Assembly (NCBI RefSeq): GCF_013408295.1
Contig: NZ_JACBYQ010000001.1
Location: 744,001 to 808,000 of the forward strand
Length of the DNA: 64,000 bases
Reading direction: 5' to 3'
From: Psychromicrobium silvestre
GTDB lineage: Bacteria > Actinomycetota > Actinomycetes > Actinomycetales > Micrococcaceae
The notes below the pieces were generated by a model that saw only the letters and a list, made by a program, of their open reading frames with translations, was not told where the DNA came from and did no database searches. A program made the translations under genes and the position numbers. This document shows positions 1 through 64,000 of this stretch, piece after piece. Every line of letters begins with the position of its first letter. Position 1 is the stretch's first letter.

Positions 1-251
1 CCTGAAATTCACTCACTCAAACACCCCCAACACTCAAACCCGCAAGTTCCTCTCGCCTCAAACCCGACACGGATAACCACAAACATTTTTAGGCTGAGAA
101 ACGGTACGGGCAAATTCAAAAACACTAACGTCACCACACCAGCGGTGACGGTCTTCGCCGGTGACGCCTATGGGCATCACCGACGTCACCAGTCCCCTTC
201 TGATCATTCCTGGATCGTTCTGGGGGCATGATGTGCCGCGGCACCAGTGGG
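1..251. other. Intergenic / window edge, no gene seen
   Basis: No convincing coding frame is visible. Around 130-190 there are several copies of GTCACC/GGTGAC in both orientations (for example GTCACC at 130-135 and GGTGAC at 143-148). They could form a hairpin just downstream of the minus-strand WXG100 gene and act as its terminator, but no T-tract follows, so this is only a suggestion. Confidence 0.4.
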
Positions 252-545
252 TTAGGAGCGGAAACCGCTAGTCACGTTGTGTTCGGTTTGCTCGTACTCA
301 CGAGCCGCAGCACCAAGTTGGTGAGAAATACCATCCAGGGCCGATTTCAAATCCATGCCCGCACGATGAAACTGCTCATACAAGTCATTGAACGAGGTCG
401 ATGCCCCACCCTGCCAATCGTTATCAATCAACGCCTTGACCTGCGCGTTCAGATTCGACAACTTCCCCTCAATATCCGCAGACCCCGACGACAGCTGCGT
501 CGAAACATGAGAAAGCTGCTCAGAAGTAACTTTGTACTCGGCCAT
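252..545 (-). CDS. WXG100 family (ESAT-6-like) type VII secretion substrate
   Basis: 97-residue protein, the usual size for the WXG100 family: small helical-hairpin proteins exported as dimers by type VII (ESX/Ess) machines. Trp44 and Gly46 form the central W-x-G turn between two amphipathic helices. There is no signal peptide, as expected for the family. The C-terminal part (residues about 80-97) contains YEQTE, which resembles but does not exactly match the Y-x-x-x-D/E export signal. It lies about 3.2 kb from the start of a large FHA-FtsK ATPase gene, the motor such substrates need. It may act as a structural partner rather than an effector; no second WXG100 gene is seen in the window. Confidence 0.9.
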   Translation of the reverse strand: MAEYKVTSEQLSHVSTQLSSGSADIEGKLSNLNAQVKALIDNDWQGGASTSFNDLYEQFHRAGMDLKSALDGISHQLGAAAREYEQTEHNVTSGFRS

Positions 546-680
546 GATGTGTATCCCTTTCGGTCACCAAACGGTGAACCAGCCCCCAAAGAGCCGGACG
601 TTAATCTATTGATTTGTTCACGTTAACCCGATCAATATGAATTTCACAAGACTAAACGTGAGAAAATCTGAAAAATAGTA

Positions 681-1508
681 TTAGGGCGCCATTTCGTTCG
701 CGGCGGGTGTGGTCACGACCGGCGGCATTGCCCAGCCGGTCATGGTGAAGTCAGCGGTTCCGGTCTCATCCGCCATGGTGAGCCTGAGCGGGTATGGCTT
801 CCCGGTGGTTGCCACCAGCAAAGTGCCTGCAAGTCGATTGTTTTCAGTTATGAGGGCCTGAATGGCCGGGACATTCCCCGAGGTGGTGACCGATCCGGTG
901 GTATAGGTGAGTCCGGGTACGTCGGCTTGCAGGATGTTTTTGATCATGGTCGGTGCGTCAGTGAAGGCGAGCCAGGATTTGACCATGGGGTCCTCTACAC
1001 CGTATTTGACGAATCCTTGGGCCAGGCGTGGTTCGCCGAGTTGGAGCGCTGCTTGTTGGTTGGTTTTCATGTAGATGACGTTGTTGAGACGGCGCATTTC
1101 AATGCTGCGATCCCCAACGATGAAGGTTGCGGTGAATTTGGTTGCAGAGCCGGTCAGGTCGATGGTGACCGCCTCGGAGTGGGGCGCCGGGGTTGGGCTG
1201 GGGGTAGCGGTATTGGCGGATGCGGGTGCGGTGAAGGAACCGGTGAGGTGCACGGACTTGGCAACCAACGCGTTGGTGATGGTTTGTGCCACGATGTCGG
1301 ACCCGTTTAGTTTCTCGATTCCGTTCGGGGTAGCACTGGCGCTGGCCGTAACCGGGGAGGTGCTGGTGAGTTCGCTGGTGCTCTGGTTCGAAGTCGCCGG
1401 GGTCGAGGCCTGCGGGGTACACCCGGCGAGGAGAAACCCGACCACTGCGAGTGCGACGACGCCCGCGGCGCGAGCCGCGCTATGCCGTGTTTTGGTGTGA
1501 TCATTCAT
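681..1508 (-). CDS. Secreted lipoprotein, LppX/LprAFG-like, in T7SS locus
   Basis: 275 residues from the ATG at 1508; an upstream in-frame start at 1559 would add 17 residues and overlap the preceding gene, and would give a worse signal peptide. A basic n-region and hydrophobic stretch lead to a lipobox LLAGC with the lipidated Cys at residue 30. A low-complexity Thr/Ser/Ala linker follows (about 31-60), then a beta-rich domain (about 65-260) recalling the LppX/LprG lipid-binding lipoprotein fold of actinobacteria; that assignment is by pattern only. It lies between the WXG100 gene and a membrane-protein gene on the same strand, suggesting a cell-envelope accessory role. Function is unproven. 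Confidence 0.7.
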   Translation of the reverse strand: MNDHTKTRHSAARAAGVVALAVVGFLLAGCTPQASTPATSNQSTSELTSTSPVTASASATPNGIEKLNGSDIVAQTITNALVAKSVHLTGSFTAPASANTATPSPTPAPHSEAVTIDLTGSATKFTATFIVGDRSIEMRRLNNVIYMKTNQQAALQLGEPRLAQGFVKYGVEDPMVKSWLAFTDAPTMIKNILQADVPGLTYTTGSVTTSGNVPAIQALITENNRLAGTLLVATTGKPYPLRLTMADETGTADFTMTGWAMPPVVTTPAANEMAP

Positions 1509-1543
1509 GCGCGGTGACAGCTTTCCGGTCGTAGCGGGAAGGG

Positions 1544-2116
1544 TTAGGGTTTGGGGCATACTTTCGCTGCGCCCTGTGTAGCGAGGTCGGTGTCAGTGGA
1601 GGGTGCCGCCGTGGTGGAGGCAACCGTGGCTGGCCGAATGAGATAGCAGGCTCCCGCTGGTGCAAGAGCCGCAGTTTTCGGAATCCAGGCTTCGCGTCCG
1701 CGAACTAGGTACGTCAGGTCCGCGACAATCTTGTTGTCTTTGAGTAGCAACACGCTGTAAGGGACGTCGGGTCCGTCCCAGCGCAGATCAACATTCGCCG
1801 CACCAGGTGTCGCTGTCAGGTTCGATACGGCTGGTGGCTTCTGGGAATTGACCTGGGCAATGATCAGGACCGCCGCGACGATCAGAACCACCAGTGCCAT
1901 GCCCGCGGAGACCAATATGGCTGGCCTCCTCCACAGCGGGGTGACACTATTGCCTGATTCTTCCAGCTCGGGCAGAAACGACTCAGAGCTTTGGAGTGCT
2001 CGTTTCCGATCGTTGGAGGGAATCTCCGTGTCAGGAAATAACTCGTTGTTGCGTAACGAGCCGAGCATTTCCGCACCCGAAACCGATGAGCGGTTCCGTT
2101 GCTGCACAGTGTCCAT
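1544..2116 (-). CDS. Single-pass membrane protein with FN3-like exterior, T7SS locus
   Basis: 190 residues from the ATG at 2116; GGGGAGG lies just upstream, though only about two bases away, so a start elsewhere is possible. Residues about 1-62 are hydrophilic and probably cytoplasmic, about 66-88 are one strong transmembrane helix, and the rest is exported. The segment after the membrane (PPAVSNLTATPG onwards) has the look of a fibronectin type III strand pattern. No named family is recognised. It is 35 bases upstream of the lipoprotein gene and probably co-transcribed with it and the WXG100 gene, so it may be an unrecognised component of the secretion apparatus. It has no similarity I can see to EccB, EccD, EccE or EssA/EssB. 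Confidence 0.65.
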   Translation of the reverse strand: MDTVQQRNRSSVSGAEMLGSLRNNELFPDTEIPSNDRKRALQSSESFLPELEESGNSVTPLWRRPAILVSAGMALVVLIVAAVLIIAQVNSQKPPAVSNLTATPGAANVDLRWDGPDVPYSVLLLKDNKIVADLTYLVRGREAWIPKTAALAPAGACYLIRPATVASTTAAPSTDTDLATQGAAKVCPKP

Positions 2117-2423
2117 AACCTCCCCTATCAAGCATCGAGCCCGGTAGCACCAATGATCTCGTGACAAATGTGCGTTGAGATGATTCTCAGTGTAAAGGAC
2201 AAACGCGCGTCACCAACAAACGCGAAACGTACCACCAAGTAATTGCGTTTTCGTCTGGACTTTTTGCTATGACTTTCTCCTGAAGAAGGATAATTGCTTC
2301 ACAAGCAGCGTCTTAACTGGGTAAGGTGGTGCGCGGCGCGATATGCCGCCAATGGTTGGGCATCCTCGGACTCACCTCATTCGTCATAATGAGGTTGCTG
2401 TCCGTTGGGGGAATGAGGAAAGC
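2117..2423. other. Divergent intergenic region between the two halves of the T7SS locus
   Basis: About 307 bases between the minus-strand membrane-protein gene and the plus-strand surface-protein gene, so it must hold two divergent promoters. The stretch is more AT-rich than the flanking genes. A weak plus-strand candidate is TTGCTA ... GATAAT ending near 2294, but the spacer is about 19 bases and I would not rely on it. No coding frame is supported. Confidence 0.4.
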
Positions 2424-3770
2424 ATGAAGTTGTCGATACTGCGCCGCTGGGGCGTCATCGGTTTAGTGGCGGCAGGGTTTCTGCTCGGCCCGGTCAGCAC
2501 TCCAGCTTTTGCGGCCCCTGGTGGCGGCTCGGGTGGCGGGGGCAATCCCTTAGTAACTGCGGTCTCCGTGGACTATCTCGGTTCGACACAGTCTTCCGTT
2601 ACCTCCGGGGTGACGATCACGGCGTGCCCCAAAGTCCCGACCAGTCCAGAGTTATCGGTCACCTGCGCCCCAGACGGGACGATCACCTTCACCTCGCTGG
2701 GATACAACCCCGCGACGGCTCAACAGCCGGTGATGATCGAGGTGACCCCTGCTGGCTCGTCGGTCCCCATCGACTTGGTGTTCAACGTGACGATGAACCC
2801 GCCGGCGCCCCCGACGGCCGACTCACGCACCTATGATGTGCCCTTTTCTGAGGGTACCCAGGCGACAGTACCCTTCACTGACATCACCTACACCTGTCCG
2901 GGATGCTCGGCTACTGCAGGCCCGACATTCAACGCTGTCGGTGTCAATCCCCCCGGCGCCGGGCAGGTGTCGCTAGATCCGGTCCGCGGGTTTGTTTTTA
3001 CACCGGCCCCGGATTTCACCGGAACGGTCACTATCGACTTTACGGTGACCGACCCCTTTGGGCAGGCCTCCAAGCCGGCGACCCTGACCCTGAGCTATGT
3101 GAAAGCAGCCTCAAAACCGCCTATCGCAGCCATCGATACCCTGTCGATGAAACGCAATACCACGGGCACGGTGAACGTCTTGACCAACGATGTGGACCCC
3201 AACGGTGGTCAGCTGACCGTATCCACATGCGGAACGCCAGCCCACGGTCAGGTGACCTGCAACCCTGACGGGACCGCGACCTACACCCCGAATGCAGACT
3301 TCACCGGCCTGGACCAGTTCTCCTATGTGGTGGTCAACTCCAGTGGCGACCAGGCCAGCAGCACCGTTGTCATCGGGGTGGAGACTGACCCCTCGACAGT
3401 GGTTCAGCAAATCACCAACTCCCACCAAACAGTGGTACGGCCCTCGGTGACCAATTCTTCGACCGTGACTAAAGTTATCCATCAGGGCATCACCGTCCCA
3501 GGAGTCGCGATCACTCAGACCGCCCCGGTCGGGGTCTTCACCGCGATGAGTTCAGCGTTAATGACCATCACCGGCCAATTGGCCGAAGGTGGCCCCTCCG
3601 GGCACGGTGCCGGAGGCCAACTCGCCTCGACCGGCGTGAACAACCCACTACCGGTGACTGGTGTCGCAGTGGCGATGCTCCTGATAGGTACCGGGATCGT
3701 GGTTTTTGTCCGTCGTGCAACGGTCCGGTCCACCCGAGAATTCTCGGCGCCGTCGCAGACTGAGCGCTAG
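2424..3770 (+). CDS. Sortase-anchored surface protein with Ig-like/VCBS-type domains
   Basis: 448 residues. The ATG at 2424 is chosen because GAGGAA lies 5-10 bases upstream and it starts a clean signal peptide (about 1-32, ending AFA-AP). The exported part contains at least two tandem Ig-like domains (about 130-220 and 225-315); the second has the DPNGGQLTV...GTATYTPNADFTG pattern of bacterial Big_9/VCBS/cadherin-like repeats. A spacer is followed by LASTG (400-404) and then LPVTG (409-413), a hydrophobic helix and a basic RRATVRS tail, the standard cell-wall sorting signal. No sortase gene is in the window. It is three bases upstream of the secretion ATPase gene, so the two are probably co-transcribed. 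Probable adhesin or envelope component. Confidence 0.85.
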   Translation: MKLSILRRWGVIGLVAAGFLLGPVSTPAFAAPGGGSGGGGNPLVTAVSVDYLGSTQSSVTSGVTITACPKVPTSPELSVTCAPDGTITFTSLGYNPATAQQPVMIEVTPAGSSVPIDLVFNVTMNPPAPPTADSRTYDVPFSEGTQATVPFTDITYTCPGCSATAGPTFNAVGVNPPGAGQVSLDPVRGFVFTPAPDFTGTVTIDFTVTDPFGQASKPATLTLSYVKAASKPPIAAIDTLSMKRNTTGTVNVLTNDVDPNGGQLTVSTCGTPAHGQVTCNPDGTATYTPNADFTGLDQFSYVVVNSSGDQASSTVVIGVETDPSTVVQQITNSHQTVVRPSVTNSSTVTKVIHQGITVPGVAITQTAPVGVFTAMSSALMTITGQLAEGGPSGHGAGGQLASTGVNNPLPVTGVAVAMLLIGTGIVVFVRRATVRSTREFSAPSQTER

Positions 3771-3773
3771 CCC

Positions 3774-6700
3774 ATGACCAACCTGCGGCTCAGCGTCACC
3801 GGCCCGTCCACCACCTCCCCCGACACAACCAGCCCTACCGCGTCACACCGGGACGTTGTGGTAAAGGTGTCCCCCGATACCACCGTGGCCGAGGTCGCAG
3901 CGGCCCTGGACCTACCGTCCCAAGCCTTCGCAGACGCACCGGGCCTCTTGGTGTCCGAGTCGTCGCTGCGTTCCGGCGCAATTTTGACCGACCGGCCGAG
4001 CGGGCACCGAGCGCCGTCGCCCGCCCACCCTCAGACTGGCACCGGGTCTGAGGGAATCCGGTTGGAAGCGGTCTCCGGCCCGTTTGCTGGTGAAACCGTG
4101 TTGATCGTCCCCTCGTTGATCCCGGCATCCGGTTGGCGGATCGGCAACGCCGACACTGCCGATCTGCGATTAAACGAACCGTTCGTACACGCCCAGCATG
4201 CCACCGTCCTGCCCAGCCATCACGTGACGGCCCGGCTAGGAGACGAAAAGGGAGCACCTGTCCTGCTGGTATTGCGCCCAGATGCTAGCGAGCAATGGCC
4301 CGTGATTGTCAATGGGCAGACGATCACTGAACCCACAGCTATCAGCAACGAGGATTTCTTCCAGATCGGCTCCACGATCTTCCGGCTCGGCACCGTTCCG
4401 GTCGCTGATGCTGATATCCACCCCGACGGCGCGGGGTTCCTGGCCTTCAACCGAGCCTCACGCATCCTGCCACCGCGAACTGAGCCTGTGCTGTGGTTAC
4501 CGGGTGACAAACCCGCCTCCACGGACCGCACGCCGATGCCGTGGATCGCGGCTATTGTCCCGGTAGTGATGGCGGTCGTCCTGGCGATGGTCATGCAACG
4601 GCCGACCATGCTGATCATGGCCGCCGCTTCCCCCGTGATGGTTGTCGGTTCCTATCTGACCAGCCAACGCCTGGCCAAAAGCCGCGGACGCCGGACCACA
4701 ACCAGTTGGCGCGTCGAAGCAAAAGCTGCAGCCGAACAACTCGCGACGATCACCACCTCCCAGCGCCAGGCCGCATGGCACCTGGCCTCCAACCCCGTTA
4801 AAGCCATCGATACCGCGACGCTGCCGACAGCTAGGCTTTGGGAACGACGCCCCAGTGACGCGGATGCCGCCACCGTCAGGATCGGCGTCGGGCAACAACC
4901 TCTCCACGCGCGTATTGAGAACAACAGCGCCAAGGACGAATCACCAAAACCAACCATGTCGCCAACGCCCATCACCGTCGACCTCTCTCAGGGAGTGCTA
5001 GGGCTAGCTGGCCCCGCACCCGCGACCGCGTCGTTGGCTCGCAGCATCCTGATTGAAACGGCGACCGCCCGCTCGCCTCGGGAGTCCCGAATCGTGGTGC
5101 TGTGCGATAACCGAGCATCCGATCAATGGGAATGGGTGCGGTGGTTACCACACACCGACGGAGATGACAGCGCACACACCCTGATTGGGAACAGTGACGA
5201 CACCCGGATAGCCCGGTTGGCCTGGCTTAAAGCGGTCATCGACACCCGGGCCGCCTTGACACACACTGGGCGGAACGTGGTGTTCGAAGAGCACCTCTTC
5301 GTGCTGATCGACGGCGCCCAGCAATGGCGGACTCTGCCGGGCATGATCGATCTGCTAGCCCGTGGCCCCGGCTGCGGAGTCTTCGTCATCGCCACCGACA
5401 CCAACCCCAGCCGGCTGCCCGAAGAAACGGTGTCCGTCCTTACCATCGACGCTGATGACCCCACGATGGGGTCGCTCGCATCAGCGTCCCAGCCCTGCCC
5501 CGAGGTTCTGTTGGATGCCCTGCCCCTGCCACTAGCGCGGACGGCGGCCCGGTCATTGACCCCGATCGTGCACACCGGTGGTATTGGTGATGACGCCGCG
5601 ACGCCTTCATCGGTGCGCCTAGTCAGCCTGTTAGGCATTGACCTGGACAACCCCGCCCAGCTCTTGCACCGCTGGGAATCGGCTCCGCGGACGACCAGAG
5701 CAATCATCGGCGCCGATGCCCAGGGACCAGTTGCGATCGACCTGGCCACCGATGGCCCGCACGGGCTCATCGCCGGGACCACCGGTTCCGGCAAATCCGC
5801 GTTCTTACAGACTCTGGTCTCCTCGCTGGCCTTGGCTAACCGGCCCGACGCGCTCAACTTCCTCCTCATCGACTACAAGGGTGGCGGAGCATTCGCGCAA
5901 TGCGCCTCGCTACCGCACACCGTCGGCATGGTCACCAACCTCGACGGCCGTGAAACCCAACGCGCCCTGGCCTCCCTAGACGCCGAACTAAAACGCCGCC
6001 AAACCGTGCTCGCCGACCTCGGCGTCGAAGACGCCAAAGAAGCCTGGGCCAGAGACCCCCAGACCGCAGCCGCCCGCGGCCTAGCCCGGCTCGTACTGGT
6101 CATCGACGAATTCGCAGAATTGAAACTCGAACTGCCCGACCTCATCACCGGCCTGTTACGCATCGCCCGTGTCGGCCGGTCGCTGGGAGTCCATCTGCTG
6201 TTGGCCACCCAGAAGCCGTCCGGAACCATCACCCCGGAAATGCAGTCAAACACCAACTTGCGCGTCAGTCTCAGAGTCACTGACAAGTCCAACTCCATGG
6301 ATGTCATCGACGCACCCGACGCGGCGAACATCAGCAGCAGCACCCCAGGGCGCGGTTACATCCGCCGCGGCGCCGGCCAAGCCCCGGCGATCTTCCAAAG
6401 CGGAATGGTCGCCGGGCGACGACCTGGCACCGCATCCGCCCTCCGCCTTCTGCCACAAGTCGTCCCGGTCCGGTGGGACCAACTCGGCGAACCAGTCCGC
6501 TTCCCACCCCATACCTCTAGTTCGGTGTCCACCACCCAAGACCGGGACGACACCGATCTACGCGCCATCGTCGAACTGGTCGGTCAGGCCGCCACCGAAC
6601 TGGGCATCACCCGCAATCCAGCACCCTGGCTCGCTCCCCTGCCAACACAGCTCACCCTCGCAGACCTGCCCAACACCCCCGAGCCCGCACACAAGCAGGA

Positions 6701-8213
6701 CCCGGGGCTGGACATCATCTTGGGACTGGAAGACGTCCCCTCCCAACAAGCACAACGTCCGCTCAACTGGAGCATCACCCACGGCTCCCACCTGATGTTC
6801 ATCGGCGGTGCACGGTCCGGACGCACTACTGCCCTGCGTGGTATCGTCGGGCAAATCGCCACCTGCGAAGCCACCAACGTCCACCTCTACGCCATCGACT
6901 ACGGCAACGGCGGCCTACGACCAGCCGCGGACCTACCCCACTGCGGTGCCGTGGTCACCCCGTTGGAGTCCGGTCGACTGCAACGATTCATGACTCGTCT
7001 CCTGGCCGACCTCGCAACCCGGCAGAACACCCTCGCGCAAGCAGGCGTCGGAGACATCAACGAACAACGCCGCCTTAACCACCCAGGATCCCCAGCACTG
7101 CCGTTCGCGCTCGTCCTGATCGACGGCTACGAACGGGTCAGCTCCGACCTCGGTATCGAAGCCCTCGCTGTCTTCAAAGACCAGCTCATGAAGCTGCTGC
7201 GCGAAGGACCGGCAGCTGGCATCCGCATCATCCTCGCCGGAGACCGTGCAGTCCTCACCGACAAAATCGCCGGATTCATCGACACCAAATACCTGCTCCC
7301 GATGACCGACCGCGACGACTACCGACTCGTCGGCATCGCCGCCCGTGAACTCCCCGAACACATCCCGGCCGGCCGGATCTACTTCGGTACCCAACCCACC
7401 CGAGAAGCCCAGCTAGCGATCCTGGACGCACCGGCCGACGGCGCCGCCCAACACGCCGCGCTCGAAGCCACCGTCGAAACAGCCACCCGAAGACACCATA
7501 GCCTCGGAACTACCACCGGGCCACGCCCCTTCCGGGTCGACGTACTGCCCGCCAGCATCAGCTACGCCCACGCATTGAACCTGCCAGTAGCCGAACCGTC
7601 GATGTCCACCACGGGGCCAATGATCGGAGTCGGCGGAGACGAACTCACCCGCTACCACCTCGACTGGGCCATCACCCCAGGATTCGTCATTGCGGGTGAA
7701 CGCGGATCAGGGCGCTCGACCGCCTTGGCCACCCTCGTCCACGGATTCGCCGACCTCACACGCCCCGTCATCGTGATCGACCACCGTGCCTCAATCCTTA
7801 CCGATACCGCCCGAAGTCACGGCACACCGGTCATCAACCCCGCCAGCCCCGATGCCGCCGCCGATCTCACCCACTACCTCCAAACCACCGCCCCGACCCA
7901 CCGTATCGCCGTCATCATCGATAACGCCGAAACCCTCACAGACGGCACCCTCACCACGGCCCTCGCAGCCGCAAACAACATCGACTACATCGTCGGCTGC
8001 CAAATCGATGACGCCGCTAACACCTTCAAAGGGCCCATCGCCGAAGCCAAGAAACATCGCCAAGGACTTTTCCTGTGGCCCACCTCCGGACTCAGCGGAA
8101 CCCAAATCCTCAGCCTCACCATCCCCAAACACCACCTCGGACGCAACATCCCCGGCCGCGCTATCCTCCTCAGCAACGGTGAATACACCAGCATCCAGGT
8201 CCCTACCCCCTAA
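3774..8213 (+). CDS. EssC/EccC-like FHA-FtsK/SpoIIIE ATPase of type VII secretion
   Basis: 1479-residue membrane-bound secretion motor. Residues about 15-65 look like a small ubiquitin/FHA-like fold; about 98-208 form an FHA domain (GWRIGNADTADLRL); about 255-298 hold two transmembrane helices. Three FtsK/SpoIIIE ATPase domains follow. Domain 1 has a full Walker A (GTTGSGKS, 668-675) and Walker B with Asp778-Glu779. Domain 2 (GGARSGRT, 1011-1018) and domain 3 (GERGSGRS, 1308-1315) have Arg in place of the Walker Lys. The FHA-2TM-3xATPase layout is that of firmicute EssC more than mycobacterial EccC. Only this motor and the WXG100 gene are recognisable as secretion parts nearby. It starts three bases after the surface-protein gene. 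Confidence 0.92.
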   Translation: MTNLRLSVTGPSTTSPDTTSPTASHRDVVVKVSPDTTVAEVAAALDLPSQAFADAPGLLVSESSLRSGAILTDRPSGHRAPSPAHPQTGTGSEGIRLEAVSGPFAGETVLIVPSLIPASGWRIGNADTADLRLNEPFVHAQHATVLPSHHVTARLGDEKGAPVLLVLRPDASEQWPVIVNGQTITEPTAISNEDFFQIGSTIFRLGTVPVADADIHPDGAGFLAFNRASRILPPRTEPVLWLPGDKPASTDRTPMPWIAAIVPVVMAVVLAMVMQRPTMLIMAAASPVMVVGSYLTSQRLAKSRGRRTTTSWRVEAKAAAEQLATITTSQRQAAWHLASNPVKAIDTATLPTARLWERRPSDADAATVRIGVGQQPLHARIENNSAKDESPKPTMSPTPITVDLSQGVLGLAGPAPATASLARSILIETATARSPRESRIVVLCDNRASDQWEWVRWLPHTDGDDSAHTLIGNSDDTRIARLAWLKAVIDTRAALTHTGRNVVFEEHLFVLIDGAQQWRTLPGMIDLLARGPGCGVFVIATDTNPSRLPEETVSVLTIDADDPTMGSLASASQPCPEVLLDALPLPLARTAARSLTPIVHTGGIGDDAATPSSVRLVSLLGIDLDNPAQLLHRWESAPRTTRAIIGADAQGPVAIDLATDGPHGLIAGTTGSGKSAFLQTLVSSLALANRPDALNFLLIDYKGGGAFAQCASLPHTVGMVTNLDGRETQRALASLDAELKRRQTVLADLGVEDAKEAWARDPQTAAARGLARLVLVIDEFAELKLELPDLITGLLRIARVGRSLGVHLLLATQKPSGTITPEMQSNTNLRVSLRVTDKSNSMDVIDAPDAANISSSTPGRGYIRRGAGQAPAIFQSGMVAGRRPGTASALRLLPQVVPVRWDQLGEPVRFPPHTSSSVSTTQDRDDTDLRAIVELVGQAATELGITRNPAPWLAPLPTQLTLADLPNTPEPAHKQDPGLDIILGLEDVPSQQAQRPLNWSITHGSHLMFIGGARSGRTTALRGIVGQIATCEATNVHLYAIDYGNGGLRPAADLPHCGAVVTPLESGRLQRFMTRLLADLATRQNTLAQAGVGDINEQRRLNHPGSPALPFALVLIDGYERVSSDLGIEALAVFKDQLMKLLREGPAAGIRIILAGDRAVLTDKIAGFIDTKYLLPMTDRDDYRLVGIAARELPEHIPAGRIYFGTQPTREAQLAILDAPADGAAQHAALEATVETATRRHHSLGTTTGPRPFRVDVLPASISYAHALNLPVAEPSMSTTGPMIGVGGDELTRYHLDWAITPGFVIAGERGSGRSTALATLVHGFADLTRPVIVIDHRASILTDTARSHGTPVINPASPDAAADLTHYLQTTAPTHRIAVIIDNAETLTDGTLTTALAAANNIDYIVGCQIDDAANTFKGPIAEAKKHRQGLFLWPTSGLSGTQILSLTIPKHHLGRNIPGRAILLSNGEYTSIQVPTP

Positions 8214-8442
8214 ACGGTCTGGCAAAACAAGGAACCCGCACCGGGCAGGCTCAGTACCCGGCATGCCTCCCTATTGGGGAAGAGACGGGAAACCGTCGTC
8301 GGTCTCCTCCGACCTGCAAGACGCAAGACCGTGGCGCGAACCGCCCGCAGAAGGTTCGTGCCTGAGCGCCGGACACTTCGACGTCACCCTTTCGACGGGC
8401 GACATCGACCTGAAGGTTAGCTAGCGACGTATCTGAGGCCGA

Positions 8443-9405
8443 TCACAACGTTCGACCCGCGCGGTCATTTGTTCGCCCTTCGGACCTGCTACGGCTGTCC
8501 ACAATCTGATTCAAAATGGCCCGCGCCCGGTCCTCTGCTGCTTTGGTCCGGGCGGCATCAACCCGCTGGGTTCTGTCCGAAGTTGCATAGCCGGTGCTAA
8601 CTGTGGCGACACCCTACCGGTCGCGGTAGGCGGCGATGGTGGATGTTTCGCTCCCAGGCGGTCTGGCGTCTCGGGTCACGAGGCGGTGCGCCGAGGGATT
8701 TGATCCAAGGCGCGTCCTTGGTGATCGCGGTTTCGCCCAGCACGCGAGCACGCTGTTCGATCAGCGCTTTGCGTTTGTTGAGCGCGGCACGCATGTCATC
8801 GGAGATGGGGCCGGCGTCTTCTGGGATAAGGCTGACGATCGGACGCGGTGTCCCTCGTCCGCGGCTGGTTCCGCTGCGCCTGCTGGTGGCTTTGATAAGC
8901 CCGTCCCGCAGGATCCCTGCTACATCGTCGGCATCTGTGAGCTCGCGTGCCGCGATCAGGCGTGGCAGCATCGTAGTTGTTGGCTTCAGCCTGGCACAGC
9001 GCAGCTGTGAGTGGTCCGAACGCGTCGGAGGCGATGACCTCTTGTGCCCGTTCGGCGGTGAGGCCGGAGGTTTCGATGAGGCTAGCCCAGCAGTCGTGCT
9101 GGGCGGTGGCGGCGCTGGCTTCGTAGGCGGATGGTTCGGCGCCGGAATCCTGGAGCACCCCGAACAGCACAGTACTAGCGGTGACTTCATCGACTAGTTT
9201 CCATTAGTGCTGCTCCAGACCTTCCTGATCGATTGCGACATACACAATGTTGCGATCCCGTCCGCGGGTCATAGACACGTAGAAGCTCTCTCGGGTCATC
9301 GATGAGGAGTGCACGATCGCGTGCGCGGTGTCCCCGGTTGAGCGTTGTGCCCGGCGGGCAGCCGGCGGTCGTTGCGTCGGATGATGACTAGATCCCCCGT
9401 CGAGG
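8443..9405 (-). pseudogene. Decayed MobF-type conjugative relaxase/helicase, C-terminal remnant
   Basis: Reading the minus strand from about 9405 gives, in pieces, the C-terminal half of an actinobacterial TraA/TrwC-like relaxase: GDLVIIRRNDRRL, then TAHAIV...YVSMTRGRDRNIVYV of the helicase part, then the conserved tail (PRLIAARELTDADDVAGIL, RKALIEQRARVLGE, TIAAYRDR, RVDAARTKAAEDRARAI). The lesions are explicit: an internal deletion near 9350-9380, an in-frame TAA at about 9204-9206, a frameshift near 8970, a frameshift near 8645 and a TAG straight after YRDR; the last frame ends at TGA 8443-8445. The N-terminal nicking domain is missing. In the intact family the protein nicks oriT and unwinds DNA for conjugation. 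It cannot be functional here. Confidence 0.8.
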
Positions 9406-9409
9406 CTTC

Positions 9410-9760
9410 GGTGCCGTCCTAGTCTCCACCGTCGAAACACTCGTCGAAACACTCGTCGAAACACTCGTCGAAACACTCGTCGAAAAGCACTACCACATAG
9501 TCGAGCTCTCACCGGAATCGGCTGAAGCACTGACCGGGATGATCGAGGACATCTTTGACCGCATCGACCACGAATCCGACCTCGAACGCCGCGACCTAAC
9601 CCTTCACAAAGAATGTCTAGAAGCCGAACAACTCAAACTGCTCCAAAGCTTCTATGTCGACACGATCACCCTGCCCATCCTCAAGAAAGAACAAGACCGC
9701 ATCACTGCCCACCTCAACGACGTCAACCTACGGCTCGACAGCTACCAAGTTTTTTTCCAA
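9410..9760 (+). pseudogene. C-terminal fragment of a large serine recombinase
   Basis: An open frame from 9392 encodes a short stretch, a run of VETL repeats, then KHYHIVELSPESAEALTGMI and a long charged coiled coil (DRIDHESDLERRDLTLHKE, LKKEQDRITAHLNDV). This is the pattern of the C-terminal coiled-coil tail of large serine recombinases. The catalytic and zinc-ribbon domains are absent, and the frame runs through a T-tract near 9752 into unrelated sequence and the tRNA gene, so it is a dead fragment. It lies head-on against the relaxase remnant. In the family these enzymes integrate and excise mobile elements, fitting a decayed integrated element here. Confidence 0.65.
9431..9484 (+). repeat. 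12-bp tandem repeat, four full units plus half a unit
   Basis: GTCGAAACACTC is repeated exactly at 9431, 9443, 9455 and 9467, with a partial unit from 9479. The period is a multiple of three, so in the recombinase frame it reads V-E-T-L without breaking the frame. Exact identity of the units suggests recent slippage in already non-functional DNA. Confidence 0.95.
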
Positions 9761-9799
9761 GATCATCCTCACCGAGGACAACGACATCAGAGACAAAGA

Positions 9800-9830
9800 A
9801 ACCCTGCCCAGCAATACGCCGGGCAGGGTT
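9800..9830 (-). terminator. Hairpin downstream of tRNA-Ala
   Basis: A perfect 10-bp inverted repeat, AACCCTGCCC (9800-9809) and GGGCAGGGTT (9821-9830), with an 11-base loop. It lies 16 bases past the 3' end of the minus-strand tRNA-Ala and is followed on that strand by TTCTTTG, consistent with a rho-independent terminator. Confidence 0.75.
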
Positions 9831-9845
9831 GGAACTTCGAACAAA

Positions 9846-9921
9846 TGGTGGAGCTGAGGGGACTCGAACCCCTGACCCCCTGCATGCCATGCAGGTGCGC
9901 TACCAGCTGCGCCACAGCCCC
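9846..9921 (-). tRNA. tRNA-Ala (anticodon GGC)
   Basis: 76 bases including an encoded CCA (9846-9848). The 5' acceptor strand GGGGCTG (9921-9915) pairs with the 3' strand. The anticodon arm is CCTGC-ATGGCAT-GCAGG, giving anticodon GGC, and the T arm is AGGGG-TTCGAGT-CCCCT. The decayed relaxase and recombinase lie on its 3' side, a usual place for integrated elements, although no duplicated 3' tRNA end (att site) was recognised in the window. Confidence 0.95.
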
Positions 9922-10018
9922 GTTCATTGCCGAAGCAACTTGTCTATCTTAGAACAGCATTTTGGCCTTGCCAAATCGACACCAAATCGACGCCAGATCG
10001 GCTGATTAGGAGCCCGGC

Positions 10019-10657
10019 TCAGCCTTCCTGGAGCACCACAGGTTCGGGCAAGGACCCGGCATTGTGCTCAGTAAGTCGCCAGTTCAAACCGCTGGCTTGC
10101 TCCTCAATCACCGACCAATGACAATTGCCGGCGCCGGACAGAATTCCCCAATACTCGGTGGGAAGTTCAAGCATGGCCACCAGGCCCGAACGGATCGCAC
10201 CGCCGTGGGTCACGACAATCAGCAGGCCGTCGTCGTCCAGCTCTGAAACTGCCTGGCTGACCGCTTCGGCCACGCGGGAACCCACCTCCAGGCGGTTCTC
10301 TCCCCCACCGGGGCGAACCTCAACTGCTCCGGTCTTCCAGGCTGCGGACTCCTGCGGAAACTGCTCATCGATCTGCGCAAACGTCAAACCTTCCCAAGCA
10401 CCCGCATAGGTCTCCCGCAATCGCGTATCAACGCCGGGCGTCAGCCCTACGGCTTCACCCAAGTAGCCCGCCGTCTGCCGGGTACGTCCCAGATCGGAGC
10501 TGAGAATCGCGTCCGGCCGTAAGCCAGCCAGCAATTCGGCTGCCCGCCGCGCCTGCTCGTGCCCCACTAGATCCAGTGGGATATCGGTCTGACCTTGAAA
10601 CCGTCCGGCCCCATTCCAGGAGGTCTGTCCGTGTCGCCAGAACAGCACCCGCCTCAT
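10019..10657 (-). CDS. Histidine phosphatase family protein (phosphoglycerate-mutase-like)
   Basis: 212 residues from the ATG at 10657, whose first bases overlap the TGA of rsfS (ATGA), implying translational coupling. The N-terminal RHGQT motif carries the phospho-accepting His, and VVTHGGAIRSG near residue 160 carries the second catalytic His; the length and the NGAGRFQGQTDIPL segment fit the cofactor-independent phosphoglycerate mutase-like branch. In related actinobacteria the gene in this position, after nadD and rsfS, is annotated as a phosphatase such as glucosyl-3-phosphoglycerate phosphatase; substrate cannot be fixed from sequence. Confidence 0.85.
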   Translation of the reverse strand: MRRVLFWRHGQTSWNGAGRFQGQTDIPLDLVGHEQARRAAELLAGLRPDAILSSDLGRTRQTAGYLGEAVGLTPGVDTRLRETYAGAWEGLTFAQIDEQFPQESAAWKTGAVEVRPGGGENRLEVGSRVAEAVSQAVSELDDDGLLIVVTHGGAIRSGLVAMLELPTEYWGILSGAGNCHWSVIEEQASGLNWRLTEHNAGSLPEPVVLQEG

Positions 10658-11016
10658 GCGTCGAGTTGCAGGTCCACCACAGGGCAGTCTTTCCACAGCC
10701 GCTCTAGAGCGTAGAAAACCCTATCCTCTTCGTGCTGAACGTGAATCACTACCTCAACGTAATCGAGCAGCACCCAGCGTCCCTCGGAGCGGCCTTCGCG
10801 ACGCACCGGTCGGAGGTCCTGTTTGAGCAGCTCTTCTTCGATGCCGTCAACAATGGCATTGACCTGGCGCTCACTCGAAGCGGAAGCGATCAAGAAGATA
10901 TCCGTAATCGCCAACTGTTCGCTGACGTCTAAGGCAATAACATCCTCGGCTAGTTTTTCCGAGGCGGCATGGGCCGCGGTTCGGGCTAAAGTGAGGGAAC
11001 TTTCGGTGGCAGTCAA
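10654..11016 (-). CDS. rsfS: Ribosomal silencing factor RsfS
   Basis: 120 residues, the normal length for the RsfS/Iojap family. The core (residues about 25-110) has ALDVSEQLAITDIFLIASASSERQV and GRWVLLDYVEVVIHVQH, both hallmark segments. RsfS binds ribosomal protein L14 on free 50S subunits and blocks joining with 30S in starvation. It follows nadD and an uncharacterised membrane protein and overlaps the phosphatase gene by four bases, the usual nadD-rsfS-phosphatase order of actinobacteria. Confidence 0.93.
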   Translation of the reverse strand: MTATESSLTLARTAAHAASEKLAEDVIALDVSEQLAITDIFLIASASSERQVNAIVDGIEEELLKQDLRPVRREGRSEGRWVLLDYVEVVIHVQHEEDRVFYALERLWKDCPVVDLQLDA

Positions 11017-11032
11017 GGGACTCCTACTCGGC

Positions 11033-12469
11033 TCAGCGAGCCATCGATGAAATGATCATTATCAATCCTGCAAGCAGTGCGCCGCCGCCCACTAGGCCAA
11101 CGCCCCATTGCCAGAGCCTGCTGCGCCGCACCCGGCCCAGACCCGCCGTCACGGCATCCAAGGGCTCCAAACCGTGAGCGCTATTGGCCGGCAGCGGAGC
11201 GGTTTCCTGCTCGTCACCCTGGGCGGTAAAACGCGGCCGCACCCGAGCCATCTGCTCAGCCCGACGAAGCACCTGGCCAGGAGTGCCCATCGCTGGCGTA
11301 CCGTCAGCTACCGTGTTTCCCTTAGGCGGGGTCGACGGCGGCCGGACCGGTTTAGGCAAAACGGCGGGTGTAGAGCGGGTCACCACCGGGACATGGGACG
11401 TACTCGGCGGTTTGAGCACCGGACGCTCCACCCCAGGCATCTTGACGAACTGCAAGGGGGTGACCATGGCCAGGTTATGAGCCATGGTCGGATCGTTGAG
11501 CTTTTGTCGCGTTCCGGCACTCTCCTCGGCCAGCTTGGCTCGGGTTTGCGCACGTTCGTTCAAAATCGCGGCTCGCTCGGCTAGCGCTTTCTGCTGAGCC
11601 AAGACCTCTACATCGACCTTCAGCGGATCTTCTGCCGTCGGCAGGGCATCAGCATGTTCCTGAGCTTGGGCTATCAGCTCTTCTTTAGCCTGAGCGTCCT
11701 GAGCCAAAGCATCCCGCTCGGCAAGCGCCTGCGGAACGCTCAGCGCCTGTCGTCCAGCTGGCGCTGGAACCACCTGATTGGCCGCCGTCACCGGGGCCTT
11801 CTCGGCCTCGAGCATCTGCTGCCGGAGCAGCCTCCTGGAAGGCAGCGGCTCCGCTGGTGGAGCCGCTTCGGCAACTTCACGGTAAGCGCGTAAGGCAGCC
11901 CTGTCCCGGGCCCTGACTTGTGAGCGTCGCTCCTGTCGTTGCACCGGCGCATCAACTGGTGCTTCCAGAGCCCTGCGGCTGCTCCCGGCGGCCGCCGAGG
12001 GCGCCTCAGCAGAATCGGCAAGCGCAGCAGGATCGGCAAGCGGCTGCTCGGTAGCTGTCGGTTCTGCGGTTCCAGCCGGGGCCTCGGCAACTGCTGGGGT
12101 ACCCGCCGTCGGCTGCTCCACACTCTCCGGCACCTCGGCCTGCTGACTTTGCTCAGCCAGCGCGGCCAGCCTGGCACGTTCCTCGGCCCTGATCGCCTGG
12201 CGGGTGAGCTGGGCCGGATTGGCATGGCCTTTTCGCTCCCTGGCGGACGCGGCGCTGCCTACCGGAGCAGTGTGCACCGGGGCGCTGGCAACCGAAGGGT
12301 TAGTAACCGGCGCGCTGGGAACGGGGGCATCGGATGCCGGAGCGCTGGGAGGCAACAGCGGCACCGTGGGATAGCTCGCTGGTGCTTCGGCGCTGGCAGC
12401 CGAAGTGGCTGAACCTTGGGTGCGACGCAGCTCTCTACGGCTGCGTGGCTGCTCGGCGTCCTGGCTCAT
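11033..12469 (-). CDS. Ala/Pro-rich protein with one C-terminal transmembrane helix
   Basis: 478 residues. It starts with a basic RSRRELRRTQ segment, continues as a long low-complexity Ala/Pro/Glu region (about 15-270), then a charged possibly coiled-coil stretch (about 270-340, LAQQKALAERAAILNERAQTRAKLAEE), a Pro/Thr linker, and ends in a single hydrophobic helix (about 455-475) with a very short tail. No signal peptide is present, so it is probably a tail-anchored protein with a large cytoplasmic region. I recognise no domain. Its place between nadD and rsfS suggests a conserved, lineage-specific gene rather than a transferred one. Confidence 0.7.
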   Translation of the reverse strand: MSQDAEQPRSRRELRRTQGSATSAASAEAPASYPTVPLLPPSAPASDAPVPSAPVTNPSVASAPVHTAPVGSAASARERKGHANPAQLTRQAIRAEERARLAALAEQSQQAEVPESVEQPTAGTPAVAEAPAGTAEPTATEQPLADPAALADSAEAPSAAAGSSRRALEAPVDAPVQRQERRSQVRARDRAALRAYREVAEAAPPAEPLPSRRLLRQQMLEAEKAPVTAANQVVPAPAGRQALSVPQALAERDALAQDAQAKEELIAQAQEHADALPTAEDPLKVDVEVLAQQKALAERAAILNERAQTRAKLAEESAGTRQKLNDPTMAHNLAMVTPLQFVKMPGVERPVLKPPSTSHVPVVTRSTPAVLPKPVRPPSTPPKGNTVADGTPAMGTPGQVLRRAEQMARVRPRFTAQGDEQETAPLPANSAHGLEPLDAVTAGLGRVRRSRLWQWGVGLVGGGALLAGLIMIISSMAR

Positions 12470-12498
12470 TCTGCGTCTTTCACGTTTGCTTCGGCTGG

Positions 12499-13077
12499 CT
12501 ACTCTTGCTTGTCTTGGTAGAGACCGTACTTCCCGATGTACTGCACCACACCATCTGGCACTAAATACCAGACCGGATGGTGTGAGGCGACCCTATTGCG
12601 GCAGTCCGTGGAGGATATCGCCATCGCTGGCACCTCCAGAAGACTGACATCTTTACGTCCGGCATCATCAAGTACATGGCCCGGTCTTGTCACCCCGACG
12701 AAATGGGCGAGCGACCAGAGCTCATCACTATCTTTCCATGACATGATCTGAGCCATAGCGTCCGCGCCGGTAATGAAGAACAAATCTGCTTCCGGACGGA
12801 GCCTGTGCAGATCACGCAGGGTATCAATGGTGTAGGTCAAGCCCGGGCGTTCAATATCTACCCGGCTGACCGTGAACCGTGGGTTGGCTGCGGTGGCGAT
12901 CACCGTCATCAGGTACCGGTGCTCGGCCTCGCTGACCCTCCGCCCGGAGCTGGCGGTCTTTTGCCAGGGCTGCCCGGTGGGCACAAACACGACCTCATCA
13001 AGCTCGAATCTCGCGGCCACCTCGGAGGCGGCGACCAAGTGGCCGTGGTGAATGGGATCGAAAGTACCACCCATCAC
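12499..13077 (-). CDS. nadD: Nicotinate-nucleotide adenylyltransferase NadD
   Basis: Transfers AMP from ATP to nicotinate mononucleotide in NAD synthesis. The nucleotidyl-transferase motif [12 protein letters not shown] is at the N-terminus and ISSTDCRNR lies near the C-terminus. As given, translation begins at GTG 13077 immediately followed by ATG 13074, leaving only one or two residues before the catalytic loop. The frame stays open upstream, and the codon where a start overlapping the upstream gene would be expected (13128-13126, followed by T-E-Q-A) is ATC. The true start is therefore unclear. Gene order upstream of rsfS fits. Confidence 0.92.
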
Positions 13078-13120
13078 CCCAAGCCGGAGCCGCCTGTTCT
13101 CGCCGACCGCTGCGGCTTGT

Positions 13121-13369
13121 TCAGTGATGGGAGGACGCCTTAGCCTCGCCGTGATCGTGCTTATTGGTGTGCTGCTTATTGGGATCTACATGCTCTTCAA
13201 CCGCCTCATGGCGATTGCCCAGATTCGTGAAAGAAGCCGTGATGAGCATCAGAATCAGCAGAATGGCGAAAATCGAAACCCCGAACATCCAAAAAGGCAT
13301 AAACAGTGGGGCTGGTTCTTCGTGTTCGCTGGCTGCTGTGGCAACGACTCCGACGAGCTGGGTCAGCAT
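13121..13369 (-). CDS. Small membrane protein with His-rich tail
   Basis: 82 residues: a short N-terminal segment, one strong transmembrane helix (about 22-47), and a hydrophilic tail with many His residues ([23 protein letters not shown]). The His-rich end could bind a metal, but that is only inference from composition. It lies between proA and nadD and its stop codon is followed closely by the nadD frame, so it is likely co-transcribed with nadD. I do not recognise a named family. Confidence 0.6.
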
Positions 13370-13439
13370 GTTTCTCTCTCCCTTATGGATCCTTAGGCTG
13401 GATGGATCCTTAGTGTTTACCGACTATATGTTACGCGGC

Positions 13440-14747
13440 TCAGCCGCGAACTTGTCCTTCGCCATGCACGATCCACTTCGTTGTGGTCAATTCGCTCAAG
13501 CCCATCGGCCCGCGCGCATGCAATTTCTGGGTGGAAATTCCCACCTCCGCACCTAACCCCAGCTCGCCTCCGTCGGTGAACCGGGTGGAGGCATTGACAA
13601 TCACCGCCGCCGAATCCACCTCCGCGACAAAGCGCTCGGTGTTCGAGAGGTCATTGGAGAGGATCGCCTCGGTATGCCCGGTGCTCCAACGCCGGATATG
13701 GGCAATCGCCTCGTCCATCGAATCCACCAGCTTCACCGCGATTTCCAGGCCCATATACTCTCGGGCCCAATCATCATCGGTAGCGAGCTCAGCCTGAACC
13801 CCGGCTGGCAGCAGCCCCAGTACCCTCTCATCGGCGTGCAACCGGACTCCGGCGGCGCTCAGCGAGGTCAAGACGGCAGGCAGGGCTGCAGACCCGGCAT
13901 GCACCAGCAGGGTCTCCACGGTATTGCACACGCTGGGCCGTTGGGTTTTGGAATTCAGCAGAATTTCGACGGCGGAACTCACCGAAGCGGACTGGTCAAT
14001 GAAGATATGAACATTTCCCTCGCCGGTCTCGATCACCGGCACCGAGGAATTATTCACCACGGTCTGGATCAGCTCATGGCCACCACGCGGGATCAGCACA
14101 TCGACGCGGCCACGGGCGCGCATCAGCACGGCGGCGCCCTCACGCCCATAAGCGTCCACGCTCTGCACCGCATCGGCGGGAAGGCCAACTTCCTCTAGGG
14201 CATCGCGAATTACCCCGAGCAGGGCAATATTCGTCTGGGAAACCGCGCTGCCACCCCGCAGGATCACCGCATTTCCGCTCTTGAGCGCCAGCCCGGCAAT
14301 ATCGACGGTCACATTGGGGCGGGCTTCGTAAATGGCTGCCACCACGCCCATGGGCACCTGAACCTGACGGAGCCGCAAGCCATTGGGCAAGGTCTGTCCG
14401 CGCACCACGGTACCCACCGGGTCGGGCAGCGAAGCGAGATTCTCCAGGGCAGCGGTGAGCGCCTTGATCCGCTCCGGGGTAAGGCGCATCCGATCGATGA
14501 GCGCCGCACTGGTTCCCGCGGCTTGAGCCAGCTCAAGATCGGCACTATTGGCTTTCAGGATGAGCTGTTCATGTGCCTGCAAAGCGGCGCCCATGGCTAG
14601 CAGCGCACGATCTTTCCAAGCGCGATTGGCCCGGGCGAGCTGGCGCGAAGCGCTACGCGCCCGATCGGTGATCGCGTGCACGGCGGTCTGCAAGGATTCC
14701 GCCTCGCCGGAAAGCGATGCACCGGCGTTTTCGATCAGCTCTGTCAT
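13440..14747 (-). CDS. proA: Glutamate-5-semialdehyde dehydrogenase (gamma-glutamyl phosphate reductase)
   Basis: 435 residues, full length for ProA, the second enzyme of proline synthesis: NADPH-dependent reduction of gamma-glutamyl phosphate. Characteristic segments are YEARPNVTVDIAGLALKSGN and the catalytic region QRPSVCNTVETLLVH with the active-site Cys, followed by ASTRFTDGGELGLGAEVGIST near the C-terminus. It follows proB on the same strand with about 40 bases between, so kinase and reductase are made together, as expected for an unstable intermediate. Confidence 0.96.
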   Translation of the reverse strand: MTELIENAGASLSGEAESLQTAVHAITDRARSASRQLARANRAWKDRALLAMGAALQAHEQLILKANSADLELAQAAGTSAALIDRMRLTPERIKALTAALENLASLPDPVGTVVRGQTLPNGLRLRQVQVPMGVVAAIYEARPNVTVDIAGLALKSGNAVILRGGSAVSQTNIALLGVIRDALEEVGLPADAVQSVDAYGREGAAVLMRARGRVDVLIPRGGHELIQTVVNNSSVPVIETGEGNVHIFIDQSASVSSAVEILLNSKTQRPSVCNTVETLLVHAGSAALPAVLTSLSAAGVRLHADERVLGLLPAGVQAELATDDDWAREYMGLEIAVKLVDSMDEAIAHIRRWSTGHTEAILSNDLSNTERFVAEVDSAAVIVNASTRFTDGGELGLGAEVGISTQKLHARGPMGLSELTTTKWIVHGEGQVRG

Positions 14748-14786
14748 GGTCCCATTCTATCCAGAGCCGCCCATGCCGGGGAATCC

Positions 14787-15914
14787 TCAGAGCAACACCA
14801 GGTCATCCACGTGCACTACCTCGCGCAGATAGTCGCTGCCCAGATCGGCCGCGAGTTCCTTGGTCCGCCGGCCGAGCATCTTAGGTAATTCCGCGGCGTC
14901 GTAATTCACCAGCCCGCGGGCAAAGATCTTTCCTTGTAAATCCAGGAGTTCGACGGCGTCCCCAGCCTCAAAATCCCCGCTCACCGTTTTGATTCCGGCT
15001 GGCAGCAGCGACTTGTGGCGCTCCCGGATGGCACGCACCGCTCCGTCGTCGAGAGTCAGCGAACCGTGCGTGCTAGCCAGATGCGCGAGCCAGAGCAGGC
15101 GGATTGGTCGGCGCACCCCGTGCATACTGAACCAGGTTCCGACGTCCTCACCGGCTAGGGCTCGAGCGGCATTGGCTGCGGAGGTAACTAGGGCAGGCGT
15201 ACCGAACCCGGCCGCGATGCTGGCGGCCTGGACCTTGGTGACCATCCCACCCGTTCCGGTACCCGCGCTACCTGTGGAGCCGATCCTGAGCCCCTCGAGT
15301 TCGGCCGGTTCGGCTATCTGCGCTACCCGTTGGGAACCTTCGGAGGGCGGACCGTCGTAGAGCGCGTCCACATCGGAAAGCAGCAACATGGCGTCTGCTT
15401 TGACCAGATGAGCCACCAACGCCGCCAGTCGATCGTTATCGCCAAAGCGAATCTCGTGGGTTGCCACGGTGTCATTTTCATTGACGATGGGCAGCACGCC
15501 AAGGTGTAGCAAGCGTTCCATCGCCCGGTAAGCGTTGGCGTACTGAGTCCGCCTAGTCAAATCATCGGCGGTCAGCAGCACCTGGCTCACCGTTACTCCA
15601 TGAGCTCCGAAAGCCTCGGTATAGCGTGCCATCAGCAGGCCCTGACCAACACTTGCCGCGGATTGCTGGGTGGCCAGGTCCTTGGGGCGCCTGGCCAAAC
15701 CCAAGGGTGCTAGCCCGGCAGCGATGGCACCCGAGGAGACCAAAATGATCTCGGTCCCCCGGTTACTGCGCTCGGCGAGCACCTTAACCAGATCTTCCAA
15801 GGCTCGCTCGGAGATCCCCCCGTTCACCGAGGTCAGTGAGGAGGAGCCAACCTTGACCACAATCCTGGCTGCGGTCGCCAGCGCTTCACGGCCGGCTACC
15901 TGCTCAGCCTTCAT
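14787..15914 (-). CDS. proB: Glutamate 5-kinase
   Basis: 375 residues from ATG 15914 (the frame is open further upstream but inside obg). The amino-acid kinase domain occupies about 1-260 ([45 protein letters not shown]) and a PUA domain about 275-370. It catalyses the first committed step of proline synthesis, normally feedback-inhibited by proline. The start overlaps the end of obg by 11 bases, so translation of the two is probably coupled. Confidence 0.96.
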
Positions 15915-17529
15915 CACCGTTGTCCAGCAGTTCCCCGTCCTGAGCTGAAGCGTGCTTATCGGACTGTTCGCGAACAGCCCCGGATCGCCTGGCCGAAACG
16001 GACTCAGTCCAGATACCGGCTTTACGCTCTGTTTCCAGTTCCGCGCGAGCCGCAGCTTTAGCGTCCCGGCGCTCCTGGTATTCCTCGCGTTTCTCGCTTC
16101 GGGTTGGGCGATCGCCCAGATCAGCAAACCGCAGATCTGTGCCGCGGGGGCCGGTTAGCAATTCGGCGCCGGTCATCATGGTGGGTTCCCAGTCGAAGAC
16201 CACGGCGTCCTTGCCGTCCTCGCCGATCACCACGGTGTCTCCGGGCTTGGCACCGCTCTTGAACAACTCGTCTTCTACGCCGAGCTTTGCCAAGCGATCA
16301 GCCAGGTAGCCAATGGCTTCCTCATTGGTGAAATCGGTTTGTTTGACCCAGCGGACGGGCTTCTCCCCCAGCACTCGGAATAAAGGCTCCAGATTGCGTT
16401 CTTCGGGGCGGATGATGAATTGTTTGCGATTGACCGCTCGCGGCCGGAGCACCGTTGGGGTTACCGTCACCGGTTCCACCGCAAGCTGCTGTCTGGCGGC
16501 CGTGACTAGTTCAGCCATTGCAAAGGAGAGCGGGCGCAAGCCTTCATGGGAGATAGCCGAGATCTCGAACACCCGGTAGCCGCGTTCTTCTAGCTCACCG
16601 CGGACAAACTCGGCCATTTCCTTGCCATCGGGGGTATCAATCTTGTTCAAGGCAACCAGCTTGGGCCGCTGATTGAGCGGCACCACTTCCCCATCGGCCC
16701 CCGCATAGCTCATATCGACGGCGTACTTTTCGAGTTCGGCTTCGATAATCGCCAAATCGGAAAGCGGGTCACGGTCCGATTCAAGGGTTGCACAATCCAA
16801 AACGTGCACCAGCGCTGCACAGCGCTCCACATGGCGTAAGAAATTATGCCCCAGCCCCTTACCCTCGGAGGCCCCTTCAATCAGTCCTGGCACATCCGCT
16901 ATGGTGAACCGGACCTCCCCGGCCTCTACTACGCCTAGGTTGGGGATCAAGGTGGTAAACGGGTAATCGGCAATCTTGGGCCTAGCCGCGCTCATTGCGG
17001 CGATCAGCGAGGACTTCCCGGCCGAGGGAAATCCGACCAAGGCAATATCGGCGATGCTCTTCAGCTCAAGGACAATGTCCTGCTCATCACCTTCGATGCC
17101 CAGCAGCGCAAAGCCAGGCGCCCGCCGCTTCTGCGAGGAGAGGGAGGCGTTGCCTAATCCGCCCTGCCCGCCAGCAGCAGCGATGTACTCGGTTCCTTCG
17201 CCCATCAGATCGGCCAGCACTTCGCCGGTCTTTGTCTTGATCACGGTGCCGTCCGGAACCGAGAGGATCAGCGTTTCGCCGTGTTTTCCAGCGCGCCAAT
17301 CCCCCATTCCGGGTCCGCCGTTACCGGCGTGCCGATGCGGGGCATGGTGATAGTCCAGCAGTGTGGTGGTCTGGTGCGAGACGCGCAAGATGACGTCACC
17401 GCCATTGCCGCCATTACCGCCGTCGGGCCCGCCCAGTGGCTTGAATTTCTCCCGCTTAACCGAAACGCAGCCGTGGCCACCCGTTCCGCCGGAGACATGG
17501 AGCACTACCCGGTCGACGAAGTTTGCCAC
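15904..17529 (-). CDS. obg: GTPase Obg/CgtA
   Basis: 541 residues. The glycine-rich Obg fold is at about 1-160 ([31 protein letters not shown]), the G domain at about 160-340 ([11 protein letters not shown] for G1, [10 protein letters not shown] for G3, NKID for G4), and an OCT domain with a charged C-terminal tail follows, the long actinobacterial form. It is a ribosome-associated GTPase for 50S maturation and stress response. It follows rplU and rpmA on the same strand, the classic order, with a terminator between rpmA and obg. Confidence 0.97.
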
Positions 17530-17626
17530 TGAAATCTCCTGACTGGAAATGCCGATCTACCGTTGATGGATCGGCTTCCATTCTAGTTTGCCCGCTGAAC
17601 GCGCTGGTTGAAACAACTTAAAAACA

Positions 17627-17660
17627 ACGGTGGAGCGAGCCGTTTGGCCCGCCCCACCGT
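17627..17660 (-). terminator. Rho-independent terminator after rpmA
   Basis: On the minus strand GGTGGGGCGGGCC pairs with GGCTCGCTCCACC (two G-U pairs) around a four-base loop, followed by GTTGTTTTTAAG. The wobble pairs work only on the minus strand, giving the orientation. It sits between rpmA and obg, so obg is at least partly uncoupled from the ribosomal-protein genes. Confidence 0.9.
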
Positions 17661-17673
17661 AAAGTGTTGAAAA

Positions 17674-17931
17674 TTACTGCGCTGCAGCAACGATGTTGAC
17701 GACACGACGGCCACCACGGCTGCCGAACTCAACAGCGCCGGCCTCCAGGGCGAACAGCGTGTCATCCTTGCCACGGCCAACGCCGTTGCCCGGGTGGAAG
17801 TGGGTGCCTCGCTGGCGGACGATGATCTCGCCTGCGGAAACAACCTGGCCACCGAATCGCTTCACGCCGAGGTACTGGGCGTTTGAATCGCGACCGTTAC
17901 GAGTGGAGCTTGCGCCCTTTTTATGTGCCAT
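17674..17931 (-). CDS. rpmA: 50S ribosomal protein L27
   Basis: 85 residues with the typical N-terminus [19 protein letters not shown] and the [23 protein letters not shown] core. The N-terminal extension reaches the peptidyl-transferase centre in known ribosomes. There is no firmicute-type cleavable leader. It follows rplU by about 30 bases. Confidence 0.98.
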
Positions 17932-17960
17932 TGTTCTTGCCTGCCTTCAGTCTTGGGTGC

Positions 17961-18281
17961 TTACGCGATGGAAGTAACTTTGACCTTGGTCAGCGCTTGG
18001 CGGTGGCCCTGGCGCTTCTTGTAACCGGTCTTGTTCTTGAACTTCTGGATGACGATCTTCGGGCCACGGAGATCTTCGAGGATCTCAGCCTTGACCTTGA
18101 CCTTGGCCAGGTCCTTGGCGTCCGAGGTGATTTTCTCACCATCGACCAGGAGTACGGCGGGCAGCTCAATGGTGCTGCCGGCCCCACCGGGGACGCGGTT
18201 CAGGGTAACGAAGTCTCCTACGGAAACCTTCTCTTGGCGGCCGCCTGCGCGGACAATCGCGTACACCACTGGGGAACTCAC
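17961..18281 (-). CDS. rplU: 50S ribosomal protein L21
   Basis: Up to 106 residues. The family begins (M)[18 protein letters not shown], so the true start may be the GTG at 18269 (102 residues) instead of the GTG at 18281; ribosome-binding sequence does not settle it. The C-terminal [14 protein letters not shown] segment is diagnostic. L21 binds 23S rRNA. First gene of rplU-rpmA. Confidence 0.96.
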
Positions 18282-18299
18282 TTCTCTCGACGTTAATTT

Positions 18300-18530
18300 C
18301 TAGCTTTTCAAAAATTGTGTGCGGAATGCTTTTCCGCTGCGCCACTCGCCTGAGGTCTTAAAATCCAGAAGCTTTGAAGCCTTCAGACATGACCTACCAA
18401 CGGCGTAATGCACCGACAGTCCAGAATACGCTACTGCGGCCCTCCCCTGCAAATGCGGGGATTCTGCGGTAATTCATTGCCACCGGGTGACGCCCGGCGA
18501 ACCGCGCTCAATAAGTCTACCGGGGGCCAG
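18300..18530. other. Intergenic region between rplU and the rne terminator
   Basis: No coding frame is supported. It must contain the rplU-rpmA promoter and 5' leader on the minus strand. No clear sigma-70 boxes were picked out. Confidence 0.4.
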
Positions 18531-18532
18531 TT

Positions 18533-18581
18533 GGCTCACCAAGCCCGCCACGCCGGAAGGCAAAGGCGGGTTCGGTGAGCC
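18533..18581 (-). terminator. Long hairpin downstream of the RNase E/G gene
   Basis: GGCTCACCAAGCCCGCC (18533-18549) faces GGCGGGTTCGGTGAGCC (18565-18581): 15 of 17 positions pair. It begins 24 bases past the RNase gene stop. No T-tract follows on the minus strand, so termination efficiency is uncertain and it may instead protect the 3' end. Confidence 0.65.
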
Positions 18582-18604
18582 AGGGGTTCGGAGATGGCAG
18601 CTAG

Positions 18605-21496
18605 CTAGAGCTCCGAGGCAGGAACACCTACGCCAAGGATCATCGGCTCGCTGCTCGCACTCTTCTTAGCCGTCTGCGCGGCGGGCTTGGTCTTCGCTGC
18701 AGCCTGCGGTTCCGGGGCTACCACGGCACCGGTGGACTCGCCGAGAATGGCTTGCACCTCATTGCTATTGGCGGCACCCTGTGCCCTTCCGGCCGCCCGA
18801 TGACGCCGTCCGCGTGATTTGCGGGCAGGCGCAGCTTCCGTACTGGCTGGTTCAGCTGCCGGAACTAGCTGCTCAAAGACATCACTCAGCGAATCCAAGG
18901 TCAGTGAGGGACCCGAGTCAGACTCAACTCGGTGCGGTAACTCGACCAGGTCCTCACCAAAGGCCAACACCGCGGTGCTGGCCTCCTCCGCGCCTAGCTC
19001 CGCAGAGTAGGCAGGGCTCTCTTTCTTCGCCGCAGCCTGCTCCATTGAAGCCTGTTCCGAGGCTGGTTCATCCTGATGAGCTGCCATCGCGGCGGCAGCA
19101 ATATTTGCCAGCGCTGCGCGAGCTGCCGAGGCCTTAGCGGCTTTCTCCTGCTCGCTCAGCTCCTCGACTTCCGGCTCGGGCTGAGTTTGCTGCCGACTCC
19201 GATTGCGCTTCTTCTCGCTGCGACTAGGCCGCGGAGAGTCGTTCCGCGGGTGGTGTTGCTCCGCCGCGGCGGCATGAGTGGTGCGGTGTTCCACCGGCTC
19301 GGCGTGGGTCACCACACCTCGCCCAGCACAAACTTCACACTGCTCGCCGAAGACTTCAAGTAATCCGGTGCCCATCCGCTTGCGGGTCATCTGCACCAAG
19401 CCCAGCGAAGTCACTTCGGCAACCTGATGCTTGGTCCGGTCCCGGCCAAGGCATTCGACCATGCGTCGCAAGACCAGATCTCGGTTGGATTCGAGCACCA
19501 TGTCGATGAAGTCGATCACGATAATGCCACCGATATCCCGCAAACGGAGCTGGCGCACCACCTCTTCCGCGGCTTCCAAGTTGTTCTTGGTTACGGTTTC
19601 TTCCAGATTGCCACCCGAGCCAGTGAATTTGCCCGTGTTCACGTCCACCACAGTCATCGCTTCGGTGCGGTCGATCACGAGCGATCCACCGGAGGGCAAG
19701 AACACCTTGCGCTCCAAGGCTTTAGCGATCTGGTCATCGATCCGGTGAACAGCAAAAATGTCTTCGCCACTCTCCCACTTCTGCAAGCGGTCAAGCAGAT
19801 CGGGAGCCACATAGGTGACATAGGCTTCAACAGTGTCCCAGGCATCCTCGCCGGAGATGATGAGCTTGCTGAAGTCTTCATTGAAAACGTCGCGCACCAC
19901 CTTGATGGTGAGGTCCGGTTCTCCGTAGAGCATCTCGGGAGCCAGCGTCTTGGTGGAGCTAGACCTGGATTCGATATTCTCCCACTGCGCACGAAGCCGA
20001 TTGATATCGTGGGTGAGTTCTTCCTCGCTGGCACCCTCGGCTGCGGTCCGGACAATCACTCCGGCGTTCTCCGGCAGGTTATCCTTCAAAATCCGCTTTA
20101 GCCGGTTGCGCTCCACGTCGGGAAGCTTGCGGGAAATACCGGTCATCGAGCCGCCCGGAACGTACACCAAGTAGCGTCCTGGCAGCGAAATCTGGGAAGT
20201 CAGCCGGGCACCCTTATGGCCCACCGGATCCTTGGTGACCTGAACCAGTACGGAGTCCCCGCTCTTGAGCGCGTGCTCAATCCGGCGCGGTTGTCCGTCT
20301 AGCTTGGCGGCGTCCCAATCGACCTCACCGGCGTAGAGCACCGCATTGCGGCCGCGGCCAATATCGACGAAAGCGGCTTCCATGCTGGGCAGTACGTTCT
20401 GCACCTTGCCCAGGTAGACATTGCCGATCAGGGAATCCTGTTGGGTCTTAGAGACGAAGTGCTCGGCCAGGATGCCGTCTTCCAGCACGCCAATCTGAAT
20501 CCGTTCATCGCGCTGGCGTACCACCATCACCCGATCTACCGATTCCCGGCGAGCTAAGAACTCGGCCTCGGTGATCACCTGACGGCGACGGCCGGTGTCC
20601 CGGGACTCACGACGGCGTTGCTTCTTGGCTTCCAATCGGGTGGATCCTCGAACCGAAGTGACTCGGTTGGAGGCGGGTTCGGAGGCTGGCCGGGGTGCAC
20701 GGACCCTGGTAACCGTGTTGGGCGGATCATCCTCGCCACCACCGGTGAGCTCCAGATCTGCTTCACCACGACGGCGACGACGGCGGCGACGTGAGCTGGT
20801 GCCTTCTGAAGCTTCGGCGGAATCGGAAGCATCCTCGGCTTCGTCTTGAGTACCGCTCTCCGCTGCTTCAACGGATTTAGTCTTACGACCGCGGGCGCGA
20901 CGACGACGGCCGCTTTCCTCGCGAACGTCATCCTCGTCTTCCGAGCTAGCATCCTCCGTGTTCTCCCGCGTGTTCTCCCGCGAAACCGCCACCACGGAAA
21001 GATCCGGAGCTTGGAAGAGTAGTGATCCGGGAGCCACCGGTTCAAGGAATAGCGATGCCATCGGCTCCGCAGAAGTTTCCGGCAATGATTCCGCTTCCGG
21101 GGCTTGTTTGGCTTCGGACTCCGATTCCGGAGCTTCGGCCGGCTCAACCGCAGCCTTCCGGCGGCTAGGCCTCTTGCGTGCCGGTTTCTTGGCCTCTACC
21201 GGCTCAGTGGTCGACTCGGTAGTTGCCTCAGCGGGCTGCGCCTCGGCGGACACAAGCCCAGGGGCTGCCTCCGCAATGGGCAGCTCTTGGGCCACCGCGG
21301 CTTCTTCCGTGACCTTTTTGCTCCGCGGCGAGCGCCTAGCCCGCTTGACCGGCTGCTCCACCGACTCTTCGGCCGGGGACTCCGCAGGAGCCACTACCTC
21401 GTTGTCCGCTGTTTTTGAAGTCTTGCGCCTGGTCCTCTTGACCACAGGCTCAGCTACAGCGGCTACGTTGCTTACTTCGTTTTCTTCAATTTCCAT
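18605..21496 (-). CDS. rne: Ribonuclease E/G family endoribonuclease
   Basis: 963 residues. A long acidic/basic low-complexity N-terminal extension (about 1-300, with KRTRRK, SRRRRRRRRGE patches) precedes an S1 RNA-binding domain (about 330-430, IGNVYLGKVQNVLPSMEAAFVDIGRG) and the RNase E/G catalytic core with VVDVNTGKFTGS and IDFIDMVLESN (metal-binding Asp). The zinc-link CEVCAGRG is at about 720. A basic tail with RSEKKRNRSR and a second disordered region ends the protein. The catalytic core flanked by disordered arms matches actinobacterial RNase E, which degrades mRNA and matures rRNA. Confidence 0.93.
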   Translation of the reverse strand: MEIEENEVSNVAAVAEPVVKRTRRKTSKTADNEVVAPAESPAEESVEQPVKRARRSPRSKKVTEEAAVAQELPIAEAAPGLVSAEAQPAEATTESTTEPVEAKKPARKRPSRRKAAVEPAEAPESESEAKQAPEAESLPETSAEPMASLFLEPVAPGSLLFQAPDLSVVAVSRENTRENTEDASSEDEDDVREESGRRRRARGRKTKSVEAAESGTQDEAEDASDSAEASEGTSSRRRRRRRRGEADLELTGGGEDDPPNTVTRVRAPRPASEPASNRVTSVRGSTRLEAKKQRRRESRDTGRRRQVITEAEFLARRESVDRVMVVRQRDERIQIGVLEDGILAEHFVSKTQQDSLIGNVYLGKVQNVLPSMEAAFVDIGRGRNAVLYAGEVDWDAAKLDGQPRRIEHALKSGDSVLVQVTKDPVGHKGARLTSQISLPGRYLVYVPGGSMTGISRKLPDVERNRLKRILKDNLPENAGVIVRTAAEGASEEELTHDINRLRAQWENIESRSSSTKTLAPEMLYGEPDLTIKVVRDVFNEDFSKLIISGEDAWDTVEAYVTYVAPDLLDRLQKWESGEDIFAVHRIDDQIAKALERKVFLPSGGSLVIDRTEAMTVVDVNTGKFTGSGGNLEETVTKNNLEAAEEVVRQLRLRDIGGIIVIDFIDMVLESNRDLVLRRMVECLGRDRTKHQVAEVTSLGLVQMTRKRMGTGLLEVFGEQCEVCAGRGVVTHAEPVEHRTTHAAAAEQHHPRNDSPRPSRSEKKRNRSRQQTQPEPEVEELSEQEKAAKASAARAALANIAAAAMAAHQDEPASEQASMEQAAAKKESPAYSAELGAEEASTAVLAFGEDLVELPHRVESDSGPSLTLDSLSDVFEQLVPAAEPASTEAAPARKSRGRRHRAAGRAQGAANSNEVQAILGESTGAVVAPEPQAAAKTKPAAQTAKKSASSEPMILGVGVPASEL

Positions 21497-21833
21497 ATAT
21501 GGCTGTGCTCCACCCCTCGCTGCACCGCCACAATCGGTGCCAACGGGGGCCCTTTGTCAACACCCGCAGGCATTGACCGAAATCAGTGGATTACGCTCCA
21601 GCTGGCACCGTCCTGCGGGTGCGGCATGTCCGGAACGCCAACGGCTGGTACCCGCCTAGGCCAGTGGATACTGTCTGTATCAACATCTGATAGCAAGGGA
21701 ACAAACCGTCGGACTGAGCGCTGCTTGTGGAACAGCTTCAGCCACTGTCATTCTCTCACACCCTGAGCTGGGCTCCTGGTAGCGCCGCACAAGCTATGTT
21801 CCGCGTTCAGTTTCACAGGTTAGAATCGGCCCC
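21497..21833. other. Divergent intergenic region between rne and the VKOR gene
   Basis: About 337 bases without a supported gene. It should contain the divergent promoters and the long 5' leader of the RNase gene, often autoregulatory in the family; no structure could be assigned with confidence. Confidence 0.4.
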
Positions 21834-22463
21834 ATGTCAACCTCCAAGGTTCCCAGCAGCCAAGACTCAGCAAAACCCAGGTTCACCCGGGATCGCCCCT
21901 TCGCCGTCCTGTTGCTCATCACTAGTTTCGTCTCCTTCATTGCGGCGGCCGCACTGGTACTGGATCGCTTGGAGCTCTACAGGAACGCCAATGCTGTTCT
22001 CTCCTGCGATTTCAACGCTTTGGTCTCCTGCGGAAAGGTAATGGAACAACCGCAGGCCGCGGCCTTTGGCTTCCCCAACCCATTCATCGGGATCGTCTGC
22101 TTTGGCATGGTCTTCGTGGTGGGCATGTCCCTGCTAGCCGGTGCTAAATTTTCCCGCTGGTACTGGATTTGCTTCCAGATCGGCGTCACCCTGGGCATGG
22201 TTTTCATCTGCTGGCTTTGGTTCCAGGCGCTCTACGTGATCGCCATCCTCTGCCCCTGGTGCATGGTGGTGTGGGCCATGATGATCCCACTCTTTATCTG
22301 GACCACCATCCGGAACCTAGTGCACGGGGTGATCCCGGCACCGGCTGGCTTGGTGAAGTTCCTCTCTAGCTGGGGCTGGACCATCATCGGAGTGCTCTAC
22401 CTGTGCGTGATCGCCAGCATTTTCTTCCGCTTCATCAACCTCTTCGTCGCCAGCAACGCCTGA
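21834..22463 (+). CDS. Vitamin K epoxide reductase (VKOR) family membrane protein
   Basis: 209 residues with five hydrophobic helices. Cys58 and Cys66 (SCDFNALVSC) form the loop pair and Cys140-P-W-Cys143 the active CxxC, matching bacterial VKOR. In actinobacteria VKOR reoxidises DsbA-like proteins using menaquinone, supporting disulfide formation in exported proteins. No fused thioredoxin domain is present, and no secreted DsbA gene is adjacent. Stands alone, divergent from rne. Confidence 0.93.
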   Translation: MSTSKVPSSQDSAKPRFTRDRPFAVLLLITSFVSFIAAAALVLDRLELYRNANAVLSCDFNALVSCGKVMEQPQAAAFGFPNPFIGIVCFGMVFVVGMSLLAGAKFSRWYWICFQIGVTLGMVFICWLWFQALYVIAILCPWCMVVWAMMIPLFIWTTIRNLVHGVIPAPAGLVKFLSSWGWTIIGVLYLCVIASIFFRFINLFVASNA

Positions 22464-22504
22464 GCTCAGCCAGACAGTGCTCAGACAGGGGCCAGAGAAT
22501 CCGT

Positions 22505-22853
22505 TCAGTACACCATGCCCATCGCCTGACGGACCTCTCCCAGGGTCTGCTCGGCAAGCTCATTGGCGTGTTCATTGCCTCTTCGCAGTATCTCAAGGGC
22601 TACTTCGGGCAGTCGGGCGAGTTCCCGCCGTCGGGCCCGCAGTGGGGTGAAATAGTCGTTGACAGCGTCCGTCGCCACTGCTTTAAGTCGCCCCGCCCCG
22701 CCGTCGCCGATCGACTCAGCCAAGCTCTGCGCGCTGAGCCCCAGGCAGACCGCTGCGGTATCTAATAAGGCTGAAACTCCGGGACGAGAATCCGGATCAT
22801 AGCTAATCCGGCGAATCGCATCGGTGGGCGTCTTACGAATGAGCGCCGCTGTT
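22505..22853 (-). pseudogene. 3' fragment of a tryptophanyl-tRNA synthetase gene
   Basis: The frame encodes the C-terminal part of a TrpRS: RKTPTDAIRRISYDPDSRPG, then GVSALLDTAAVCLGLS, ending EIAL-type helices and GEVRQAMGMVY, followed by the natural stop. The Rossmann catalytic domain with HIGH and KMSKS is missing; upstream sequence belongs to an alpha/beta hydrolase on the other strand. About 115 residues of a roughly 330-residue enzyme remain, so it is a deletion remnant, probably of a second trpS. Confidence 0.75.
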
Positions 22854-22857
22854 ACCC

Positions 22858-23241
22858 CAAGGCCAGTACGTGCGCTATTTAGACTTTGGCGAAGGCCCGG
22901 AGACCCTAGTGTTCCTGCACGGTTATGGGGCAATGTCCACGGCGTACTTCGCTGAGTTCTGTGCAGATCCTCGGCTAGCGAAGTATCGCAAGCTGCTAAT
23001 CGACCTACCGGGTTTCGGCCTGAGTGATCGGCCCGAGGAATACTCTTACAGTTTCGAAGCTTTTAGTGGAACCGCCGCGCAGCTCCTGGACCGGGGCCGA
23101 CGTCGAACACTTTGACCTAGCGCCGATCAGAAAGCTTTCCCCAACGGTTCAACTCGTCAATATCTCGGGGCCGGGCACAATGTAATGCTGGATAACCCCT
23201 CCGGCTTTGCCTCAGTGACCTTGGATTTCCTGGGTCACTGA
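22858..23241 (+). pseudogene. Alpha/beta hydrolase with internal deletion
   Basis: The N-terminal part is clear: VRYLDFGEGPETLVFLHGYG (oxyanion-hole HG) followed by LIDLPGFGLSDRPEEYSYS. Soon after (about 23085) the frame is lost. The C-terminal catalytic His region reappears in another frame at about 23175-23241 as GAGHNVMLDNPSGFASV. The nucleophile elbow and lid are deleted. Its 5' end touches the trpS remnant, so one deletion probably damaged both. Confidence 0.75.
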
Positions 23242-23266
23242 GGTAACTCGCCACTGAGGCAATGCT

Positions 23267-23680
23267 TTAGAACCAGATGGCGATTTCCCGCTCGGCGGAC
23301 TCCACTGAATCCGAGCCGTGTACTAGATTCTGCTGAACCTTGAGCCCCCAGTCGCGGCCAAAATCGCCCCGGATGGTGCCGGGCGCGGCCACAACGGGGT
23401 CGGTTGCTCCGGCCAGCGAGCGGAAGGCCTCGATGACTCTCTCACCTTCGAAAATTGCGGCCACGATAGGACCGGAAAGCATGAATTCGACCAGCGGCTC
23501 GTAGAACGGCTTACCAACGTGCTCGGCATAATGCTCCTCCAACTGCTCCCGGCTCGCCGCGGTCTTCTTCAACTCGGCAAGCTTGTAGCCTTTGGCTTCC
23601 ACTCTGGCCAGAATTGTTCCGGAGAGGTTGCGGGAAACGCCGTCCGGCTTGATTAGGACAAGGGTGCGCTCAGTGCTCAT
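23267..23680 (-). CDS. ndk: Nucleoside-diphosphate kinase
   Basis: 137 residues, standard NDK length. It opens [16 protein letters not shown]; near the C-terminus [20 protein letters not shown] contains the phosphorylated His. It balances NTP and dNTP pools. Downstream of folC and a DUF4233 gene in the usual actinobacterial order. Confidence 0.97.
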
Positions 23681-23730
23681 TGTGCTCCTAGGAGGACTCG
23701 AAAGGGTATTTGTTTTAGTCTAAGGCCTGC

Positions 23731-24231
23731 TCAGGCCTGTTTTTCTTCCGGATGCGCCAGCTCCCAGGCTTTCTGCTCCGCGTCCCGCTGGGCGTTCTCC
23801 TTGTCGATCCTTCGGCCGGTGCGTAGCGCGTACCACCAGGCGATGGCGAACAGGATCCCGATCACAAACATCATCGGTTCCACGAACCCCAGGGCGATCA
23901 ACACCAGTTGGAGCACCCAGCCCAGCCAATTCGCCCAGTTTTTGCTCAGAAAGGCGCAAGTGCCAATCAGTACAACACTCAGTAGCAGGCCACCAATGAG
24001 GATAACTGCGCCTGGAATTTCCTTGGAATGCAGACCGAAAATCACCAGGGTGGCGAAGAAAGCGACAAAGGCTTCCAGGCTGAGCACCGTTGAGGCGAAC
24101 ATGACTCGGGTGGAGCGGCGTTTCTTTGGCATTCCGGGACGCCATTCACGCTGTGCCTTGGTCTGTCGTAGCGGAGTTTGTCGAGGCTGATGTTGCTCCG
24201 GCTCCTGCTCAGCCGAGTTCTGGTCCGACAT
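23731..24231 (-). CDS. DUF4233 membrane protein
   Basis: 166 residues: basic N-terminus (RQTKAQREWRPGMPKKRRS), then about four hydrophobic helices (about 44-140) and a short charged tail ending in EEKQA. Size, topology and position exactly between folC and ndk match the DUF4233 family. Function is unknown. Its start is three bases from the folC stop codon, so it is translated as part of the folC operon. Confidence 0.85.
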   Translation of the reverse strand: MSDQNSAEQEPEQHQPRQTPLRQTKAQREWRPGMPKKRRSTRVMFASTVLSLEAFVAFFATLVIFGLHSKEIPGAVILIGGLLLSVVLIGTCAFLSKNWANWLGWVLQLVLIALGFVEPMMFVIGILFAIAWWYALRTGRRIDKENAQRDAEQKAWELAHPEEKQA

Positions 24232-24233
24232 GC

Positions 24234-25589
24234 TCAGGCCTTCCCCAGCAGAATTCGAGCCTCAGCCACCAAGGTGATCGAACCGGTAACCAGCACCGCA
24301 CCGGAGAGGTCCTCATGTGCTTCCGCACGCTCCACCGCCCAGACCAGCGCCTCGTCCAGCTTCTCCGCGATGTGGATGTTCTGTTCTTCGAATCCGGCAT
24401 CCAGAGCCAACTCGGCCAGTTCACCGGCTGGAATGGCTCGCGGTGAATCCGACTGAGTCAGGCAGATTTCTTCGGCGAACTCTCCCAGTGAGTCACGGAG
24501 CTGCTCCAGAATCTGGATAGCGTCCTTTTCCCGAAGCACACCCAACACCAACACCAACTTGCTGAAGCTAAAAGCCTCCTGCAGGGCCTCGGCGGTCACC
24601 TTAATACCCGCAGGATTATGCGCTGCATCAACCACCACGGTGGGTGCTGTGCGCAAAACCTCTAAACGGCCCGGCGAACTCACCAGGGCGAAGGCATCCT
24701 GCAGCAGTTCCACCTCAAGTTCCCGCTCCCCTGCCCCGAAGAAGGCTTCCAGCGCGGCCACTGCGACGGCGGCGTTCTCCGCCTGATGCGCGCCGTGCAA
24801 CGGCAACAGCAGATCGGGATAGCGTCCGGCCAGGCCTTGAATGGTGAGCAACTGCCCACCAACCGCCACAGACCGTTCCTGCACCCCGAACTCGACGCCT
24901 TCGAAGCGGTAAGGCACGCCAAGTTCCTGGGCCTTCTCCAAAAGCACCTGGGCCGCGTCCGCTGGCTGAGCGGCGGAGATCAGGAAACCACTGGCCTTGA
25001 TGATCCCGGACTTCTCCAGCGCAATCTCGCCCGGCGTATCCCCAAGCAGATCGGTGTGATCCAGGGAAATTGGGGTCACCACGGAAACAGTCCCATCGGC
25101 CACATTCGTGGCATCGGTAATGCCACCCAAACCAACTTCCAGCACCACTACATCCACCGGCTCATCGGCGAAAATTGCGAACCCCAGCACGGTAAGTGCC
25201 TCGAAATAGGTCAGACGAGGATCTCCCTCGGCTTCCAATTCGGCATCGACAATCTGCAGATAGGGATGAATTTCATCCCAAATCCGCACAAAGGTCTCAT
25301 CGGGAACGGGTTCGCCGTCGATACTAATCCGCTCGGTCACCTTCGAAAGGTGCGGGCTGGTGTACCGTCCGGTGCGCAAGTTATGCGCCCGCAGCCCGGC
25401 CTCGATGATCCGCGCAGTTGAGGTCTTGCCGTTGGTGCCGGTCAAATGGATCACCGGATAAGCCTTCTGCGGCTCCCCCAGCAGCTCCATGGCACGCCAC
25501 ATGGGCGCCATTCGGGGCTCCATTTTGTTCTCTGGTGCCCGGGCAAGCAGATCCGCGTAGACGCTTTCCACCGAGTATTCGTCAATCAT
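24234..25589 (-). CDS. folC: Bifunctional folylpolyglutamate / dihydrofolate synthase
   Basis: 451 residues. The Mur-ligase-like P-loop [14 protein letters not shown] is near residue 48, then [13 protein letters not shown], then [26 protein letters not shown] lies in the C-terminal domain. Adds glutamate to folates and makes dihydrofolate. Its ATG overlaps the ileS stop (ATGA at 25589-25586), so it is coupled to ileS translation. Confidence 0.96.
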
Positions 25590-28500
25590 GCTTGGGCTCC
25601 TTGGCTTGCACCCTCGAAAGCAGTACGGGCTACAGTCACGACAATCTCTTCATCTCCCGGTACCAACTCCAGCCGCGCCGAAAGCGTCTCCGAACGTACC
25701 AGCTCGGCGTTGGCCTCGAGCGCATCAACCACGCTCTGCGGGGCGCTAACGGTGGTCACGATCCGATCGCTGACCTGTAGATCGGCATCCTTTCGAGCCT
25801 GCTGGATGCTGCGCACCATATCCCTGGCCACGCCCTCCGCTTCTAGTTCTGGAGTGAGTTCGGTGTTGAGCACCACAAAGCCCCCGGGCAGCAATGCCAC
25901 CGAGAAGCTTCCACCTTGGGACTCGGAAACTGCGGTCTCCAGGCTGTATTCACCCGATTCCAGTACCAAACCGCCTGCGGTGACCACTTCGCCGTCGTCG
26001 TTCTGCTGCACCGACCAGTCGCCGCTCTTGGCACCCTTGATGGCCAGTTGAACGTCCTTGCCCAGCCGGGGGCCGGCCGCACGAGCATTGACGGCAAGCC
26101 GCTGCTCAATGCCGAATTCGGCAAGTGAGGCTTCCGCCGCGTCCTGGAAACGGACCGCCTTCACGTTTAGCTCCTCGGCGATGATGTCGGCAAAAGGCTC
26201 CAGTGAGGCAGCGGCAGGCACGACGACGGTCAGTTCCTGGAGCGGTAGGCGCACCCGAAGCTTCGCGGCCTTCCGCAAAGAAGAACCCACCGAGCAGACT
26301 CGGCGGATGGATTCCATCGCGGAGACCAGCTCGGCATCGGCGTGGAACTCTTTAGCTGCCGGCCAATCACTCAGGTGCACCGAGCGACCACCGGTGAGCC
26401 CGCGCCAGATCTCTTCGGTGACCAGCGGCAGCAGCGGGGCGGCAACACGGCAGAGCGCCTCCAGCGCGGTGTACAGGGCATCGAAAGCGTCCTGGTCCTC
26501 GTCGAAGAAGCGCTGCCGGGAACGCCGGACGTACCAATTGGTCAGCATGTCCAAATAGTCCCGGAGCAGATCACAGGCATCGGAGATCTCGTAGCTGTCC
26601 AGCGCCGCGGTCATCCCCTCCACCATCGAGGCGGTGTTCGATACCAGATAGCGGTCCAGGCTGTCCGAGTAGCCTTCATAGCGCAGCTTCGCCTCGTAGC
26701 CCGCACCGCTATTAGCGGCATTGGTGTAAAGGGTGAAGAAGCTATAGACGTTCCAGAGCGGCAGGATCACCTGGCGAACACCGTCGCGGATGCCCTGCTC
26801 GGTGACGATCAGATTGCCGCCGCGCAGGATGGGCGAAGCCATCAGGAACCAGCGCATGGCGTCCGAGCCGTCCCGGTCCAGTACTTCGGAAACGTCGGGG
26901 TAGTTCTGCAGGCTCTTCGACATCTTCTGCCCGTCCGAGCCCAACACGATGCCGTGGCTGATCACGTTCTTGAACGCGGGCCGGTCGAAGATCGCAGTGG
27001 CCAGGATGTGCAGCATGTAGAACCAGCCGCGGGTCTGCCCGATGTACTCCACGATGAAGTCAGCCGGGTGATGGGTGTTGAACCAGTCTTCGTTCTCGAA
27101 AGGGAAGTGCACCTGGCCGTAGGGCATCGAACCAGAGTCGAACCAGACATCCAGCACGTCCTCGACGCGGCGCATCGTCGACTTCCCTTCCCCTTCCCTC
27201 CGAGGGTCGTCCGGGTTTGGCCTGGTCAGTTCGTCAATGAATGGCCGATGCAGATCCACCTGACCTTCTTTGTTCAACGGCAACCGGCCAAAATCGGCTT
27301 CTATCTCGGCGAGCGATCCGTAGACATCGGTACGCGGGTAATCGGGGTCGTCGGACTGCCAGACCGGGATCGGGCTGCCCCAGAAACGGTTCCGGCTGAT
27401 CGACCAGTCCCGGGCGTTCTCCAGCCACTTACCGAACTGTCCGTCCTTGACATTGCCCGGGATCCAGTTGATCTGCTGATTCAGCTCGATCATCCGATCC
27501 TTGAACTGGGTCACCTGGACGTACCAGGAGGAGACCGCCTTGTAGATCAAGGGGTTACGGCAGCGCCAGCAATGCGGGTAGCTGTGCTCGTAGCTGGCTT
27601 CCCGGACCAGTCGGCCGGATTCGCGCAGCACCTTGATGATCGGCTTATTCGCCTCAAAAACCTGCAGGCCGACGATGCCGCTGAGTGGACCTTCACCGAA
27701 CATCGGCAGGAACCGCGCACCCTCATCCACCGAGACGATCACCGGAATGCCATGAGCCTCGCTGCTACGCTGATCTTCCTCACCATAGGCGGAAGCCTGG
27801 TGAACCACACCGGTACCGTCCGTCGTCGTGACGTAATCCTCAACCAGCACCTGCCAACTGGTGCCGGTACCCCACTTCTCGGCGTCCGTGTAGTAATCCC
27901 AGAGCGGCTGGTACTTCAGGCCAGCCAGTTCCTTGCCCTGGTAGCGCTTCAGCACGGCTTCCTGGGCGGCATCGGCGGATTCGAAACCCAGATCCTTAGC
28001 GTAATTGCCCAGCAGGGCCTCGGCCAGCAGGAATTTCTGCGTTCCGTTGTCCACCACGACATAGTCGATTTCAGGCCCGACGGCGACCGAGAAGTTGGTC
28101 GGCAGGGTCCAGGGAGTGGTGGTCCAGGCCATCAGATTGACGCCCTCCAGCTCCTCGCTCAAAGCGAGTTCGCTGGGCAACACCGGGAAGCTCACCGTAA
28201 CGGTCTGGTCCTGACGCATCTTGTAGACGTCGTCGTCCATCCGCAATTCGTGGTTGGAGAGCGGGGTCTCGTCCTTCCAGCAATAGGGCAGCACCCTGAA
28301 GCCCTGGTAGGTCAGGCCCTTCTCGTGCAATTGCTTGAAAGCCCAGATCACCGACTCCATGTAGTCGACGTTAAGCGTCTTGTAGTCGTTATCGAAGTCC
28401 ACCCAGCGGGCTTGGCGAGTCACGTACTCGCGCCACTCCTTGGTGTACTTCATCACCGATTCGCGGACGGCATCGTTGAACTTGTCGATGCCCATCGACT

Positions 28501-28876
28501 CGATTTCTTCTTTTTCGGTCATCCCGAGCTGCTTCATTGCTTCCAGCTCGGCGGGCAGCCCGTGAGTGTCCCAGCCGAAACGGCGCTCCACCCGGCGGCC
28601 GCGCTGGGTCTGGTAGCGGGCCACCAGATCCTTGGCATAGCCGGTCAGCAGGTGCCCGTAGTGTGGCAGACCGTTAGCGAAGGGCGGGCCGTCATAGAAG
28701 ACGAATTCATTGGAGCCGTTCTCCCCCGCCGGGCGATGATCAATGCTCGCTTGGAAGGTGCCGTCCGCATCCCAGTATTTGAGGATCTGCTCTTCGAGTT
28801 TGGGGAAGGAAACGCTGGCGGGAACGGCGTGGTTCTCCGCGCTGGGTCCAAAGGAAGACTTCGGGTAATGCGGCAT
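25586..28876 (-). CDS. ileS: Isoleucyl-tRNA synthetase
   Basis: 1096 residues from ATG 28876, chosen because the Shine-Dalgarno CAGGATG lies upstream within the T-box sequestrator. Class Ia synthetase: HYGH at about residue 60 (HIGH motif), a large CP1 editing domain, KMSKS near 650 ([14 protein letters not shown]), an anticodon-binding domain and a C-terminal extension. The long form resembles the eukaryotic-like IleRS type found in many actinobacteria, often less sensitive to mupirocin; that is inference from length and motif pattern. Controlled by the T-box immediately upstream. Confidence 0.96.
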
Positions 28877-28879
28877 CGT

Positions 28880-29100
28880 GACATCCTGCGGTAGGTCGGA
28901 CTTCAGGATGCAAGGACGGCGTTTGTCCGGTTTCGGACCCACCCCGCGGTACCACCTCGCTTGTGTTCCGCTCGGCATACGCCGGGCAGAGCACCGCTCA
29001 TTGCTGCTGTTACGGGCTTACCCGTCCGGTTCTACTGACCGCCCCGGGGGCCGGTGTTCTTCCGGAAGCTCACCGGTGATAGCCGGGTCAACGCTGATCT
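28880..29100 (-). promoter_or_regulatory. Translational T-box riboswitch, isoleucine-specific
   Basis: On the minus strand the leader has a short Stem I region containing GGCTATCACCGG, with the isoleucine codon ATC at 29080-29078 as likely specifier. The conserved T-box motif GAGGTGGTACCGCG is at 28958-28945. Downstream, CATCCTG (28910-28904) is an exact complement of CAGGATG (28888-28882), which contains the ileS ribosome-binding site. Without uncharged tRNA-Ile this hairpin would hide the ribosome site; tRNA binding would expose it. This is the ultrashort-Stem-I translational class known in actinobacteria. Confidence 0.93.
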
Positions 29101-29133
29101 AATAAGTCTAAGCCATGGGATGCGTAGCTTTTC

Positions 29134-29931
29134 TCAATCTTGGGCTTCGACTCGCGCGTTTCGAATGACTTTATGGGCGGCGGCCTGAGCCACCGGGCGG
29201 AGCACAATCTCGTCCAGGTTAACGTGATGCGGCAAAGTCACCGCATAGCGAACCACTTCCGCCACGTCCTCAGCCGTGAGTGGTGCGGCCACGCCCTGGT
29301 AAACCTTGGCCGCTGCTTCTTTGTTTCCAGCCATCCGGTTCAGCGCAAACTCTTCGGTCTGCACCATGCCGGGGAGCACCTCGATCACCCGGAGATTGTG
29401 TTCCACTTCTTCTAACCGCAAGGCCTGGGTCAGCGCCCGCTGCGCAAACTTGGCGGCGTTGTAACCGGCGCCGCCCTCATAGGCGACCAGCGCCGCCGTC
29501 GAGGTTAAATTCAGCACGGTGCCGCGCCGCTCGGCGCGCAGCATGGGCAGAAATGCTTGGGTGAGTTTCATGGTGCCGAGCACGTTCACCCGGTACATCC
29601 AGTCCCAGTCCTCGCTCTTACCCTCGGCGACTTTTTCGGCTCCGCGTGCGCCTCCGGCGATATTGATCAAAGTATCGATGCCGCCGCCCGCTGTGACCTC
29701 GGCCAAGATCCTAGCCACATCGGCGTCCTCGGTAATATCGGCTGGAATCACTATGGCCCCGGTTTCGGCGGCAAGACGCTCCAGGCGCTCCGCCCGTCGG
29801 GCCACCGCGAAAACCTGCCAGCCTTGCGCGGTCAGGGCACGGACGGTGGCCTGACCGATACCGGTGCTGGCTCCCGTCACCAGGGCACGCTGCGGGACAT
29901 CTGTGGTCGGTTTATTCAGCTGGGCGTTCAC
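29134..29931 (-). CDS. Short-chain dehydrogenase/reductase
   Basis: 265 residues, classical SDR. TGASTGIGQATV (cofactor loop), NIAGGARG, and the catalytic Ser-Tyr-Lys (TSTAAL...YNAAK) are intact. Resembles YdfG-like NADP-dependent enzymes acting on hydroxy acids or serine; substrate cannot be read from sequence. Divergent from the next gene. Confidence 0.85.
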   Translation of the reverse strand: MNAQLNKPTTDVPQRALVTGASTGIGQATVRALTAQGWQVFAVARRAERLERLAAETGAIVIPADITEDADVARILAEVTAGGGIDTLINIAGGARGAEKVAEGKSEDWDWMYRVNVLGTMKLTQAFLPMLRAERRGTVLNLTSTAALVAYEGGAGYNAAKFAQRALTQALRLEEVEHNLRVIEVLPGMVQTEEFALNRMAGNKEAAAKVYQGVAAPLTAEDVAEVVRYAVTLPHHVNLDEIVLRPVAQAAAHKVIRNARVEAQD

Positions 29932-30029
29932 GGTATCAAGCCTAGCCGGGGTGGTAGCAGCTTTGGAATTATTTACCCGTTATCCCGGTTGGCGGACAAA
30001 GAAGGTAAAGATCTCATCGAGGAGCGAGC

Positions 30030-30641
30030 ATGCGCATTTTATTGATCGGGAATTCGGGCACCATCGGCTCGGCAGTTGAATCATTGCTGAAGGAACGCGG
30101 GCATCAGGTCATTGGGGTCAGCCGGAGCAGCAGCCCAGCGCTGGATACTGCAGATCAGAGTTCCGTCTCAGCGTTCTTCCGAGCTGCTCAGGACCGCGGA
30201 GAACAGTTTGATGCCGTTGTGGTCACTGCCGGTGGCACCCCCTTCAAGCCTCTCGCCGAATTGACCGCCGAGGACTTTGCGACCGCGGTGACCAATAAAG
30301 GCATCGGTCAGATCGCCGTCGTGCAGGCTGCAACCCCGCTGATAGTCGACGGCGGATCCATCACCTTAATCTCGGGCATACTGGCGGAGATCCCGGTCCC
30401 GGATGGGCTTGCCGCCTCGGTGGCCAATGCCGTGGTGGACGGGTTCGTTCGCAACGCCGCTGGTGCGCTGCCTCGTGGACTTCGGATCAACTCGGTCAGC
30501 CCCACCGTTCTGGAGGAATCCTGGGAAGCCTACGCTTCCGCATTCCCGGGCGCAGTTCCCGTCTCCGGCGCCGCCGTCGCCAATGCCTTTGTCCGCTCTA
30601 TCGAAGGCATCGAGACCGGCCAAGTCATCAAAGTCTGGTAA
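30030..30641 (+). CDS. Short atypical SDR-like NAD(P)-binding protein
   Basis: 203 residues. N-terminal GNSGTIGSAV is a clear Rossmann loop, and TAGGTPFKPLAELT fits the SDR NNAG region. The usual Tyr-x-x-x-Lys catalytic pair is not seen; the equivalent region reads VANAVVDGFVRNAAG. It resembles the short SDR subgroup annotated as 'short chain dehydrogenase' with a modified active site. May be a non-classical reductase. Good AGCGAG upstream of ATG 30030. Confidence 0.78.
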   Translation: MRILLIGNSGTIGSAVESLLKERGHQVIGVSRSSSPALDTADQSSVSAFFRAAQDRGEQFDAVVVTAGGTPFKPLAELTAEDFATAVTNKGIGQIAVVQAATPLIVDGGSITLISGILAEIPVPDGLAASVANAVVDGFVRNAAGALPRGLRINSVSPTVLEESWEAYASAFPGAVPVSGAAVANAFVRSIEGIETGQVIKVW

Positions 30642-30653
30642 CCCCCTTCGTTT

Positions 30654-30750
30654 TACCCAGTTGTCCCATTGAGTGTTACGCAAGTGACGGAAGTCAACGG
30701 TTTTCGGTCACATCTGCACCACCAGCACCACTCAGTGGGATAACTGGGTA
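30654..30750. repeat. Palindromic element, copy 1 (3' side of DUF559 gene)
   Basis: Arms TACCCAGTTGTCCCATTGAG (starts 30654) and its near complement ending at 30750 match at 20 of 22 positions, with a 53-base centre. The right arm lies inside the end of the DUF559 coding frame and encodes its C-terminal P-V-I-P-L-S-G. The same arm sequence recurs at 31670-31763 on the other side of that gene. Confidence 0.9.
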
Positions 30751-31572
30751 AGGCGCGGCGCTGATTTGGCTTAGTGCTGCCCGGATTTGCTCCAGGAATT
30801 GTTCCGGTGCAAGCTTCAGTTGCCTTCCGGAGAACCGCAATAACGGTATTCCCCGGCTGCTTAGCTGATTGAGACGCCGTCGATCATTATCGAACTGCGC
30901 TTTCGAAGAGTGGAACTCGTAACCATCGATCTCCACCACCAGCACGCCCTCAACCAGGAAATCGACTCGACCAACCCCATAGATAGCCTTCTGAACCTCC
31001 ACCCGGAGTCCGGCACCGAGCATCAGCACTCGTGCCAGCGACTCCATCGGTGATTCTGAGCTCGGTTCAATCAAATTGATAAGTCTTCTGATCCGCCGGT
31101 CTGCCTCGCCCGCAAACCTGCTCAACAATTCCGCTACTTCCAGTTCTTGCCGAACCACCGCAGATTCCGCAATGACCAAGGCTTCTATTTCCGGCAGGCA
31201 ACGCATAGCGTGAACCACCGTCTCAATAACCGGTAGTACCAATTGCGCTGAGTTCCGGGGGCCTCGGTGGAGCACATAGCCGGGCACGCTTCGCCCCTTA
31301 TCAACTACCGCGTGGACCTGCGCTGGCGCTCGTAGTACCCATAATTCGTGGTAGATCGCCGCCGTCACACACGTAACCGAAACGTTCAGCCCAGCAGCCC
31401 GGACCAGCACCGGGTCCGCGCCAGGGAGCGAATAGGTACCTCGCGCAGTTTTCCGAAGGACTTCTGCATCGACCAAATCTCTGATCTGGAAACGATTTAG
31501 CCCTAACCGCCGGAGATGACTGAACCGGCAAATTCCATAATTCCTAGCCATCATTCGTTGAAGTTCGTCCAT
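30694..31572 (-). CDS. AbiEi-like N-terminus plus DUF559 (Vsr-fold) endonuclease-like protein
   Basis: 292 residues. The N-terminal part (about 1-70) is a winged-helix resembling the type IV antitoxin AbiEi N-terminal domain (FSHLRRLGLNRFQIRDLV, RGTYSLP). The C-terminal part (about 170-275) is DUF559-like with ESLARVLMLGAG, VDFLVEGVLVVEIDGYEFH and a final basic strand LLRFSGRQL, the pattern of very-short-patch-repair/restriction endonuclease folds with D...E-x-D residues. Function is not established. It is bracketed by two related palindromes, suggesting a small mobile or selfish unit. No partner toxin gene is adjacent. Confidence 0.8.
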   Translation of the reverse strand: MDELQRMMARNYGICRFSHLRRLGLNRFQIRDLVDAEVLRKTARGTYSLPGADPVLVRAAGLNVSVTCVTAAIYHELWVLRAPAQVHAVVDKGRSVPGYVLHRGPRNSAQLVLPVIETVVHAMRCLPEIEALVIAESAVVRQELEVAELLSRFAGEADRRIRRLINLIEPSSESPMESLARVLMLGAGLRVEVQKAIYGVGRVDFLVEGVLVVEIDGYEFHSSKAQFDNDRRRLNQLSSRGIPLLRFSGRQLKLAPEQFLEQIRAALSQISAAPYPVIPLSGAGGADVTENR

Positions 31573-31669
31573 GCCTCACCATCGCGAGAACAGTCGCAGG
31601 ATCACAGCCCCGAAGCCCCGTATGTGAGGAAAACCCTCAACAACCACCCCTGTGGAGGACAACCCGCCT

Positions 31670-31763
31670 CCCAGTTATCCCATTGAGTGTTGCCAAAGTT
31701 ACTGGTGTCCTAGATTTTTCTTCACTCCAGCAACTTCCTTAACATCCAGTGGGATAACTGGGT
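31670..31763. repeat. Palindromic element, copy 2 (5' side of DUF559 gene)
   Basis: CCCAGTTATCCCATTGAGTG (31670-31689) and a right arm ending at 31763 share 13 uninterrupted complementary positions, then diverge. The arms match those of copy 1 in the same orientation while the central sequences differ. Confidence 0.88.
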
Positions 31764-31820
31764 AGCGGAGGTAGAGAGGGCTGGGTGGGGTGAGGGGGCT
31801 GGGACGTGAAACAATCGGGT

Positions 31821-34436
31821 ATGGCTGAAAACATTTCGGGTACAGACACGCCCGCAGAAAATCAGAACAACGTTCCGGACAAGCCCGCCCTGGAGGGCCT
31901 GGAGAGCAAACTCTCCGCCCGCTGGCGGGACGAAGGAACCTACTTGTTCTCCCCCGAAACCTCCCGGGAACAAGTCTTCTCGATCGACACCCCACCCCCC
32001 ACCGCATCCGGCTCCCTGCACGTGGGCCATATGTTCTCCTACACCCAAACCGATGTGATCGCCCGCTTCCAGCGAATGCGCGGTAAGAACGTCTTCTACC
32101 CGCTGGGCTGGGACGATAACGGCCTGCCCACCGAACGCCGGGTACAGAACTACTACGGAGTGCGCTGCAACCCCTCAATCGGCTACGATCCGGACTTCGC
32201 CCCGCCCGCTGAGCCGGCGAAGAACGAGCGCGACTTCATCCAGATTTCACGGCGCAACTTCATCGAACTCTGCGAAGAACTCGCGGTAGATGACGAGAAA
32301 GTCTTCGAGGATCTCTTCAGCACGCTGGGCCTCTCGGTTGACTGGAACCTGAGCTACCGCACCATCGATAACACCTCTCGGGCGGTCAGCCAGCGAGCCT
32401 TCCTAGCGAATCTGGCTGCCGGCGATGCCTATATGGCGGAAGCTCCCACTCTCTGGGACGTCACCTTCCGCACCGCCGTGGCACAAGCTGAGCTTGAGGA
32501 TCGGGAGCGCCCCGGCGCCTTCCATCGGGTGGCTTTCCATCGCCCCGGGGGCGATCCGGTCTACATCGAGACCACTCGTCCGGAACTAATTCCGGCTGCG
32601 GTGGCCCTGGTGGCACACCCCGATGACGAACGCTATCAAGCACTCTTCGGAACCAAGGTCACCTCGCCGCTGTTCGGCGTCGAACTTGAGGTCAAGGCAC
32701 ACCCGCTGGCCAAGCCCGACAAGGGTTCCGGCCTGGTCATGGTCTGCACCTTCGGTGATCTGACCGACGTCACCTGGTGGCGCGAACTCCAACTGCCCAC
32801 CCGGCCCATCGTCGGCCGCGACGGCCGGATTATTGCCGAGACTCCGGACTGGATCACGGGCGACGGCGTGGCGCACTATGCAGCGCTGGCGGGCAAGACG
32901 ACGTTCAGCGCCAAAGAGAGCATTGTCGGCTTCCTCCGGGAAAGCGGCGATCTGGACGGCGAGCCAAAACCAATAGTGCATCCGGTGAACTTCTATGAGA
33001 AGGGCGATAAGCCGCTAGAAGTAGTCACCAGCCGGCAGTGGTACATCCGCAATGGCGGACGCGACGCGGAGCGCCGGGAAAAGTTGATCCAACGCGGTAA
33101 GGAGTTGGAATTCCATCCCTCCTTTATGCGGGCTCGCTACGAGAACTGGGTGGAAGGGCTGAACGGAGACTGGTTGGTTTCTCGACAGCGCTTCTTCGGA
33201 GTGCCGATCCCGGTCTGGTATCCACTCGACGCCTCGGGAGAGCCGGATTACGATCACCCGATTCTGCCCGCCGATGAAGCGCTCCCGGTGGACCCGGCGG
33301 CCGAAGCAGCCCCCGGGTACCGAGAGGAACAACGTGATCAGCCCGGTGGCTTCGCGGGTGATCCCGATGTGCTCGATACCTGGGCGACTTCCTCGCTAAC
33401 CCCACAGATCGTTGGAGGCTGGAGCCGCGACAAGAAGTTGTTCAGCAACGTCTTTCCCTTTGACGTCCGTCCGCAGGCTCACGAAATTATCCGCACCTGG
33501 TTGTTCTCCTCGATGGTGCGCGCGGATGCCTTGCAGGATGCGACTCCCTGGCGACATGCTCCGATTTCTGGCTGGGTGTTAGACCCGGACCGGAAGAAGA
33601 TGTCAAAGTCCAAGGGCAATGTGGTGGTCCCCACCGAAACCCTGGAGCAGTTCGGCGCGGACGCGGTGCGCTATTGGTCTGCTTCGGCCCGACTTGGCGT
33701 GGATACCGCCTTCGATACCGGTCAGATTAAGATCGGACGCCGACTGGCCATTAAGCTGCTGAACGCCTCTAAGTTCGTGCTCAATTTAGGTGCCACCGAG
33801 CACGACGTGCTTAAGCCGGGATCGGAACCCTTAAGCAATCCCTTGGACCTTGCACTGCTGGCTCAACTTGAGGGAGTGATCAAGCAGGCCACGCAGGCTT
33901 TCGAGTCCTACGAGTACGCCCGGGCCCTGCAGCTCACCGAAAGCTTCTTCTGGTCGTTTACCGATGACTACGTTGAACTCATTAAGGATCGTGCCTATGG
34001 TGCGGCCGGTGCGGAAGAACAGGCCAGCGTGTTGGCTGCGTTGGCGACCACTCTGGACTCCCTATTGCGGTTGTTTGCACCTTTCATTCCCTTCGCCACC
34101 GAAGAGGTCTGGTCCTGGTGGCGCACTGGCTCGGTGCATCAGGCAGCTTGGCCGGAAAGCTTCGACGCGAGCTCAGGTGACACCCAAATGCTTGGCACCC
34201 TGGGCATCGCACTGAGCGGTATCCGTAAGGCGAAATCCGAAGCGAAGGTGAAGCAACGCACGGAGGTGCTTAGCGCTCGGATCAGTGCACCGGCCCACCA
34301 GCTAAAGCAGTTGCAAAATGGCCTAGGCGATCTCAGGGCTGCTGCGAACGCGAGGGAAATCTCACTTAGCGAAGGCACCGAACTCACAGTGGCCGACGTC
34401 GTGCTGGTCGAGGCTGGAGAGTCCGTTCAGGCCTAA
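31821..34436 (+). CDS. valS: Valyl-tRNA synthetase
   Basis: 871 residues from ATG 31821 (a GTG 15 bases upstream is an alternative). His67-V-G-His70 is the HIGH motif and Lys593-M-S-K-S597 is KMSKS; the editing domain and C-terminal anticodon-binding domain follow in order. The tripartite layout and length match the actinobacterial ValRS branch. The last ~70 residues include a basic helical region. Ends at a strong terminator. Confidence 0.96.
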   Translation: MAENISGTDTPAENQNNVPDKPALEGLESKLSARWRDEGTYLFSPETSREQVFSIDTPPPTASGSLHVGHMFSYTQTDVIARFQRMRGKNVFYPLGWDDNGLPTERRVQNYYGVRCNPSIGYDPDFAPPAEPAKNERDFIQISRRNFIELCEELAVDDEKVFEDLFSTLGLSVDWNLSYRTIDNTSRAVSQRAFLANLAAGDAYMAEAPTLWDVTFRTAVAQAELEDRERPGAFHRVAFHRPGGDPVYIETTRPELIPAAVALVAHPDDERYQALFGTKVTSPLFGVELEVKAHPLAKPDKGSGLVMVCTFGDLTDVTWWRELQLPTRPIVGRDGRIIAETPDWITGDGVAHYAALAGKTTFSAKESIVGFLRESGDLDGEPKPIVHPVNFYEKGDKPLEVVTSRQWYIRNGGRDAERREKLIQRGKELEFHPSFMRARYENWVEGLNGDWLVSRQRFFGVPIPVWYPLDASGEPDYDHPILPADEALPVDPAAEAAPGYREEQRDQPGGFAGDPDVLDTWATSSLTPQIVGGWSRDKKLFSNVFPFDVRPQAHEIIRTWLFSSMVRADALQDATPWRHAPISGWVLDPDRKKMSKSKGNVVVPTETLEQFGADAVRYWSASARLGVDTAFDTGQIKIGRRLAIKLLNASKFVLNLGATEHDVLKPGSEPLSNPLDLALLAQLEGVIKQATQAFESYEYARALQLTESFFWSFTDDYVELIKDRAYGAAGAEEQASVLAALATTLDSLLRLFAPFIPFATEEVWSWWRTGSVHQAAWPESFDASSGDTQMLGTLGIALSGIRKAKSEAKVKQRTEVLSARISAPAHQLKQLQNGLGDLRAAANAREISLSEGTELTVADVVLVEAGESVQA

Positions 34437-34443
34437 ATCGACA

Positions 34444-34492
34444 AACGCCGGTGGGGTGCGATGTTTTCTCAACATCGCACCCCACCGGCGTT
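34444..34492. terminator. Bidirectional terminator between valS and the DsbA-like gene
   Basis: A perfect stem of about 22 bp (AACGCCGGTGGGGTGCGATG and complement) around TTCTC, with a T-run on the plus side (GTTTTTG) and an A-run on the left (ACAAAC). It can terminate both the plus-strand valS and the minus-strand gene converging from 35114. Confidence 0.95.
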
Positions 34493-34505
34493 TTTGCTTC
34501 CCGAA

Positions 34506-35114
34506 TCAGTCGAATTGTGGCGATTCGGTCCGGCTACGCTTGAGCTCAAAGAAGTAGGGGAATTCGGCCAGGGCAACCGTGGCATCCCAGATCCGACCAG
34601 CATCCTCGCCGCGCGGAATCCTGGTCAGCACAGGTCCGAAGAAGGCGGTTCCGTTGAAGGAAACCACCGGGGTTCCGACTTCCTGACCCACCTGCGAAAT
34701 GCCCGCTTCATGACTAGCTCGCAACTCGCCGTCGTAAGTATCCTGGCTGGCAAAGTCGATCAACTCCGCAGGCAATCCGACCTCAGCCAAGCCACCGCGG
34801 ATGGCCTCCAGGTAGTCCTTCTGACCTTCATTGTGAATCCGGGTGCCGATCGCATCGTAGAGCGGCTTGACCACGGAATCACCATGTAGCTGCTGCGCGG
34901 CAACTACTACTCGCACCGGCCCCCAGCCACGCTTCATCAAGGACTTATAGAAGTCCGAGAGATCTTCTTTATTTTCGTTGAGTACCGATAGGCTCATCAC
35001 GTGCCAGTCCACGCTAATGCCGCGGACCTTTTCCACCTCGCCGATCCATCGCGAGGTCACCCAGGCGAAGGGGCAGATCGGATCAAACCAAAAGTCAGCT
35101 TTGTTCTCGCTCAT
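34506..35114 (-). CDS. Mycothiol-dependent nitroreductase-like DsbA-fold protein (Rv2466c family)
   Basis: 202 residues. The N-terminus FWFDPICPFAWVTSRW and WHVMSLSVLNE, with WGPVRVVVAA, are the pattern of the mycobacterial Rv2466c family, a thioredoxin-fold DsbA-like enzyme using mycothiol. Here the active site reads C-P-F-A, so the second Cys of a CxxC is missing; some relatives are similar. Mycobacterium has this gene next to rpiB and pepN, whereas here it lies about 8 kb away, between valS and an RDD gene. Confidence 0.82.
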   Translation of the reverse strand: MSENKADFWFDPICPFAWVTSRWIGEVEKVRGISVDWHVMSLSVLNENKEDLSDFYKSLMKRGWGPVRVVVAAQQLHGDSVVKPLYDAIGTRIHNEGQKDYLEAIRGGLAEVGLPAELIDFASQDTYDGELRASHEAGISQVGQEVGTPVVSFNGTAFFGPVLTRIPRGEDAGRIWDATVALAEFPYFFELKRSRTESPQFD

Positions 35115-35176
35115 AAATCTCCTTATTTTCCTGTCAAATACTATTCACAGCATCGAAGCGCTGGCGGGTGCCGAAC

Positions 35177-35797
35177 TCATTGCTGCACGAAGGTATCTCG
35201 ACCAGCTTTGGTATCGATGAAAACGGCTTTCACCATTTTGTCGTGCCAGCTTTGTGCCCAACCGGTGCTTGAGTCGAAGAGCGGGGAAAGCCAGAAGAGC
35301 AAGCCCAAAAGGCCGCTGGTGATTCCCGAACCGAGGACTACTACAAGACCACGCAAGAAGGCAGGTCCCCAGCCGATGGGCTGGCCGGTCTCCACCGAGA
35401 CTAACCGCATTCCCATGATCGACATTCCCGGGGTCCGCCCCTTAACCGCGATCAGATACCAATAGACCCCGTAGTAGGCCAGCATCAAAATCCCGTTCAG
35501 CAGCAAGCCAACCAGCAAGCTAGTGAAAAAAGCGCTCAGTTCAGCGTCGGACCAGTTTTCGTGCCGCACATTCGCAGAGCCAGCATGCTTATCAATATTT
35601 GAAAAGATGGTGAATAGCATCGGCAGGAAGCAAAGAAAGGACAGAATCGCCACCGGAAGCCCGAAAATCACCCCGTCCAGCAGCCAGACCAGCACTTGCC
35701 TTCCGCCAGTCACCGGAACGGCACCGTTTAGCGCGGGAAAGAACTGGCGCGGCGCAGGCTGTTGGAACTGTTGTTGGCCGTATGGCATCTGGCTCAT
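35177..35797 (-). CDS. RDD family membrane protein
   Basis: 206 residues with a Gln-rich N-terminus (PYGQQQFQQPAPRQF), then several hydrophobic helices. The RDD-family start is VLVWLLDGVIFGLPVAI, and GRTPGMSIMGMRLVSVETGQP is the conserved inner loop. Function of the family is mostly unknown (transport/ion related). Downstream of clpX but separated by about 25 bases on the same strand. Confidence 0.85.
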   Translation of the reverse strand: MSQMPYGQQQFQQPAPRQFFPALNGAVPVTGGRQVLVWLLDGVIFGLPVAILSFLCFLPMLFTIFSNIDKHAGSANVRHENWSDAELSAFFTSLLVGLLLNGILMLAYYGVYWYLIAVKGRTPGMSIMGMRLVSVETGQPIGWGPAFLRGLVVVLGSGITSGLLGLLFWLSPLFDSSTGWAQSWHDKMVKAVFIDTKAGRDTFVQQ

Positions 35798-35822
35798 GGT
35801 GCTCCCTCAGTCCGGCCCGGTC

Positions 35823-37106
<1,284 letters not shown>

Positions 37107-37176
37107 CACAATCCCTTTCCCAAATACCACTTACAGATTTCCACTCTAGGGCAATTTCCGCCCGATGCTACGTCAA

Positions 37177-37214
37177 ACGCCGGGGCAAGCCATAAATATG
37201 GAAAGCCCCGGCGT
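37177..37214 (-). terminator. Hairpin between clpP2 and clpX
   Basis: ACGCCGGGGC (37177-37186) and GCCCCGGCGT (37205-37214) form a perfect 10-bp stem with an 18-base loop. On the minus strand GCGTTTGACG follows, a weak T-run. Likely terminator or attenuator of the clpP operon. Confidence 0.75.
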
Positions 37215-37239
37215 CCGAGTGCGTAAAACTAGCGTGGAG

Positions 37240-37938
37240 CTACTTGGTGATTGCTGAGGGCTTGAGCTTGCGGGACTCCAGCACCTGGTCAATCAGGCCG
37301 TATTCACGAGCTTCTTCGGCGGTCAGAATCTTGTCCCGCTCGATGTCATTATTGAGCTGCTCTGGAGTGCGTCCGGAGTGCATGGCCAGGGTTTCTTCGA
37401 GCCAGGTCCGCATCCGCATCACTTCATTAGCCTGAATTTCCAGGTCCGAGGCTTGACCGCCCTGGCCGCCGGAAAGCGCGGGCTGGTGGATCAACACCCG
37501 AGCATTCGGCAAAGCCAAACGCTTACCGGGAGTACCCGCGGCCAGCAGCACGGCGGCCGCGCTGGCAGCTTGGCCCAGGCAAACGGTCTGAATCTCCGGC
37601 CGAATGTACTGCATGGTGTCGTAAATTGCGGTCATCGCGGTGAAGGAACCGCCGGGCGAGTTGATGTAGAGGGTGATATCCCGATCCGGATCGGTGGACT
37701 CGAGCACCAGCAATTGCGCCATGATGTCATCGGCACTAGCGTCGTCTACCTGCACGCCGAGGAAGATGATCCGATCCTCGAAGAGCTTGGTGTAGGGGTC
37801 CTGGCGCTTAAAGCCATAGGGGGTGCGCTCTTCGAACTGGGGCAGCACATAACGTGAGCTCGGCATGTTCTGGGCTACCGAGCCAACATTCTGCGCCCAC
37901 ATGCTGGCAGATCCTGCCGCGGTGAAATTCGTCGTCAT
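37240..37938 (-). CDS. clpP2: ATP-dependent Clp protease proteolytic subunit ClpP2
   Basis: 232 residues from ATG 37938; start chosen to leave a 14-base gap after clpP1. The Ser in [11 protein letters not shown], His in [13 protein letters not shown] and the later Asp complete the serine-protease triad. In actinobacteria ClpP1 and ClpP2 form a mixed tetradecamer; this is the ClpX-contacting ring partner in mycobacteria (inference by order). Confidence 0.95.
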
Positions 37939-37952
37939 GATTCTCTCTACCT

Positions 37953-38585
37953 TTACTTCGCGTTGGTTCCGCCGCCACCGGCTACTGAACCGGCGTGAGC
38001 GCTGATCTTGTCGAAGAAGCCATACTCCAGGGCTTCTTCCGCGGTGAACCACTTATCTCGGTCATTGTCCTTGAGGATCTGCTCAACGGTCTGCCCGGTC
38101 TGCTCGGCAGTCAGTTCGGCCATCACCTTCTTCATGTGCAGGATCAACTCGGCCTGGATCTTGATGTCGGAGGCCGTGCCACCGATGCCGCCGGAAGGCT
38201 GATGCATCAGGATACGTGCATTCGGTGTGGCGTGACGCTTGCCCTTGGTGCCCGAGGAAAGCAGGAACTGCCCCATCGAGGCGGCCAGACCGGTAGCCAC
38301 CGTGACCACATCATTCGGAATGAACTGCATGGTGTCGTAAATCGCCATACCCGCGGTCACCGACCCGCCAGGCGAGTTGATGTAGAGGTAAATGTCCTTT
38401 TCCTGGTCCTCGGAGGCCAGCAGGAGCAGCTGTGAGCAGATCACATTGGCATTGTCGTCGCGGACTTCCGAACCCAACCAGATGGTGCGCTGCTTGAGCA
38501 GGCGGTTGTAGACATAGTCGTCAGCTCCACCGGGCTCAACAGCCATCCTGGGGGCCGTCGATCCGGAAATTACCAGTTCAGTCAT
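37953..38585 (-). CDS. clpP1: ATP-dependent Clp protease proteolytic subunit ClpP1
   Basis: 210 residues. [16 protein letters not shown] carries the catalytic Ser and [14 protein letters not shown] the catalytic His. First gene of the clpP1-clpP2 pair. The pair is downstream of tig, with a terminator between them, as in most actinobacteria. Confidence 0.95.
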
Positions 38586-38727
38586 GGTTTCTCACTCATC
38601 TCAATAGACCTGTATCACTACTTGGACAGTAGCCGTTTCCGGGATCGATATCTTCCGCGAAACAGCGCTGTTCGCTGACGGCGCACCCATGCTGCCCTTG
38701 GCAGAATGGCGAACCAAAACAAGATAA

Positions 38728-38761
38728 AACGCCGCCGCCCTCTTTAGAGGACGACGGCGTT
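38728..38761 (-). terminator. Rho-independent terminator after tig
   Basis: On the minus strand AACGCCGTCGTCCTC pairs with GAGGGCGGCGGCGTT (15 bp, two G-U pairs) around TAAA, followed by TTTATC. The wobble pairs fix the orientation. Confidence 0.92.
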
Positions 38762-38781
38762 CAAAGGCTTAGTGCCTCAGC

Positions 38782-40191
38782 TTAGAAACGAGCGGCACCC
38801 GGATCGTCACCGGCGGGCCCGACCGGAACATCCTCGGGTCCTTCAGAAGCGCCAGCAACACCAGCAGCCTCGTTCAGTGCAGACTCCAGATCGGGGTCAA
38901 CGGCAGGCTTGACGAATTCGGAGAGGTCAACTTCGGCGCCCTCGGTATCGGTCACCTTGGCCTGTCCCAATACGGCTGCTAGAGCCTTGCGACGACGTAC
39001 CTCACCGACGACCAGGGGAACCTGGCCGGACTGGTCGAGCATCTGCGCAAACTGGTTCGGATCCATGCCGTATTGGCCAGCGGAGTTGACGATGTAATCG
39101 ATCAATTCGGCCTGCGAGACGCTGATCTCTTCCTTGTCCGCCACGGCGTCCAGGATGATTTCGTTCTTGAAGGAACGCTCGGCGTTCTCACGTACCTCGG
39201 CGCGGTGCTCTTCGGTATCGTGCTCTTCTTCACCGTGCGCGTTGGCCGGGTTGAAGTGCTGCTCCAGCTGGTCCTCAATGACGGACTCCGGTACCGGAAC
39301 CTCAATCAGTTCAACCAGCTTCTCCAGCACCTTATCGCGGGCTTCTACGCCCTGCTCGACGACCTTGGACTGGCCAACCTGCTGAGCCAGATCTTCACGC
39401 AGTTCGGTGATGGTGTCGAATTCGCTGGCCAGCTGAGCAAAGTCGTCATCCGCCGTCGGCAGCTCTCGGACCTTGACTGCGGTGACCTTGACGGTGACCT
39501 GAGCCTCTTCACCGGCGTGCTCGCCGCCCACCAGCTTGGTGTTGAAAATGGCTTCTTCATCTGCGCTCAGACCAGTGATTGCCTCATCCATGCCTTCGAG
39601 CATGGTGCCTGCGCCAACCTGGTAGGACAGTCCGGTAGCGGAGTCCACCTCGGCGTCATCAATCTTGGCGGTAATGTCGATGGTGACGAAGTCGTCGTTC
39701 TCGGCCGGGCGATCCGCAGGAACCAAGGTTCCGAAGCGGCCGCGCAGCTCGTCGAGAGCCTTGTCCACGTCGTCGTCAGACTTGGTGCTCGGTGCAACCT
39801 CGACGGCGATGCCGGAGTAATCGGGCAGCTCCACCTCGGGGCGGACGTCCACCTCGACCTGGAACTTCAATTCACCCTCGGTGGCGCTGGGGTCCGGGAC
39901 CTCGGTGATTTCCACCTCGGGGCGGGACAGCGGCTTGATACCGGTCTCGGCAACCGCGCTCTGGTACCAGCCGTTGAGACCGTCGTTCACGGCTGTCTCC
40001 AGGACGTAGCCGCGGCCAACACGCTGATCGATCAGTCGGTTGGGGACCTTTCCCTTGCGGAAGCCAGGAATCTGGACTTGCTCCGAGATGGTCTTGTAGG
40101 CCTCATCGATGCTCGGCTGCAGTTCCGAAAAAGGAACTTCGACGTCGAGTTTGACCCGGGTGGGCGAGAGGTTTTCGACAGCGCTCTTCAC
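38782..40191 (-). CDS. tig: Trigger factor, ribosome-associated chaperone / prolyl isomerase
   Basis: 469 residues. Ribosome-binding signature [17 protein letters not shown] near residues 43-60, a central FKBP-like isomerase domain with [11 protein letters not shown] and the C-terminal chaperone arms. An acidic/Gly tail ([21 protein letters not shown]) ends it, typical of actinobacterial forms. Binds L23 at the exit tunnel. Confidence 0.96.
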
Positions 40192-40243
40192 TGAGTATTA
40201 CTCCTGAGATGGATTCGGTTAGGTTGCGTGCTGGTACTACGGG

Positions 40244-40316
40244 TCGGGGCGACAGGACTCGAACCTGCGGTCTCCTGCTCCCAAAGCAGGCGCGCTAGCC
40301 ACTACGCTACGCCCCG
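40244..40316 (-). tRNA. tRNA-Pro (anticodon TGG)
   Basis: Acceptor CGGGGCG pairs with CGCCCCG; D arm GCGT...GCGC; anticodon arm CCTGC-TTTGGGA-GCAGG gives TGG; T arm GCAGG-TTCGAGT-CCTGT; discriminator A at 40244. The 3' end reads ACCC, so CCA is not encoded. Confidence 0.95.
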
Positions 40317-40506
40317 TGATGCTCGACAAGTCTACGGCCTCAAGCCGTGCTGCGCACATTGAGCACATCTTGGGTGTTCAAATCCGCTCTTTCAGAGCTC
40401 CAAAAGAGATCTTTGCAACCACTTTGGTGGCTCTTCGGAAGACCTTGATTTGGGACTCAGCTTGACAGCCTAGCGCCCCAGTATGATGTAGTTATCTCTG
40501 GCCCTC

Positions 40507-40580
40507 GGGGATGTAGCTCAATGGTAGAGCCTCAGTCTTCCAAACTGATTACGCGGGTTCGATTCCCGTCATCCCCTCCA
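40507..40580 (+). tRNA. tRNA-Gly (anticodon TCC)
   Basis: Acceptor GGGGATG (40507) pairs with CATCCCC (40570-40576), then T and an encoded CCA (40578-40580). Anticodon arm TCAGT-CTTCCAA-ACTGA gives TCC; T arm GCGGG-TTCGATT-CCCGT. Confidence 0.95.
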
Positions 40581-40702
40581 AATTAATCTAGACCCACCTA
40601 TCTGAGTGGCTCGGCGCTGAAATACCCTCCCCGTATACTTGGAGGCTCGTGCGCGGATTTTTACCGGAAATACTGCCTCCATCGAGCCGTTAGGGAATAG
40701 CC

Positions 40703-41983
40703 ATGCGGGTTGTTGTTTCGTTCTTAGTAACCGTTGCTGCCTGCGTAGCCCTACTTATCGGTGCGTCCCCAGCCCTCGCGGCCGGCGCTGGCGAGGCCGC
40801 TATTGCACAGGCCTATGCGGCACCCGGTGTCGCCGCTACCTTAGGAGCTCCAGCAACCGCCGTTATCTGCGGACTAAAAAACAGTGGCTGCTACCAAGCC
40901 TTCCAAGGCGGATCCATCCACTGGACCTCCACCACCGGAGCCCACCCCACCCAAACCGCCATCCGCACCGCCTGGATCAACACCGGCACCGAAAAGGGAT
41001 ACCTCGGCTACCCCACCACCGACCAAAAATGTGGCCTCAAAAACGGTGGCTGCTACCAAGCCTTCCAAGGCGGATCCATCCACTGGACCTCCACCACCGG
41101 AGCCCACCCCACCCAAACCGCCATCCGCACCGCCTGGATCAACACCGGCACCGAAAAGGGATACCTCGGCTACCCCACCACCGACCAAAAATGCGGACTC
41201 AAAAACAGTGGCTGCTACCAAGCCTTCCAAGGCGGATCCATCCACTGGACCTCCACCACCGGAGCCCACCCCACCCAAACCGCCATCCGCACCGCCTGGA
41301 TCAACACCGGCACCGAAAAGGGATACCTCGGCTACCCCACCACCGACCAAAGCTGTAGCAATGGCATCTGCCGTCAAAGCTTTCAGGGAGGCTCCATTAC
41401 TTGGACCTCTAGCGGCGGCGCGAAGGTCGTTTATGGTGCCGTAGTGGTGAATAAAAAACGCCCGCTAGTCCCGATCGACTATGCGCCCTCGCCCATCCAA
41501 ACAGTTGGTTCGGTTCAGCTACAGTACAGTGCGGCAGTGGCCGCTCAGTCGATGATCTCAGCCGCTGCCGCAAGTGGAGTTAAGATCACCACGGTCAGCG
41601 GATATCGCGACTACTGGACCCAGAAAAGCCTCTATCAGGGCTATGTCCAGCAATACGGACAGGCCGAAGCAGATCTGATTTCTGCCCGGCCTGGCTATAG
41701 TGAACACCAAAGCGGCCTGGCTATGGACATCGGGGATACCTCAGGATCTTGCAGTTTGCAATCCTGTTTTGAGAATACTGCCGCCGGAGCCTGGGCACGC
41801 AAGAATGCTTGGCGCTATGGATTCATCATCCGTTACCCCAATGGATATACCGGAACTACTGGTTATGCCTATGAACCTTGGCATTTGCGCTATGTCGGGA
41901 AGTTCATTGCTACCGATATGACCCAGCAGGGAATTCCCACCCTGGAACAGTATTTTCACCTTCCAGCGGCTCCGAACTACTGA
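40703..41983 (+). CDS. Secreted D-Ala-D-Ala carboxypeptidase (VanY-like) with LGFP repeats
   Basis: 426 residues. Signal peptide about 1-27 (MRVVVSFLVTVAACVALLIG, ending ALA). Three near-identical LGFP units of 54 residues (about 56-217), each with LGYPTTDQ and a Cys pair (CGLKN-x-GCY), plus a diverged fourth unit. The C-terminal VanY/peptidase M15 domain (about 270-410) shows YSEHQSGLAMDI (zinc His and Asp) and EPWHLRYVG. Trims peptidoglycan stem peptides; LGFP repeats bind the cell envelope in corynebacteria. Not part of an obvious operon. Confidence 0.9.
   Translation: MRVVVSFLVTVAACVALLIGASPALAAGAGEAAIAQAYAAPGVAATLGAPATAVICGLKNSGCYQAFQGGSIHWTSTTGAHPTQTAIRTAWINTGTEKGYLGYPTTDQKCGLKNGGCYQAFQGGSIHWTSTTGAHPTQTAIRTAWINTGTEKGYLGYPTTDQKCGLKNSGCYQAFQGGSIHWTSTTGAHPTQTAIRTAWINTGTEKGYLGYPTTDQSCSNGICRQSFQGGSITWTSSGGAKVVYGAVVVNKKRPLVPIDYAPSPIQTVGSVQLQYSAAVAAQSMISAAAASGVKITTVSGYRDYWTQKSLYQGYVQQYGQAEADLISARPGYSEHQSGLAMDIGDTSGSCSLQSCFENTAAGAWARKNAWRYGFIIRYPNGYTGTTGYAYEPWHLRYVGKFIATDMTQQGIPTLEQYFHLPAAPNY
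40871..41356 (+). repeat. Three 162-bp tandem repeats encoding LGFP modules
   Basis: Units begin at about 40871, 41033 and 41195, period 162 bases (54 codons). They differ at only a few positions near the first codons (for example CTAAAAAACAGT, CTCAAAAACGGT, CTCAAAAACAGT), so duplication is recent or sequences are homogenised by conversion. Confidence 0.95.
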
Positions 41984-41994
41984 CCGCTCCGGCT

Positions 41995-42864
41995 CTAGTT
42001 AGCCCGCTGACAATTCGGGCAGTAGTAGAGCTTTCGGCCCGCGATTTCGCTCAGTTCGACCACTGTTCCGCACTTCAAACACGGCAAACCGTTCCGCTTG
42101 TACACATAGTGCAGGGTTTCGTTCCGCTGCCGATCCTCCGGCTCGGTGGTGATAATCCGGCCATCTCGTACTCCTCGTTCTAGGAGTACGACGGCGTCCG
42201 CCCAGAGGGTGGTCAGCTCCCCTGTGCTGAGCTTGGTTCCGGGTAACCAGGGATTGAGTCGAGCCCGGAACAACAACTCCGCGCGATAGACGTTCCCTAC
42301 CCCGGCCAGCACGCTCTGATCCATCAGTAGTGTCGCGATCGGGGTTCCTTTAGCCATCACCGTTTCCCGGAAAACGGCCTCACTCTCCGGCTCAATCGCC
42401 AGCGGATCGGGGCCTAGCTTGGCCAATTGGGTGGCAAATTCTGATTCGGTGATGAGTTCGCAAACGCTGGGGCCACGCAGATCGGCCCAGCCATGTTGGG
42501 AAACCAGCCGTAGCCGAACCGCGCCCACCGGTGCCGGTGGGCCGCTGTACTCCCCAGCCTCAGCACCCAGTTCCCGCTCCCCGATCCGGCGTGGAGCACC
42601 GATGCTGGAGGCACCGCGGAAATTCTCGTCACCACCGAAGTCCCAGGCTCCGTAGAGGCCCAGATGCACACGCAAGGTGAGCTGGTGGTCAAAGTGTAGA
42701 AAAAGTTGTTTGCCACGAGCTTCAGCTTGAAGCAGTTCCTGACCAGTTATTCGTTTCGCCCCGGCTGCGAAACGGCCCTGTGGGCTCGCCGCTTCAAGCC
42801 GCTGCCCGGCAAAAACATCGTTGAACTGCCGGGCCAGCCGGTGAATGGTGTGTCCTTCAGGCAT
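41995..42864 (-). CDS. nei: Fpg/Nei-family DNA glycosylase (endonuclease VIII-like)
   Basis: 289 residues. The N-terminus PEGHTIHRLA puts the Pro2 nucleophile and Glu3 in place; RGKQLFLHF carries the conserved Lys region; the C-terminal zinc finger C-x2-C...C-x2-C (CLKCGTV...YYCPNCQ) is intact. Removes oxidised bases and cuts the AP site. Position downstream of rpiB matches mycobacterial nei. Confidence 0.92.
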   Translation of the reverse strand: MPEGHTIHRLARQFNDVFAGQRLEAASPQGRFAAGAKRITGQELLQAEARGKQLFLHFDHQLTLRVHLGLYGAWDFGGDENFRGASSIGAPRRIGERELGAEAGEYSGPPAPVGAVRLRLVSQHGWADLRGPSVCELITESEFATQLAKLGPDPLAIEPESEAVFRETVMAKGTPIATLLMDQSVLAGVGNVYRAELLFRARLNPWLPGTKLSTGELTTLWADAVVLLERGVRDGRIITTEPEDRQRNETLHYVYKRNGLPCLKCGTVVELSEIAGRKLYYCPNCQRAN

Positions 42865-42869
42865 CGGAA

Positions 42870-43352
42870 CTACTCGGAGATCGCTCCGGTTTCCTCGAAG
42901 CTGGCGATCTTAGCGATCCGGCGGATATGGCGTTCCGCCTCGCTAAAAGGTTCGGCCAGGAAGGCTTCTATCAATGCGGCGGCTTCCTCCACAGTGTGCT
43001 GACGTCCGCCGACAGCCACCACATTGGCATTATTGTGCTCGCGAGCCAGCTTAGCGGTGTCGAAATTCCAAGCCAGCGCAGCCCGAATCCCCTTCACCTT
43101 GTTCGCAGCAATCTGTTCACCATTGCCGGAGCCGCCCAACACGATACCCAGCGCGAAAACGCCGGCTTCGGTATCGGCCATCACTGCTTGCGCCGCATGA
43201 ATACAGAACACCGGATAGTCATCCTCGGCGTCGTAGCTCTTCGGCCCGTGATCTACTACCTCGTAGCCAAGTCCGGTGAGGTGTTTGATCAGATGAGCGC
43301 TGAGCTCCATTCCGGCGTGGTCGGTTCCAATGTGTACACGGGGATTGGTCAT
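42870..43352 (-). CDS. rpiB: Ribose-5-phosphate isomerase B
   Basis: 160 residues, RpiB/LacAB fold. GTDHAGMELSAHL and GGSGNGEQIAANKVKGIRAALAW are the family marks; the latter contains the phosphate-binding loop. Interconverts ribose-5-phosphate and ribulose-5-phosphate. It ends five bases before nei, so the two are one transcript. Confidence 0.94.
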   Translation of the reverse strand: MTNPRVHIGTDHAGMELSAHLIKHLTGLGYEVVDHGPKSYDAEDDYPVFCIHAAQAVMADTEAGVFALGIVLGGSGNGEQIAANKVKGIRAALAWNFDTAKLAREHNNANVVAVGGRQHTVEEAAALIEAFLAEPFSEAERHIRRIAKIASFEETGAISE

Positions 43353-43372
43353 AGAGACAAGCCTATCGCGGT

Positions 43373-43427
43373 GAGTGTGGAGATCTACACGCTAAATGCG
43401 CCCCATAAGGTGCAGATCTCCACACTC
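43373..43427. repeat. Palindromic intergenic element
   Basis: GAGTGTGGAGATCT (43373-43386) and AGATCTCCACACTC (43414-43427) are perfect complements; after one mismatch three more pairs extend the stem. It lies between rpiB and the next gene on the same strand. It is preceded by CTATCGCGGTG, also found inside the 62448-62506 palindrome. No T-tract on either side. Confidence 0.85.
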
Positions 43428-43465
43428 GATGGCATCGAGAACCTTCGATGACCTTGGTACCGACA

Positions 43466-44431
43466 TCATTCCTGGGAAGCGCGCAGGTACGCGATAAGCT
43501 CCGCTACTTGTTCCTCATCCCGAGTACCGATCAACAGTCCGGCTCGGGGGCCAAAATCGAGCCGGAGCGCCGTTCCCTTCCGAACAATGAACTGCCAGTA
43601 CCCAGCATGCCGCCGCAGGCCCGGCCCACCCTGCTGCCAGGGATCGCTCGGCACAGCCTCCACGGCGTGAAGCTCGGCGAGTCGATACTTCGCGACCGGA
43701 AGAAACCCCGCTACTCGTAACACCAGAAAACGTTCTTCCACGGCGCTGCCGTCAATACTCACCCGCACGAAAAGTGATCCCATCAGCAACAGGATCAGCA
43801 CGGCCAACGCCAAAGCGGCCCAACTCGACACAATCAGTAGCAGCCCACCCAGCAACAAAAGCATCATGGTCAACAAGACAAAGCTGGAGCCGCGGGCATG
43901 CACGCCAAAGTCAATCCGTGGCTGCCCGATCAGCGCTGCGTGTTCTTCGGCTAGCGCCAGGTCGTCGCGCGTACCCCAAATCGGTGTGGGCTGATAGACA
44001 AACATCATCACCACGCCCAGAGCCACGGCTGCCCCAGCTCCTAGGGCAAAGACGGTGGCGTCGAGGCTGCCGCCTTCGGCACTGGGCAAACCACGTTGTC
44101 CCATCAAAAAAGCGGCACCCAGAGAAGCCAATAAAAGACTGATCATCACCGCCAAGCCCATCAGCAAACGGCGTAGCCAGCGCTGAGCCAGTCGAGCGCC
44201 GCCGAGCGCCCCGCACATCGACCCGAACACCCCGATGGCAAGGGTCGCAACCAGTACGAAGGCAGGGAAGGTTAGCAGCAGATCCGGATGCGAACCTTGC
44301 CAATGCAGACCCAGTGAATCCGGCACGGTCCGCCGCAGCAATAAGGCTATCGCGGCGAAGCAGAAGGCCACCGCCCAAGGAAAACCAATCCCGAAAGCGA
44401 GAAATCTATGGTCGAATCGTTGCTCTTTCAT
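43466..44431 (-). CDS. Multi-pass membrane protein of unknown function (DUF1648-like)
   Basis: 321 residues with about six hydrophobic helices (two near the N-terminus, two around 60-110, two around 190-240) and a soluble C-terminus containing a PH-like stretch (YRLAELHAVEAVP...YWQFIVRKGTALRLDFGPRAGLLIG). The overall pattern resembles DUF1648/bacterial-PH membrane proteins. Function unknown. Confidence 0.65.
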   Translation of the reverse strand: MKEQRFDHRFLAFGIGFPWAVAFCFAAIALLLRRTVPDSLGLHWQGSHPDLLLTFPAFVLVATLAIGVFGSMCGALGGARLAQRWLRRLLMGLAVMISLLLASLGAAFLMGQRGLPSAEGGSLDATVFALGAGAAVALGVVMMFVYQPTPIWGTRDDLALAEEHAALIGQPRIDFGVHARGSSFVLLTMMLLLLGGLLLIVSSWAALALAVLILLLMGSLFVRVSIDGSAVEERFLVLRVAGFLPVAKYRLAELHAVEAVPSDPWQQGGPGLRRHAGYWQFIVRKGTALRLDFGPRAGLLIGTRDEEQVAELIAYLRASQE

Positions 44432-44443
44432 GGGTTCAGCCGC

Positions 44444-45238
44444 TCAGATGAACTTTCCGCTTGGCTCCGCTAGGCGGAGCAGTCCGGCAAGCAGCGAGCG
44501 CGCCGTTAGACCGCTGCTACGCGGCTGTTCCGGATCGGGCTGATTCCGGATCTGGAAGCAGTACTCCCCCGCAGCCCCCTCGGCGGTGATCAGATGCTCG
44601 GTCAATTCTGCTTGCGGATCGGCAATCAGCCGGACCCTGACCCGTTCAAGGTCTCCGGTAGCTAGGCCGAGGGCGACGGCGACATTGAGGGAGGCGGGAA
44701 ACTTCGCGATCGCTTCGGCCGGGGTCCCGCTGAAGACCGTCACCGGCCGGACCGATTGGAGCAATTCGCTGCGCTGGCCGGTATCCATCCAATCCTGAAT
44801 CAGGGCAGCCGGCTTCTTTCGGGTTTCCAAGTTGACGGTTGTAATTCCGCCGCTCGCCGCGGCTGCGGAAATCAAGTCGAGACCGCCGATGGCTCCCGTG
44901 GTGGGAAAGGTTCGCCCCGGCCCGGACTCCAGCACGGCCGCCCGAACGAGGGGATCGGCAAAGGCGCCTATGGAAGTAACCAGGAAGGCTTTTCCGGCAG
45001 AGATTATTCGAGCCCCGTATTCCCCCACCGCATCAACTCCGGCAGCTTCCACCAGGACCTCAGCGGAATCCAAGGCTTGGTCCAGATCGAGCCGGGACAC
45101 GCCGTCGCGCTCGCTGCGAGCCGAGAGCGGATGCCTACTAACAATGCCGACCAGCTTCAACTGCGGGTACCCGTTCAGGTGATTCCGCAGGGCCGTGGCG
45201 ATGGCCCCATCGCCGATCATCGCAAGGTTGAGTGCCAT
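44444..45238 (-). CDS. L-aspartate dehydrogenase-like protein (NadX family)
   Basis: 264 residues. Rossmann MIGDGAIATALRN at the N-terminus, then EAAGVDAVGEYG, TTGAIGGLDLISAAAASGG and SLNVAVALGLATGDLERV, the order seen in NadX. NadX makes iminoaspartate for NAD synthesis or acts in aspartate catabolism. No nadA or nadC is nearby in the window. Next to a membrane protein 12 bases downstream. Alternative: an uncharacterised amino-acid dehydrogenase. Confidence 0.78.
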   Translation of the reverse strand: MALNLAMIGDGAIATALRNHLNGYPQLKLVGIVSRHPLSARSERDGVSRLDLDQALDSAEVLVEAAGVDAVGEYGARIISAGKAFLVTSIGAFADPLVRAAVLESGPGRTFPTTGAIGGLDLISAAAASGGITTVNLETRKKPAALIQDWMDTGQRSELLQSVRPVTVFSGTPAEAIAKFPASLNVAVALGLATGDLERVRVRLIADPQAELTEHLITAEGAAGEYCFQIRNQPDPEQPRSSGLTARSLLAGLLRLAEPSGKFI

Positions 45239-45323
45239 TACTCCAGTCTGTCAGCTTGGTGGAAGAATGGCTCCATATCCACCCGGTGACCATCCGGGAA
45301 TCTGTTCTGACGAAAGGCACAAC

Positions 45324-47882
45324 ATGCCAGGAATGAACCTCAGCCGGGATGAAGCGCGCGCCCGGGCTGAATTGATCAGTGTCGATTCATATCAGGTGCA
45401 ACTTGACCTGACTCGTGGCCCCAAGGTCTTTGGCTCCACCACCACCGTTCGATTCAGCGCTAGCGCCGGAGCTAGCAGCTTTATCGATGCCATCACGGAC
45501 ACGGTTCACTCGGTGACCCTCAATGGAGTAGAGCTGAATCCCGCCGAGGTCTCTGATGGTGTGTACATCAAGCTGCCCGAACTTGCTGAGCATAATGAGC
45601 TCACCGTGGTGGCCGATGCGCTCTACACCAACACGGGCGAGGGCCTGCACCGCTTCGTTGACCCGGTGGATCAGGAGGTCTACCTCTACAGCCAGTTCGA
45701 GGTTCCCGACTCCCGGCGGATGTTCGCGGTCTTTGAGCAACCCGATATCAAGGCCACCTTCAGTTTCACGGTCACCGCTCCGGCACATTGGGACGTGGTA
45801 TCCAATTCGCCCACTCCGGAGCCGGTCGATGATGGTTCCGATGCCGATGGCGGTGCCCGTAAAACCTGGACCTTTGAGCCCACACCCCGGCTCGCTTCTT
45901 ATGTCACGGCACTTATCGCCGGCCCCTATCAGAGCGTGCGCAGTGAGCTGACCAGTTCGGACGGCCGGGTCATTCCACTCGGCGTTTTCGCGCGCAAATC
46001 GCTCATGCAGTACCTGGATGCGGAGAACGTTTTTGCACTGACCCGGCAGGGTTTTGAGTTCTTCGAGCAGCAGTTCGGCACTCCGTACCCCTTCGCGAAG
46101 TATGATCAGCTCTTTGTCCCGGAATTCAATGCCGGGGCAATGGAAAACGCCGGTGCGGTGACCTTCTTGGAGAGCTACGTCTTCCGCTCCAAGGTCACCG
46201 AGGCGCTTGTTGAGCGCCGGGCGATCACCATTTTGCACGAGCTGGCACATATGTGGTTTGGCGATCTGGTCACCATGCGCTGGTGGAACGACCTCTGGCT
46301 CAATGAGTCCTTTGCCGAGTTCATGTCAACCCTCGCGGCAGCCGAAAACACCGAGTTCATCCAAGCCTGGACCACCTTTTCCTCGATGGAAAAGTCCTGG
46401 GCCTACCGGCAAGATCAGCTGCCCTCCACGCACCCCATTAAGGCAGAAATCCGCGATCTGGAAGATGTTCAGGTCAATTTCGATGGCATTACCTACGCTA
46501 AGGGAGCTTCCGTGCTTCGTCAGCTAGTGGCTTGGGTGGGCCAAGAGGAGTTCATGGCCGGGGTGCGCGCTTACTTCGCCAAGCATTCCTGGGGCAATAC
46601 CGAGCTGCGCGATCTACTCTCCGAGCTGGAGGTTTCCAGTGGCCGCGATCTGACGGCTTGGTCCGAACTCTGGCTAGAGACTGCGGGGGTGAACACATTA
46701 CGCGCCGAAATCACCGAAGAAGACGGGTTGATTACCGGTTTCACCATCCTGCAGTCCGCCGTCGCGGAGTATCCAACCATCCGTCCGCACCGCCTAGCGG
46801 TCGGCTTCTATGACCTTGATGGCAGTGGGAAGTTGGTTCGCACGCACCGGGAAGAGCTTGATGTTGACGGCGAACGCACCGAGGTTGCCGCACTGATCGG
46901 CCGTCCTCGGCCCGCGCTGGTGCTGCTCAACGACGACGACCTGGCCTATGCCAAGATTCGGCTGGATGAGAAGTCTCTGGTCACCGCCACCGCGCATCTG
47001 AAGGACTTCGCCGGCTCGCTGCCCCGCACCCTGGTCTGGGCTTCCGCCTGGGATGCCGCCCGCGACGGCGAAACTCCCGCCCGGGCGTACGTGGATCTGG
47101 TGTTGTCCAATATCGGCGCGGAGAGTGACTCCTCGGTGGTGTTGGTGCTGCTCCGTCAGTTGCAGACCACTCTGGGGCTCTATGTCGCCCCGGAAGCGCA
47201 GCACGAGACCAAGATCGCGGCGGCTGAGGGACTCTGGTCGCTCTTTACCGCGGCCGCTCCGGGCTCGGATTCGCAGTTGCAGTTCGTGAAGGCTTTCGCG
47301 CAGCTCGCGCAAAGCGCCGAGCATCTCGATATTGTGGCGGACCTGCTCAGTGGGAGTTACCGGCTGGAGGGCTTGGAGGTCGATCAGGATCTCCGTTGGG
47401 AGTTGCGCAGCTCTCTGGTGGCCGGTGGTCGTTTTACTCAGCCCGAGATCGATGCGGAGCTGGAGCGGGATCCAACCCAGACAGGTCAGCTCGCCGCGGC
47501 CGGTGCCTCGGCGGCTATTCCGACGGCGGCAGCTAAGCAGTCGGTCTGGGACGCTGTGGTGGTCAGCGGTGAGATGCCCAACGCGACTCAGCGGGCAGCG
47601 ATCACCGGTTTTGGCCGGGTCCACGATCTGGCCTTACTGAAACCGTTCGTGGCGCAGTATTTCGGTGCCATTCGGAAGATCTGGGCGGAGAAATCCCATG
47701 AGATCTCCTCCACCATCGTCACCGGGCTCTACCCTGTGCAGCTGGTTGAGCAGTCCACCCTGGATGCCACCGATGCTTTCCTGGCTGAGTTGGGTGAAGA
47801 GACTCCTGCCCTTCGCCGACTCGTGGTGGAAAGCCGCGACGGCGTGGTGCGGGCTTTGAAGGCGCAGGCCGCCGACCACTAA
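45324..47882 (+). CDS. pepN: Aminopeptidase N (M1 family)
   Basis: 852 residues from ATG 45324, with GAAAGG at the proper distance. GAMEN at 271-275, zinc motif His305-Glu306-L-A-His309 with Glu328 (NESFAEF) as third ligand, and the long C-terminal helical domain identify an actinobacterial PepN. Cytosolic removal of N-terminal amino acids. Divergent from the nadX-like gene. Ends at a terminator. Confidence 0.96.
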   Translation: MPGMNLSRDEARARAELISVDSYQVQLDLTRGPKVFGSTTTVRFSASAGASSFIDAITDTVHSVTLNGVELNPAEVSDGVYIKLPELAEHNELTVVADALYTNTGEGLHRFVDPVDQEVYLYSQFEVPDSRRMFAVFEQPDIKATFSFTVTAPAHWDVVSNSPTPEPVDDGSDADGGARKTWTFEPTPRLASYVTALIAGPYQSVRSELTSSDGRVIPLGVFARKSLMQYLDAENVFALTRQGFEFFEQQFGTPYPFAKYDQLFVPEFNAGAMENAGAVTFLESYVFRSKVTEALVERRAITILHELAHMWFGDLVTMRWWNDLWLNESFAEFMSTLAAAENTEFIQAWTTFSSMEKSWAYRQDQLPSTHPIKAEIRDLEDVQVNFDGITYAKGASVLRQLVAWVGQEEFMAGVRAYFAKHSWGNTELRDLLSELEVSSGRDLTAWSELWLETAGVNTLRAEITEEDGLITGFTILQSAVAEYPTIRPHRLAVGFYDLDGSGKLVRTHREELDVDGERTEVAALIGRPRPALVLLNDDDLAYAKIRLDEKSLVTATAHLKDFAGSLPRTLVWASAWDAARDGETPARAYVDLVLSNIGAESDSSVVLVLLRQLQTTLGLYVAPEAQHETKIAAAEGLWSLFTAAAPGSDSQLQFVKAFAQLAQSAEHLDIVADLLSGSYRLEGLEVDQDLRWELRSSLVAGGRFTQPEIDAELERDPTQTGQLAAAGASAAIPTAAAKQSVWDAVVVSGEMPNATQRAAITGFGRVHDLALLKPFVAQYFGAIRKIWAEKSHEISSTIVTGLYPVQLVEQSTLDATDAFLAELGEETPALRRLVVESRDGVVRALKAQAADH

Positions 47883-47897
47883 AGTCAGTCCACTAAT

Positions 47898-47932
47898 TGC
47901 GGCCAGTTGATCTGCTAGATCAACTGGCCGCA
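47898..47932 (+). terminator. Rho-independent terminator after pepN
   Basis: TGCGGCCAGTTGATC (47898-47912) and GATCAACTGGCCGCA (47918-47932): a perfect 15-bp stem with a five-base loop, followed by GTTTTACC. It insulates pepN from the biosynthetic operon that starts about 40 bases later. Confidence 0.95.
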
Positions 47933-47975
47933 GTTTTACCCTAGTTTCCCGGCGATAAGGCTTTAGACTATTGAA

Positions 47976-49319
47976 ATGACTAGAACCGACAGTCGGGGCA
48001 CCTCGGGGGCTCGTGCCGCCGTCGTGCCGGTCTCTGATCTGCTGGCTGCCGGCTTCCTGTTCTGCCGTACGCGCTGGGGCTATCGGTTTCGGAACCGCGC
48101 AGCTCTGCTGCGGTGGCAGCAACGCCGCCTCGATAAGATGCTGCAAGGGCGTGGGCTGCACTGGCGGGAGTTGCCGGTAATCGACAAGTCGATCGTCTTG
48201 GCTGATTTTGAGCGCTACAACTCGCAGGGCGTCAGCCTAGCGGAAGCGCTGGAGCTGGCGAAGGCCTCCGAACGTAGCCGAGATTTCCGGGCGGAGCTGG
48301 ACGGCCTGACGGTCGGCCTCTCCAGCGGAACCTCTGGCAGACACGGAGTCTTCCTGCTCAGTTCCACCGAACGCTTACTCTGGGCCGGAACCATCCTGGC
48401 TAGGGTTCTTGATAGCGCCGCCCTGCGCCAGATCCTCAGCCCCTGGAAACCCGCCCTACGGATAGCCTTCCTGCTGCGCGCCGACAGCAATCTCTACAAC
48501 ACCGTCCGTAGCAGCCGGGTCGCCTTCGATTTTTACGATCTTCTGGAACCGCTGGAAAGCCATTTCGAGAAGCTCAATAGCCGGCAAGCCGAGTTACTGA
48601 TTGGGCCAGCCTCGGTACTGCGTGCGCTTGCGGAAGCCCAGCTCTCGGGACGGCTCAGCTTGCGTCCGCGGAAGATCCTCTCGGTGGCTGAGGAGCTTGA
48701 TGAATCCGATGCCGAGTTCTTAGAGCGCTCCTTCGGAGTCCGGCCTGGGCAGGTTTATCAAGCCACCGAGGGGCTGCTGGGTTTCAGCTGCCGACTAGGC
48801 ACCCTGCATTTGAACGAGCAGCACGTCCATTTCGAACAAGAATGGCTGGATGCGGAGCGCAGCCGCTTTGTGCCAATCATTACCGATTTCACTAGAAGTA
48901 CCCAGCTCATGCTGCGTTACCGCCTTGACGATGTACTTCGGGTTGCCGAGCACCCCTGCCGCTGCGGCAATCCGGCGCTGGCGCTGGCTGGCGTGGATGG
49001 CCGAGCCGATGCGGTGTTGGTCTTTGACGGCGTCAACATCTTCCCCGACGTACTTAGGCGTGCGATGGCACTGGCGAGCACAGAGTTTCAGGACTGGTCG
49101 GTGGCACAGTCCGGTAAACGGTTGTTGATTGGCTTGCGCGCGCCTTCTCAAGAAGCCGAGGAACGAGTTCGGGATGAGTTGACGGCCCTCTTCGCCCGTT
49201 ATCGACTTTCTGTACCAAAACTAGAATTCGGCAGCTGGCAAGCACCAGCCCCAGGAGCCAAATTGCGCCGAATCCAGCTCCTGGCGGCCGACGCCCGGCG
49301 AGAGGGCTCTACAGCATGA
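47976..49319 (+). CDS. Adenylate-forming enzyme (PaaK / F390-synthetase-like), gene 1 of the operon
   Basis: 447 residues. SSGTSGRHG (116-124) is the ATP-binding P-loop of the ANL superfamily. YQATEGLLGFSC matches the adenine-binding (A5) region. RYRLDDVLRVAEHPCRCG ends with Cys328-x-Cys330-Gly, the PaaK-like zinc/Cys motif, and VDGRADAV the C-terminal hinge. This fits 'putative adenylate-forming enzyme' relatives of coenzyme F390 synthetase and phenylacetate-CoA ligase. It would activate a carboxylic acid as acyl-AMP. The substrate is unknown. Its TGA overlaps the next ATG (ATGA at 49316-49319). Confidence 0.82.
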   Translation: MTRTDSRGTSGARAAVVPVSDLLAAGFLFCRTRWGYRFRNRAALLRWQQRRLDKMLQGRGLHWRELPVIDKSIVLADFERYNSQGVSLAEALELAKASERSRDFRAELDGLTVGLSSGTSGRHGVFLLSSTERLLWAGTILARVLDSAALRQILSPWKPALRIAFLLRADSNLYNTVRSSRVAFDFYDLLEPLESHFEKLNSRQAELLIGPASVLRALAEAQLSGRLSLRPRKILSVAEELDESDAEFLERSFGVRPGQVYQATEGLLGFSCRLGTLHLNEQHVHFEQEWLDAERSRFVPIITDFTRSTQLMLRYRLDDVLRVAEHPCRCGNPALALAGVDGRADAVLVFDGVNIFPDVLRRAMALASTEFQDWSVAQSGKRLLIGLRAPSQEAEERVRDELTALFARYRLSVPKLEFGSWQAPAPGAKLRRIQLLAADARREGSTA

Positions 49320-51601
49320 ACACGGTGCTCGTGACCGGAGGTCGGTCCGCGGTGGCCGTCGAGCTGGCGCGGCACTTCTCCGCAGCCGGTTACCGGGTGA
49401 TTGCCGCCGAGAGTCAGGTCAATCTGCTCGCCGCGAGTAACTTCGTGGATCGGGCTTACCGGGTACCCGCTGCACGGTGGTACCCCAGGGAATTTGGCAC
49501 CGCCATTCAAGAGATTGCCCTCGAACACGGGGCCGAGCTCGTACTGCCCAGCTGCGAGGAAGTTTTCTGGTTGGCGGAAGTAGCCGCTCGGGATGGGTTC
49601 TCGACCTTAGCCGAGCTACTCTTCGCTGCACCCATCGGCACCTTGCGCACCCTGCATCACAAGGCCGAATTCATCTCGCTCTTGCAATCCCTGGGCGAGA
49701 AGACACCACGTACTAAGCTCCTTGAGTCGCAACAACAGTTCGCCGCGCTGGATCGGCAAAAACTCGGAAGCGGCGGATTGCGCTCCCCCGCCCTAGTTCT
49801 CAAACCAGCCTTTTCTCGCTTCGGCACGAGCGCCGTCGTTATCCCGGAAGGTGAGCCCCTCGACGCTGCTCCCCGAATCACCCACTTGCAGCCCTGGTTG
49901 GCTCAAGAATTCCTGGCTGGGGCAGAAATCTGCGTCACGGCGGCATTCCGTTCCGGGCAGTTGAGAGCCGTCTCGGTCTACAACCCCCGCTGGCGGGCCG
50001 GTGGCGCGCAATATGGCGCCGGTACCCTCTTCGAGCCCGTGGACCTCGATGAACCCACACATACCGAGGTCACGCGTTTGGTGACCAAGCTCGGCAGCGC
50101 CCTGCACTTCACCGGTTTCCTGAGCCTGGATTTGATTGATACTCCGGAGGGTCCGGTGGCCATCGAGTGCAATCCGAGACCCACCAGCGGGATACATCTG
50201 TTTTCGGAGAACTTCGCCTCGGCTCTGCTCTCCGACGACAAGCCACTCATCGCTCAAGGTCCCGCCCGACGACTCAGCTTGGCCGCGCTCCCTCAGGCTC
50301 TGTGCCATCCACTGCAATGGCAGCGTTCTGCTTCGGTGCTACGCGGGGCAGTGCCGCTCACTCAGCAGCTTCGCGTCGCGGGAAATCTATTAGGTAGCGC
50401 CTGGACCCACCACAGCTCCCCGCTGCAAGCCTCCACAGCTGATCTTCAATACGACGGCCTAGCCTCCGTCCCGGCAACCAAGGATGATCATTGCAACTAT
50501 CCAGCCGAGCCGGAATCTTCCGATGGCTGGGCAGCCAGTGCGCTAGCTACACTGCGTGAGCCCTCTTTGCTGGGTGGCCAAGGAATCGCAAATATTGACG
50601 TTGAAATGCGCGGACTGCGCAGTGCCGGACGGCTATTACCTCTCAGCCTGCCGTCGGTCGCCCAGGCTCAGGCTTATGTGGTCTCCCCCTACGCGCATTA
50701 CATTAGCTTCAGCAAGGTGGAACTCGATGAATTACACTCGCCGCTGCTTGAAGCGGCGTTGCGCCCGGCGATCGACCTGCTGGGCACTCTACTGCGCTGG
50801 GGCAGAGTGGATCAGGCCGCACTAGTCAATAATGCGCTGATCTCGACGAATCTGCACCCGCAGTTTAGTTGCGGAGAGCTTGCCGAGCTGACCGGAGTAG
50901 TGCGTCAAGCGCATCCCTCACTTGCGGTGGCCTGGCGGAGCGTGCACGGCAGGGATAGCGCCTTCCCCGAGCAGCTCAGATCACTCGGCTATCGGCTAAT
51001 TCCGGCTCGCAGCGTGCTTTTTATACCAACCGAAAATCGAACCTTCGAAAAACGTCGGGACTATCGGCGCGACCAAGCCCTCTTTGCGGCCAGTGGCTAT
51101 CACGTCCGAGAGCTGACCGAGCCAGATCCGGCGCAATGTCAGCGGCTAGCCGAGTTGTATCGAATGCTGTACATCGACAAATATTCCGAGCACAACCCTC
51201 AGTACGAACCAGCATTTATTGCGGCCAGCGCCGCTAACGGAATGTTGCGCTTCCTCGCCCTAGAGCGCGATGGCCAGCTTGATGCGGTGATCGGCTATTA
51301 CCTCGCCGAAGGGTATTTGACGGCACCCTTTGTTGGCTATGATCTGGGCAAAGAACAGCACCTTGGTCTCTATCGAATGCTGAATCTGCTGATCATCGAG
51401 ACTGCCTGGGAACACGGTGTCACGGTGCATGCCTCCTCCGGTGTGCCGGATTTCAAGAAGTCTCGCGGTGCCGAATCAGAGTTGGAGTACACCGCCGTCT
51501 ATACCCGGCATCTTCCGTTTCGTCAGAGACTAGCCTGGGCGGCCCTGGATGTTATTATAAATTCGATAGCGCAACCGTTGATCAAAAGATTTGGGCTGTG
51601 A
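49316..51601 (+). CDS. ATP-grasp ligase / acyltransferase fusion, gene 2 of the operon
   Basis: 761 residues. Part 1 (about 1-320) is ATP-grasp: VLVTGGRSAVAVELARHF (pre-ATP-grasp fold), VLKPAFSRFGTSAVV (ATP contact), and SLDLID...VAIECNPRPTSG with Asp272, Glu284 and Asn286 as probable Mg ligands. Part 2 (about 470-745) resembles GNAT/FemAB-type acyltransferases, with GYYLAEGYLTAPFVGYDL, YRMLNLLIIETAWEHG and VPDFKKSRGAESELEY. Linking a carboxylate-amine ligase to an acyl-transfer domain suggests amide or peptide bond formation followed by acylation. I do not recognise a characterised homologue. Confidence 0.8.
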   Translation: MNTVLVTGGRSAVAVELARHFSAAGYRVIAAESQVNLLAASNFVDRAYRVPAARWYPREFGTAIQEIALEHGAELVLPSCEEVFWLAEVAARDGFSTLAELLFAAPIGTLRTLHHKAEFISLLQSLGEKTPRTKLLESQQQFAALDRQKLGSGGLRSPALVLKPAFSRFGTSAVVIPEGEPLDAAPRITHLQPWLAQEFLAGAEICVTAAFRSGQLRAVSVYNPRWRAGGAQYGAGTLFEPVDLDEPTHTEVTRLVTKLGSALHFTGFLSLDLIDTPEGPVAIECNPRPTSGIHLFSENFASALLSDDKPLIAQGPARRLSLAALPQALCHPLQWQRSASVLRGAVPLTQQLRVAGNLLGSAWTHHSSPLQASTADLQYDGLASVPATKDDHCNYPAEPESSDGWAASALATLREPSLLGGQGIANIDVEMRGLRSAGRLLPLSLPSVAQAQAYVVSPYAHYISFSKVELDELHSPLLEAALRPAIDLLGTLLRWGRVDQAALVNNALISTNLHPQFSCGELAELTGVVRQAHPSLAVAWRSVHGRDSAFPEQLRSLGYRLIPARSVLFIPTENRTFEKRRDYRRDQALFAASGYHVRELTEPDPAQCQRLAELYRMLYIDKYSEHNPQYEPAFIAASAANGMLRFLALERDGQLDAVIGYYLAEGYLTAPFVGYDLGKEQHLGLYRMLNLLIIETAWEHGVTVHASSGVPDFKKSRGAESELEYTAVYTRHLPFRQRLAWAALDVIINSIAQPLIKRFGL

Positions 51602-51608
51602 GGAAATG

Positions 51609-52658
51609 ATGAGTTGCACCCACCGGATCGCCTCGAAGATCGCCGCAGTTGGCAGCTACCTGCCCGAAACTACTCGCAGCACCGAGGAAACGGAACAGCG
51701 GCTGCTGGAGCGCAATCCCGGGCTAAACCTGCCACTCGGTCTGATTCATCGACTGACCGGGGTCCGCCGAGTTCATCTGCGCCCCGATGGATGGCAGACC
51801 TCGGACCTGGCGGTGGCCGCCGCCCGGGACGCCCTATCTGGCCGGGATGAGGCGATTGAGTTATTAATTTTTGCCTCCGCCAGCCAGGATCTAATTGAAC
51901 CCGCTACCAGCCATATTGTCGCCGCTAAGCTCGGGCTCAGCTGCCCGGTAATGGATGTCAAAAATGCCTGCAATTCGGTGCTCAATGCGCTCCAGGTTGC
52001 CGATGCGCTAATCCGCACGGGTCAATACGGCCGAGTACTCATCGTCAGCGGTGAACAGCCCAGTCATGCGGTGCGCTGGGATCTGGAGAGCAAGGAACAG
52101 TTCCTGCGTTCCTTCCCCGGCTACACCATGAGCGACGGCGGCGCGGCAGTTATTTTGGAACGCACCGAGCTGCCGGCGCAACAGGATGGGCAGGCCAGCC
52201 CACCGATGACCCCACACCTGCTAGGAGGTCACTTTGTGGCCGAATCAAAACACTGGCAGGTTGGCACTCTGGGAACCGGAGGGTCAATGGATCCGCATGC
52301 CGCGCACGGCAGCTATTTCGATATGGACGGCGCAGCACTGCGCCAGGCTTTTCTGGATCTGGGGCCTGAGCCGGTGGCAAAGGGCCTACGGACCCTCGGG
52401 GTGGAGCTGGCGCAGCTTGATTTGCTGGCCATCCATCAGGTGGCTGCCCCGATGCTCGCACCGATCATGGAAACCCTGGGGATCTCCACCGCGCGTTGTG
52501 TGGATACCGTGGCCGAGCACGGCAATCTAGCCTCTGTGACCTTGCCACTGCAGCTTCAACTTGGCTGGAAGTCAGGGCAGCTACAGCCGGGCAGCCTGGT
52601 CGGGATGATCGGCTTGGCTGGTGGCATCTCACTGGGGTTGATGGTGGCTCGGCTATGA
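51609..52658 (+). CDS. 3-oxoacyl-ACP synthase III-like ketosynthase, gene 3 of the operon
   Basis: 349 residues from ATG 51609; GAGG five bases upstream fits better than for the ATG at 51606. Thiolase fold with intact Cys121 (VKNACNSVLNAL), His276 (AIHQVAAPML) and Asn306 (AEHGNLASVTLPL), the FabH triad. Also GLAGGISLGLM at the end. FabH-like enzymes condense an acyl thioester with malonyl-ACP; relatives such as OleA condense two acyl groups. No ACP gene is in the operon. Its TGA overlaps the P450 ATG (52655-52658). Confidence 0.87.
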   Translation: MSCTHRIASKIAAVGSYLPETTRSTEETEQRLLERNPGLNLPLGLIHRLTGVRRVHLRPDGWQTSDLAVAAARDALSGRDEAIELLIFASASQDLIEPATSHIVAAKLGLSCPVMDVKNACNSVLNALQVADALIRTGQYGRVLIVSGEQPSHAVRWDLESKEQFLRSFPGYTMSDGGAAVILERTELPAQQDGQASPPMTPHLLGGHFVAESKHWQVGTLGTGGSMDPHAAHGSYFDMDGAALRQAFLDLGPEPVAKGLRTLGVELAQLDLLAIHQVAAPMLAPIMETLGISTARCVDTVAEHGNLASVTLPLQLQLGWKSGQLQPGSLVGMIGLAGGISLGLMVARL

Positions 52659-53872
52659 CCCCCTCAGCCCGGGGACCCGCCGTCGAACGCTCTGCCTCAA
52701 ACTCAGCCCGACTCGCAGCTCGCTGGGAGTCGCGAGTGCAGCGCTCCGCGCATCCCTTGGTTTATCCTGCGCTACGGGCCGTTCCCGGCCCGCTTTTGCG
52801 GGTGCCCGGGCTCGGAGTGCTGGTGCGGGACCCCGAGTTGGTCCGCGAAGCTCTGATGCGACCGGAGGTATTCGCCAAGAACGGTCCCGGCACCTCCTCC
52901 GATCTCTGGACTCCTGTTCTGGGTGAGAAGGTTCTGCTAAACATGTCTGGGCAAGACCATCAGCTCTTGCGACGCAAGTTATCGCCGCTTTTTACCCCGG
53001 GTTTTGTTGATGTGTTGAGCCGTAAATCGCTGAGTTCCCCGCTCGCTGAGTTGGGTGAAAAACTCGCCTCCGGGGAACCCGTAGACCTAGTGCAACAGGC
53101 GCATTTGTTCTCTTCCGTGGTGATCTCACAGTTGGTGGGCCTTCCCGCCGAGCAGATCCACAACGATCGGCTCTATCAGAGCATTCATGAGATCAGCGGC
53201 ACCGTCAGCCTGCGCAAACTGAGCCTGGCCGAAGGAGAAGTTATCGCCGCCCGGCGCATTATGGGCGATTTGAGTGAGCACGCCACCTTGGCCTATCGAA
53301 ACGGTGATCCCGATACTGTGCCCGGCAGAATGCGTGAACTCGGACTTAGCGAGGAAGAGGCACTCGGTGCGGTGGGAGCCTTTGCGCTGACCGGAACCGA
53401 GACGCTCACCGCCTATCTTCCCCGGCTGATCGCCTTGCTGATCGACTCTGGCTGGCTGCCCCGCCTGGCCCGGGATCGATCCCTGCTGGAGCCTGCCATC
53501 GCTGAAGGTCTCCGAGTGACCACTCCGGTCTTGGTGATGCTGCGCCGGGTCCGGACGGCGGCTCAGCTCGGTAAGCATCATTTCGACGCCGGAGAGCGGC
53601 TAATCTTGCTGGGTTTTCGGATCAATCACGCCGCCGGGCGCTTCAATCCAGTGGCGAATCCCTCCGCCAAACTCAAGCAGCTCTGGTTTGGCGCTGGTGC
53701 GCACTTCTGTCTGGGGGCACCGCTGGCGATGGCACAGATCCGCTTGGTGCTGGAAACCCTGCTGGATGTTGCGGAGGAACTGGGACCCGAATCAACGCTG
53801 CGGATCCGTTCCCGGCAAACCGCCAGGAAAGTGCTCATTCCGGCGTATCGGCAACTGCGGGTCAGCCGATGA
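52655..53872 (+). CDS. Cytochrome P450, gene 4 of the operon
   Basis: 405 residues, typical for a soluble bacterial CYP. The I-helix oxygen-activation motif is Gly247-Thr248-Glu249-Thr250; the K-helix ExxR is Glu284-Gly-Leu-Arg287; the haem loop FGAGAHFCLG has the thiolate Cys352. No ferredoxin or reductase is in the operon, so electrons must come from elsewhere in the cell. Probably hydroxylates or desaturates the product. Four-base overlap with the next gene. Confidence 0.93.
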   Translation: MTPSARGPAVERSASNSARLAARWESRVQRSAHPLVYPALRAVPGPLLRVPGLGVLVRDPELVREALMRPEVFAKNGPGTSSDLWTPVLGEKVLLNMSGQDHQLLRRKLSPLFTPGFVDVLSRKSLSSPLAELGEKLASGEPVDLVQQAHLFSSVVISQLVGLPAEQIHNDRLYQSIHEISGTVSLRKLSLAEGEVIAARRIMGDLSEHATLAYRNGDPDTVPGRMRELGLSEEEALGAVGAFALTGTETLTAYLPRLIALLIDSGWLPRLARDRSLLEPAIAEGLRVTTPVLVMLRRVRTAAQLGKHHFDAGERLILLGFRINHAAGRFNPVANPSAKLKQLWFGAGAHFCLGAPLAMAQIRLVLETLLDVAEELGPESTLRIRSRQTARKVLIPAYRQLRVSR

Positions 53873-54783
53873 AGATCCTGGTCACCGGCGCCAGTGGGTT
53901 TGTCGGCTCCGCGATTGCCACCGCGTTGAGTGCAGAGGGACACCGGGTGATCGGCACCGGCCGGAGCACCCCGGGCTGGATAGCACCCCCTGGTTCAAGC
54001 TATGTGTATTGGGACCTATTTTCCGAGCCGCCTAAGGTGAGCCCTGACGCCGTCGTACATTGCGCAGCCTTAGTCTCCGACCAGATGGCTCTGGCAGCGG
54101 CACTCCGCGCCAATCGGGACGGCACCTTAGCGGTGCGCCGCAGCTTCCCGGATGCCCAAATGATCCATATCTCTTCCTCCAGCGTTTACGACTCCTTCCG
54201 CTCGCATCACTTCACCCCGGAGTCGGAAGGACCAGGGCGTAACTTGGCGGGAGCCTATGCCCGGTCCAAGGCGAGTGCGGAACTAGTCTTGGGGCCGTTC
54301 CCGGAAACCGTTATTCTGCGCCCACATGCGGTTTATGGTCCGGGCGACCGCACCCTCCTGCCCCGAATAGAAGCCGCCCTGCGGGGGAATGTTTTGTTAC
54401 TACCCAATGGCGGAAGGGCACGGCACTCACTGACACATATCGACAATCTAATTGCCGCTGTGCGCTGCGCGCTCTTCGGCTCGGTATCCGGAAGTTTCAA
54501 TATCACCGATGCGGAGCCGGTCCAACTGGCTGAAGCAATGATTGACTTACTAGCCCGACGTCGGCGACGCATCACGGTCAGAAGCGTGCCCTACCGCCTC
54601 GCTCAAGGACTTGGAGGTGCGGCCGAAGCAATGGGCGCCATCCTGGGCCCTCGGGAAGGCTCGCTGAGTCGCTATGCGGTGGCCCAACTCGCTTTCGAAC
54701 ACAGCTATCAACTGAGTGCCGCCAAGCAGCAACTGGGTTATCGTCCCAAACCGACTAGCTTTCTCGGAGCGGAACACTGGTAG
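53869..54783 (+). CDS. Extended SDR (NAD-dependent epimerase / 3beta-HSD-like), gene 5 of the operon
   Basis: 304 residues. TGASGFVGSAIATAL is the cofactor loop; ISSSSVYD and YARSKA provide the Ser-Tyr-Lys site; VILRPHAVYGPGDRTLLPRI is the extended-SDR substrate loop; HSLTHIDNLIAAV follows. Such enzymes reduce ketones (for example OleD in olefin synthesis) or epimerise sugars. After a ketosynthase, reduction of a 3-oxo product is the simplest guess. Last gene; no terminator recognised after it. Confidence 0.85.
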   Translation: MKILVTGASGFVGSAIATALSAEGHRVIGTGRSTPGWIAPPGSSYVYWDLFSEPPKVSPDAVVHCAALVSDQMALAAALRANRDGTLAVRRSFPDAQMIHISSSSVYDSFRSHHFTPESEGPGRNLAGAYARSKASAELVLGPFPETVILRPHAVYGPGDRTLLPRIEAALRGNVLLLPNGGRARHSLTHIDNLIAAVRCALFGSVSGSFNITDAEPVQLAEAMIDLLARRRRRITVRSVPYRLAQGLGGAAEAMGAILGPREGSLSRYAVAQLAFEHSYQLSAAKQQLGYRPKPTSFLGAEHW

Positions 54784-54840
54784 GCCTGTCCATCGCCGGA
54801 TCAGGGTCAGGATCAGAGTCGGGGTCGGTAGGATTTGAGC

Positions 54841-55308
54841 ATGAGCCTGATGGAACATCACTACGCCCTGCGCACTGAATGGACCGGAAACCGTGGAAGC
54901 GGCACCTCCGGTTATCGGGACTATGGGCGCGATCATCTGATCCGCTCGCTGGGCGTGCCGGATCTTTTCGGTTCGGCAGACGCAACCTTTCACGGCGATA
55001 AGGACCGCTGGAACCCGGAACTGCTGCTGCTGAGCGCGCTGAGTGAGTGCCATATGCTCTCCTACTTGCACGTGGCAGTGAACCACGGCGTGGTGGTTAC
55101 CGGCTATACCGACGAGGCTCAGGGAACCATGATCCTCAATTCCGACGGCAGCGGTCAGTTCAGTTCCGTTCTGCTACGGCCGCGGATCGAACTGGCTGAT
55201 CCGGCTCAGGCCGAGCTGGCTCTGAGCCTGCACCATGAAGCTTCGCAGAAGTGCTTCATTGCCCGGAGCGTCAATTTCCCGGTGGAGCACGAACCGAGCA
55301 TTGGCTAA
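54841..55308 (+). CDS. OsmC-family peroxiredoxin-like protein
   Basis: 155 residues from ATG 54841, with TAGGA seven bases upstream. LLLLSALSECHMLSYLH has the first conserved Cys and CFIARSVNFPV the second, the Ohr/OsmC pattern. Reduces organic hydroperoxides. The upstream gap holds a short run of GGATCAGGGTCA-like direct repeats. The gene converges on the next with only seven bases between stops. Confidence 0.85.
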   Translation: MSLMEHHYALRTEWTGNRGSGTSGYRDYGRDHLIRSLGVPDLFGSADATFHGDKDRWNPELLLLSALSECHMLSYLHVAVNHGVVVTGYTDEAQGTMILNSDGSGQFSSVLLRPRIELADPAQAELALSLHHEASQKCFIARSVNFPVEHEPSIG

Positions 55309-55315
55309 CCACACC

Positions 55316-56308
55316 TCAGCGCTTTAGAGCCTCAATCAGTGCGGTTTCCCGGCCTGCGCTTAAACCGGCGCGGCGCTCGCGGTCGAGGCCGCGGGAACGT
55401 TCATCGGCAAGAACTGCCTCAAGTGTTTCATCGAAGGGACGTAGCCTAAGCCCGGCCTGCCGCGCAGCTGCACCGTCGCGCTGCATCATGCCCTGGGCAT
55501 CTGTCGGAAGCCACAGCGGCAAGGAATCGGGCCCAGCCCAATAGTTCACGCCTTGATCCAGCAGCCAATCAGGGGCTGCGAGCGCTATCTCGCCTCGGTG
55601 TCCTGTAAGTTCGACGGCGGCACCCAGCAGAGTCTGGAATGGCACCTTTGGCCCTACCGCATCGAAGATTCCGGTCAGTCCAGACTCAAGGCTGTCAAGT
55701 AACCAGCTCGCCAGGTCGCGGGAGTCAATCACCTGAGTAAGAGCCCCCGGCAGGTCCGGTACCAGGACGGGCTCATTGTCTCTGGCGAAGCGCGCCGGCC
55801 AGTAACCGTAACGATCACTGGGATCGCCAGGACCGCAGATCAGGCCTGGTCTGGCGATGAGCACTTCGCCTGCCAGGGCGGAACGCAGGATGGTCTCACA
55901 CGCTACCTTTGCCTCGCCGTAGTGTTCGAGAAGGTCCTGACCTTCGACCCATTCGGGCAGCAACTCCTTGCTTTCGTCACCACCCGGCACGGCATGATCG
56001 GCATAGACCGATACGGTCGAAACGAAGGTCCAATGGGACACCCGATCTTGTAGAGCCGCAATCGCGGCGCTGACCTGGGTTGGCACCCGGGAGACATCTA
56101 TTGCAGCATCCCAGTGCGCCGTCGGATCCTGAAGTAGTTCCTGATAGGCGGCCTCGCCGTCGTCCCGGTTCGCGGTGTACAGCGCAACTCCTGCGGGGGT
56201 CGGGTGGGTACCCCTGGCGAGAGCGGTGACCCGATGGCCGCGTTTCACCGCCAGCTTGGCAAGAGTGCGGGAGAGAAACATCGTTCCGCCCAGGATCAGA
56301 ATGCGCAT
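55316..56308 (-). CDS. NAD-dependent epimerase/dehydratase-family protein
   Basis: 330 residues. GGTMFLSRTLAKLAVKRGH is a Rossmann loop; STVSVYADHAVPGG, YGEAKVACE (Tyr-x-x-x-Lys) and LIARPGLICGPGDPSDRYGYW follow. Resembles the atypical/isoflavone-reductase-like 'reductase' subgroup common in Micrococcaceae. Substrate unknown. Divergent from mscS. Confidence 0.8.
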   Translation of the reverse strand: MRILILGGTMFLSRTLAKLAVKRGHRVTALARGTHPTPAGVALYTANRDDGEAAYQELLQDPTAHWDAAIDVSRVPTQVSAAIAALQDRVSHWTFVSTVSVYADHAVPGGDESKELLPEWVEGQDLLEHYGEAKVACETILRSALAGEVLIARPGLICGPGDPSDRYGYWPARFARDNEPVLVPDLPGALTQVIDSRDLASWLLDSLESGLTGIFDAVGPKVPFQTLLGAAVELTGHRGEIALAAPDWLLDQGVNYWAGPDSLPLWLPTDAQGMMQRDGAAARQAGLRLRPFDETLEAVLADERSRGLDRERRAGLSAGRETALIEALKR

Positions 56309-56378
56309 GCAGCAAGCCTAGCTGCGAGAATAGAAGCCAAGGAACATTCATTCTGCTAAGAGAGGAGCGCTCAGCGAA

Positions 56379-57020
56379 GTGCTCTGGACAGACGACCCCG
56401 TACTCGTAACCTGGATAAGCTCCGCCATCAGTGTGCTCTTCGGATTGCTGGTCTGGTTAGTCGGACGCTTTGTGATCACCCGATTAGTTCGCCGGGTTCG
56501 CGAGGGAAACACTATTTTCCACAAGCCCGGGCTGCGATGGGCTCAACCAGTACTCCGGCCCTTGGACTCGGAGCGAAGGGTGCAACGCGCCGAAACAGTG
56601 GGCTCCATTCTCTCCTCGCTGCTAAGCGTCGTAGTAGTCATCATCGTGATCGTCTATATTCTGATCGCTTTCCACGTCAATGTCGGGCCGCTGCTGGCTA
56701 GCCTGGGCATTGTCGGCGTCGCGGTAGGCTTTGGCTGTCAGCAGCTGATCCGGGACTTCCTAGCTGGAATTTTCATCACCATCGAAGATCAATACGGGAT
56801 CGGTGACGTGATCGAAACCTCCGAGGTGGTGGGCACCGTGGAGTCGGTAGGCTTACGGATTACCAGGGTCCGGGCCGAGGACGGCGCCATCTGGTACTTA
56901 CGCAACGGCGAGATCCTGCGCGTCGGCAATCGTTCGCAGGGTGACTATCGAGACCCTGATCAAGATCCGGTGGCGGAAGAGAAACCCGATCATCCGCAAA
57001 GCCAACGGGCAGGAGACTAA
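56379..57020 (+). CDS. Mechanosensitive channel, MscS family, shortened C-terminus
   Basis: 213 residues from GTG 56379, with GAGGAG about 12 bases upstream. Helices at about 10-32 and 85-112 and the pore helix GIVGVAVGFGCQQLIRDFLAGIF are clear, followed by the beta domain (IEDQYGIGDVIE...GAIWYLRNGEILRVGNRSQG). After that, where the alpha/beta cytoplasmic domain normally continues, it ends with a short acidic tail. Either a short natural form or a 3' deletion. Confidence 0.82.
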   Translation: MLWTDDPVLVTWISSAISVLFGLLVWLVGRFVITRLVRRVREGNTIFHKPGLRWAQPVLRPLDSERRVQRAETVGSILSSLLSVVVVIIVIVYILIAFHVNVGPLLASLGIVGVAVGFGCQQLIRDFLAGIFITIEDQYGIGDVIETSEVVGTVESVGLRITRVRAEDGAIWYLRNGEILRVGNRSQGDYRDPDQDPVAEEKPDHPQSQRAGD

Positions 57021-57487
57021 TGATGAGTGAAGAAACCGGCACTCCTATCCCCTCTCGGTTCGGCGAGCCGCTAGCCAAGCTGGTGCCCGTGGGCGGATTC
57101 CAAGCGCCACCGGATAATTTCTACGAAGCTGTTGGCGGACACGAGACCTTTGCCGCTTTGGTTCACGAGTTTTATCTGCGAGTGGCGAAGGATGATTTGA
57201 TCCGGCCAATGTACCCCGAGCAGGATCTTGGCCCGGCCGAACGCCGCCTGCTGCTGTTCCTAGAGCAGTATTGGGGTGGACCACGAACTTATCTGGAGGA
57301 ACGCGGGCACCCCCGGTTACGAATGCGGCATGCTCCCTTTACCGTCACTCCCCGCGCTCGCGATCGGTGGCTGGAGCTGATGCGGGAAGCTTTGAACACC
57401 CTGGAGCTGCCCCCGCTACAGGATGCCACGCTCTGGGATTACCTCGACCGTGCGGCTCATTCCATGGTTAACTCCGCGGACGACTGA
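57020..57487 (+). CDS. glbO: Group II truncated haemoglobin (trHbO-like)
   Basis: 155 residues, starting in the last base of the mscS stop (TAATG) or three bases later. FYEAVGGHETFAALVHEFYLRV is the A/B-helix; LFLEQYWGG, RHAPFTVTPRARDRWL with the proximal His and WLELMREAL complete the fold, as in group II globins. Possible role in oxygen or NO chemistry. Its last 72 bases overlap the end of the converging dehydrogenase gene. Confidence 0.92.
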   Translation: MMSEETGTPIPSRFGEPLAKLVPVGGFQAPPDNFYEAVGGHETFAALVHEFYLRVAKDDLIRPMYPEQDLGPAERRLLLFLEQYWGGPRTYLEERGHPRLRMRHAPFTVTPRARDRWLELMREALNTLELPPLQDATLWDYLDRAAHSMVNSADD

Positions 57488-58477
57488 GACCACAACCTTT
57501 CCCAGTGTTCTTCCCTCGGCAAGGTGACGAACAGCCTCGGAAGCTTCCGCTAAGGGATAGCTGCGCTCCACGCTTGGCACTATCGCGCCATTTTCCACCA
57601 GTTCGCTGATCGCCTGCAGGGCCGGTTCGGTATTGAAGGCTATAAGTCCGGTCAGCCGTTGGCTCAGCCAGGGCGAGAGCAGGGCTGCCCGCAGGGAGCG
57701 GCCAATACCGCCGGTCAGGTTGCCACCACTTTCCGTCCCGACAATCACAAGTGTTCCGCTCGACTTCAACGCACGTCTGAGTTCGGAGAGCGAGCGACCA
57801 CCCGCAATGTCCAAAATCAGGTCGTAGCCAGCGGCTTCGCCAATATTCTGTTGCGTGTAGTCGATCACCGACTCGGCGCCCAGCGAGCGAACCAATTCAA
57901 GACCCCGAGTGCTGCACACTCCGGTTACCTGCGCACCGGCAGCGGTGGCGATCTGCACAGCAAGGCTACCGACGCCGCCGGAGGCACCAATAATCAATAC
58001 GCTCTGACCGGAGACCAATTTCCCGGCATCACGGAGTGCTTTGAGCGCGGTCACCCCTGAGGTAGGAAGCGCTGCGGCTTGGTCGAAGGTCAGTTTTGCT
58101 GGCATCAGAGCGAGCAATGGCGCTTTGCTAACCGCATATTCGGCGAACGATCCGCGGCAGGTACCGAACACGACGTCTCCGACGTTGAATTTGGTGACTT
58201 CCGTCCCCACCGCCTCAACAATGCCGGCCACATCATGCCCAGGGATCGTGACCTTGGGCCGTCGCAGGCCATAGCCAAAGATCCGAAGCAGATAGGGTTT
58301 CCCCTCCATAAGGTGCCAGGTTCCCCGATCCACCCCCGCGGCGTGCACCTTGATGAGCACCTCATCGGGTTGCGGTGTCGGTTTTTTGACCGCGCGGAAT
58401 TCCAGCACCTCCGCTGAACCATAGCGTTCTTGGATGATCGCCTGCATTATGCCCGATTCATCAGTTACCTTGCTCAT
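57416..58477 (-). CDS. Zn-independent medium-chain alcohol dehydrogenase / quinone oxidoreductase
   Basis: 353 residues from ATG 58477, chosen for GAGGAG six bases upstream; ATG 58447 is the alternative. GroES-like N-terminal half (IQERYGSAEVLEF, VHAAGVDRGTWHLM, IPGHDVAGIVEAVG) and Rossmann IIGASGGVGSLAVQIA. No catalytic zinc Cys set is seen. The expected end is GKVVVSV, but the frame continues about 21 residues antisense to the globin gene, apparently after loss of its stop. Overlaps the XRE gene by 17 bases. Confidence 0.86.
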   Translation of the reverse strand: MSKVTDESGIMQAIIQERYGSAEVLEFRAVKKPTPQPDEVLIKVHAAGVDRGTWHLMEGKPYLLRIFGYGLRRPKVTIPGHDVAGIVEAVGTEVTKFNVGDVVFGTCRGSFAEYAVSKAPLLALMPAKLTFDQAAALPTSGVTALKALRDAGKLVSGQSVLIIGASGGVGSLAVQIATAAGAQVTGVCSTRGLELVRSLGAESVIDYTQQNIGEAAGYDLILDIAGGRSLSELRRALKSSGTLVIVGTESGGNLTGGIGRSLRAALLSPWLSQRLTGLIAFNTEPALQAISELVENGAIVPSVERSYPLAEASEAVRHLAEGRTLGKVVVSVVRGVNHGMSRTVEVIPERGIL

Positions 58478-58709
58478 GCTTTCGCTCCTCATTGGGATAC
58501 TGGTCATCGGGATACTGAAAAACCTCGTCAAGCGGTCTGTCGAAAACTCGAGCTATTTGAAAAGCCACCTCCAAGGAAGGGGAATATCGTCCCTGCTCAA
58601 TCGCGATCACGGTCTGCCTGGTGACGCCGATCCGTGCGGCTAATTCTGCCTGGGTCAGTTCACCCCGTAACTTGCGGATTGAATTGGTAATCCGCGTCGG
58701 TTTCACCAT
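58461..58709 (-). CDS. XRE-family transcriptional regulator
   Basis: 82 residues, a single helix-turn-helix (RGELTQAELAARIGVTRQTVIAIEQGRYSPSLEVAFQIA) with the tail RPLDEVFQY typical of short regulators paired with a membrane protein. Overlaps the membrane-protein gene upstream by seven bases and the dehydrogenase gene downstream. A palindrome upstream of the operon may be its operator. Confidence 0.9.
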   Translation of the reverse strand: MVKPTRITNSIRKLRGELTQAELAARIGVTRQTVIAIEQGRYSPSLEVAFQIARVFDRPLDEVFQYPDDQYPNEERKHEQGN

Positions 58710-59131
58710 GTTTGAAAGCCCCTGCGATAGGCAAAAATCTTTGCAGTCGAACTCAGGATCGCGGAAAGCACGAAGGCCAAGTAAAGCAGGTTGGCAATCC
58801 AGAAATAGCCGAGTTCGAAAATCGCCAGCAGCAATGCACCTACTCCCCCGATCACCAGGAAAGCTTGCCCTATGTAGTCGCCGAACCTGCCGATTTCACG
58901 ATCTCGTTGGTCCTTCGTTCCGCTGTCCTGCGGAGAGAAGATTCCAACCAGGATCTGGACCAGGATGGAGAGCAAAATAGAACCCCCAATCGTCCAGAAC
59001 ATCGCTGGCGCATAAGAAATCTCCGTGAGCGGTGTATTGGTGGACATCGAAAGTACGATGACCAAATAGCTGAGATAGCTAACTAAGGCAAGGATTCCGA
59101 GAGTCCAGGCATTCTTCTCTTGATACGGCAC
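58703..59131 (-). CDS. Small membrane protein paired with the XRE regulator
   Basis: 142 residues with four hydrophobic helices (about 10-32, 42-64, 88-108, 110-130). FSPQDSGTKDQRDREIGRFGDYIG is a charged inner loop. Pairing of such a protein with a short XRE regulator is common in Gram-positive genomes; function is unknown. First gene of a three-gene operon. Confidence 0.75.
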   Translation of the reverse strand: MPYQEKNAWTLGILALVSYLSYLVIVLSMSTNTPLTEISYAPAMFWTIGGSILLSILVQILVGIFSPQDSGTKDQRDREIGRFGDYIGQAFLVIGGVGALLLAIFELGYFWIANLLYLAFVLSAILSSTAKIFAYRRGFQTW

Positions 59132-59154
59132 GATGGCTCCCCGAGCAATTCTGC

Positions 59155-59176
59155 AATGTCAAATAATATTGACATT
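59155..59176. promoter_or_regulatory. Palindrome, candidate XRE operator
   Basis: AATGTCAA (59155-59162), ATAATA, TTGACATT (59169-59176): perfect 8-bp arms with a six-base centre, about 25 bases upstream of the membrane-protein gene start. It covers a good -35 box, so a bound repressor could block transcription. Confidence 0.6.
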
Positions 59177-59197
59177 TGAAGGCTACGCTCTTATGTA
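59169..59197 (+). promoter_or_regulatory. Sigma-70-like promoter toward the amino-acid permease
   Basis: TTGACA (59169-59174) and TATGTA (59192-59197) with a 17-base spacer, on the plus strand about 155 bases upstream of the permease start. The -35 box lies in the palindrome described separately. Confidence 0.55.
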
Positions 59198-59352
59198 CCT
59201 TAATGTAAAGAAAATTTTACTTCTTAATGATATTGCCCCACAGATTCCGAACCGGATAGCCTCACGCCTATACGATGAAGGACGAATCTGGGCCGGACCC
59301 ATCTCGATCGGATGCTCGCAGCAGGCGTGCATCCAGCTCCCAGGAGGAACCG

Positions 59353-60756
59353 ATGCAAACCGAGCAGCAGCTCTCCAAATCACTCAAACCGCGACATCTA
59401 TCCATGATCGCCATCGCCGGAGTTATCGGTGCTGGCTTGTTTGTGGGTTCGGGGGTAGCAATCCAGCAAGCCGGTCCCGGCATTCTCTTGGCCTATCTGG
59501 CAGCAGGCCTGGTGGTAATCCTGGTAATGCGCATGCTCGGCGAAATGGCAGCAGCCAACCCGGAGACCGGATCGTTCTCCACCTACGCGGATAAGGCACT
59601 TGGCCGCTGGGCGGGTTTCAGCATCGGCTGGTTGTACGCCTGGTTCTGGATTATCGTCCTTGGCATTGAGGCCACCGCCGGTGCCGCAATTATGCACCGC
59701 TGGATTCCCGGCGTCGATCAGTGGCTATGGGCCTTGGCTCTGATGGTTTTGTTGACGCTGACAAATCTCGGCTCGGTGAAGTCCTATGGGGAGTTTGAGT
59801 TCTGGTTTGCTTCAATCAAGGTCGCAGCGATCGTTTTGTTCCTGCTCGCCGGGATAGCCGCAATCCTCGGACTCATTCCGGGCGTTCCGGCACCTGGTCT
59901 GAGCAACCTTCTAGACCAAGGTGGTTTTCTGCCCAACGGTCCTGGAGCCGTCTTGGCCGGTATTCTGGTCGTCGTCTTTTCGTTTTTTGGCGCGGAAATC
60001 GCCACCATTGCTGCTGGCGAGTCGGCAAACCCGGTAGACGCCGTCAAGAAAGCCGTTAAGTCGACGGTCTGGCGCATTTTGATTTTCTACGTTGGCTCCA
60101 TTGCCGTTGTGGTCACCCTGCTTCCTTGGAACAGCGCGAGCGTGGCGAAAAGTCCTTATGTGGCCGTCATTGAGTTATACGGCATTCCGGGAGCCGGCAC
60201 CATCATGGACATCGTTGTCCTCACCTCGGTGCTGTCCTGCCTGAACTCCGGGCTCTACACCGCCAGTCGAATGCTTTTCTCCCTTTCTCAGCGCGGCGAC
60301 GCGCCGAAATCCTGGACCAGGATTTCCAAGCGGGGTGTCCCAGCCGCCGCCGTCCTAGCCTCAACAGTGGTTGGTTTCATCACCGTTGGCTTGAACTATC
60401 TGGCTCCGGACACCGTGTTCTTGTTCCTAGTGAATACCTCGGGTGCCATTGCGCTGTTCGTCTGGCTCGTCATCTCAATTTCCCAACTAATCCTGCGCCG
60501 TCGCCTGGGTGCTGCAGCTCAAAACCTGAGCCTGAAGATGTGGTTTTTTCCCTATCTCACTTGGCTTGCGATCATCAGTATCGTGGCCCTTCTGATCGGA
60601 ATGATGATCCTGGACTCAACCCGGGAATCGCTACTACTCTCCGTTGCCCTAGCTGCCGTCGTGGTGGCTGTGGGCGTCTGGAGGTATCGCAAGAGAGCTG
60701 TTGTTCCTACTGACGGCTCGGTAGCGGAGCCCGAAGAGGCCGAAACCCTGGCTTAA
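59353..60756 (+). CDS. Amino-acid permease, APC superfamily (GABA/AnsP type)
   Basis: 467 residues from ATG 59353, with AGGAGGAA eight bases upstream. About twelve hydrophobic helices; the N-terminal SMIAIAGVIGAGLFVGSG (helix 1 unwinding region) and FFGAEIATIAAGES are APC signatures. Likely proton-coupled uptake of an amino acid such as GABA or aromatic/neutral amino acids; substrate uncertain. The longer open frame upstream has no ribosome site. Confidence 0.9.
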   Translation: MQTEQQLSKSLKPRHLSMIAIAGVIGAGLFVGSGVAIQQAGPGILLAYLAAGLVVILVMRMLGEMAAANPETGSFSTYADKALGRWAGFSIGWLYAWFWIIVLGIEATAGAAIMHRWIPGVDQWLWALALMVLLTLTNLGSVKSYGEFEFWFASIKVAAIVLFLLAGIAAILGLIPGVPAPGLSNLLDQGGFLPNGPGAVLAGILVVVFSFFGAEIATIAAGESANPVDAVKKAVKSTVWRILIFYVGSIAVVVTLLPWNSASVAKSPYVAVIELYGIPGAGTIMDIVVLTSVLSCLNSGLYTASRMLFSLSQRGDAPKSWTRISKRGVPAAAVLASTVVGFITVGLNYLAPDTVFLFLVNTSGAIALFVWLVISISQLILRRRLGAAAQNLSLKMWFFPYLTWLAIISIVALLIGMMILDSTRESLLLSVALAAVVVAVGVWRYRKRAVVPTDGSVAEPEEAETLA

Positions 60757-60789
60757 ATTCCTTCGGATTGCGTATCTTGGACTGGTTGC

Positions 60790-61437
60790 TCAAAGCTTGG
60801 CTGGTGGGCGAATCAAAACATGCCCCAGGCTGCTACTCAACCGACTCCAACGCCCCGAGCGGTGAATACTAATCCGTTCCGCTGGCTGCCAGAAACCGAG
60901 GGCATAGCCGGCAAAAGCCGCTCCAGCAGGTAATCCGGCATGCTGCTCCATGGCTCGGCCCCAGACCGCGGCGCGCGCATTGTTGACGATCAGAGCGCCT
61001 GGATTCACCGGAATAATTTGGGCTATCTCCCGGACACCTTCCTTAGCAACATCAATCAATGCGGCGCCCTCAACCTCACCGAGCAGTACCCAGTCTGCAC
61101 GAGGGGCGCTCAGAGCTGCCCAGGACTCGTTGACCGTCATCGGCGGAATGGCCAGCTCGGTCTCGCTCTCCCCCATTCGCGCCAATCGATCCGCCACAGC
61201 AGCCAAGGGAACGGTCTGGTCGAGCAGCTCTGGCTCAGCCAGGGGCATGGTGCGTAGGCCCAAAATGGTGGGGGTTCCTTCGCCAAGCAGTCGCGGACGC
61301 ATCGAGCAAACCCAAGCCGCTAGAACGGTTTCGGAGGCTTGAAATCTAATGGCTCCGTCATCGGCAGCCCGGGCGCGGCTAACGAAGGTTCGGAGATCCG
61401 CGACCGTTTGAGGGTCGGCAAGGCGAAGACTGCTCAT
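60790..61437 (-). CDS. Conserved hypothetical protein
   Basis: 215 residues, soluble, no signal peptide or membrane segment. N-terminal half helical, C-terminal half (AGYALGFWQPAERISIHRSGRWSRLS) with mixed strands. No family recognised. It converges on the permease gene and is divergent from tesB. Strong codon usage and complete frame argue that it is real. Confidence 0.6.
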   Translation of the reverse strand: MSSLRLADPQTVADLRTFVSRARAADDGAIRFQASETVLAAWVCSMRPRLLGEGTPTILGLRTMPLAEPELLDQTVPLAAVADRLARMGESETELAIPPMTVNESWAALSAPRADWVLLGEVEGAALIDVAKEGVREIAQIIPVNPGALIVNNARAAVWGRAMEQHAGLPAGAAFAGYALGFWQPAERISIHRSGRWSRLSSSLGHVLIRPPAKL

Positions 61438-61531
61438 GCCTCATCTTCGCAAAGGCGGGCGATAGGCCCAAAAAGTGTGTTGCAGAACACTCTGGTTGAG
61501 TGTCCCTATCGAGGCACAATAGAGTCTGGGT

Positions 61532-62416
61532 ATGACTGATGATGCGCTGCAGCCCCTGCACGACCTTCTGGAGTTATTGAATCTCAGCGATGCTGATGGT
61601 GCCCGGACAGATGAAGATGTCTTCGTGGGGATTTCGCAACCACGTCATTCACACCGGGTCTTCGGCGGTCAGGTATTAGCTCAGTCCCTCATTGCGGGTT
61701 CACGCACGGTAGTCGAAAGTCGCGCGGTGCACTCCCTGCACGGCTATTTCCTGCGAGCCGGAGACGCTGATCAGCCCATCACTTTTGGCGTACAACGACT
61801 GCGTGACGGGCGTTCTTTTTCCGCTCGTCGGATCCATGCCTACCAAAACGGCGAGCCGATCTTGTCCATGATCGCTTCCTTCCAGGAGCCCGATGCCGGA
61901 ATTGATCACCAAGATGTGATGCCCACCGGCCTGCCTGCACCGGAATCGTTGCCGAGCGCCGCCGAATTGCTGGGACACCTGGACCATCCCTTAGCCCGGG
62001 CCACCGCACAACGCCCCTTCGACGTCCGACATGTGGGCAGTAACCTCTATCTCGGCGCGGACGAAAATGATCGGCGACCCTATCAAGCGGTCTGGCTGAA
62101 GGCCATTGGTGAAATGCCCGACGACCCTAACCTCCATCGTGCCGCCCTGGCCTTTGCAAGTGATTACACGCTACTGGAACCTTCGTTGCGTCCGCACGGG
62201 CTGAGCTGGATCACCCCGGGCATGTCCGTGGCCAGCCTGGATCATGCGATGTGGTGGCATCGCCCCGTTCGGGTCGATGAATGGTTGCTCTACATTGCGC
62301 AGTCGCCCAGCGCCTCCGGTGCTCGCGGGCTGAACATTGGCAAGTTCTTTAATCGCGACGGCGTACTGGTCGCCTCGGTGGCTCAAGAGGGCATGATCCG
62401 GGTTCCCCAGGCCTAG
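61532..62416 (+). CDS. tesB: Acyl-CoA thioesterase II
   Basis: 294 residues. Two hot-dog domains: HRVFGGQVLAQSLIAGSRTV, HSLHGYFLRAGD in the first, and LDHAMWWHRPVRVDEWLLY in the second, with the catalytic Asp near HRPVRVDEW. Hydrolyses medium to long acyl-CoA. Stands alone. Confidence 0.94.
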   Translation: MTDDALQPLHDLLELLNLSDADGARTDEDVFVGISQPRHSHRVFGGQVLAQSLIAGSRTVVESRAVHSLHGYFLRAGDADQPITFGVQRLRDGRSFSARRIHAYQNGEPILSMIASFQEPDAGIDHQDVMPTGLPAPESLPSAAELLGHLDHPLARATAQRPFDVRHVGSNLYLGADENDRRPYQAVWLKAIGEMPDDPNLHRAALAFASDYTLLEPSLRPHGLSWITPGMSVASLDHAMWWHRPVRVDEWLLYIAQSPSASGARGLNIGKFFNRDGVLVASVAQEGMIRVPQA

Positions 62417-62447
62417 CTGGCACGCGATCTCGGGATAGCTTAACGAC

Positions 62448-62506
62448 TTCGGGATAGCCCACCGACGCGACAGTAGGCTATCGCGGTGTCGGTGGGCTAT
62501 CCCGAA
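62448..62506. repeat. Perfect 19-bp intergenic palindrome
   Basis: TTCGGGATAGCCCACCGAC (62448-62466) and GTCGGTGGGCTATCCCGAA (62488-62506) are exact complements around a 21-base centre. A partial third copy (CTCGGGATAGCT) lies just before at about 62429. No T-tract; convergent between tesB and ettA, so could also terminate both. Confidence 0.9.
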
Positions 62507-62550
62507 CGCTAAGACCCTGAGCGCTAAGACTCGGGGCCAGTTAAAGGAAC

Positions 62551-64000
62551 TTAGTCGCGGGTGAGCTTGCGGTAGGTAACCCGGTGCGGACGAGCCGCAT
62601 CTGCACCTAAGCGCTCAACCTTGTTTTCCTCGTAGGATTCGAAGTTGCCTTCAAACCAGTACCAGTTAGCCGGGTTCTCTTCGGTGCCTTCGTAAGCCAG
62701 GATATGGGTGGCTACCCGGTCCAGGAACCAACGATCGTGAGAAACCACCACGGCGCAGCCGGGGAATTCAAGCAGGGCGTTCTCCAGGCTGGAGAGGGTT
62801 TCCACGTCCAGGTCGTTGGTGGGTTCGTCAAGAAGTAGCAAGTTGCCACCCTGCTTCAGGGTCAGCGCCAGGTTGAGCCGATTGCGCTCCCCACCGGAAA
62901 GCACCCCAGCCTTCTTCTGCTGATCCGGTCCCTTGAATCCAAAGGCCGAGACATAGGCACGGGAAGGCATTTCAACATTGCCCACCTTGATGAAATCCAG
63001 TCCATCGGAAACAACCTCCCAAAGGTTCTTCTCCGGATCGATGCCGCCACGGCTCTGATCCACATAGGAAACCCGGACCGAATCACCGATCTTGAGGTCA
63101 CCGCCGTCGAGCGGTTCCATTCCCACGATGGTCTTGAAAAGCGTTGTTTTTCCAACACCGTTCGGGCCGATGACGCCGACAATGCCATTGCGAGGAAGCG
63201 AGAAGGACAATCCGTTGATGAGCTCGCGATCGCCGAAGCCCTTTTGCAGCTTGTTGGCCTCAAGAACGAGCGAACCCAGTCGCGGTCCCGGCGGGATTTG
63301 AATCTCTTCGAAGTCGAGTTTCCGGGTGCGATCGGCCTCGGCAGCCATCTCTTCATAGCGAGCCAAACGAGCCTTGGATTTAGTTTGCCGGCCCTTAGCG
63401 TTGGAGCGGACCCAGTCGAGTTCTTCAGACAGCCTTCGGGCAAGTTTTGCGTCCTTTTTACCCTGAACCTCCAAGCGGGCGCGCTTCTTCTCCAGGTAAG
63501 TGGAGTAGTTGCCCTCATACGGGTACAGGTGCCCCCTATCAACCTCCGCGATCCATTCGGCAACGTGATCCAGGAAGTAACGATCGTGAGTCACGGCGAG
63601 TACGGCGCCGGCATAGCTGGAGAGGTGCTGCTCTAGCCACAGCACGCTCTCTGCATCAAGGTGGTTAGTGGGTTCGTCCAGGAGCAGCAGGTCGGGCTTT
63701 TGCAGAAGCAATTTGCACAGTGCTACGCGGCGCCGCTCGCCGCCGGAGAGCACCGTGACATCTGCATCACCCGGAGGGCAGCGCAAGGCATCCATGGCCT
63801 GTTCCAGCTGGGAATCCAGGTCCCAAGCATCGGCGGCGTCAATGGCTTCCTGCAGCTTGCCCATCTCTTCGAGAAGAGAGTCATAGTCCGCGTCGGGGTT
63901 GGCCATCTCCTCGGAAATCTCGTTGAAGCGTTGGATCTTGCCGTAGATCTCGCCGACTCCCTCTTGGACGTTGCCCAAGACAGTCTTCTCTTCGTTCAGC
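62551..64000 (-). CDS. ettA: Energy-dependent translational throttle protein EttA (ABC-F), 5' end outside the window
   Basis: The C-terminal 480 or so residues of about 560 are present; the frame is open to the window edge (LNEEKTVLGNVQEG). The first ABC domain's signature LSGGERRRVAL and LLDEPTNHLD, the linker with TRKLDFEEI, the second domain Walker A GPNGVGKTTL, signature LSGGERNRLNL and LLDEPTNDLD are seen. EttA binds the ribosomal E site and couples translation to ATP/ADP. No transmembrane part, as expected for ABC-F. Confidence 0.95.
   Translation of the reverse strand, partial: LNEEKTVLGNVQEGVGEIYGKIQRFNEISEEMANPDADYDSLLEEMGKLQEAIDAADAWDLDSQLEQAMDALRCPPGDADVTVLSGGERRRVALCKLLLQKPDLLLLDEPTNHLDAESVLWLEQHLSSYAGAVLAVTHDRYFLDHVAEWIAEVDRGHLYPYEGNYSTYLEKKRARLEVQGKKDAKLARRLSEELDWVRSNAKGRQTKSKARLARYEEMAAEADRTRKLDFEEIQIPPGPRLGSLVLEANKLQKGFGDRELINGLSFSLPRNGIVGVIGPNGVGKTTLFKTIVGMEPLDGGDLKIGDSVRVSYVDQSRGGIDPEKNLWEVVSDGLDFIKVGNVEMPSRAYVSAFGFKGPDQQKKAGVLSGGERNRLNLALTLKQGGNLLLLDEPTNDLDVETLSSLENALLEFPGCAVVVSHDRWFLDRVATHILAYEGTEENPANWYWFEGNFESYEENKVERLGADAARPHRVTYRKLTRD

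Follow-up and report, generated by a model that had tools for sequence, protein, structure and literature searches.

The five-gene operon analysed here is an actinobacterial variant of the cluster built around the TIGR02304 family of adenylating (ANL) enzymes, in which the MBL-fold hydrolase (MBL) is absent, a cytochrome P450 is present and the KAS III has been replaced. It is situated in a stretch of 64,000 nucleotides from the genome of Psychromicrobium silvestre (the window). A preliminary description of the operon missed the conserved cluster, found in at least five phyla, to which its ANL enzyme, the type of its SDR, its ATP-grasp ligase and its GNAT domain belong. Concerning function, we propose, with a probability of about 0.48, that the operon makes an amino-acid-modified, oxidised α-branched lipid by the steps given below, the hydrolase having become dispensable after the replacement of the KAS. 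The features discussed are summarized in Table 1.

Table 1. Positions of the operon genes and related features in the window
Feature	Position	Strand	Remark
Gene 1, ANL enzyme	47976..49319	+	TIGR02304, F390 synthetase-related, PaaK-like
Gene 2 N-terminal half, ATP-grasp ligase	49316..50467	+	PRK06849-like
Gene 2 C-terminal half, double-GNAT domain	50510..51601	+	predicted aminoacyl-tRNA-dependent transferase
Gene 3, KAS III of OleA clade	51606..52658	+	
Gene 3 Glu97 codon	51897-51899	+	numbering from ATG 51609
Gene 3 Cys121 codon	51969-51971	+	numbering from ATG 51609
Gene 4, cytochrome P450	52655..53872	+	PF00067
Gene 5, extended SDR	53869..54783	+	best curated match OleD
Hairpin 3' of pepN, upstream edge of cassette	47895..47935	+	inverted repeat and RNA fold

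The five plus-strand reading frames of the preliminary description were all found where it had placed them, each of them intact, together with the ATGA overlaps at 49316-49319, 52655-52658 and 53869-53872. The 8-base gap it gave before the KAS gene is in fact one of 4 or 7 bases, the gene starting with the ATG at either 51606 or 51609 and the preceding stop codon ending at 51601. The catalytic residues it named are in place—the P-loop of the ANL enzyme, Glu284/Asn286 of the ATP-grasp half, Cys121-His276-Asn306 of the KAS and Cys352 of the P450—as are Lys429 of the ANL enzyme, Arg288 of the ATP-grasp half and Tyr130/Lys134 of the SDR, and none of the five genes encodes a carrier protein, a transporter or a regulator, as it had also stated. 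As to the strong terminator ascribed to pepN, the hairpin is real (-32.3 kcal/mol, z -7.4, with 0 of 200 shuffled sequences folding as well), but its T run is short and it was not among the terminators given by the consensus scan. A consensus scan for sigma-70-like promoters gave none in 47600-55400.

Within the genus, the cassette is located between pepN and osmC, in one and the same order, in three of seven genomes (the window genome, G005 and G002), pepN adjoining osmC without it in the other four (G001, G003, G004 and G006); among 59 relatives searched, gene 2 is present in three genomes, the window's own counted. Comparison of the window with G005 yielded, over all five genes, pN values of 0.14-0.31 and pS values of 0.73-0.77 (the synonymous sites being saturated), and all five genes are under purifying selection. 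Since this selection is accompanied by identical order and place in two congeners, the cassette is more than a set of chance reading frames; the selection also speaks against a decayed remnant. The copy in G002 (L039, 8372-15168) is a decayed one, with the ATP-grasp/GNAT and SDR genes split over several frames and the ANL, KAS and P450 frames still open. A foreign island is not clearly supported by composition, the GC content of the cassette (0.60-0.62) being the same as that of pepN and osmC; its GC3 (0.64-0.69) is somewhat lower than theirs (0.72-0.73).

The product of gene 1 scores 373.7 bits against TIGR02304 ("F390 synthetase-related") in NCBIfam, i.e. over the curated cut-off of 251.9, and stays under the threshold of the general AMP-binding model of Pfam; its profile search leads to PaaK structures. 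It possesses the P-loop, Glu265, Arg316, Asp319 and Lys429, and its Cys272, His278, Cys328 and Cys330 (window 48789-48965), probably forming a structural metal site, are invariant in 140/140 ANL rows (138 distinct). The OleC model is not among its NCBIfam matches, and the best match to that model elsewhere in the window genome has 128 bits (cut-off 900), the fetched ole-like loci themselves scoring 306-560 bits, all under the cut-off. In the quick ANL tree, the enzymes from P450-containing (P450-type) loci form one clade (SH-aLRT 99), nested in a clade of 24 rows (99) with proteobacterial and acidobacterial ANLs of the MBL type. In both F390 synthetase and PaaK, the activated group passes to an external acceptor. 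The F390 synthetase annotation also turns up in a different context, namely in a FASII cluster discussed in connection with ladderane lipids (PMC2649909).

With regard to the wider cluster, a tblastn search of plasmids with gene 2 gave 19 records, eight of which were examined. Two of them, from Deinococcus (L030 and L037), have the ATP-grasp + GNAT pair only, without KAS, MBL or ANL matches in the stretches examined, and the pair is possibly a portable module. In the other six (Paraburkholderia, Rhizobium, Shinella, Roseateles, Paenibacillus and Pontibacillus), a KAS III, an SDR, an MBL-fold hydrolase and a TIGR02304-type enzyme are found in the neighbourhood of the ATP-grasp gene, with a GNAT in five (not Pontibacillus) and a Rieske protein in Rhizobium, Shinella and Roseateles. 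In a scan of genome contigs with the ANL alignment, the best 80 of 562 confirmed relatives, by similarity, came, according to the titles of their records, from Bacillota, Pseudomonadota, Cyanobacteriota, Acidobacteriota, Actinomycetota and others. In addition, all loci exceeding the TIGR02304 cut-off were taken from four genome samples—32/200 genomes in the class of G297 (Paenibacillus), 4/249 in the phylum of G298, 15/297 in the window's order and 3/246 in its class—yielding 52 distinct loci; it should be noted that these counts include the centres G297, G298 and the window genome, chosen as cluster carriers, and that the samples overlap. With domains counted if at least 75% covered, KAS is found in 49 of the 52 loci, SDR in 50, MBL in 46, ATP-grasp in 27, GNAT in 18, Rieske in 4 and P450 in 3. 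Some of the misses are due to the threshold; L231 has its MBL and ATP-grasp each split over two matches, the KAS of L240 is cut by the contig end, L236 offers fragments only and L247 the ANL alone. Twenty control stretches, 200-300 kb away in 20 of the same genomes, contained no ANL, KAS, SDR or MBL match over 50 bits, and two of them a weak P450 match (56-60 bits).

The TIGR02304 KAS-SDR-MBL-ANL cluster is thus present in at least five phyla. In the literature searched, which included few subscription papers, no description of it was found, and it is apparently undescribed. Its MBL has the HxHxDH motif in 121/121 rows and, as its nearest named relatives, AHL lactonases, not thioesterases. Six cores without a GNAT (L066, L070, L080, L082, L086 and L246) are flanked by glycosyltransferase-like genes (assigned to GT21 by Pfam in the case of L246, the rest judged by eye), as if glycosylation stood in place of aminoacylation. 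Seven Bacilli loci (L210-L212, L214, L217, L220 and L257), of about 39-41% GC and from genomes of 1.8-2.2 Mb, consist in the stretches examined of the four-gene core SDR-MBL-ANL-KAS alone, and offer a minimal system for bench work.

Taking all 140 ANL loci together (138 distinct, L102/L216 and L079/L215 being duplicates), the MBL occurs in 121 (119 distinct) and the P450 in nine, never both; no MBL domain match of any size was found in the nine P450-type loci, and no MBL match in window 40000-64000. Ten loci have neither at the thresholds used: L089, L101 and L231 with the MBL split over two matches, L236 with MBL fragments, L059 stopping at a contig edge, L061 with the P450 in two halves, and the remaining L103, L111, L247 and L042. 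The nine P450-type loci come from the window's genus (three), Microbacteriaceae (four from Herbiconiux, one named to family only) and, as L246, from another member of the window's order. Those of Microbacteriaceae have the order ANL-SDR-KAS-P450 without ATP-grasp or GNAT, and in L246 the SDR is separated from the KAS by two extra genes, one for a GT21-like glycosyltransferase and the other a reading frame of 525 residues without a family match. As the six loci outside the genus lack ATP-grasp and GNAT in the stretches examined, aminoacylation lies outside the core of the variant. Co-occurrence elsewhere, the complete lack of which would have refuted the preliminary description by its own standard, was found for all five genes in three genomes of the genus and for ANL, SDR, KAS and P450 in six more actinobacteria. 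Since the P450 type is one clade, it perhaps goes back to one event, so that the close association counts, in effect, as a single observation. The simplest reading of the trees and gene contents would be that an MBL-type cluster, in one event, lost its MBL, acquired an OleA-type KAS in exchange for the FabH-like one and gained the P450, the direction being a reading, not a proof, because the trees are unrooted. Elsewhere in the window genome (G000:C2:774095-774751), an AttM-like metallo-hydrolase scores 111 bits to the MBL profile of the cluster; it could in principle act in trans.

The KAS of the window has the triad Cys121, His276 and Asn306, as the Cys-His-Asn of OleA, and in the alignment to OleA (3row) its Glu97-Pro98 falls on the OleA Glu117-Pro (numbered by hand count with a 14-residue offset between OleA chains of 344 and 358 residues). 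Glu-Pro is found at this place in 9/9 P450-type and 5/5 Ole-linked KASs; the Glu column is occupied by Ile, Leu or Met in 111/111 MBL-type KASs (109 distinct), by Ile or Leu in 5/5 KASs of loci with neither MBL nor P450 and by Thr in 8/8 FabH sequences. The mechanism with an essential glutamate is described as one that only OleA homologues have. It should be pointed out that the Ole-linked loci were chosen by their OleD match, none exceeding the cut-off of the OleD model, and that an OleC-like enzyme is confirmed for three of the five, L290, L291 and L293 (the others being L292 and L295). In the careful KAS tree (33 rows), the P450-type and the five Ole-linked KASs are positioned on one side of a branch (100/95), those of L292 and L293 being nearest to the P450-type ones (98/96), and a tree that holds P450-type and MBL-type KASs together can be rejected (p-AU 1.6e-5). 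Next to the KAS of L293 lie an OleD-like SDR and an OleC-like enzyme scoring 541 bits (cut-off 900). Against the OleA-like model NF006720 (PRK09258), the window KAS reaches 148.6 bits, under the cut-off of 285, three Ole-linked KASs scoring 425-452 and that of L293, also under the cut-off, 146.8; its best phmmer match in the PDB is 4ryb, a 3-oxoacyl-ACP synthase 3, 4 bits ahead of OleA. By alignment and tree, the window KAS is assigned to the OleA clade, apart from the MBL-type KASs. The comparison with Ole enzymes made in the preliminary description is the right one; it gains strength for the KAS, with its OleA glutamate and its grouping with Ole-linked KASs, and loses some for the ANL enzyme, a PaaK/F390-synthetase-like protein and no OleC.

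Concerning gene 2, the ATP-grasp profile found only weak ATP-grasp matches among the PDB sequences, and the GNAT profile found no credible relative there; the fold match of the ATP-grasp half does not fix a substrate. The GNAT half is composed of two GNAT domains arranged as in FemX, 10-16% identical to solved GNAT-fold transferases. Its best structural matches (Foldseek) are tRNA-dependent transferases, at TM-scores of only about 0.5; rank 17 of the list is a GNAT of unknown function, and entries of the tandem GNAT acetyltransferase type appear from rank 21. A Tyr occupies, in 29/29 rows, the last position of the usual CoA loop. Phe713-Lys714 is a candidate catalytic FK motif, with FK in 36/36 rows; the catalytic pair of DhpH-C is Phe328-Lys329 (PMC12945691). 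Pfam places PF13480 (Acetyltransf_6) on residues 579-704. The C-terminal half, previously taken for an acyl-CoA acyltransferase, is, by its modelled structure, probably an aminoacyl-tRNA-dependent transferase of the Fem/MprF/VlmA fold instead.

Gene 4, with 37.9 bits to PF00067, is the sole match to this family found in the window genome, and its heme Cys352 and GTET motif are kept in 9/9 P450-type rows. The best curated match of gene 5 is the OleD model NF042422 (111.9 bits, cut-off 580), Tyr130/Lys134 being conserved. In the quick SDR tree, the window SDR is located on a long branch, apart from both the Ole SDRs and the other P450-type SDRs; it may have been recruited separately, and its position counts against a simple vertical story.

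Whereas the gene content, its conservation, the different clade of the KAS with its Glu-Pro signature and the predicted folds are results of the analysis, the following reactions, their order, the product and the direction of replacement are inferred from them. The OleA-type KAS III would join two acyl-CoAs head-to-head, without decarboxylation, to a free 2-alkyl-3-oxo acid, the 3-oxo group of which would be reduced by the OleD-like SDR; the TIGR02304 enzyme would then adenylate the free acid, which could so be transferred to a nucleophile or closed to a lactone, and the P450 would hydroxylate the chain. The ATP-grasp half would couple an amino compound to a carboxylate and the double-GNAT half would move an amino acid from aminoacyl-tRNA, the expected product being an amino-acid-modified α-branched β-hydroxy lipid or β-lactone. 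The operon would descend from the widespread MBL-type cluster with its FabH-like KAS and metallo-hydrolase, where the MBL may free the acid from a thioester—a task that could be dispensed with once an OleA-type KAS, itself releasing the free acid, had replaced the FabH-like one. Against this reading count the scores of KAS and SDR, far under the curated OleA-like and OleD levels, the AHL lactonases as MBL relatives and the low TM-scores of the GNAT half; at least L103 and L111, without MBL and P450 yet with a KAS of non-OleA type, count against its account of the MBL.

A β-lactone is reportedly made with paired OleA homologues in Nocardia. The enzymes of the MBL-type core are of the four kinds represented by OleA/B/C/D, and its MBL is lactonase-like with an invariant HxHxDH motif, as would suit a β-lactone pathway in which the TIGR02304 enzyme, like OleC, closed the lactone from a 2-alkyl-3-hydroxy acid and the MBL were an OleB analogue, its loss leaving a lactone to be hydroxylated and aminoacylated. 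This is an unlikely course for an ANL enzyme that is PaaK/F390-like and has no OleC model among its NCBIfam matches, F390 synthetase and PaaK using an external acceptor, and for MBL-type clusters whose core KAS is devoid of the OleA glutamate. It is nonetheless favoured by ole clusters lacking oleB, which make β-lactones, one of them pairing OleA with a P450 (PMC7064751).

If, on the other hand, the KAS made an ordinary 3-oxoacyl thioester or ester, the product would be an N-acyl amino acid lipid devoid of the head-to-head branch and Glu97 an ancestral relic; the PRK09258 score far from the Ole-linked ones and the 4-bit lead of 4ryb point that way, but the Glu-Pro kept in all P450-type rows, and the uniqueness to OleA homologues claimed for the glutamate mechanism, make it rather unlikely. 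The version of the preliminary description, with an acyl-CoA-dependent GNAT acylating an amino acid joined by the ATP-grasp half, could draw on the PF13480 match and the acetyltransferase-type entries in the Foldseek list; it is quite improbable in view of the tRNA-dependent transferases as best structural matches, the invariant FK motif and the Tyr at the presumed end of the CoA loop. That the operon is a non-functional remnant on its way to loss, as the broken copy in G002 and the absence from four genomes of the genus might suggest, is hardly credible for five genes intact in both the window and G005 and under purifying selection.

The favoured reading, an amino-acid-modified α-branched lipid, can be widened to a picture that is possible, if doubtful: a hybrid lipid pathway in which the OleA-type KAS replaced the FabH-like one, made the hydrolase dispensable and would feed a PaaK-like (not OleC) activator, one fused protein adding amino acids by ATP-grasp ligation and tRNA transfer, and in which the TIGR02304 core, undescribed and spread over at least five phyla, would be the counterpart of oleABCD, a second four-step pathway that was assembled independently. 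If the favoured reading is true, lipid pathways that use tRNA and need no carrier would be added as a class, and the absence of the hydrolase in one clade would be explained. From the operon, an amino-acid-modified lipid of a new kind is predicted, and the difference in the OleA glutamate makes the pathway testable with the existing coloured OleA assay.

Compared with known systems, the view that the operon encodes a small biosynthetic pathway, different from those of PKS, NRPS and oleABCD clusters, is upheld. PKS and NRPS are ruled out, no carrier protein or module being found among the five genes. With oleABCD/oleACD, the operon shares a KAS of the OleA clade with Glu-Pro, an SDR with OleD as its best curated match and an adenylating enzyme; with the β-lactone ole clusters, the lack of an OleB-type α/β-hydrolase among its five genes (no Pfam match to that family); and with at least one published cluster of the oleACD type, the P450. 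It differs in having a KAS and an SDR that score under the curated cut-offs, in adding an ATP-grasp ligase and a predicted tRNA-dependent transferase and in lacking OleC, which rules out an ordinary oleABCD cluster and places it outside the ole family; it would work like the first half of an ole cluster. The MBL-type TIGR02304 cluster has in common with it an ANL over the cut-off, an OleD-like SDR and ATP-grasp and GNAT domains of the same families, whereas the operon has the latter two fused and a P450 instead of the Rieske oxygenase-like gene of many proteobacterial copies; because its MBL is absent and its KAS belongs to another clade, it is not a standard member of that cluster. Gene 1 shares its fold family with PaaK and coenzyme F390 synthetase but belongs to a separate curated family and stands beside a KAS and an SDR. 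The predicted double-GNAT fold and the candidate FK motif of gene 2 resemble those of FemX, MprF, VlmA, DhpH-C and Sbb17/Sba18, whereas the domain in the window is fused to an ATP-grasp ligase and placed in a fatty-chain pathway.
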